A model generated the notes under the pieces. That model searched no databases. It was not told the origin of the DNA and saw only the letters and a list, made by a program, of their open reading frames with translations. Of a DNA stretch of 32,224 nucleotides, positions 1-32,224 are shown in pieces. Made by a program: the position numbers and the translations under genes. The stretch is taken from assembly GCA_004525545.1 (NCBI GenBank), contig SPCU01000008.1, positions 1 to 32,224 of the forward strand, given 5' to 3'. The stretch comes from Methanomassiliicoccus sp. GTDB taxonomy: Archaea; Thermoplasmatota; Thermoplasmata; Methanomassiliicoccales; UBA472. Within the stretch, counting starts at the first letter, position 1, and every line of letters starts with the position of its first letter.

Positions 1-54
1 CGGAACGGAAGCTTTGAGGGAAAGTTATTAACTAGGGAGGTAAAATCCGCTTCC

Positions 55-705
55 GTGCACAAGATCACCCACATCAGCATGGAAACGGACGTGCTGGCCG
101 AGAACAAGCATCTGGCCGAGCATAATCTGCAGAAGCTCAGAGGGTCCAGCATCAGGTCGGTGGACGTCATGGGCACCACGGGCGCCGGAAAGACCGCTCT
201 CATCATCAAGCTGTCCAAGCTTATCATGGACAGGGGGTTGAGAGTAGCGGTCATCGCCGGGGACGTCACCGGTCAGGACGATTACGATCGATTCCATGCG
301 GCCGGGGTCAGGGCCTTCAACCTCAACACCGGAAAGGAGTGCCATCTGGATGCCAATCTTTTAGACCACGCCTTGGACGACATCGACCTCATGGGGATCG
401 ACTTCCTGTTCATCGAGAACGTGGGAAACCTGGTCTGCCCAGCGGATTTTCCTTTAGGAACTGACCTCAGACTGGTGGTAATTTCGGTCACCGAGGGGGA
501 CGACATGGTGCGAAAGCACCCTATGATATTCCAAGAAGCGGATATCGCGGTCCTCAACAAGCTGGATATCGCCGCTTATATGGAGATCGACGTTGATAGG
601 GTGAGGGCGGACTACCGAAAGCTGAGCGGAGGAAAGGATCTCCACACGGTGAGCGTTCGCACCGGGGAAGGATTGAACGAACTGGTAAGTAAAGTTCTTG
701 GCTGA
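55..705 (+). CDS. hypB: Hydrogenase nickel incorporation GTPase HypB
   Basis: SIMIBI-class GTPase that works with HypA to deliver nickel to the active site of [NiFe] hydrogenases. The 216-residue product has the P-loop GTTGAGKT (residues 40-47), an acidic GD switch region near 70, a Cys-His pair at 96-97 and a further Cys at 128 in NVGNLVCP, the positions HypB uses to bind Ni/Zn at the dimer interface, and the NKLD guanine-specificity motif near 172. It lacks the N-terminal histidine-rich stretch of some bacterial HypB, as is usual in archaea. The GTG start gives the archaeal-type MHKI N-terminus and follows a GGGAGGT Shine-Dalgarno at 35-41, a rather long spacing. The frame is open to the left edge, but there is no earlier start codon in view. 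hypA may lie just upstream. The gene implies that the organism has [NiFe] hydrogenase. Confidence 0.93.
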   Translation: MHKITHISMETDVLAENKHLAEHNLQKLRGSSIRSVDVMGTTGAGKTALIIKLSKLIMDRGLRVAVIAGDVTGQDDYDRFHAAGVRAFNLNTGKECHLDANLLDHALDDIDLMGIDFLFIENVGNLVCPADFPLGTDLRLVVISVTEGDDMVRKHPMIFQEADIAVLNKLDIAAYMEIDVDRVRADYRKLSGGKDLHTVSVRTGEGLNELVSKVLG

Positions 706-716
706 TCGCCAATTGA

Positions 717-723
717 TTTATTA
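717..723 (+). promoter_or_regulatory. TATA box of purD (leaderless)
   Basis: TTTATTA lies about 27 bases before the purD ATG in the 43-base gap after hypB. There is no Shine-Dalgarno in front of the ATG, so the transcript probably begins at or next to the start codon. Confidence 0.5.
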
Positions 724-748
724 GCGTCCCCGCTCATCCACGACACGC

Positions 749-2071
749 ATGAAGACCAAGGTGCTGGTGGTGGGCGGCGGTGGACGGGAGCACGCCATCG
801 TCGAAGCCCTGCTCAGAGATGGAGCGGCGGTCTACTCGGCCATGAAGAACATGAACCCGGGGATCGCCCGGGCGGCCCTAGGCGTCAAGCTCTTGAACGA
901 GACGGACGTGCCCAAGGTCACGGAGTTCGCTCTGTCCAACGGTATAGAGCTGGCGGTCATCGGACCCGAGGCTCCATTGGAGGCGGGATTGGCCGACGAG
1001 CTGATCAGGAAGGGCATCGGTTGCGTTGGACCTACCCAGGCTGCGGCCAGGCTCGAGACGTCCAAGCGATTTTCACGAAGATTATTGAAAAAGCATGGCG
1101 TCCCGGGGAACGTGGAGTTCGGCACCTTTCAAGACCTGGACTCGGCAAAGGTCTTCGTTGACGATTTTCCCGGTGAGCTGGTGGTCAAGCCCGAGGGCCT
1201 TACTGGCGGTAAAGGGGTCAAGGTCGAAGGGGAGCACCTCATGGGAAAGGAGGAAGTGCTCCGCTATGTAAAGGAGGTCCTGGACCACAAGATCGGCGGG
1301 GCCGGGGTGGTGCTCGAGGAGCGCCTGGTGGGAGAGGAGTTCACTTTACAGGGTTTTTGCGATGGAAAGAACGTCAGGGGGATGCCTTTGGTGCAGGACC
1401 ACAAACGGGCGTATGAAGGGGATGTGGGGCCTAACACCGGCGGGATGGGGTCGTACACCGATGCCGATCATCTGTTGCCGTTCGTCAGACAGCATGACCG
1501 TGAGGCGGCCGAGGATATCATGCAACGGACCATCGCGGCCATGAGGGAGAACGGTTCCCCTTACAGAGGGGTGCTCTATGGCCAGTTCATGCTCACGAAG
1601 GACGGCCCCAAGGTCATTGAGTTCAACGCCCGGTTCGGTGATCCAGAGGCGATGAACGTCCTATCGTTGTTGCCGGAGGGACTGCTTGATGTCTGCCAAG
1701 GCGTGGCCGACGGAAGGTTGAGCTCCAACGTCCCATTTCTGCCCAAAGCGACGGTCTGCAAGTACGTTGTGCCGGCAGGCTATGGGACCGACCCCAAGGC
1801 GGGACGACCGGTGGTTGTGGATGAGAACGCCATAGCCAAGGCCGGCGCCCGACTGTACTACGCCGCGGTGGACGAGAAGAACGGCACCATCTACACCACC
1901 TCCTCCCGCTCACTGGGAGTGGTGGGAGTGGCGGACACCATCGAGGAGGCGGAGGCGGTCTGCGAAGCGGGGCTGACCCATATCCAGGGGGATGTATTCG
2001 TTCGTCATGATATCGGAAAAAGGGAGCTGGTCCGCAAGCGGGTGGAGCACATGCGTCAGGTCCGGGGCTGA
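749..2071 (+). CDS. purD: Phosphoribosylamine-glycine ligase (GAR synthetase)
   Basis: Second step of purine synthesis: ATP-dependent joining of glycine to 5-phosphoribosylamine. The 440 residues match the usual family length. Visible features are the N-terminal nucleotide-like fold with GGGGREHAI (9-17), the ATP-grasp segment VKPEGLTGGKGV, the ligase motif QDHKRAYEGDVGPNTGGMGS and the metal-binding EFNARFGDPE, followed by the C-terminal domain. It is a stand-alone PurD, not fused to PurM or PurN. It follows hypB by 43 bases but has its own TATA box, so it is probably transcribed independently. Purine and pyrimidine (pyrF) synthesis genes both occur in the window but are not linked. Confidence 0.96.
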   Translation: MKTKVLVVGGGGREHAIVEALLRDGAAVYSAMKNMNPGIARAALGVKLLNETDVPKVTEFALSNGIELAVIGPEAPLEAGLADELIRKGIGCVGPTQAAARLETSKRFSRRLLKKHGVPGNVEFGTFQDLDSAKVFVDDFPGELVVKPEGLTGGKGVKVEGEHLMGKEEVLRYVKEVLDHKIGGAGVVLEERLVGEEFTLQGFCDGKNVRGMPLVQDHKRAYEGDVGPNTGGMGSYTDADHLLPFVRQHDREAAEDIMQRTIAAMRENGSPYRGVLYGQFMLTKDGPKVIEFNARFGDPEAMNVLSLLPEGLLDVCQGVADGRLSSNVPFLPKATVCKYVVPAGYGTDPKAGRPVVVDENAIAKAGARLYYAAVDEKNGTIYTTSSRSLGVVGVADTIEEAEAVCEAGLTHIQGDVFVRHDIGKRELVRKRVEHMRQVRG

Positions 2072-2076
2072 GCAAC

Positions 2077-2087
2077 CTTTTCATATA
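2077..2087 (+). promoter_or_regulatory. TATA-like box of the translin-family gene
   Basis: TTTTCATATA is centred about 25 bases before the ATG at 2108, with no Shine-Dalgarno between. This is the leaderless arrangement. Confidence 0.45.
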
Positions 2088-2107
2088 CCCAGGCCCAATC
2101 TCCTTAC

Positions 2108-2725
2108 ATGCAGAACTTGGGGCGGATCGCCCAGCGCATACAGGACTCCCTGGAAGAGAAGGATACTGTAAGGGAGATAGCCATCAAGTCATCCCGGGCC
2201 ATCATTCGCATGTCCAGCGGGGTGGTGCACGGAATGCACAAGGGACAGAACGGTGAAATGCTTTTAGCGGAGGCCATAGACGAGGCCCACAGGCTCAAGA
2301 GCGTCCTGTCGGAACATGTGGACATCTGGCATTCTGGCATCGTTCAGGACGCCCTGCAGGAGGTGGCCGAGGCGGCCATCCTCACCTCTATAGTCAATGG
2401 GCAGGAGCTGCCTGACCCGGAGCAACTGGGAATGCCCGGCACTGCCTATCTCATGGGAATGGCTGACACCATCGGCGAGCTTAGAAGGTTTTCCCTGGAA
2501 GCACTGCGCCGCGGTGAAACGACCGTCGCGGAGAAGTATCTGGATATCATGGAGGAGCTGTTCTTGGTCATCATGCGCTTTGACTATCCCGACGCCCTCG
2601 TATCCATCAGGCGTAAGCAGGACATAGCCCGCTCGGTGCTGGAGAAGACCCGGGGCGACGTATCCATTGCCGTTTCCGGGGAAAGACTGAGAGAACGATT
2701 GTCCGATCTAGAAAAGAGATTGTGA
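2108..2725 (+). CDS. Translin/TRAX family protein
   Basis: All-alpha protein of 205 residues resembling archaeal translin-family proteins (COG2178). Members assemble as octameric shells that bind RNA or single-stranded DNA, and archaeal TRAX-like members act as endoribonucleases. The N-terminal helix is followed by SSRAIIRMSSGVVHGMHKGQ, a central run LQEVAEAAILTSIVNGQ and the family block MGMADTIGELRRFSLEALRRG. Conserved acidic residues in EEL and FDYPDAL are the kind used for metal coordination in TRAX. Which residues are catalytic cannot be fixed from one sequence. It is transcribed away from the convergent secreted-protein gene, whose stop lies 10 bases further on. Confidence 0.85.
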   Translation: MQNLGRIAQRIQDSLEEKDTVREIAIKSSRAIIRMSSGVVHGMHKGQNGEMLLAEAIDEAHRLKSVLSEHVDIWHSGIVQDALQEVAEAAILTSIVNGQELPDPEQLGMPGTAYLMGMADTIGELRRFSLEALRRGETTVAEKYLDIMEELFLVIMRFDYPDALVSIRRKQDIARSVLEKTRGDVSIAVSGERLRERLSDLEKRL

Positions 2726-2735
2726 TAAAGAGGTT

Positions 2736-3509
2736 TCAGCGTCTTCTCTTGGTTTTCGGGTTCGGGCGCCGCCAGATCATGAAGGTCACGAACCCCATGA
2801 GAATGACCAATACCCAGAGCAATGAGTTGACCCCTCCGTACCCTGGCATTTTGTAGTATATAGTGGTCTCGTACACTGCGGAACCGCCTTCAAAGGTCAC
2901 TATATGGTTATTGGGATCCAGCAACATCCTCACCTTGTGCTCCCCGGATTTAAGGTCCAGGGCCGTCCAATTGTAAAGGAAGGCATAGGACCCGCCCGCT
3001 TCCAGGCTCATGCTGGTGTTGTAGAACTGCACCCATCCGCCGTCCTGGTAGATCTGCAGTACCAAGGGCACATCGGTGACGCTGACGTTGCCGGTGTTCC
3101 TAATGGTGGCCGAAAGCACTACCGGCTCAACGACCAGCAACTTGTATTCTATGCTGGTTGTGACGGTCTCCACGGTGTTGGCAGAGGTGCAGTTGATCGT
3201 GATGGTCAACATCTGTGGGACCTCAGGTGCGGTCAGGTTGATCGAGACCACCCCGGATGTGATCGGTCCCCCGCTGTTGGGTAGGAGGAAGGAATTGTAG
3301 GTGTTCTCGCCCTTCAGCTCCGCCTTCCACGAATAATTGCCATTACCCGCCTCGGCCGGTCCACCGACCATGGTCAGTATGTAATGGACATTCTCCCCCG
3401 TGGTAACTGTCATCGGGCCGTTCAACTGGGCGTGCAGCGGAGTGGTCGCAGTATCAGCCTGGACCAAGGGCATGGCCCCTATGAACAGGCACGCGACCAG
3501 TATGATCAT
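2736..3509 (-). CDS. Secreted single-TM protein with CARDB-like domain, coupled to aglB
   Basis: 257 residues with no named family recognised. A hydrophobic signal segment (about 1-18) is followed by two beta-rich domains. The second (about 125-220) reads like a CARDB/NEW3-type immunoglobulin-like fold (ATIRNTGNVSVTDVPLVL, SGEHKVRMLLDPNN). A single C-terminal TM (about 228-247) ends in a very basic tail, RRPNPKTKRRR. There are six N-X-S/T sequons (NYS, NLT, NCT, NVS, NTS, NWT). Its ATG overlaps the aglB stop in TGATG, so it should be translationally coupled to aglB. It may be an accessory subunit of, or a substrate for, the oligosaccharyltransferase. The n-region lacks the usual positive charge; the codons just upstream read KKAL but offer no ATG, GTG or TTG. 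Confidence 0.75.
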   Translation of the reverse strand: MIILVACLFIGAMPLVQADTATTPLHAQLNGPMTVTTGENVHYILTMVGGPAEAGNGNYSWKAELKGENTYNSFLLPNSGGPITSGVVSINLTAPEVPQMLTITINCTSANTVETVTTSIEYKLLVVEPVVLSATIRNTGNVSVTDVPLVLQIYQDGGWVQFYNTSMSLEAGGSYAFLYNWTALDLKSGEHKVRMLLDPNNHIVTFEGGSAVYETTIYYKMPGYGGVNSLLWVLVILMGFVTFMIWRRPNPKTKRRR

Positions 3510-6500
3510 CAGCGCTTTCTTCGTGATAACACCCCCTTCTGTATACTGAGGACCAGGAGCACGGCCATGAGCGTTAGCGTTACGCCCAGTAGGATGATGG
3601 TGTCATCACCTATCTTCGGTGTGCTATCGGATATGCCGTCACCGGTGATCGATAGGCCCCCGGCGCCAAGTCCCACGAACTCCGGGGTCATGTCCAGGGT
3701 CGTCTGTACCGCCGCATCGTTCTCCGACACTGCTATGATCTGTACGCTTACCGTCGGGCTCGGATTCTCTCTTATTGGCACAAGGGACACCCGGACATCG
3801 ACCGTATCGGAGGCTGCTACAGTCAAAGAGAGGGAATCGCTCAAGGCGGTCCCGTTCACCAGTTTGACCTCCCAGCCCAGGTCCCTCAGGGCATCCTGGT
3901 TGCCGATGGTCACGGTATACTTGTCCTCCACATTGCCAAGGTTGCTGAGCGGCGCTTCGAACAGGTAATCGCTACCGTCCGTCTGCAATGCCCCCACATA
4001 TTCTAGGCCAACGGAGCGGAAGGGAAGTATGTCGGCATCCAGGCTCACCGAGCTAGTGGCCGAGGAGTTGGATATGGATGTCGCTTTCACGGTCACGGCA
4101 GTGTGCGTCACCTTGATGGTGCTGGATGGAGTTACCTCCACGGTCACGATCTGGCTGGCGCCAGTGCCATAGTCCAGTGATACCTCGGACTGCGAGAACA
4201 CCACGGCCCAGCCGGTGCCAGTGGCCGTCAGCTTGAAGGTGTCGGCCACGTTGCCCAGATTGACCAGCTTTATGGTGTATATAGCTGTCTGGCCGGCACT
4301 GAGGGTGGCCTTCTGGTTAGAATCCCAGGTCACTTCCACCGCATAGGACAATTGCTTGTCCATGACGATCCCCTTTGACGTTACACCTGCAAGGGTGACG
4401 TTCGCCTGGCCGGTGTATGTTACCAACACCCCATACTCCAATAGCTGGGTTTCGGCCGAAAGGATATAGGTTCCTGATGGCAGGTACACTTCGTAGATAC
4501 CATCCGCGTTGCTGTTGAAGCTGTACACCTCGTTGCCGGTGACGGTCATCTTGGAGTCTACACCAATATCGTTGGCGAACGTCACTCCAGATAGGCGTAA
4601 GGACCCGACCACCTCCACATCATACTCGAATGTCCCCGGTTCAGCGACCATTAAGGTGCCGAGGAAGGCCTTGGTGTTATCCACGCTAAGAGCGTAGACG
4701 CTGTAATTGCCAGGGGCGAGTTGCACTGAGTAGTTGCCGAAGGGAACGTCCACGGACAGGTCCATGGCCGTTCCGGACAAGGCCTGGAACTGTATGGACG
4801 ATGATGTGGGCGTTCCAGAACTGAGCACCTGCCCCATGACGGTGGCATTGTCCAGTGTCCTGGTGGTCGAGATCGCCACGTTCATCAGGGAGGATGCCAT
4901 CGTGAAGGTGGTCTCCCCGGTGTAGCGCACATACCTGTCCACAAGATCGATCTTGGCCACAGTGCGATGGTCCACAGAGGCCGTGTATGTACCTGGGGAA
5001 AGATATACGGTGGCCAGTCCGGCCGCGGAGGAGGTCGCGTTATAATACGCGCCCCCTGACATTATGGATATGTTAACGTTGCTGATAACGGCGCCGCTAA
5101 GGTCCGCACGTAGCACCACCTGATCCGCTGTGGCGGCCGCTACGTCCAAGGTCATCGGTCCGCTTATGGTGACCGAGGACAGGTCGGCCGAGTGTTGGGT
5201 GGAGTTGTCCACCCTGACGTACAGGGAGTAGTCGCCTACCTGAAGGTATACGGAATAGGTGGTAACAGCCGATACAGCGGTCCTTTCGGGACCGTCGAAC
5301 ACCATAGTGACCGTACCGCTGGGGCTCACGGTCCCATTGACCAGAACCCTCTCCACGATCTCAATGTCGAGCGAGGTGGGATCGTGGCCTATGTCAATGG
5401 TCAACTCCATGGATTCGAGCGATTGGTACTTCACCGATGTATCACCCGGAATGACGTTATGGTCAACTTTGATCAGGTAATCGCCGGGAACGAGGCTCAA
5501 CGAGAAGCTGCCATCGGCCGTGGTCTCCGTTGTCCTGCTGGAGGCTGAACCGCCATCGGCAGTGAAGGAGACGAGGACGCCCGAAATGGCCATGGATATC
5601 TTCCCACTGACCTGCCTCTCTGTGGCCAGCATTTTCAGGTCTGAGGTGACGCTGGTGTCGAGCGAGGCGAAGCTATTGGATAAGAGGTCATAACCGGCCT
5701 TAATGGCAGTAAGGGCATAGCTCCTTCCGGTCACCAGTCCGAACGAGTAATGGCCGGTTGAATCAGTGGCCACCGATACCTTACGGCCGTCCTGGTCCGC
5801 AATGCTGACCAGCACGCCGCTCAACCTCTCGCCGGAGGATATGACCCCATCACCGTTGGCGTCGTACCAGGCCGTGCCGGTTATCTTGACCGAGGAGAGC
5901 ATGTTGAATGTGGACGAAACGGAAGCGTCCAGGTAAATATCGTCCCAGTAGGAGCGATATTCATCGTACATGTAGACGAAGTACAGGTCCGCCGGCAGAA
6001 CGACCCTGAAGCCGCCGTCGGTATTGGTCACGGCATTGAACACCGCACCAGTGGTCCTGGATTCCATGCGTACCGTCGCCCCGGACGCGCCGCTTCCACC
6101 GGACTGCACATTGCCTTCCAGGACCACGGCCTCGGCCATCTGCAAGGTCAGCACCATACTATCGGTGGCCTGGACCTTGGATAGGTAGACGACCTCTTGC
6201 CCGTTCACAGTGGCCGTGGCATACACGGACACGTTACCTTTGGGCATGACAACGGAGTATCGGCCGCGGGAGTCGCTACTCACCCACACCACACCATAGT
6301 CTCCAGAGAGACCGATCATGGCGTTGGACACCGCGTTCCCATCATAACTGACCAGGCCAGATATGCGCATTGACTGGTACAGTACGAGGTCTAGATTCCG
6401 GGCATCTCCCTCGGACAATTGCAGTTCGGAATTCTCAAGGACAGTGTCATCGGGCGTCTGGATAGTATAATTGCCGGGTAGCAGCCCTTGGAACGAATAG

Positions 6501-9500
6501 GCGCCTGATGCGTCCGTAGTGGTCTCTATGACCGTTCCACTGGTCTGATCGAGCAATGACATTTCGATCCCGTTGGCGGCGTTGCCATCCTCAAGGAGAA
6601 CGGCACCGGTCACGCTGGCGGGTGTATAGGCGAAGTCAGCTATGACCGGGCTTCCGATCTTGACGCTGACCTCCTTCTCACCGAACACATGCCCCTGGTA
6701 CTCCACCCACATGGTCCCGTTCATTGGGGATACGCCTATGATCTCATAGCCATCCGCGGTGGAGACCACTTCGGCCCGGTAGCCCGATGTCTCGTTCTCG
6801 AACACCACTGTGGCGCCGATCAAGGTCTCATCTTCCGCGGAGAACCTGCCGTTCTCGTCCATGTCCAAGTACACCTGACCCTCGATGGAGCCGCCGGTAA
6901 TGATGACGTCCAGATCTACCATGTAATCTAGCTGGCCGTCCTTATTTACATCGTCCGGGACCCGCATGGCCTGGTCGTAAGTGATGTTTAGAGTCGTAGA
7001 GTATATCTCGGTACCCACCTGCAGGCGCAGGTCCAGGTCGCCGTAGGAGAACACCACTGTGACATCGCCGAAGGGAGCGATCAGGCTGTAATGCCCATCG
7101 GCGTCGGTCTGGACCATCTGGTGCGGTATTCCGTACTCGTCCAGCACAGTGACCCACAAGTTGGCCATGGGCCTTCCGGAGTCGGAAACGGCGGTTCCCT
7201 CGATGATCGCACCATCGTAGTACTGTAGGAAGACCACTCCCTGGTATAAGCCGGAGGAGGAAAGGTCGATCGTCCCGATGACCTCACCAGTGCTGATCTT
7301 GCCGTACAGCTCGATGCCCTCATCATATGAGATGGCCCTCCAAGAATCAGAGTGGTTGGCCACTTCCGTACTGGGGTAGGGGCTGTAGTAGGAGGTACGG
7401 TAGACCATACGGAAGTTGCTCATGTTCCAGCCCTGCATAGATGGCGAACTGGACAGGCTGCCGGAGATGCCCGGTATGCCCTGTTCGGTCGCTCCCACAT
7501 CGCTGGGTCCATATCCCATGAAAATACGGTAAAGCATGGTGTCGTAGAACGCCTCGGTGTAGACGATCTCGTAATCGACTATCTGATCGCTCGTGGTCAC
7601 CTCTTCCAGTGGGATCTGGAGACCGTAGCTGTCGATGGCGTATATCTGGTAATAATCGTAGGGAGTGTTGGTGTTTTCGTCGACACGCTGGTCGGACAGC
7701 TTTGCTGGAGCGTAGAAGATATTGTATGAGGTGGCGGAGAAGGGGAACAGTCGGCTATCCACTGAGAAATAGCCGATATCGTTCCCGGTGATACTCCTTA
7801 CCTCATTGTACAGAGAGACCAGCTGGCCCTTGTCAAGCTTGGACAGCTCCGCCTTGGCCGCGGCATATTTGGCGTTCCCCGCACTGAGATCCGATTCGTA
7901 ATAACCATAGATCTCCGGGTTGTCCAGGACTATCTTCACGTAGGAAGCGGGGCTGGTCATGATATCCTTTATTTTAGCCACGTCCACCCCATAGGTTTCC
8001 ATTGAGGCCAGTATACTGGCATAGGCCGGATTGCTGCTGTCGGTGATGTCCTTCTCCACGCATCGCACAATGAGCAGAGCGATGGCGCCCTCCTCGGTCT
8101 GGGTCATGAGGAAGCTACCAGCGAACTGATAGCCGTTCTGGAAGTTGTCGGCCACCGACGGGTGGTCGCCTTCCTGCATGGCCTCGAAACCATAGTCCCA
8201 CCAGGAAAGGAAGGCCGGACGGTTTATTGGAGAGGGTGTCTCGGTGTCCTGCATGGAGAACCATTTCCAGGCCGAAGGCCAATATTCGTCAGGCAGTGAC
8301 ATGCCGTAGCTGAATGCCCCCAGGTACCAGTAGGTACCGTTCTCGACATCGTAGTCCCCTGGCCTCATGAAACCGGGCATGGCCAGGTATATCTGGCGAT
8401 CGTAATCCTGCTTTGTATCGGTCGGTATTCCCGCGTCCAGGGCGTACCAGGTGTTGGGCACCAATATCATCATCACGACGAAAAGAGCGCCGATGATGTG
8501 CCGTAGCTTGACCGAATGCCGTATCATCTTCACCAGTCCGCCGTGGTCGGAGCGCATGTTGCGCACCATCTCGTCGAACTTGAGGTGTGAGATGATCATT
8601 CCCAATACCCAACCCGCCGAGACGGCGAATGCCGGGGAGGCGTTGAACACGAACCTGGCCGCCGAGGAGGCCATGTAGATGGATACGCCCACCCAGACCA
8701 CTACGAATATGAAGTAGGGGCTGATGTTCTTGGGAATCTTATAGACGGCCCACCCCACGCCTATCAGCGAGAGCCAGAAGGTGACCATACCGAATGACAT
8801 GGCCAAACTGGAGAATCCCGGGGCCTGCGCCTCGGAAATCGTATCGTAAAGCTTGCTCTTGACCAGGTAGCCTTGTCCTGATATGATCGATTCGAAGAAG
8901 GCTGGAGAAAATACCGCTAGCAAGGCCAATGTCGCCAGGGCCAGGACGGTGAACGCCGGTAGTACGAGTGTCCAGGGATAGTCGCGGGTGACCACGAACA
9001 TGAGACCCAGGACCGCTCCGCCCACGAAAAGGAATAGCGGAATGTCGAACCATGTCTTCCAGATGCCCATCATGGTATAGACCGGGGCCATGAGCAGGAA
9101 GGCCACCCCGAAGAAGACGATGATGGAGAACAACACGCCCATTGAATCAGAGTTCCGGAAGCGGTCCACCAGGAGCTGTACCAGGAAGTATACCAGGACG
9201 ATGACCATGATATATGGGAAACCTGTCCAGATCATACCCACTGCTGCCACGCAGAGACCGCCTAATGCAGCGTAGATCAAAGATACTTGGTTGGTACCGA
9301 AGTACTTCTTGATCCCGACCGGTATGGTCTTGCGGTCCTTCCAGCTGGATACCCAGTTCGAGCCGCTGACCGTCTGAAGTGAGCGAAGCAGGAAATAGAA
9401 GGCGAAAACCACGAAGAAGAGCACCATGGCGTCATGGTCCGCGTTGGACAGAACGCTGCGCTCGATGTGACCCGCCATGATGGCGAATATGAAGGCACCC

Positions 9501-10003
9501 AATATTCCGGCCTTTTTACCGAAGGCCGCCTTGCCCAGCATGTAAACTGGAATGACCGTCAGCGCACCCCAGATCGCGGTGGAGAACACTAACGACATGC
9601 CCACTGCACCGGCTATAGCGGCGCCGGTAACGGCGCTAGCGAACATCCCGAACACCGCCACTGACCAGTCATACAGCGGAGGTCGAGGGTTCATCATCCC
9701 GTTGGGATAGTTCAGCATTTCATCGTACAGTAGTTGGTCCCCAGTTAACACCACGTAGTCGATGACCCTTTGATGATAGTAAGAGTCGGAACCTCCCGAT
9801 AGTAGGAAGCCGTTCTCCACCGATGTGGAGTAGCCGAAGTAGCTCCTGACGAACAATGCCAGGAATACTAACATTACTATTAACAGCGCCGTCTGCCAAT
9901 TTCTTCCGACCCAAGAATCCGATAGGTTCCGGGAGAAATTAAACAACGAAGTAGAACGCTGCTTATCAGTAGGGCGACTGGACCCCTCCTGTTTCGTTAC
10001 CAT
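3509..10003 (-). CDS. aglB: Giant AglB oligosaccharyltransferase with Cna-B-like repeat extension
   Basis: STT3-family enzyme that transfers lipid-linked glycans to Asn in N-X-S/T sequons outside the cell membrane. About 13 TM segments fill residues 40-520. Catalytic and acceptor motifs (numbered from the upstream TTG) are SDSYYH with Asp74, NADHD (188-192), TISE (389-392, the TIxE motif) and WWDYG (602-606). The STT3 part ends near 900, roughly normal for archaeal AglB. It continues with about 11 Cna-B/carboxypeptidase-regulatory-like beta modules (from about 930), some with acidic Ca-binding-type loops (DANGDGVISSGE), two NEW3-like domains, one TM near 2137-2156 and RRKR at the end. The ATG at 10003 has GGAG eight bases upstream and is preferred to the TTG at 10006. 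It is cotranscribed with the secreted protein gene. AglB assignment is firm; the extension's function is unknown. Confidence 0.94.
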   Translation of the reverse strand: MVTKQEGSSRPTDKQRSTSLFNFSRNLSDSWVGRNWQTALLIVMLVFLALFVRSYFGYSTSVENGFLLSGGSDSYYHQRVIDYVVLTGDQLLYDEMLNYPNGMMNPRPPLYDWSVAVFGMFASAVTGAAIAGAVGMSLVFSTAIWGALTVIPVYMLGKAAFGKKAGILGAFIFAIMAGHIERSVLSNADHDAMVLFFVVFAFYFLLRSLQTVSGSNWVSSWKDRKTIPVGIKKYFGTNQVSLIYAALGGLCVAAVGMIWTGFPYIMVIVLVYFLVQLLVDRFRNSDSMGVLFSIIVFFGVAFLLMAPVYTMMGIWKTWFDIPLFLFVGGAVLGLMFVVTRDYPWTLVLPAFTVLALATLALLAVFSPAFFESIISGQGYLVKSKLYDTISEAQAPGFSSLAMSFGMVTFWLSLIGVGWAVYKIPKNISPYFIFVVVWVGVSIYMASSAARFVFNASPAFAVSAGWVLGMIISHLKFDEMVRNMRSDHGGLVKMIRHSVKLRHIIGALFVVMMILVPNTWYALDAGIPTDTKQDYDRQIYLAMPGFMRPGDYDVENGTYWYLGAFSYGMSLPDEYWPSAWKWFSMQDTETPSPINRPAFLSWWDYGFEAMQEGDHPSVADNFQNGYQFAGSFLMTQTEEGAIALLIVRCVEKDITDSSNPAYASILASMETYGVDVAKIKDIMTSPASYVKIVLDNPEIYGYYESDLSAGNAKYAAAKAELSKLDKGQLVSLYNEVRSITGNDIGYFSVDSRLFPFSATSYNIFYAPAKLSDQRVDENTNTPYDYYQIYAIDSYGLQIPLEEVTTSDQIVDYEIVYTEAFYDTMLYRIFMGYGPSDVGATEQGIPGISGSLSSSPSMQGWNMSNFRMVYRTSYYSPYPSTEVANHSDSWRAISYDEGIELYGKISTGEVIGTIDLSSSGLYQGVVFLQYYDGAIIEGTAVSDSGRPMANLWVTVLDEYGIPHQMVQTDADGHYSLIAPFGDVTVVFSYGDLDLRLQVGTEIYSTTLNITYDQAMRVPDDVNKDGQLDYMVDLDVIITGGSIEGQVYLDMDENGRFSAEDETLIGATVVFENETSGYRAEVVSTADGYEIIGVSPMNGTMWVEYQGHVFGEKEVSVKIGSPVIADFAYTPASVTGAVLLEDGNAANGIEMSLLDQTSGTVIETTTDASGAYSFQGLLPGNYTIQTPDDTVLENSELQLSEGDARNLDLVLYQSMRISGLVSYDGNAVSNAMIGLSGDYGVVWVSSDSRGRYSVVMPKGNVSVYATATVNGQEVVYLSKVQATDSMVLTLQMAEAVVLEGNVQSGGSGASGATVRMESRTTGAVFNAVTNTDGGFRVVLPADLYFVYMYDEYRSYWDDIYLDASVSSTFNMLSSVKITGTAWYDANGDGVISSGERLSGVLVSIADQDGRKVSVATDSTGHYSFGLVTGRSYALTAIKAGYDLLSNSFASLDTSVTSDLKMLATERQVSGKISMAISGVLVSFTADGGSASSRTTETTADGSFSLSLVPGDYLIKVDHNVIPGDTSVKYQSLESMELTIDIGHDPTSLDIEIVERVLVNGTVSPSGTVTMVFDGPERTAVSAVTTYSVYLQVGDYSLYVRVDNSTQHSADLSSVTISGPMTLDVAAATADQVVLRADLSGAVISNVNISIMSGGAYYNATSSAAGLATVYLSPGTYTASVDHRTVAKIDLVDRYVRYTGETTFTMASSLMNVAISTTRTLDNATVMGQVLSSGTPTSSSIQFQALSGTAMDLSVDVPFGNYSVQLAPGNYSVYALSVDNTKAFLGTLMVAEPGTFEYDVEVVGSLRLSGVTFANDIGVDSKMTVTGNEVYSFNSNADGIYEVYLPSGTYILSAETQLLEYGVLVTYTGQANVTLAGVTSKGIVMDKQLSYAVEVTWDSNQKATLSAGQTAIYTIKLVNLGNVADTFKLTATGTGWAVVFSQSEVSLDYGTGASQIVTVEVTPSSTIKVTHTAVTVKATSISNSSATSSVSLDADILPFRSVGLEYVGALQTDGSDYLFEAPLSNLGNVEDKYTVTIGNQDALRDLGWEVKLVNGTALSDSLSLTVAASDTVDVRVSLVPIRENPSPTVSVQIIAVSENDAAVQTTLDMTPEFVGLGAGGLSITGDGISDSTPKIGDDTIILLGVTLTLMAVLLVLSIQKGVLSRRKR

Positions 10004-10048
10004 CAATTAATCTCCTCTGGGGTAATTATCAACTGATATCAGACCCCG

Positions 10049-10056
10049 TATAAAAA
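10049..10056 (-). promoter_or_regulatory. TATA box of aglB
   Basis: TTTTTATA on the minus strand predicts a start near 10026 and a leader of about 23 bases containing the GAGGAG Shine-Dalgarno of aglB. Confidence 0.5.
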
Positions 10057-10077
10057 CGTTGGTTCCTTCCAGATTAT

Positions 10078-10084
10078 AAAAAAA
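10078..10084 (-). terminator. T-tract after pyrF
   Basis: A run of seven T on the minus strand 36 bases beyond the pyrF stop, without a clear hairpin. Oligo-T is sufficient for termination by archaeal RNA polymerase. The overlapping TTTTTTTATAA could alternatively act as a second TATA box for aglB. Confidence 0.35.
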
Positions 10085-10119
10085 GGTGTCTGGCAGTGAA
10101 CGCAATTGGTGAAAATTCG

Positions 10120-10773
10120 TCACCTCTGTGGGAAGGCACTTTTTATCTCTCTTACAACCTGCAACGCAGCTTCTCGGGGGTCTTCCGCCCCGTATATGCT
10201 CCGACCGACGATGACATAGTCCGCCCCCTTTCCGAGGGTGATCGAGGCGCTCCCTCCCTGTGCCCCTACGCCCGGGGATAATATGAGCAGGTCCCCTATG
10301 ATCCTGCGTAACGCCGCCACCCTCTCCGGCCGTGTGGCCGGGGCGATTATACCTGAAGCGTGGCAATCCACTGCCATCCTAGCCAGCGACTCAGCGGCTG
10401 AGGCGGTGTATTCAGTGCCTCCGGGATGGCTCATCTCGGTGACCACGAATATCTTTCGACCTTCAGCGGCCTGCACCGCTGCCTTGACAGAGTCGCTGCC
10501 TGTGAAACCATGGACGATGACCCCGTCAGCGCCACGCTTGATAGCTTGGCTGACGATCAGGGATACGGTGTTCGGTATATCCGCCACCTTGAAATCGCAG
10601 ATGACCGGCGCGAGTTTGGAAAGCTCGGTTATGATCTCCGGAGATGTCGACAGTACCAGCGGCCAATTGATCTTGATGGCGTCCACTAGATCGGCCACCT
10701 GCCCCGCCACCCATAAGGCTCGCTCGCCCCGCACTTCGTCCAGCGCCAGAATGACCCTGCTTTCCTTCCTCAT
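10120..10773 (-). CDS. pyrF: Orotidine 5'-phosphate decarboxylase
   Basis: Last step of UMP synthesis: decarboxylation of OMP. The 217-residue TIM barrel shows the DFKVADIP motif with Asp60, Lys62 and Asp65, the catalytic Lys/Asp network, the HGF loop and the phosphate-binding VGRSIYGAEDP near the C-terminus. The start is the ATG at 10773 because it is preceded by GGAGGAAGGG at a suitable distance; the frame is open 33 codons further upstream, but those residues are unlike the family. It is divergent from the radical SAM gene. Confidence 0.96.
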   Translation of the reverse strand: MRKESRVILALDEVRGERALWVAGQVADLVDAIKINWPLVLSTSPEIITELSKLAPVICDFKVADIPNTVSLIVSQAIKRGADGVIVHGFTGSDSVKAAVQAAEGRKIFVVTEMSHPGGTEYTASAAESLARMAVDCHASGIIAPATRPERVAALRRIIGDLLILSPGVGAQGGSASITLGKGADYVIVGRSIYGAEDPREAALQVVREIKSAFPQR

Positions 10774-10846
10774 GTTCCCTTCCTCCGAAGGGGAAAGGCG
10801 AATATAGGATTTGGCATGGACAAGCGTTAAGTCTGCCCGTGATGGT

Positions 10847-11920
10847 ATGGTGATCATGCGTACCATCCCCATGGAATCGTCCTCGTTCTACACCAGGCGC
10901 CTACCCCGCGGTTGCCGGCTTTGCCGTAAGGGAACGAAGATGGTCCTGCTGGTGACCGGAAAGTGCGCAATGTCCTGCTACTATTGCCCCCTGTCCGAGA
11001 GAAAGAAGAACAGGGATGTGGTGTATGCCAACGAACGTCTGGTTGAGAAGGACGAAGACGTTTTAGAGGAAGCGATGGCCATCGGTGCTAGGGGCACTGG
11101 CATCACTGGAGGCGATCCCTTGGCGGTCATTGACAGGACGGTTCATTATATCACATTGCTCAAAGAACGTTTCGGTAGCCAGCATCACATTCATCTGTAC
11201 ACCTCAACTATCGATCGGGATAAATTTCTCAGGTTGCAGGAGAGCGGCCTTGATGAGCTGCGTTTACATCCCCCTGTGGATAGCTGGGGCCATTTGGACG
11301 AGCTAGGGATCGCTGAAAGCCTGGAAGGACTGGTCATCGATGTTGGGTTCGAGGTGCCGGCGATCCCCGGGGAGAAGGAGGGATTGTTAGCGCTATGTCG
11401 TTATGCTTCCGAGCACGACCTGGGCTTCGTTAACCTTAACGAACTGGAGATATCGGAGACCAATTCCCAGGCATTGTTGGGAAGGGGATTGACCGTACGC
11501 TCTGACACCTCCAGCGCCATTCTGAACAGTGAGGATATGGCCCGGGAGGTCGTGAGCAGGATGGGGGCAGACGTTGCCGTGCACTTCTGCTCATCCAGCT
11601 TCAAGGACCAGGTGCAGCTGCGGGAAAGGTTGAAAAGGAGGGCCAAGCGCGTGGCCCGTCCCATGGACCTGGTGACCCGCGAGGGAATGATCCTGCTTGG
11701 CATAGCGGAAGCGGATGACCCGGTGTGGGCCATGCGCTTGCTGGAGAAGGAACACGAAGTACCTCTGGAGCTAATGTTCTTGGATGAAAAGAGGAAAAGG
11801 TTGGAGGTGGCCTCCTGGGTGTTGGAGGACCTGGCTTCCCGACTTCCCTTCCAATGCTACCTGGTGGAGGAGTACCCCACCGCGGACCGCCTGGAAGTGG
11901 AACGGGAGCCTTTGAACTGA
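10847..11920 (+). CDS. Radical SAM protein, COG2108 type (PFL-activase related)
   Basis: Radical SAM enzyme of unknown substrate related to pyruvate formate-lyase activating enzymes. With the ATG at 10847 it has 357 residues. CAMSCYYC supplies the CX3CX2C [4Fe-4S] ligands (Cys40, Cys44, Cys47), with a GTGITGGDPL segment following for SAM binding. A CRLC pair (Cys23, Cys26) just before could be a metal or cluster site. The C-terminal third, including TREGMILLGIAE, matches no named accessory domain that I recognise. ATGs at 10811, 10847 and 10856 are all possible. An AATATA element near 10801 predicts transcription from about 10829, which excludes the first. It ends directly against the convergent nusA stop with no gap. 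Confidence 0.8.
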   Translation: MVIMRTIPMESSSFYTRRLPRGCRLCRKGTKMVLLVTGKCAMSCYYCPLSERKKNRDVVYANERLVEKDEDVLEEAMAIGARGTGITGGDPLAVIDRTVHYITLLKERFGSQHHIHLYTSTIDRDKFLRLQESGLDELRLHPPVDSWGHLDELGIAESLEGLVIDVGFEVPAIPGEKEGLLALCRYASEHDLGFVNLNELEISETNSQALLGRGLTVRSDTSSAILNSEDMAREVVSRMGADVAVHFCSSSFKDQVQLRERLKRRAKRVARPMDLVTREGMILLGIAEADDPVWAMRLLEKEHEVPLELMFLDEKRKRLEVASWVLEDLASRLPFQCYLVEEYPTADRLEVEREPLN

Positions 11921-12349
11921 TCAGGCCACCGATATACTTTGGACGTTGTGGTGCCGGTTGACCAGGTCCCGGGCTATCTTCAAGTTCTTACCGTTCTTGC
12001 CGATAGCGCGTCCCTTGACCGCGGGGTCGACCGTGACCGTGGCATGCACGATGGTGCCGCGGGTCTCGATCTCCACCTTTTCCGGTCCGTAATTGTAGAA
12101 GACGTTCTTGATGAACGTCTCGGGGTCGTCGGAGAACTCCACTACCTGGATGTTCTTGCCGGTAGTGTTCTTCAGCATGATCACGTTCTCCCCGCCCTTG
12201 CCTACCGCTCGGTTGGCCTGGCCCGGGTCGACAACGTAGACCAGCTTGTCCTCGGTTTCCATGCAATCGCGGACCCTGGCTTTGGTCACCTTCTCGAAAA
12301 GGGCGATATAGCGCAGGGTCTCCTCAGTGAAAGTTATCTCAGTTGTCAT
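11921..12349 (-). CDS. nusA: Archaeal NusA-like KH-domain protein
   Basis: RNA-binding protein of 142 residues equivalent to the two KH domains of bacterial NusA, without the N-terminal polymerase-binding and S1 domains, as is normal in archaea. It is thought to act in transcription termination/antitermination. The GKGG loop (ANRAVGKGGENV) and the GKNG loop (GRAIGKNGKNL) mark the two KH folds. The ATG at 12349 is chosen over the in-frame TTG at 12355, which overlaps the upstream L30e stop. Last gene of the RNA polymerase operon here. Confidence 0.93.
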   Translation of the reverse strand: MTTEITFTEETLRYIALFEKVTKARVRDCMETEDKLVYVVDPGQANRAVGKGGENVIMLKNTTGKNIQVVEFSDDPETFIKNVFYNYGPEKVEIETRGTIVHATVTVDPAVKGRAIGKNGKNLKIARDLVNRHHNVQSISVA

Positions 12350-12351
12350 GT

Positions 12352-12633
12352 TCAACCCAACGAAAGGATGTTGGAGGCTCCCTTGTCAATTACGGCAATG
12401 GAGGACACCGAGAAAGGCTTTCCGCATAGAGCACCTAGTTCCATATTAGTGCCATTATACTGATACACCGGGACACCGTGGCTCTTTGAGACCACGTAGT
12501 CACTGGGACAGTTCGTTGCCACTATTATGAGCTTGGCTTCCCCGCTCTTGATCATCTTTTCCGTCTGCTGTACGCCAAAGACCACCTTTCCGGTGTTCAC
12601 GGCTGATTTTAAAGCTCTTCCCAAATCGATCAT
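12352..12633 (-). CDS. rpl30e: Ribosomal protein L30e
   Basis: A 93-residue member of the L7Ae/L30e/S12e RNA-binding fold, as found between rpoA2 and nusA in many euryarchaea. Core signatures are [29 protein letters not shown] and the C-terminal [24 protein letters not shown]. Its ATG overlaps the rpoA2 stop in ATGA, so translation is coupled. Part of the large ribosomal subunit in archaea and eukaryotes; bacteria have a distant YbxF-type homologue. Confidence 0.94.
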
Positions 12634-14129
12634 TCAGCTGCCCCCTTCTTTGCAGGCGCGTATATTAGATTTACTGCCCCGGTTCCGAGAGTAACCGGCT
12701 GCCCTACTATAATGTTTTCTGCCACACCGTCTAGGTAATCTTCCTCTCCGGTCATGGCCGCCGATAACAGGTGGGCGGCGGTTATTTCGAAGGCCGCCCT
12801 GGCCAGTACTGACGACTTCCTGCCAGATATTCCGTGCCTGCCGATGGCCTTGACGTCACCGTCGGCGGTCATCAGGTCGGCCACCAACATGATGTGGCGT
12901 ATGTCCACTGACAGCCCCTGTTCGTCCAGAGTGTGGGTCGCTTCCTCAATGATAGAGTTGCGGGCCGCCTCCACTCCCAGGACATCGTAGATCTCCTGTA
13001 TGGAGTTGGTGTATACCCTGGTGTGGTCTAGTCCATCGATCTTCAGCACCTCCTTGAGGTTGCTGCCTTCGGTGTAGATGATGTACTGGTCGTCCTTCTT
13101 CCTTAGAATGGCGCGGGTTATACCCTCCACTCCCTTGACCTTGCTGGCCTTGACCATTTCCAGAGCCTTCTGCAGGTTCTTGAAAGAGTGTTCCTTGGGC
13201 TCCAGGCAAACATAGCCCTTCGCCATGGCCGCCTTGGCCGGAAGGCTCTCTATAGAGGGCTCCGGCACCAGGACTATGCCCCTCAGGCGAGAGACCCTGT
13301 CCCGGACGAGATCGATGGGGTTCTCTACCCCTCTTTGTTTGCACTTGCGTTCGTCCGGTACGATGAACAGCCTCATGTTGTGGAGGTCGGTCTCAATGTC
13401 CGCTAGGTCCAAAACCGTAGTGATCTCGATGTTGGACGCTAATGATTTGACCTTCTCCCGTTCATTGGAGAGCACCTTGTCCACAAATATGGTCATCATA
13501 GGTGTGCTGGGCACTCGGCGGGCATCCACGATCTCGATGAGACGTGGTAGTCCCAAGGTAACGTTGATCTCGGCCACACCGGCGTAGTGGAAGGTACGCA
13601 TGGTCATCTGAGTACCGGGTTCACCGATGCTCTGAGCGGCCAATATCCCGGCGCTTTCACTGGGGTCCATCATGTGGTCCATGAATTTCTTGTTGGCGGC
13701 CTGGAGTATCTTGACCAGCTTCTCCTTGCTGATGTCGTTCCCTTCCAATCGGTGGGCGATGTTAAGCACTACCCTTCGGGGAAGCGCCAGCTTGAGGTCA
13801 GCGCTCTTCTTGAACAGATCCTCCTGGAACGAAGTGTAATCCTTCGACTTGTCCGGGATCTCGTAGACGATGTCCGTTTCCGGTTCCACTGCCTCCTTCT
13901 CGGCCTTCTTCCTTGCGGGCGACCTCTTCTTTGCGACTGATTCCTTCTTCTTGCCCAGCTTGGTCAGAAGAACGTTGGCTGACTCCTCGCTCAGACCTAT
14001 GTCCACCAGGTCCTTGACGGATGCTTTACCCAGATCGGTCTGGTTGCTGTAGTGGTCCTTGACCAATTCGATGGTCTCCTCGGGAACCTCCTTCCTTTGA
14101 AGGCCTTTGATGAAATCTTTCTGAGCCAT
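12630..14129 (-). CDS. rpoA2: RNA polymerase subunit A'' with N-terminal HhH-like extension
   Basis: C-terminal part of the largest RNA polymerase subunit, including the trigger loop and jaw. The conserved body begins near residue 110 ([15 protein letters not shown]) and contains the [23 protein letters not shown] block, which includes the trigger loop start. The C-terminus reads [21 protein letters not shown]...[13 protein letters not shown], typical of A''. With 499 residues it is about 100 longer than common A'' subunits. The excess is an N-terminal helical segment resembling helix-hairpin-helix ([20 protein letters not shown]), then a Lys/Arg-rich linker (about 58-78). It overlaps rpoA1 by one base (TAATG) and L30e by four. 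Confidence 0.96.
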
Positions 14130-16918
14130 TATTCATCACCTCCGCTCTCGAACTCGGCGTCCTCGAACTCCTCTTCCTCTTCCGAGGTCTCCATGAGGTC
14201 CTTCTCCACGGTGGCATAGCCGCCGATCTTGCGCTCGTCGTAGCGGGACAGCAGCTCAGCCTGCTGTTCGCCCAGCACCTCGCGCAGTACGTCATCGAGA
14301 TCGATAGCCTCTCCCTGAACGCTTCGCGTGGGGTCGATACCGTCCTCGCCGTAATTGAACTGGATTATGCTGTCGGCGGTGTTCCTGACGGTGCCATCCT
14401 GTTTTAGCTTGAGGTCTTCCAGGGCGTTGATCAACCGGCGTTGCATGTAACCTGAACGTGAGGTACGTACAGCGGTATCCACCAAACCCTCCCTGCCACC
14501 CATGGAGTGGAAGAAGAATTCTGTGGGCGTCAATCCGCTCTTGTATGAATTTGCCACGAACCCCTTGGCCTTGGCACCCAGATCTCCCTTTTGGAAGTGG
14601 GGAAGGGTTCTGTTCCAGTATCCCCTGGACAACCTTTCACCACGAACGGCCTGCTGCCCGATGCATCCGGCCATCTGAGAAAGGTTGAGCATGGAACCGC
14701 GGGCGCCGGACTTGGCCATCTGCACCGCGGCGTTCTCCAATCCCAGGTGCTTCCCAGCGATCCTACCCGCTTCATCCCTGGCCTCACCCAACTTCTTCAT
14801 GGCCTCGACCTCCAAGGTCTCCTCCAAGGAGCGTCCTGGCAATTGGTCTAAGGTACCATCGCGATACGAGGCGACCAATTGGTCCACCTCTCTGAAGGTG
14901 CTGGAGATCTTGTCCTCGATCTGTCTCCGGGCATCGTCTGGGATGTCCTCATCGTCGATACCGGTGGAGAATCCCCTGACCATGATGGAACCGATAGCGA
15001 GGCGGGTGACGTCGTCCAGGAAGTCCCGGGCCATATCAGAACCGTAATCCCTGGCGATCTTGTCCAATATCTTGCCTTTGAAAGAGCCTATGGCCTTTTC
15101 GTCGATGGTCCCCATCAACAACTTGCCATCTTTGATCTTCACGTAGGCATCGAACTCGCAATTCTCCTTCTTACACTGATTGCACTTCTGGCAGATGGAG
15201 GACTTGAAGTGGGTGTTGAAGTCCTTGGGCAATATGGTGGAGAACAGTGACTTTCCGGTCCAATATTCAACACCATCTTCCACTGTAGGCTCGGGAAGTT
15301 CGTTGTGTCCCATCTTGGAGACGATGAACAGGGTCTGTGCCTTGTCAAAGTGGCTGTTGCGATGGGTGAGCAGGAACGTTCCAGTGATATGGTCGTGTAT
15401 AGCCCCAATGATCGGTCCGCCGAAACGGGGCGAGAGAATGTGCTCCTGCACCTTCATCAAGATGACCGCTTCTGCGCGGGCCTCCTCGCTTTGCAGCACG
15501 TGCATGTTCATTTCGTCGCCATCGAAATCAGCGTTGTATGGAGGGCAGACGCAGAGGTTCAAGCGGAAGGTCTTGCCGGGCATGACCTTGACAGTATGGG
15601 CCATCATGGACATTCTGTGCAGCGACGGCTGTCTGTTGAACAGCACGATGTCACCGTCCATGAGATGCCTTTCCACGATGTAGCTGATCTCAACACCCTC
15701 GGCCACCGTCTCAGCGTTCCTGTCGGTGACCCTGATCCTGCGACCGTCCTGACGGATGATGTAGTTGACCCCGGGCTGATATTTCTCACTGACCGGCGTC
15801 GGTCCCCTCTTGACCAGGTTCCGCAACGTCTCCAGGTTGTCCTTGGTGGCGGTGACCGGCACGGTCAGCTCGCGGGCGGCGAACACGGGAACGCCCACCT
15901 GATTGATCGAGAGCCACGGGTCTGGCGATACTACGGTACGGGCCGAGAAGTTGACACGCTTTCCGGACAGATTACTACGGAAGCGCCCCTCTTTTCCTTT
16001 CAGTCTTTGGACCAAGGTCTTGAGCGGGCGGCCGGAACGGTGTCTGGCGGGCGGAATGCCTGAGGTTTGATTGTCATAGTAGGTGGTGATGTGGTACTGT
16101 AACAGTTCCCACAGGTCCTCCACTATCAGCTGCGGAGCGCCGGCGTCGCGGTTCTCCCGAAGCCTCTGATTGATACGAAGGACGTCCACAAGCTTGTGGG
16201 TCAGGTCATCCTCGGAGCGGTCTCCGGACTCTAGAGTGATGGACGGACGCACCGTCACCGGTGGCACCGGTAGAGCGGTCAATATCATCCATTCGGGGCG
16301 GCAGGCATTGGGGTCTATTCCCAAGGGAATGAGGTCCTCGTCCTTTATCCGCTCCATCCTCTCACGGACCTCCTTGGGGGTGAGCTTATGCCCGTCCTCC
16401 CTGAAGGTCGTCGGTTTATCCAAAGTGATCTTCTTCTGCTCGGCGCCACAATGGGGGCATACTTCCCTGAGGGCCTTTTCGGCAGCGGCCTTGGCCGTCT
16501 CCTTGGAGAACTCCTTCATATCGATGGCGTCGCTACCCAGCTCCTCCATGATATCCATGCGCTTGCGGTACTCCTTGACCTCTTCATCAGTAAGTACCAG
16601 CCGACCGCATGATTTGCAGGTGGACTGTAGCAACTTTTTAATGTCCTTTACGAAACCGACATGGATGACCGGCATGGCTAGATCGATATGGCCGAAGTGC
16701 CCGGGGCACTCGTCCACCTTGTGGCCACAGGTCTTGCACTTCAGACCGGGCTCGATGACCCCCAAATGGGGGTCCATTAGACCCAGTTCGATGGGGAATC
16801 CATCATCGTCGTAGGTGTCGGCTGTGATTATCTTGGTGGCCGACATTCGGCGGATCTCGTCCGGCGAGATGCAGGCGAACTTGATCGATCCGATCCTCTT
16901 GGATACTCCCCGCATCAT
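14129..16918 (-). CDS. rpoA1: RNA polymerase subunit A'
   Basis: N-terminal part of the largest catalytic subunit, 929 residues. The clamp zinc site is Cys61, Cys64, Cys71 and His74 ([14 protein letters not shown]); a second Cys pair set occurs near 103-106 and 152-155. [12 protein letters not shown] at 462-473 supplies the three Asp that bind catalytic magnesium (464, 466, 468). A Cys-rich insert [12 protein letters not shown] lies near 580. The C-terminus has an unusually acidic tail rich in Glu after about residue 905. The start ATG overlaps the rpoB stop (ATGA), and a second ATG follows immediately at 16915. The A'/A'' split is the normal archaeal arrangement. Confidence 0.98.
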
Positions 16919-19900
16919 CTTAAATCCTCCAGTTGTAAACGCATGGCTACTCCAAGCGAGAGCAGTTCATCCAGAAGCAGCTTGAAAGCGTACGAGGTCT
17001 GAATGAGGTGCACGTTGGTGTTGTTGTTACAGACCGTGCAACGTAACGATCCTTTGGTGTCGAGCATGGCCATGTGGCCGCAGTTAGGATTGCCGCACAC
17101 CCATTGATAGGTACCGTCAGACTCGTCCAGCAACCGGTCCTTTATGACCATGTCCGCCCCGTGACCGATCAGACAGTCCCTCTCCATCTCTCCGAACCTC
17201 AGACCACCCTGCCTCGACCTTCCCTCAGTAGGCTGCCTGGTCAATATCTGCACCGGGCCGCGGCTCCTGACGTGCATCTTGCCGGAGACCATGTGGTGCA
17301 ATTTCTGATAGTATATCACCCCGATGAATATCTCCGCCTCGATCATTCGACCGGTCATACCGTCGTACATGATCTCGCGGCCGGTCTTCTGGAATCCGGA
17401 ATCCACCAGAGATTGTCTGAGAGCGTCCTCGCGTTCTCCGCTAAAGGCGGTACCGTCCACCAGGCGTCCTTCGAGGGCGCCTACCTTGCCGCCGATCATC
17501 TCCAGCACATGGGCCACGGTCATACGGGAAGGAATGGCGTGGGGATTGATGACCAGGTCGGGAATGATCCCATCCGCGGTAAAGGGCATGTCAGCGCTGG
17601 GGACCAGCAGTCCCACCACTCCCTTCTGTCCGTGCCTGGAGGCGAACTTGTCCCCCAGTTCCGGAATCCTTTCGTCCCTGACCTTGACCTTCACCAACCG
17701 GGAGCCGTTCTCCGACTCCGTGAGCATGACGCTGTCCACCCATCCGGTCTCTCCAGACCGACAGATGACCGACGTTTCCCGGCGTTTCTGCGGCGTGAGG
17801 AAGTTCGTATCCTCCTCCTCAACGAAACGGGGGGGAGAGGTCTTTCCCACCAGGACGTCGCCTCCCATCACCTTCGTCTCCGGGGAGATCATCCCATCTT
17901 CGCCAAGGTTGCTGTAGGCCATATCGGTCCTTGCCCCTCGGACGTCTGGCGATGGGATCTCGAAATGGTCCTCCTGACCACCGGGATAGCGGCGTTCCTC
18001 AGTTCGATAGGTCCTCATGAAGGAGGAACGTCCCAGACCGCGTTGCACGCTGCTCTGGTTGAGAATGAGGGCATCTTCCATGTTGTAACCGTGGTATGAT
18101 AGTACGGCCACGACGAAGTTCTGACCCGCTGGGCGGTCATTGAAGGACACGAAGTCCATGAACTTGGTCTGGACCATCGGCTTCTCCGGGTAGTGCAAAA
18201 TGTGCCCGCGAGTGTCCGGGCGTTTGCGGTAATTGCTCGCCGACAATCCCAATGATTGCTTGGCCATTCCGGCGCCCATGGTGACACGCGGAGAAGAGTT
18301 GTGCTCGGGATACGGAACCATTCCGGCGCAGACCCCTAGGATGACCATGGGGTCCACTTCCATGTGTGTGTGGTCCTTATGAAGTATGTAATCGACCTTC
18401 ATCAACTCGTGGCAGTGCTTGCACTTCAGCTCGGCCTTCTCAGCGGATGTGCCCGGGTTCATCCAGTCCATATCCAAGGGTGAGAGGTCTCGCTCGCAAT
18501 TTGCGCACTTTCGGGGCACCTCATAGGGTTCTACGGCGATGAAGGTGTCCTCCTCTTCCTCGGCGTCAACCCATTCCAGCACTCCTTCACGGACCAGATC
18601 GGACCAGTGCACCTTGCCGGCACGGATGTCCTCGATATGCTTTCTTGTGAGGGCCAATCTTCCGTCCTTTACGACAAGTAGGGCACGGCGCAATCGGCCT
18701 TCGTCGCAGTTGATGATGACCTCGTCCATCTCCTCGACGTAGCGGATATTGATCTCGTCCGAGAGCAAACCGGAGCGGCGGCGGTTCCTCATCTCACTGA
18801 CCAAGAAGACATGGTTGTCGTGCACACCCTTCAGGTCCCCGTTCACATAGACACGGGTACCGGCCATCTGCTGCCCCTTGACCTCGTGTATGCCCAGGTC
18901 CTTGAGCAGGAAGGTGACGTCTTCCTCACGGAAGCCCTCGGAGACATTGATGATCAGAGCGGCGTTCTTCACTAGACCGCAGTTCTGTCCTTCCGGGGTC
19001 TCGTTCGGGCACAGTCTACCCCACTGAGTTGGGTGCAGATCACGAGCTTCGAAATGAGGCTGGCTGCGGGTAAGGGACGAGGTGACCCTCCTTAAGTGGG
19101 AGAGGGTGCTCATGTTGGAGGTGCGGTCCAGTAGCTGGCTCACACCTGCCCTTCCGCCGACCCAGTTCCCAGTGGCCAATGCGTGCAAAAGACGATGGGT
19201 CATGAGGTCGGGGCGTATGGCACTGCTTATGCGCAGGTCCTTTTTCCTGGCGTAGGACCTCTCCAGTTGATACTTAAGGTCCTTCATCAGGTTGGTGAAC
19301 GAAACACGGAACAGGTCCTCGATGAGGTCACCGGACAGTTTCAGGCGCTTATTGGCGTAATGGTCCTTGTCGTCCTCCTTTCGCTTTCCCAGGGAAAGCT
19401 CCAACACGGACCGGGCGATCCTGCCCAGGAATATGGCCTTCTTTAGGCGGTCCTCCTTGACGTCGCCCAGATGCGGTAGCAGGGAGCGGTCGATGATGGA
19501 CTCGACCTTCTTCACCCTGTACTCCTTGGCCTGGCCAGTGGCGAACTTCTTCTCCAGATATGTCAAGGCGTGCTCGGTGCTGAAAATACCGGTCGGCCCA
19601 TACACCTTGGGGTCCTGGATCTCTTCCAGGTTAGCGTAAACGATGTTGGCCATCTCTGGGGCGGAGACTATGGCCTCATAGATCTCCTGGTCGTTCTCCA
19701 TGCCCAGGGATTTCATTAGGGCTACCAGGGGTATCTGCCCGGATGCCGCAGGTACCGTGACCATGAGCATGCCGTCGCGCTTCTTTTCTACCAGTGTCAA
19801 GGCACGGTGTCCCTCTCTCTGGGAGAACACCTTGGCCACTTCCATGCTGGTCCCGTAGCGCTCGCTGAGCTCGACCATGACCCTGTTGGGTGCAAGGTCT

Positions 19901-20520
19901 TCCAGGGTGATCAGTACCCTCTCGGTGCCCCCGATGATGAAGTATCCACCGGAGTCCATGGGGTCTTCGCCCTTCTTCCTCAGCTCGGCGCCATATTTCT
20001 CATCGTCGAGTTCGTAGTCCTCTTCGAGGCGCTCCTTGTGAATGTTACATTTACGGGACTTGACCATGATGGGCAGGTCACCGATGTGAACCTTTTCGGG
20101 CTCCTTCTCCAGACCGTCCTCGATTATGGTGAAGTCCAGGTAGATGGGTGATAGGTAATTGAGGTTCCTGAGACGTGCCTCCATGGGGTCGATGGGGTGC
20201 ACATAACCGTTTGCCTCACGCACCATCGGCTTATCGATGTGCAGGGTCGGTTTGATGAGCGGGTCCACGTGCCCGGTCTTTTCATCGCGACGACGACCGA
20301 CGCGGATCTGGATGACCCTGCCGTCTGTCTTTTCTGGGTCCAGCGTGATCAACCCTCTCTCGGGGTCCTCGGCCGACACCCGAACGTTGTCCACGATCTT
20401 CTGCATCCGACTGTTGGGATTTTCCTGCGTTGCTAGAAAATCATCGAAGCTGGCGATGTGATGGTTGACTATGCTACTCTCTCTGAAATAAAGTTCGACG
20501 AGGTCCCTCACTAAATTCAC
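16915..20520 (-). CDS. rpoB: RNA polymerase subunit B, unsplit
   Basis: Second-largest catalytic subunit, 1,201 residues in one frame. Most methanogenic euryarchaea split it into B'' and B'; here it is whole, as in Thermoplasma-type archaea and crenarchaea. Visible features are the N-terminal lobe ([19 protein letters not shown]), the block [24 protein letters not shown], a zinc ribbon beginning with Cys672 and Cys675, the hybrid-binding [15 protein letters not shown] and [15 protein letters not shown], and a C-terminal zinc site starting at Cys1142. The GTG at 20520 overlaps the rpoH stop (GTGA). A second in-frame GTG at 20511 sits at a better distance from the GAGGGTGA Shine-Dalgarno and may be the true start. 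Confidence 0.98.
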
Positions 20521-20783
20521 CCTCTTATAACGAGACGATAGACTTCCGCTATCTCGGCAGTCTCACTGTCTCTAACTATCCTCACTATGCTCCTTTCCGG
20601 GATGCTCCTACCCATGGCCTTCTCGAGCATTTTGATACAGGCATCGTTTTCCTTTATCTTAGGAAGCTGGTCCCGGGTTATCTTCAACCGCTTCAGGACC
20701 TTAACTACTTCCTCATCGCTCAAGAGTTCGTGGACGGGAACCATCTTATGGCTCAATACGTTAAATGGTACGGACTCCTCCAA
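20517..20783 (-). CDS. rpoH: RNA polymerase subunit H (Rpb5 C-terminal homologue)
   Basis: Small polymerase assembly subunit, 88 residues, equivalent to the C-terminal domain of eukaryotic Rpb5. [19 protein letters not shown] and [34 protein letters not shown] are the family signature. The frame permits a GTG at 20792, but that GTG is itself part of the GAGGTGA Shine-Dalgarno (20789-20795). The TTG at 20783 lies five bases after the Shine-Dalgarno and is preferred; tbp shows the same arrangement. First gene of the operon, with a TATA box at 20840-20847 giving a leader of about 34 bases. Confidence 0.92.
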
Positions 20784-20788
20784 ATGAA

Positions 20789-20795
20789 TCACCTC
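20789..20795 (-). promoter_or_regulatory. Shine-Dalgarno deciding the rpoH start
   Basis: GAGGTGA on the minus strand overlaps the alternative GTG codon at 20792 and lies five bases before the TTG at 20783. This is what argues for the TTG start. Confidence 0.5.
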
Positions 20796-20839
20796 ATACC
20801 ATGCAGAAACCGGGCTGTTCCTCCACTAAGTGTCGACCT

Positions 20840-20847
20840 TATAAAAA
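20840..20847 (-). promoter_or_regulatory. TATA box of the RNA polymerase operon
   Basis: TTTTTATA on the minus strand between the tRNA-Lys gene and rpoH; predicted transcription start near 20817. It suggests the operon has its own promoter independent of the tRNA. Confidence 0.55.
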
Positions 20848-20918
20848 TGCATCGGGAATGGGGTTTGGATACTTCGGTCTGCATATATTTTTCACCTACC
20901 CAAGCGGGCCCGCGGGGA

Positions 20919-20948
20919 TTTCCGCATACACGGAATTACCGCGTACCT
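20919..20948 (-). other. T-loop intron of tRNA-Lys, 30 nt, between positions 59 and 60
   Basis: Helix TTCG (positions 54-57) pairs with CGGA of the intron including one U-G pair, next to the T-stem CGGGG/CCCCG. Bulges are AAA and AAT. The core hairpin is GTACGCGG/CCGTGTAT with loop TAATT. Cutting AA^A and AA^T restores the invariant TTCGAAT loop. Confidence 0.82.
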
Positions 20949-20987
20949 TTCGAACCCCGGACCACCTGGTTAAAAGCCAGATGCTCT

Positions 20988-21015
20988 CTCTAGGGACCTT
21001 CGTCACCGAAGGCCC
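20988..21015 (-). other. D-loop intron of tRNA-Lys, 28 nt
   Basis: The exon strand CTAGG (21022-21018) pairs with CCTAG (20994-20990) inside the intron, flanked by three-base bulges TTG and AGA. The intron core is an 8-bp hairpin (GGCCTTCG/CGAAGGTC, loop GTGA). Cutting TT^G and AG^A leaves A21 in place. Boundaries could shift by a base. Confidence 0.82.
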
Positions 21016-21082
21016 AACCTAGCTGAGCTACGGGCCCATTGGTAAGTAAGTGCCGGCGTGTGAACGAGAGAGTAAATCCTTG

Positions 21083-21092
21083 TATTATTTAA
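21083..21092 (-). promoter_or_regulatory. AT-rich promoter element upstream of tRNA-Lys
   Basis: TTAAATAATA on the minus strand lies about 50 bases before the mature tRNA 5' end, implying a leader of roughly 25 bases removed by RNase P. The same element could serve as a TATA box in the plus direction toward a stem-loop at 21116-21150. Confidence 0.35.
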
Positions 21093-21213
21093 GATTTCCC
21101 ATCCACCATAGAACCGAGGTCGTATAGGCACGCCGATCGCCTTAGACCTCCCGGATGATTCCACTTATGTCCCCATAATCAAAGTAATGTATAAGAACTT
21201 GCGCAAAACTTAA

Positions 21214-21221
21214 TTTTATAT
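21214..21221 (+). promoter_or_regulatory. TATA box of candidate small RNA
   Basis: TTTTATAT in an AT-rich stretch; predicts a start near 21241-21244, the base of the first stem-loop. Confidence 0.4.
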
Positions 21222-21240
21222 GTAAACAATAAATTTTATT

Positions 21241-21320
21241 GTCGGTGATCTTACTAGGATCACCCAATAATTTCTGGTTGTTTGGGACCCAGATGGGGAC
21301 TCGTTTCGTACCCTTTTTCT
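21241..21320 (+). ncRNA. Candidate structured small RNA, about 80 nt
   Basis: No family recognised. Three successive stem-loops can be drawn: GGTGATC/GATCACC (21244-21264), which can be extended by TTATTG/CAATAA outside it; TCTGG/CCAGA (21273-21293); and an imperfect GGG-T-CG/CG-A-CCC hairpin (21296-21313) followed directly by five T, resembling a terminator. A TATA box sits at the right distance upstream. It could instead be a 5' regulatory element or a DNA palindrome; the TATA box of the next gene begins 12 bases after the T-tract, which favours a separate unit. Confidence 0.4.
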
Positions 21321-21329
21321 AGAATCACG

Positions 21330-21337
21330 TATATATA
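21330..21337 (+). promoter_or_regulatory. TATA box of the zinc ribbon/EF-1 beta operon
   Basis: TATATATA is centred about 37 bases before the ATG at 21371, giving a leader of around 10-12 bases. Confidence 0.55.
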
Positions 21338-21370
21338 GAAGGACTATAATCCTGCACAAAGCGATGACCT

Positions 21371-21538
21371 ATGGAGAATGAAAAGGTTTGCAATTCATGC
21401 GGAATTCGGCTGGTGGGCAATGGCATCACCTTCTTCAAGTGCCCGATATGTGGTGTTGAAGAGATAGGCCGTTGCGCCCAATGCCGTGACCAGAGCGTCA
21501 AGTACGAATGCAAGAAGTGCGGCTTCGCCGGACCTTAA
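21371..21538 (+). CDS. Small zinc ribbon RNA-binding-type protein (COG2888 type)
   Basis: A 55-residue protein made almost entirely of four Cys pairs: CNSC (7-10), CPIC (24-27), CAQC (35-38) and CKKC (47-50), able to form two zinc fingers. This is the archaeal predicted Zn-ribbon family often found next to the EF-1 beta gene and thought to act in translation. It is followed by ef1b after 11 bases, so the two should be cotranscribed. The ATG is the first one after the TATA box. Confidence 0.88.
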   Translation: MENEKVCNSCGIRLVGNGITFFKCPICGVEEIGRCAQCRDQSVKYECKKCGFAGP

Positions 21539-21549
21539 GGGTGATTGGA

Positions 21550-21816
21550 ATGGGAACCGTAGCAGCTACGTACACCCTCATGCCCGAAGATACCGATTTC
21601 GACTTCGATTCCCTACTAACGGAGTTGCCGGGGATCGTTTCGGTCAAGATCAAAGTGGCCAAGGCGGACATTCTCCCCATGGCCTTTGGACTTAGGAAAT
21701 TGGAGGCCGTCTTCGTCATGGAGGACGCTGAGGGACTCATCGACAAGCTCGAGGAAACCTTGCGCGCCATTCCGGGCATTCAGAACGTTGTGACCGAACA
21801 GATCACTTTGCTCTGA
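21550..21816 (+). CDS. ef1b: Elongation factor 1-beta
   Basis: Guanine nucleotide exchange factor for EF-1 alpha; 88 residues, the normal archaeal length. The GEF-domain signature runs TDFDFDSLLTELPGI, IKVAKADILPMAFGLRKLEAVFVMED, and the C-terminal GIQNVVTEQITLL. The ATG at 21550 is chosen because it starts MGTVAATYTLMPED, the family N-terminus, and follows GGTGA at 21539-21543. Confidence 0.94.
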   Translation: MGTVAATYTLMPEDTDFDFDSLLTELPGIVSVKIKVAKADILPMAFGLRKLEAVFVMEDAEGLIDKLEETLRAIPGIQNVVTEQITLL

Positions 21817-21874
21817 TAGTCCGTTTTCCGGCCGAGCGCGGCCCTCCCTTCCTTTATTTTAAAGCGGCGAGTAC

Positions 21875-23494
21875 ATGTCCGACGTTCTGATATTCGACGG
21901 CTACATTGACGAGCCTGGTTCATTGGGAGTTCCTCCCTACATCCACCCTGTGGTAAGGGCGGTGTTCGGAGCGGTCAAGGATTCCGGAAATACGCCCCAT
22001 TACATGACCATTGACCAATGGCGTCATGGCCACTCAATGCCAAAGGCCGATCTATTGGTCGTCCTATCCGGAATGTCTGTGCCTGGGCGCTATTTGCGCG
22101 GCATGCCGGCCTCTCGCCGCGAGCTGTTCCAGCTGACCGAGGATTTTAGGGGAGAGACGGTTCTGGGAGGACCAGCGGCCCTGGACCCGGGTTTGAAGGA
22201 CCGTTTCCATCATGCCCATTACCTAGACCCGGCATCGGCCTCCTTTGACCTTTTAGAGAAAGGCGTGGCCAAGGACCGTTGGAGGGAGTTGGAGGAATGG
22301 GACCGTTGGATGATGCTGGGAGCGGATTGCGTGCTTTCTCATCCGGACCATCCCCAACCGTTGATAGCCGAGATAGAGACGTACCGAGGCTGCGTACGCT
22401 ATGTGAACGGAGGTTGTTCATTCTGCGTGGAGCCGCTAAAAGGTCGCCCATTATGCCGTGAGCCTGGGGCGATAGTGGCCGAGGTAAGGGCCCTTAGGGA
22501 AAGGGGTGTCGTCAATTTCAGATTAGGCTCTCAGACCTGCATCATATCCTACAAGGCCGAACTGGACGGTAGTGACTGCCCCCGACCGAACCCGAAGGCC
22601 TTGGAGGAGCTGCTATCGGGGATATCTGCGCTCAACCCCGAGATACTGCACGTGGACAACGCCAACCCGGCTGTGATGGCCCGGCACCCAGAGGAAACAG
22701 AGATTATCCTGCGCTCCTTGGTCAGACACTGCACCCCAGGGAACGTTCTGGCACTAGGGATGGAGACCGCGGACCCCGAGGTGGTCAGGATGAACAATCT
22801 GAACGCCACCCCGGAGGAGGTGCTGTGGTCCGTTCGGACCATCAACCGTTTGGGCGGGGAGAGGGGAAGCAACGGCATGCCCGCCCTGCTACCGGGGATC
22901 AATGTGCTGGTTGGCCTGATGGGAGAGACGCTGAACTCATTGGACCTGGACCTATGTTTCCTGCAGAATATCCTAGATGAGGGTTTGCTCCTCCGCCGTA
23001 TAAACATCCGCCAGGTCATGCCTGTGCGTAGGGATTTCCCACAGACCGTGAGCCATTCAGCCTTCTTGAAGTTCAAGGAGAAGGTGCGAACCCATATCGA
23101 CAGGCCCATGCTGGAACGCCTGGTACCGGTGGGCACAGTGCTCCGAGGGGTCTATACTGAGATCAGGGATGGGAAGGTGACCTTCGGCCGTCAGATAGGG
23201 ACCTATCCACTGTTGGTCGGAATACCACACCCGATCGATCTGAACAAGTTCATCGATGTGGCCGTGGTCGGGCACGGTTTCCGCAGCATCAGCGGTGTGG
23301 CCTATCCATTGAACGTCAACAGTTGCCCCATCGCCGCCTTGGAGGCGTTGCCTGGATTGGGACGCAAGAGAGCTATCAGGCTGTTCCACGCCCGTCCGCT
23401 AAAGGATGGTTCGGACCTCCGGAAGGCCTTGGATGACCCCCGTATCGCCGATTCTGTTTTGCAGTTCCTCTTGTTCGATCAAGTCCAATCCTAA
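21875..23494 (+). CDS. Radical SAM protein with C-terminal HhH, COG1031 type
   Basis: Uncharacterised archaeal Fe-S oxidoreductase of 539 residues. A B12-binding-like N-terminal region (1-150) precedes the radical SAM core. The cluster motif is the unusual CX7CX2C form, Cys173, Cys181 and Cys184 (CVRYVNGGCSFC), known for this family and different from the common CX3CX2C. The C-terminus has a helix-hairpin-helix (IAALEALPGLGRKRAIRLF), suggesting nucleic-acid contact, so a tRNA or rRNA modification role is plausible but unproven. priL begins 29 bases after it on the same strand. Confidence 0.87.
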   Translation: MSDVLIFDGYIDEPGSLGVPPYIHPVVRAVFGAVKDSGNTPHYMTIDQWRHGHSMPKADLLVVLSGMSVPGRYLRGMPASRRELFQLTEDFRGETVLGGPAALDPGLKDRFHHAHYLDPASASFDLLEKGVAKDRWRELEEWDRWMMLGADCVLSHPDHPQPLIAEIETYRGCVRYVNGGCSFCVEPLKGRPLCREPGAIVAEVRALRERGVVNFRLGSQTCIISYKAELDGSDCPRPNPKALEELLSGISALNPEILHVDNANPAVMARHPEETEIILRSLVRHCTPGNVLALGMETADPEVVRMNNLNATPEEVLWSVRTINRLGGERGSNGMPALLPGINVLVGLMGETLNSLDLDLCFLQNILDEGLLLRRINIRQVMPVRRDFPQTVSHSAFLKFKEKVRTHIDRPMLERLVPVGTVLRGVYTEIRDGKVTFGRQIGTYPLLVGIPHPIDLNKFIDVAVVGHGFRSISGVAYPLNVNSCPIAALEALPGLGRKRAIRLFHARPLKDGSDLRKALDDPRIADSVLQFLLFDQVQS

Positions 23495-23523
23495 ATAGAG
23501 GCAAAGCGAATCAGGTTCCGGCC

Positions 23524-24591
23524 ATGGAATTTCGCGCCCTAGCCCGCTATCCGTTCCTTAAGGACGCCACCCATTTCGTAAAGGAGCGAGAGCTGGGGCT
23601 GGACGATCTTCTGAAACATACCACCATGGCCGAGGCCCGGCGACGAGGAAAGGCCAGGGTGCTCTCGGCCATCAGCGATCTGACCGTACCTAACAATCCC
23701 GTCACTTCCGAGGATGAGGCGGTGCAGGAGATATTGAGCTACCCATACGCTCGAATCCTGGTCTCCTGCATTGGGGATGACGTCCTGGTGCGGCGTTACG
23801 CTTTGGCCGAAGCTAAAACTTTTAATGAGCGCCTGCGCAAGGAGGATATGGAAATGGTAGTCTTCCTGGCAGGTGAACTGGAAGTGGAGGCGGTGCGTGG
23901 CGATAGCGCCTTGCGCATGCATTTCACAGATTTCCTGAACTACACGTCCGGACTGAGGGGGCCGGAGTGGAAGCTGGTGAATCAGGACCTTAGAACCGGT
24001 TTCGTTCAACTGGACAAGAACAAGTTCGTGCGGGTGCTGGAGCAGGCCTTGAACGAGAGGATCGAGGACGATCTACCGCTACCAGTGAACGATGAGCTGC
24101 TTACGGCCATCGAAAATGAGCTGGAGGACATCGTCGCTGCCCTTGAGGAGTTCAAGGAGAAGTATCGCGGAGAGGGCTTCGGCGAGGTTAGCATTTTAAA
24201 GTTCCCTCCATGCATGAAGAAGCTGGTGGCCATGGCGCAGGCAGGGCAGAACATGCCACACGCCGGGCGATTCGCATTGACCAGCTTCCTTAGCTTCATA
24301 GGAATGCCAGTGGATGATATCATCAAGCTGTTCTGCAGCTCTCCGGACTTCGATCACTCCAAGACGGCATACCAGGTCAGGCATATCACTGGTGACGGCC
24401 TAGGGAAGAGATACACACCGCCAGAATGTGCCACCATGAAGACGACCGGACTGTGCTTCGAGCCCGATGAACTGTGTAACGGGAGACGGGTCCAGCATCC
24501 CCTGACCTACTACAGAATACGTTCTTATGACAAGGGAAAGGAGAAGAAGGTCGAGAAGGACACTATGCCCCCTTCAGCCCCTTCCAGGTGA
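23524..24591 (+). CDS. priL: DNA primase large subunit
   Basis: Iron-sulfur regulatory subunit of the archaeal/eukaryotic-type primase; with PriS it makes replication primers. The 355 residues comprise an N-terminal helical part and a C-terminal Fe-S domain with Cys230 (FPPCMKKL), Cys271 (LFCSSPDFD), Cys302 and Cys311 (PECATMKTTGLC) and also Cys318. Four of these should hold the [4Fe-4S] cluster. HPLTYY near the end is typical. The last 29 bases overlap the convergent lipid-synthase gene; the charged tail KGKEKKVEKD lies in this region. priS is not in the window. Confidence 0.92.
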   Translation: MEFRALARYPFLKDATHFVKERELGLDDLLKHTTMAEARRRGKARVLSAISDLTVPNNPVTSEDEAVQEILSYPYARILVSCIGDDVLVRRYALAEAKTFNERLRKEDMEMVVFLAGELEVEAVRGDSALRMHFTDFLNYTSGLRGPEWKLVNQDLRTGFVQLDKNKFVRVLEQALNERIEDDLPLPVNDELLTAIENELEDIVAALEEFKEKYRGEGFGEVSILKFPPCMKKLVAMAQAGQNMPHAGRFALTSFLSFIGMPVDDIIKLFCSSPDFDHSKTAYQVRHITGDGLGKRYTPPECATMKTTGLCFEPDELCNGRRVQHPLTYYRIRSYDKGKEKKVEKDTMPPSAPSR

Positions 24592-25201
24592 TCGCCGCCC
24601 TTTGTACCGCGGTCAGGTTTCCTACCACGGCGAACCACAGCATCATGACCTCGAAGGCGTTGACCTCGAACCCCAATATCCCTATCTCCCGGTAGCCGAG
24701 AAGCATCATGACGAGCTGCACCAAAGGTATGATGAAGGAAAGAACGATGCGGTCCGCCCTACCCAACAATCCCCCGTACATGCGCTTGACCCCTACGGCC
24801 TGGGCCTGAGTGCCCATATAGCTGGTGAGCAGCACACCGATTATGGCCAACATGCCTAGGTACGGACTGCACCAGGCGCTCACGGCCACGGCACCGATCA
24901 TTAATACGTCGGCATATCGGTCCAGAACGTGGTCCAGGAAATCTCCGCGCTTGTTCGCTTTCCCTGCCAGACGGGCCACCTTGCCGTCCAGCCCGTCGAA
25001 CAGCCCACTGATGAGCACCAGGAAGGCGGACAATGGCAGCAGCAACTGCCAGTGATCGTATGAGAAGAAAATGCCCACTCCCGCCAGAGCTGCTAACCCC
25101 AAAGCGGTGAAGGATATGATGTCGGGATGCACCCCCTTGAAGACGTTGGCTATCGGATCCATGATGAAGTTGACCTTGTCCCTCTTCGCGTCTAAGACCA
25201 T
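24563..25201 (-). CDS. CDP-alcohol phosphotransferase, probably archaetidylinositol phosphate synthase
   Basis: Integral membrane enzyme of polar lipid synthesis, 212 residues with about six TM segments. The family motif is complete: Asp69, Asp72-Gly73, Ala76-Arg77, Gly86, Asp90 and Asp94 (DGLDGKVAR...GDFLDHVLD). The GDFLDH form and overall length favour the archaetidylinositol-phosphate-synthase (AIP synthase) group over archaetidylserine or glycerol enzymes; substrate choice is inference. It overlaps the upstream AK6-type kinase by 10 bases and is probably coupled to it. It ends with TAG and overlaps priL convergently by 29 bases. Confidence 0.82.
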   Translation of the reverse strand: MVLDAKRDKVNFIMDPIANVFKGVHPDIISFTALGLAALAGVGIFFSYDHWQLLLPLSAFLVLISGLFDGLDGKVARLAGKANKRGDFLDHVLDRYADVLMIGAVAVSAWCSPYLGMLAIIGVLLTSYMGTQAQAVGVKRMYGGLLGRADRIVLSFIIPLVQLVMMLLGYREIGILGFEVNAFEVMMLWFAVVGNLTAVQRAAITWKGLKGA

Positions 25202-25716
25202 AGCAACGCCTCCTCGCTCCAGTCGATATTTCCAACTGCGTACTTTTCATTTTCCCCGGCCAGTATTGACAATGTAGCCTCCGCCGCCCCCTCAGGGGTC
25301 ATCTCGGTGGTATCGATCTCAAAAACTGGAGCATCTCCGTCCATCGATTCAGCCAGTATGATGTCCAAGGCTTCGGCCAACGCGTTCTCCCTCACCTTGG
25401 CCAGCGGCCATCCACGATCGGCGAGCCGTTCCGCGAGTTTGGATGGATGACAGCGCAGTACGATGACCATGTTCACATCCAGAAGGTGGGCCAAATGCCC
25501 CACCAGCACTCCTTCCCCCATACCTTCCTGCACTAACGCCTGCTGCAGATCGTCCGGGTCAAGCTCGAAGCTGTCCCGGGCCACATCCTTGCTCTTCAGC
25601 AGCCCGTACCTCTTGGCCAGTTCATTGACCTCCAATACCTTCCAACCTTGAGATGAGAGGTATCGGGCCACGGTGCTCTTGCCGGTGCCGGGTGTTCCGG
25701 TCAAAGCGATGATCAT
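25192..25716 (-). CDS. AK6/Fap7-type adenylate kinase
   Basis: NMP-kinase-like P-loop ATPase of 174 residues. Walker A is GTPGTGKST (7-15). The remainder (LLKSKDVARDSFELDPDDL, LVGHLAHLLDVNMVIVLRCHPSKLAERL, KVRENALAEALDIIL) matches archaeal homologues of human AK6 and yeast Fap7 (COG1936), which act in small-subunit rRNA maturation as well as having weak adenylate kinase activity. The ATG at 25716 is taken because the fold starts MIIALTGTPG; 35 further upstream codons are open but unlike the family and include a GC-rich palindrome. Stop codon is TAG. Confidence 0.9.
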   Translation of the reverse strand: MIIALTGTPGTGKSTVARYLSSQGWKVLEVNELAKRYGLLKSKDVARDSFELDPDDLQQALVQEGMGEGVLVGHLAHLLDVNMVIVLRCHPSKLAERLADRGWPLAKVRENALAEALDIILAESMDGDAPVFEIDTTEMTPEGAAEATLSILAGENEKYAVGNIDWSEEALLWS

Positions 25717-25752
25717 CCCACTTGAATAGACTGCGGGTACAAAAGATGATGT

Positions 25753-25778
25753 CGAGGGGGCCATCTCGAGCCCCCTCG
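25753..25778. repeat. Perfect 9-bp GC-rich inverted repeat
   Basis: CGAGGGGGC and GCCCCCTCG around an eight-base loop (25762-25769), in the 159-base gap between truA and the AK6-type gene. On the minus strand it is followed by TCATCTTTTG, a weak T-tract, so it may terminate truA transcripts or act as a leader element of the kinase gene. Confidence 0.5.
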
Positions 25779-25875
25779 CTCCCCGCGGACCTTCTCCAAT
25801 CACATGAGGATAAAGGAACAAATGATACCAGGGTATATCAAGAGGGGGAGAGCATGCTACAATTAAGGTTAAATA

Positions 25876-26691
25876 TCATATTCCAGGCCTTTGAACGTCC
25901 ATATCAGTATTTTTCAATAATAGATCGTTGAATTGCCAGCGCAACCAAGCCTGGTCCTTTTCTCGCCTTACCCTTTCCATCATCGGTCCGAACGAGCTGC
26001 CGCTCATTTCCAGACCGTGGTCCACGTCCATAAGGAACAGGCCTTCCGGCTCGGCCGGCCCCATGGACCGACCCTCTCCCCGCAAGGCGATCCTGATCTC
26101 TTCCAACGTTACACTGCCTTGTCCCGCCTGGTCCAGCGCTGATACGATCCTTCGGACCATGTTGCGCATGAACTCCCTGGCTTGAAGGTCGATCACCACC
26201 ATGTCGCCGATGCGTTCCACTTTGACCGAATTCAAGGAACGCCTGGTAACCTTGCCGTCCGGCTTGCAGAACAAACGGAACTCGTGCTCGCCTTCGAACT
26301 CCTGGGCCCCCATGGTCATGAGGGAAAGGTCATGTCCACGATACGGCAGGTAGTAACGATACCAACGACCACGGGCGCGACGGGGGGAGAAATTATCTGG
26401 AACTTCCGCCAGGGCGATGCAGTACACGTCCCGGCAGACAGCGTTCACCGCTCGCAGCAGCTCTTGCCGACGGAAGTCCGTGTCCATAGCGAACACGTTC
26501 CCCAGGGCGCTGACCCCCCGGTCGGTTCGGCTGGCAACACGGAAACGATTCTCGTCCACGGAGGAAATGGCGCCGATCTTTTTTAAAGCGGCCAGCAGTT
26601 CACCCTCCACAGTATGGACGTGGGGCTGTCTCTGGGAACCCATGAACTTTGTCCCGTCGTAGGCGAACTTAACTGCGATCCGACCGATCAC
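25876..26691 (-). CDS. truA: tRNA pseudouridine synthase A
   Basis: Makes pseudouridine at positions 38-40 of the tRNA anticodon arm. The 271-residue protein has FAYDGTKFMGSQRQP at the N-terminus and the catalytic ASRTDRGVSA with Asp57. The second domain carries RGRWYRYYLPYRGHD and EFMRNMVRRIVSALDQAG, as expected. The start is GTG at 26691, preceded by GGAG at very short spacing. It is divergent from the trmJ-like gene, so two tRNA anticodon-arm modification genes share an 86-base promoter region. Confidence 0.94.
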   Translation of the reverse strand: MIGRIAVKFAYDGTKFMGSQRQPHVHTVEGELLAALKKIGAISSVDENRFRVASRTDRGVSALGNVFAMDTDFRRQELLRAVNAVCRDVYCIALAEVPDNFSPRRARGRWYRYYLPYRGHDLSLMTMGAQEFEGEHEFRLFCKPDGKVTRRSLNSVKVERIGDMVVIDLQAREFMRNMVRRIVSALDQAGQGSVTLEEIRIALRGEGRSMGPAEPEGLFLMDVDHGLEMSGSSFGPMMERVRREKDQAWLRWQFNDLLLKNTDMDVQRPGI

Positions 26692-26747
26692 GCTCCAGAT
26701 ATCCTAAAGCTGGACTAAATCCTTTGCAGTCGTCCTCTGAAAATCTC

Positions 26748-26754
26748 TATATAA
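26748..26754 (+). promoter_or_regulatory. TATA box of the trmJ-like gene
   Basis: TATATAA is centred 27 bases before the ATG at 26778, indicating a leaderless or nearly leaderless transcript, and rules against the upstream in-frame start at 26724. Confidence 0.6.
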
Positions 26755-26777
26755 CGGCTGAGGCTGTCCCAGGAGCG

Positions 26778-27479
26778 ATGCCGGAGGTCAAGGTGGTTCT
26801 CGTGGAGCCCAGGGTCGACGGGAACGTCGGGGCGGTGGCCAGGGCTATGGCCAATTTTGGGTTTCGTGAGCTTTGCATGGTAAACCCATGTACCTTAACG
26901 GACGAGGCGTTCAAGCGCGCTAAGCACGCTAATTACATATTGAAAGAGGCGACGATCGTCAGCAGCTTCGAGGATGCGATCGCCGATTGCTTTCACGTGG
27001 TAGGTACTAGCGGCATAGTGACCGCTGGAGAGAAACATTACATACGTATACCATTGACACCGAAGGAGTTCACCGACCGTTTAGAGGGGGTGGAGGAGAA
27101 GATAGCGTTGGTGTTCGGTCGGGAGGACATGGGCCTAAGCCAGGAGCAATTGGCACGATGCGACCTGCTGGTCAGCATACCTTCGCATGAGGAATACCCT
27201 ATCCTCAACCTTTCCCATGCCGTCACCATCGTTCTGTACGAGCTATATCAGAGATCCATCCACGTCGGCTCGCCCAAGAAGGCCAGCGAACCGGAGAGAG
27301 ATCGGTTGATCCAGTTCTTCGACGATCTGCTGGATGCGATAAATTATCCGGAGTTCCGTAGAGAACGGACATCCATAATGTTCCGCAGGATCATGGGAAG
27401 GGCATTACCCAGCAGATGGGAGTTCCATACCATCATGGGCGTTTTCGGCGATGCTGCCAAGATCATCAAGAAGAAGTGA
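26778..27479 (+). CDS. trmJ: SPOUT tRNA methyltransferase, TrmJ-like
   Basis: SAM-dependent 2'-O-methyltransferase of the SpoU/TrmH class, 233 residues. Motif 1 is PRVDGNVGAVARAMANFG (11-28), motif 2 LVFGREDMGLS and motif 3 IPSHEEYPILNLSHAVTIVLYEL, forming the trefoil-knot SAM site. The additional C-terminal helical region (about 165-233) is typical of TrmJ, which methylates ribose 32 of tRNA. Target assignment is by family resemblance. The start is set by the TATA box position. Confidence 0.88.
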   Translation: MPEVKVVLVEPRVDGNVGAVARAMANFGFRELCMVNPCTLTDEAFKRAKHANYILKEATIVSSFEDAIADCFHVVGTSGIVTAGEKHYIRIPLTPKEFTDRLEGVEEKIALVFGREDMGLSQEQLARCDLLVSIPSHEEYPILNLSHAVTIVLYELYQRSIHVGSPKKASEPERDRLIQFFDDLLDAINYPEFRRERTSIMFRRIMGRALPSRWEFHTIMGVFGDAAKIIKKK

Positions 27480-27480
27480 T

Positions 27481-28512
27481 TCATGGACTGTACTTTCCCA
27501 GTACCTTCCCCAGATCGTCCCCTGGAGCTACCGTGGGAGCGAAGGGGCCGTTCATCTCCGATATGCCGGTGATGATGGCGATCATTCGGATGTTTCCCTC
27601 CATCTCCTCCTCCATGCGCACTCCGAACTTGACCGTCGCCTCCTCGTCCAAGACCTTGGTGATACTTGCGATGATCCGATTCGCACGACGCATGGTCAGA
27701 TTGCTACCGCCGGCGATATGGATGAGGGCGCCGGTGCCGCCGCGAATGTCCACGTCCAACAGTGGATTTTCAACGGCCTCCCGAACAACAGCCTCTGGAT
27801 CGGCATTCTCCCCATAGAGGATGGTGGACACTCCTCCCTGCTCCATGATGGTGCGCAGGTCGGCGAAGTCCAGGTTGATGAGCGAGGGCAAGGTTAGGAC
27901 GTCCACAGTACCCTTGATCAATTCAGAGATGAGCTGGTCGATCACCGCCAGCCCCTGATCGACCGGTATGTTCTCCACCATGTGCAGAAGACGGTCGTTG
28001 TCCAGCACCAGCATACTGTTCGACGCTTCCCTGAGGCGTTTCAATCCCTTCAGGGCGATGTTGCGACGTGTAACTCCTTCAAAACTGAAGGGCGTGGTGG
28101 CGATCGTGATGACCATAGAACCGCAACGTCGGGCGATGTCCGCTACTACTGGCGAAGCGCCTGTACCAGTGCCTCCGCCGAGACCGGTGATTATGAACGT
28201 CAGGTCAACGCCCTGAAAGATCTTGGATAATAGCACAGAGGCGTTTAGGGCGCATTCTTCTCCTACATCAGGACGGCCACCGGTGCCTAGACCCTTCGTG
28301 TACTCCGCACCTATCAATAGTCGATTAGGACATTCCGTGACCTTGAGGGACCTCTGGTCAGTATTGATGGCGACCGTCGTGGCTGACTCTATGCCGATCT
28401 GGTTGAGACGGGTTATGCTATTACACCCACCTCCCCCACAACCGACCACCAGGATGTTGAGCTCGTGTAGCTCTACCTCAGACTCATCCAGCCCCTCGAA
28501 GCGCGACCCCAT
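27481..28512 (-). CDS. ftsZ2: Cell division GTPase FtsZ2
   Basis: Tubulin-family GTPase, 343 residues. The N-terminal Gly-rich loop is VVGCGGGGCNS (22-32), the tubulin signature GGGTGTG is at 112-118 and the T7 loop NLDFAD at 213-218. Features such as VLDNDRLL, LPSLINLDFADLRTIMEQGG and LLDVDIRGGTGALIHIAGG follow the archaeal FtsZ2 pattern. In haloarchaea FtsZ2 drives constriction, working after FtsZ1. A short tail (about 320-343) follows the core. It lies 28 bases after the RHH gene and should be in the same operon; SD-like GGAGCTGAGGG precedes the ATG. Confidence 0.93.
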   Translation of the reverse strand: MGSRFEGLDESEVELHELNILVVGCGGGGCNSITRLNQIGIESATTVAINTDQRSLKVTECPNRLLIGAEYTKGLGTGGRPDVGEECALNASVLLSKIFQGVDLTFIITGLGGGTGTGASPVVADIARRCGSMVITIATTPFSFEGVTRRNIALKGLKRLREASNSMLVLDNDRLLHMVENIPVDQGLAVIDQLISELIKGTVDVLTLPSLINLDFADLRTIMEQGGVSTILYGENADPEAVVREAVENPLLDVDIRGGTGALIHIAGGSNLTMRRANRIIASITKVLDEEATVKFGVRMEEEMEGNIRMIAIITGISEMNGPFAPTVAPGDDLGKVLGKYSP

Positions 28513-28540
28513 CCCTCAGCTCCTGCGACCGACCGGGAGG

Positions 28541-28858
28541 TCACCTCAACTCGCCCATGGCCTTTTCCAACCTCATGCGGACGTATTCCCGAACCGCGTT
28601 TCGGATGGCATCATCGATGGAAACGGAATCGCCGTCCCTGATTAGGGACTCTAATTCCACCACCTTGACCTTGGGCAGCTCCACAGTTACCCTTTGAATG
28701 TGATCGGGAGTGAAGTTCGTCTCGATGAAGGAATCAATGGCCGCTCGGATGGCGTCGGATATGGTCTGGTACTTGCCGCCATCGATGAGCGCCTGTAATG
28801 CCCCTAGCTTATCCGTTTGAATCCTAACGGTTATCCTCTCGCTGTCGCTCATGCCCAT
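28541..28858 (-). CDS. Tandem ribbon-helix-helix regulator upstream of ftsZ2 (CdrS-like role)
   Basis: 105-residue protein made of two ribbon-helix-helix units: about residues 8-47 (ERITVRIQTDKLGALQALI...SDAIRAAIDSFI) and 55-97 (QRVTVELPKVKVVELESLI...IDDAIRNAVREYV). RHH proteins bind DNA as dimers; here one chain supplies both halves. In haloarchaea a single-RHH protein, CdrS, controls ftsZ2. This gene directly precedes ftsZ2, so a similar division-control role is likely but inferred. A perfect inverted repeat (28875-28903) sits between its TATA box and its start, suggesting autoregulation. Start is ATG 28858 or 28852; the longer frame starts with a TTG inside the repeat and is unlikely. Confidence 0.87.
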   Translation of the reverse strand: MGMSDSERITVRIQTDKLGALQALIDGGKYQTISDAIRAAIDSFIETNFTPDHIQRVTVELPKVKVVELESLIRDGDSVSIDDAIRNAVREYVRMRLEKAMGELR

Positions 28859-28874
28859 GCCCTGACCATACTTC

Positions 28875-28903
28875 GTCTGACAATAATTCAATATTTGTCA
28901 GAC
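28875..28903. promoter_or_regulatory. Perfect inverted repeat, probable RHH operator
   Basis: GTCTGACAA (28875-28883) and TTGTCAGAC (28895-28903) with an AT-rich 11-base spacer; half-site centres are 20 bases apart, about two helical turns. It begins at the predicted transcription start (about 28904) of the RHH-ftsZ2 operon. Confidence 0.7.
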
Positions 28904-28925
28904 AATTAGATGATAATCTTGAAGA

Positions 28926-28933
28926 TATATAAA
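28926..28933 (-). promoter_or_regulatory. TATA box of the RHH-ftsZ2 operon
   Basis: TTTATATA on the minus strand, about 26 bases before the edge of the inverted repeat. Confidence 0.6.
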
Positions 28934-29043
28934 TGTTGGCGACTGGCCAGGACCCTGCACTTTTAATGCTAAACCCAGGTCGTCCCACGGTGTAGTGATT
29001 TCACGTTTGCCGGTTCTCCTAATATAAGGAAATACCGCAAATC

Positions 29044-29050
29044 TTTATAA
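29044..29050 (+). promoter_or_regulatory. Upstream TATA box of tbp
   Basis: TTTATAA predicts a start near 29073, giving a 13-base leader that contains the AGGTGA Shine-Dalgarno. Confidence 0.5.
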
Positions 29051-29055
29051 ATGGG

Positions 29056-29064
29056 TATATAAAT
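29056..29064 (+). promoter_or_regulatory. Downstream TATA box of tbp
   Basis: TATATAAAT, a stronger match than the upstream box, but it predicts a start at about 29086, at the start codon itself. Confidence 0.45.
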
Positions 29065-29085
29065 AACCTCGCGTAGGTGACCCGA

Positions 29086-29634
29086 TTGGCCAAGATAAAA
29101 ATTGAGAATGTCGTGGCTTCCACTACATTAGGGGAAGAACTTGACCTGCAGACCATCGCCCTCGCCTTGGATGGCGCGGAGTACGAACCGGAGCAGTTCC
29201 CTGGACTAATCTACCGGCTGAAGGACCCGAAGACCGCGACATTGCTCTTCCGCAGTGGCAAGGTTGTATGCACCGGCGCAAAGAGCCTGGAGCATGTAGA
29301 GGTCGCCATCAAGAAGGTGGCTAAGCAGATCGAGATGGCAGGCATCAAGATCAAGATGCAACCAAAGCCGGATGTGCAGAACATCGTGGCCTCCTCTGAC
29401 CTAGGACAAGAGATCAACCTCAACGCCATAGCTATTTCACTGGGATTGGAGCGTGTGGAGTATGAGCCCGAACAGTTCCCTGGACTTGTCTACCGCATCG
29501 ACGTGCCCAAGGTGGTAGTGCTGCTCTTCGGATCCGGTAAACTGGTCTGCACTGGAGCAAAGAAGGAAGAGGATGTAGAGGCAGCGGTCAACAAGATCAC
29601 TGAGGAACTGAAGGCCGCGGGCTTGTTGAAGTGA
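29086..29634 (+). CDS. tbp: TATA-box binding protein
   Basis: Basal transcription factor that recognises archaeal promoters; 182 residues forming the two-repeat saddle. The repeats are obvious: EYEPEQFPGLIYRLKDPKTA with SGKVVCTGAK, then EYEPEQFPGLVYRIDVPKVV with SGKLVCTGAK. The start is assigned to TTG 29086 (MAKIKIENVVAS), five bases after AGGTGA (29075-29080). The alternative GTG at 29077 is part of that Shine-Dalgarno. Two TATA boxes lie upstream. Its stop overlaps the following hydrolase gene in GTGA, linking the two. Confidence 0.96.
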   Translation: MAKIKIENVVASTTLGEELDLQTIALALDGAEYEPEQFPGLIYRLKDPKTATLLFRSGKVVCTGAKSLEHVEVAIKKVAKQIEMAGIKIKMQPKPDVQNIVASSDLGQEINLNAIAISLGLERVEYEPEQFPGLVYRIDVPKVVVLLFGSGKLVCTGAKKEEDVEAAVNKITEELKAAGLLK

Positions 29635-30467
29635 TTTTTCCCTTTCCGGTCCTCGACAATCACGTTCATCTCCAGCCTTCGGGCCGGAATGTCGAGGCCG
29701 TCAAAGATTTTTTAAAGGTCGGTGGTACCCACCTGGTGCTCAGTCACATGCCTTATGACGAGGCGCCTATCCGATCGTCTGACGATTTCTCGACGGCATA
29801 CGCGATCACCCTTAGCCTGTCATAGAAGGCGCGTTCTGCAGGGGCGCGTACCTTTGTCACCTTGGGGCCATACCCGGTCGAGCTTCTGGGGTTGGTCGAG
29901 CGCATGCCCTTGGAAGCGGCCGTGGAGGTCATGAAAGGCGGGATGGACCGCGCGGCGGACCTGGTCCGTGAAGGACTGGCAGTGGGACTGGGCGAGATCG
30001 GGAGGCCTCATTTTCCGGTGTCGGACGAGATCATGACCGCTTCCAACGATATTCTGTCATACGGAATGCAATTGGCCAAGGAGTGCGGCTGCCCGGTGGT
30101 CATCCATGCGGAGAGCGCCACCCCTGATAGCATGGAGGACCTTGGAAGAATGGCGGACAAGGTCGGACTCTCCAGAGAAAAAGTTGTGAAGCATTACTGC
30201 ACGCCGTTGATCACCCCGGAGGAGTGCCGGGGGCTTTACCCTTCAATATTGGCCTCGAGACCATCAGTGAATGAGGCTTTGGGCAAAGGGGACCGCTTCC
30301 TCATGGAAACGGATTATATGGACGACCCGGAACGTCCAGGAGCGGTGCTGGCAATTACTACAGTACCGAAGAGGATGCGCCAGCTGGTGGAGAAGGGCAC
30401 CGACGGATCGGCCCTCTGGAAGATAAATAAGGACAATCCCGAGAAGGTCTACGGCGTAGAGTTCTAG
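29631..30467 (+). CDS. TatD-like metal-dependent hydrolase (COG1099 type) with in-frame UAG at codon 65
   Basis: Predicted TIM-barrel metal hydrolase. Fragments before and after the TAG at 29823-29825 are in the same frame and form one 278-residue family member if codon 65 is read. Metal ligands lie on both sides: His11 and His13 (DNHVHL) before it; Glu122 (GEIGRPHF), His159 (VVIHAES), His188 (VVKHYC) and Asp228 (METDYMDD) after it. Neither piece alone could be active. An 8-bp stem with a two-base bulge can form at 29826-29854, immediately after the UAG. Pyrrolysine insertion is the attractive reading; a nonsense mutation (pseudogene) or a base error is the alternative. It starts GTG, overlapping tbp by four bases, and ends at another TAG, with a TGA nine bases beyond. 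It overlaps acylphosphatase by four bases convergently. Confidence 0.75.
29826..29854 (+). promoter_or_regulatory. Potential stem-loop immediately 3' of the in-frame UAG
   Basis: AAGG (29826-29829) plus CGCG (29830-29833) pair with CGCG (29845-29848) and CCTT (29851-29854), with an 11-base loop and a TA bulge. Its position resembles a PYLIS-type element; a chance hairpin in GC-rich coding sequence is possible. Confidence 0.35.
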
Positions 30468-30736
30468 TGCAGGACTTGAAAGCCCTCTAACCCCTCAGGC
30501 TCTTCCACCTTGATGTCCATCCGGATCACCTCGGCTTTGGGGTGCTCGTTCTTGAGCTTTCTGATCAGTTCTTGCACCGACTGACGCTGCCCTTCGAAAA
30601 CTGCATTGACCGTCCCGTCGGGCATATTCTTGATATAACCGCTGATGGAGAGCACCCTGGCCCATTGCCGCGCATATTGACGGAAATAGATCCCTTGGAC
30701 CCTCCCCTCGAAAACGACCGAAACGCGGTACACCAT
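30464..30736 (-). CDS. acyP: Acylphosphatase
   Basis: Small enzyme of 90 residues hydrolysing acyl phosphates such as carbamoyl phosphate or acetyl phosphate. The signature FEGRVQGIYFRQYARQWA carries the phosphate-binding Arg at about 19, and GYIKNMPDGTVNAVFEG carries the catalytic Asn at about 37. Length is normal. It ends with TAG, overlapping the TatD-like gene's end by four bases. Confidence 0.95.
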   Translation of the reverse strand: MVYRVSVVFEGRVQGIYFRQYARQWARVLSISGYIKNMPDGTVNAVFEGQRQSVQELIRKLKNEHPKAEVIRMDIKVEEPEGLEGFQVLH

Positions 30737-30799
30737 TATGATATCATCAGATTTAGGACCTATAATTATCTATCCCGGTCAGTCTGGGGAGCAAGAATA

Positions 30800-30810
30800 T
30801 TTAATATAAA
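30800..30810 (+). promoter_or_regulatory. TATA box of ftsZ1
   Basis: TTTAATATAAA predicts a start near 30831 and a leader of about 32 bases that contains the GGAAGGG Shine-Dalgarno. Confidence 0.5.
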
Positions 30811-30862
30811 GGTCATATCGGAGCAGAACTCTAAATATGGCCGTGGCCAGAGGAAGGGATGG

Positions 30863-31987
30863 ATGATGAAATCACTTGTTGAGGAAGCTCTAGCGAAGGA
30901 AGCCGCCCCAGTCAGGATGGAGGCCACACCGAATTTCGGATACCAGCAGTTGGATTCGACGGACGCTGAGCTAATAGAACTTTTACAGAAACTGAAAACG
31001 AACATCAAGATCTTCGGCGTGGGGGGAGGCGGTTCGAATACCATCAGCCGCATCTCCGAGGAGAACATCTCCGGGGTGGAGACCTACGCCGCCAACACAG
31101 ATGCCCAGCACTTGCTGGCCGCCAGGGCGCAACATAAGATCCTGCTGGGCCGTAGGAGCACTAGGGGATTGGGCGCTGGAGCGCTCCCGCAAGTTGGGGA
31201 GCAGTCGGCCAGAGAGGCTGAGGAAGAGATCAGGAAGGCTGTCACCGATGCTCATATCGTCTTCGTCACCGCCGGCATGGGCGGAGGCACCGGAACCGGG
31301 GCCGCCGCCGTCGTGGCCGGGATGGCTAGGGAGATGGGGGCATTGACCATCGCGGTCACCACCACCCCCTTCAAGGGCGAGGGGCGCATGCGCATGGAGA
31401 ACGCCGAGTGGGGACTGCAGCGCCTGAGGAGTTCGGCCGACACAGTAATAGTCATACCGAACGACAAGCTCATCGAGCTCTACCCGCGACTCGGTCTAAA
31501 TCAGGCCTTCAAGGTGGCGGACGAGATCGTTACCAAGGCTATCAAGGGGATCACCGAACTTATCACCAAACCCGGCCTGGTCAACCTGGACTTCAACGAT
31601 GTCCGAACGATAATGAAGGGAGCCGGGGTTGCCATGATCGGACTTGGAGAGAGCGATGGTCATGCCGAGGACCGGGCCAAGGAGGCCATCGAGCGCGCCT
31701 TGAGCTCCCCCTTGCTGGAAGTGGATATCACCGGAGCGAACGGAGTGCTTGTCAACGTCATAGGCGGAGAGGACATGACCATTTCGGACGCCGAGTTCAT
31801 CGCCGAGGAAGTGCAGAGGAGGGTCAGCCCCAACGCCAGGATCATCTGGGGAGCGGCCGTGGACCCCTCGTTGGAGCATACCATCAGGGTGATGGTCGTG
31901 GTGGCCGGGGTCAAGTCCAAGCAGATCCTAGGAACACCCAACGACACCGAGAAGCTGCGCAAGGCCGATCTGGACTTCATCCGGTAA
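30863..31987 (+). CDS. ftsZ1: Cell division GTPase FtsZ1
   Basis: Tubulin-family GTPase, 374 residues. The FtsZ1 pattern is clear: an N-terminal tail starting [10 protein letters not shown] and ending in [25 protein letters not shown], then [13 protein letters not shown], the GTP-binding GGGTGTG (140-146), [18 protein letters not shown] with the T7 loop at 241-246, and AMIGLGESD. In haloarchaea FtsZ1 forms the first ring and recruits FtsZ2 and SepF. The start ATG follows GGAAGGG at 30852-30858; a second ATG follows at once. The open frame extends far upstream over acyP, but the TATA box excludes this. No sepF is visible in the window. Confidence 0.94.
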
Positions 31988-31995
31988 AATCTTTG

Positions 31996-32011
31996 CGGGG
32001 GCCATCCCCCG
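31996..32011. terminator. Hairpin between convergent ftsZ1 and XRE genes
   Basis: CGGGGG and CCCCCG with a CCAT loop, followed on the plus strand by an AT-rich stretch with short T-runs. It can serve both genes. Confidence 0.5.
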
Positions 32012-32019
32012 TAATATTT

Positions 32020-32214
32020 CTATTTTCCATATTGAAAAATGTCCTCGATCGAGACCTTGAAGAATGCGGCCATTTTAAACGCCAAATCCAATGATGGATC
32101 GTACCTCTCCTTCTCTATGGCGAGGACCGTTTGTCGGGTAATACCCAACTTTTCCGCCAATCCCCTTTGCGTCAAATTAGTCATTGATCGATAGACCCGC
32201 AGACGATTGTGCAC
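32020..32214 (-). CDS. Small XRE-family HTH regulator
   Basis: A 64-residue DNA-binding protein consisting of one Cro/C1-type helix-turn-helix: LRVYRSMTNLTQRGLAEKLGITRQTVLAIEKERYDPSL, then the usual LAFKMAAFFKVSIEDIF. This is the compact archaeal/bacterial YgzD-like type, which usually acts as an autonomous repressor. The start is GTG at 32214; the codon just before it is an in-frame TAA, which fixes the N-terminus. The stop is TAG. The gene is complete, but its promoter lies outside the window, so its target cannot be guessed beyond possible autoregulation. Confidence 0.88.
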   Translation of the reverse strand: MHNRLRVYRSMTNLTQRGLAEKLGITRQTVLAIEKERYDPSLDLAFKMAAFFKVSIEDIFQYGK

Positions 32215-32224
32215 TTACCCATCA

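Follow-up and report, generated by a model that had tools for sequence, protein, structure and literature searches.

The oligosaccharyltransferase AglB of Thermoplasmata archaea bears a long arm of beta-sandwich modules and is encoded beside a small Ig-like membrane protein

Results

The aglB locus and the oligosaccharyltransferase part

The window, a 32,224-nucleotide stretch of a Methanomassiliicoccus sp. contig (SPCU01000008.1), carries aglB on the minus strand as a single uninterrupted open frame (3509..10006; 2165 codons, 2165 aa). Directly downstream lies a small gene, here called the partner gene, whose ATG shares one base with the aglB stop (TGATG; Table 1). The start of aglB is TTG10006 or, more likely, ATG10003, which has GAGGAGA upstream of it, and the product is the sole PF02516 match of its 1.6-Mb, 98%-complete genome. 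Just upstream of aglB and on the same strand is an orotidine-5'-phosphate decarboxylase/HUMPS-family gene (10120-10872), with a homologue in the corresponding position in 28 relatives' loci. Farther along the window, two FtsZ/tubulin-family genes (27481-28512 and 30542-31987) occur within ~4.5 kb, with a TBP gene between them.

Table 1. Coordinates of the features of aglB and its partner gene in the window
Feature	Position	Strand	Remarks
Partner gene, 257 aa	2736..3509	-	Signal peptide, two Ig-like domains (second CARDB), C-terminal TM, basic tail
GGGGGTG, Shine-Dalgarno-like signal for partner gene	3530..3536	-	Inside aglB 3' end; encodes tail K-G-V
C-terminal TM helix, residues ~2134-2156	3539..3607	-	
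Two NEW3-like modules, residues ~1886-2108	3683..4351	-	
TTR/CarboxypepD_reg-like modules 2-11, residues ~1030-1885	4352..6919	-	
TTR-like module 1, residues ~925-1012	6971..7234	-	Conservation as strong as catalytic part
AglB/STT3 part, residues 1-915	7262..10006	-	~12-13 N-terminal TMs, then soluble catalytic domain

Residues 1-915 are a canonical AglB and share with the AglB/STT3 proteins (A. fulgidus AglB, PDB 3WAJ/5GMY; TIGR04154; PF02516) the membrane domain of the oligosaccharyltransferase (OST) and the catalytic motifs, including WWDYG. PF02516/STT3 matches residues 62-499 at 52.4 bits against a cut-off of 24.5, so the STT3 membrane domain is present, and the acidic, TIXE and WWDXG motifs are all intact (GGSD74, D190HD192, TISE392 and WWDYG at 602-606). 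The best structural match of this part is the 875-aa A. fulgidus AglB. TIGR04154, the archaeosortase-A-associated STT3 model, reaches 234 bits, below its curated cut-off of 450 bits.

An arm of TTR-like and NEW3-like modules

Past the OST part the chain continues for another ~1,230 residues, which comprise 11 TTR-like and two NEW3-like modules, a TM helix and a basic tail. An earlier sequence-only reading of this DNA had described an AglB extended by this many residues, with about 11 beta-sandwich modules, two NEW3-like domains and a terminal TM with RRKR, and our analyses agree on each count. In Pfam, CarboxypepD_reg matched eight stretches (E 2e-43), FixG_C matched 1909-1978, and NPCBM_assoc/NEW3 matched 1904-1976 weakly. 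In a profile-profile comparison of slices of the arm, almost all pairings among m2-m11 had a probability of 87-99%, with 32% for one pair. The slices n1 and n2 paired only with one another, at 98%, and module 1 completes the set. An AlphaFold model of residues 966-2165 (pLDDT 86.9) has beta-sandwiches throughout the arm and ends in a helix at 2134-2156, with a pTM of 0.43 meaning that the domains are reliable and their arrangement relative to each other is uncertain. Hydropathy places the C-terminal TM at 2137-2155, followed by RRKR. The modules had also been called Cna-B-like; this holds for the kinship, as the related TTR/prealbumin models SdrD_B, SpaA and NOMO do match the arm, but not for the name, as Cna_B itself has no Pfam match up to E = 1 in the window AglB. 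No carbohydrate-binding Pfam family exceeded its own cut-off for the window protein. A Foldseek search with the arm model gave generic multi-Ig matches only, with a query-normalised TM of at most ~0.12 among the 50 matches listed.

In all pairs that could be compared, the arm has changed more rapidly than the OST part. The exception within it is module 1, with an identity among relatives of 0.55-0.58, the level of the catalytic part, vs. 0.30-0.43 for most of the remaining arm.

Occurrence and length

The profile of the OST part, searched against 130 Thermoplasmata genomes, found AglB in 122, and 107 of these 122 frames are longer than 1,800 aa (median 2,186). Among the 15 shorter frames, 13 come from genomes in which the best partner match is absent or sits on a different contig, the pattern that truncation of genes at contig ends would give. 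In the complete AglB proteins of the class that were examined, a TM and a basic tail close the chain. In the rest of the phylum, frames fall at ~1,160-1,430, 2,300-2,750 and 3,150-3,260 aa; CarboxypepD_reg modules are present in all four AglB checked outside the class, two of which are short forms that lack a C-terminal TM. The survey of lengths covers Thermoplasmatota, to which the 80 loci returned in one scan also appear to belong. Compared with known AglB from other groups (875 aa in PDB; 831 positions in the NCBI model), the expectation that AglB ends soon after its catalytic domain is right; it is wrong within the phylum, where such length is not unusual.

A frame error or a fusion of two genes, which would have undone the sequence-only reading, can be rejected as the origin of the long form, given that the frame is uninterrupted and the long form is class-wide. 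Nor did close relatives have aglB and the repeats as separate genes: only G018 seemed to be split, and there the assembly has an ambiguous base at the point of frame change, with arm coding going on in another frame. As a separate observation, members of family f5 have a second gene of ~410-450 aa that weakly matches part of the STT3 N-terminal domain (G011:C83, G012:C24, G013:C22, G017:C139, G019:C4, G021:C29 and G023:C6). Judged by title and abstract, no relevant literature was found on AglB in combination with Methanomassiliicoccales or with carboxypeptidase-regulatory domains.

The partner gene and its putative translation signal

A profile built from 40 partner proteins matches 129 of the 130 class genomes and 72 of 74 good genomes of the order Methanomassiliicoccales, with the proviso that E up to 1e-3 takes in other CARDB proteins. 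In 106 of 106 class genomes with both best matches on one contig, the partner follows the arm in the same orientation, 3.1-4.5 kb beyond the OST match. Outside the class, an adjacent partner is absent from most of the loci examined. By sequence and by fold, the partner matches CARDB and generic Ig domains only, with no match to TRAP-beta or an OST accessory subunit, and the idea that it is a TRAP homologue is therefore unsupported. In Methanomethylophilaceae the partner tail R-K-P-V-K-N-F/Y-G-K-P-K-x-R-R is strikingly conserved and the ectodomain is not (loci L082-L084, L090, L091, L093-L095, L097); this cytoplasmic tail may bind something in the cytoplasm.

The conserved AglB tail, KGVFxRRKR, coincides with a nearly invariant GGGGGTG. 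The glycine codon is GGG in 40 of 40 tails and the valine codon GTG in 38 of 40, against a background in these genes of 17% of Gly and 34% of Val codons. In several families that lack the GVF tail, GGAGG-type purine runs occupy this position. The distance from GGGGGTG to the annotated partner start varies. The simplest reading is that the heptamer serves as a Shine-Dalgarno signal for the partner, and conservation of the aglB tail would then be at least partly a by-product of that signal. A cytoplasmic binding motif is unsupported as the sole explanation of the tail, whose conservation is at the DNA level and fits a signal for translating the partner. A loose GVF pattern was no commoner genome-wide than in a reversed control.

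Sequon enrichment in the arm and partner

In lineages with intact catalytic motifs, N-X-S/T sequons are enriched both in the arm (698 vs. 421 in the reversed control) and in the partner (164 vs. 72). No such excess is seen in motif-less lineages (arm 448 vs. 419; partner 17 vs. 16), nor in a D-X-S/T control. The contrast between the two sets of arms has p = 2e-6, uncorrected for shared descent. One motif-less genome, G016, still has a sequon excess over shuffles, and the window alone gives small numbers (sequons vs. reversed, arm 15 vs. 6 and partner 6 vs. 5). These counts support the view that arm and partner are extracytoplasmic and carry glycans of their own, and that the motif-less clade has lost N-glycosylation. 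Together with the C-terminal TM and basic tail, the excess in the arm supports the proposal of the sequence-only reading that the enzyme is anchored at both ends and has a long extracytoplasmic arm.

Loss of catalytic motifs with retention of the arm

All or nearly all catalytic motifs are lost in 32 Methanomethylophilaceae sequences and in G016, a member of another family (loci L084-L097, L202-L219 and L098). Gut relatives of the window methanogen are thus affected. Within Methanomethylophilaceae (f6), the loss covers most of the sequences that were examined, genera g26 and g29 excepted, and the starred branches of the tree force two independent origins of the loss. The replacements include GGSS/GGTG, NGTE, L.. 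and TWIDY/TWYGY, with isolated residues such as GGSD kept in a few. Proteins of the class families f7, f9, f10, f12 and f18 deviate in the second acidic motif alone; as GGSD/GGAD, T[IV]AE and WWDYG are intact there, we do not count them as dead. Many of the motif-less Methanomethylophilaceae genomes are unseen by PF02516, and the A3 profile finds frames of ~1,860-2,030 aa in them.

Every complete motif-less locus still encodes a full-length chain with its C-terminal TM and a tail of the GVF type, which reads GMF in one case, and the partner gene follows within a few bases. About 1,000 open arm codons are kept throughout the motif-less clade, across long branches. Pfam recognises TTR modules well in G016 (150.6 bits), and weakly or not at all in two Methanomethylophilaceae examples, so the arm of that family is kept in length and anchor but strongly diverged. 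For the arm of the motif-less genus g25, a crude method that suffers from saturation and codon bias gives a dN/dS near or above 1, which could reflect either relaxed constraint or a surface under diversifying evolution. The motif-less genomes tested have 0-7 matches to GT2 glycosyltransferases vs. 4-13 in intact ones, and in G078, a single-contig, 1.7-Mb genome of a motif-less lineage, no GT2 glycosyltransferase (PF00535) was detected. We infer that AglB activity has been lost in the motif-less lineages.

Discussion

Archaeal OSTs have been described as single-subunit enzymes (PMC5131992), and the solved AglB chains are 875 aa long; the window AglB has ~1,230 residues more, ends with a TM helix and is encoded together with a partner. 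Newly described here are the partner gene, invariably adjacent to aglB within the class where both share a contig, the sequon enrichment of the arm and partner, and the two losses of catalytic motifs. The sequence-only reading had missed that the arm is class-wide, that a partner is co-encoded, and that the RRKR tail coincides with a putative translation signal for the next gene. From the intact motifs and the sequon enrichment, we predict with moderate confidence that the window AglB is an active OST that transfers glycans and has its own extracytoplasmic scaffold fused on.

Among known proteins, the arm is most reminiscent of NOMO, a subunit of the BOS complex. It crosses the membrane once and carries Ig-like domains in tandem on its lumenal side, the last of which have been modelled touching the lumenal domains of TRAP, and it has been proposed to tether the lumenal domains of translocon components (PMC11169918). 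The best solved-structure match of the arm profile is NOMO2 (PDB 9c7v; E 8.6e-35), NOMO_5th and NOMO1-like_9th pass the Pfam cut-offs in the window AglB, and the arm taken alone shares the design of tandem TTR/Ig-like domains followed by one C-terminal TM. However, NOMO is not fused to an OST, and the matched stretches are out of order rather than collinear over the tandem domains. We therefore reject orthology, keeping the shared domain type, and regard the likeness as one of design, not descent. Similarly, the partner resembles TRAP and the accessory subunits of eukaryotic OST in being a small type I membrane protein built of beta-sandwiches, whose gene accompanies that of the OST, but differs from them in having only generic Ig/CARDB domains. 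Tandem TTR-like modules are also found in MSCRAMM-like TTR/SdrD_B surface proteins such as SdrD and UafA; unlike these, the arm is fused to an OST, has TMs at both ends, and terminates in a TM and basic tail instead of a cell-wall sorting signal.

What the arm does can be approached through features that the computation shows: its architecture and conservation, the adjacency of the two genes, the enrichment in glycosylation sites, and the survival of the arm through two independent motif losses. Its fusion to an OST, and the OST-like conservation of module 1, which abuts the catalytic domain, would suit an arm that serves glycosylation directly by capturing acceptor proteins or glycans and presenting them to the catalytic site. 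The sequence-only reading had suggested such substrate presentation, and the suggestion is weakened by the two motif-less lineages, one of them with a genome (G078) lacking detectable GT2. Since the arm, anchor and partner have outlived catalysis twice, a main role confined to feeding the catalytic site is unlikely, and the window protein also has no carbohydrate-binding family above cut-off. We consider it equally improbable that the arm is a structural or adhesive protein of the cell surface, such as an S-layer-like rod or a contact with cells or viruses, tethered via the OST by chance: fast evolution relative to the OST part, many sequons and the resemblance of the tandem TTR modules to the adhesins SdrD and UafA are all compatible with this, but membrane anchors at both ends suit an arch rather than a protruding rod, and a co-encoded single-TM partner suggests a membrane complex. 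Passive accretion of domains, with the arm as a spacer of little specific function kept by inertia, could account for lengths that vary over the phylum (~1,160-3,260 aa) and for poorly conserved distal modules. It is the least probable of these possibilities, as ~1,000 open codons, the C-terminal TM and the partner would hardly be kept by inertia throughout the motif-less clade and its long branches.

The best explanation overall, to which we give about even credence, is an OST fused to an extracytoplasmic NOMO-like scaffold, with the partner as a subunit. The OST part would sit in the membrane, and the chain of 11 TTR-like and two NEW3-like modules would extend on the outer face and come back to the membrane via the C-terminal helix. 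The partner, made from the same mRNA and probably by coupled translation, would probably bind the arm or the OST part to form a two-protein OST complex, although adjacency of the two genes could reflect co-regulation only. Much like NOMO in eukaryotes, the arm and partner would then act on the outer face of the membrane to hold or organise proteins, be they exported clients, membrane proteins nearby or the cell surface, and would do this independently of sugar transfer; their function is probably separable from glycosylation. For Thermoplasmata as a whole we propose, a little more tentatively, a two-protein OST in which a NOMO-like scaffold and Ig-like partner have a glycosylation-independent role, and which in two lineages has become a catalytically dead scaffold.

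For annotators, most Methanomethylophilaceae AglB genes probably do not encode active OSTs. This family offers a natural experiment separating the scaffold role from catalysis. The class-wide arm and invariably adjacent partner suggest a larger OST assembly in the whole class, gut methanogens included, and provide a point of comparison for how eukaryotic OST and translocon complexes acquired their lumenal beta-sandwich accessory domains.
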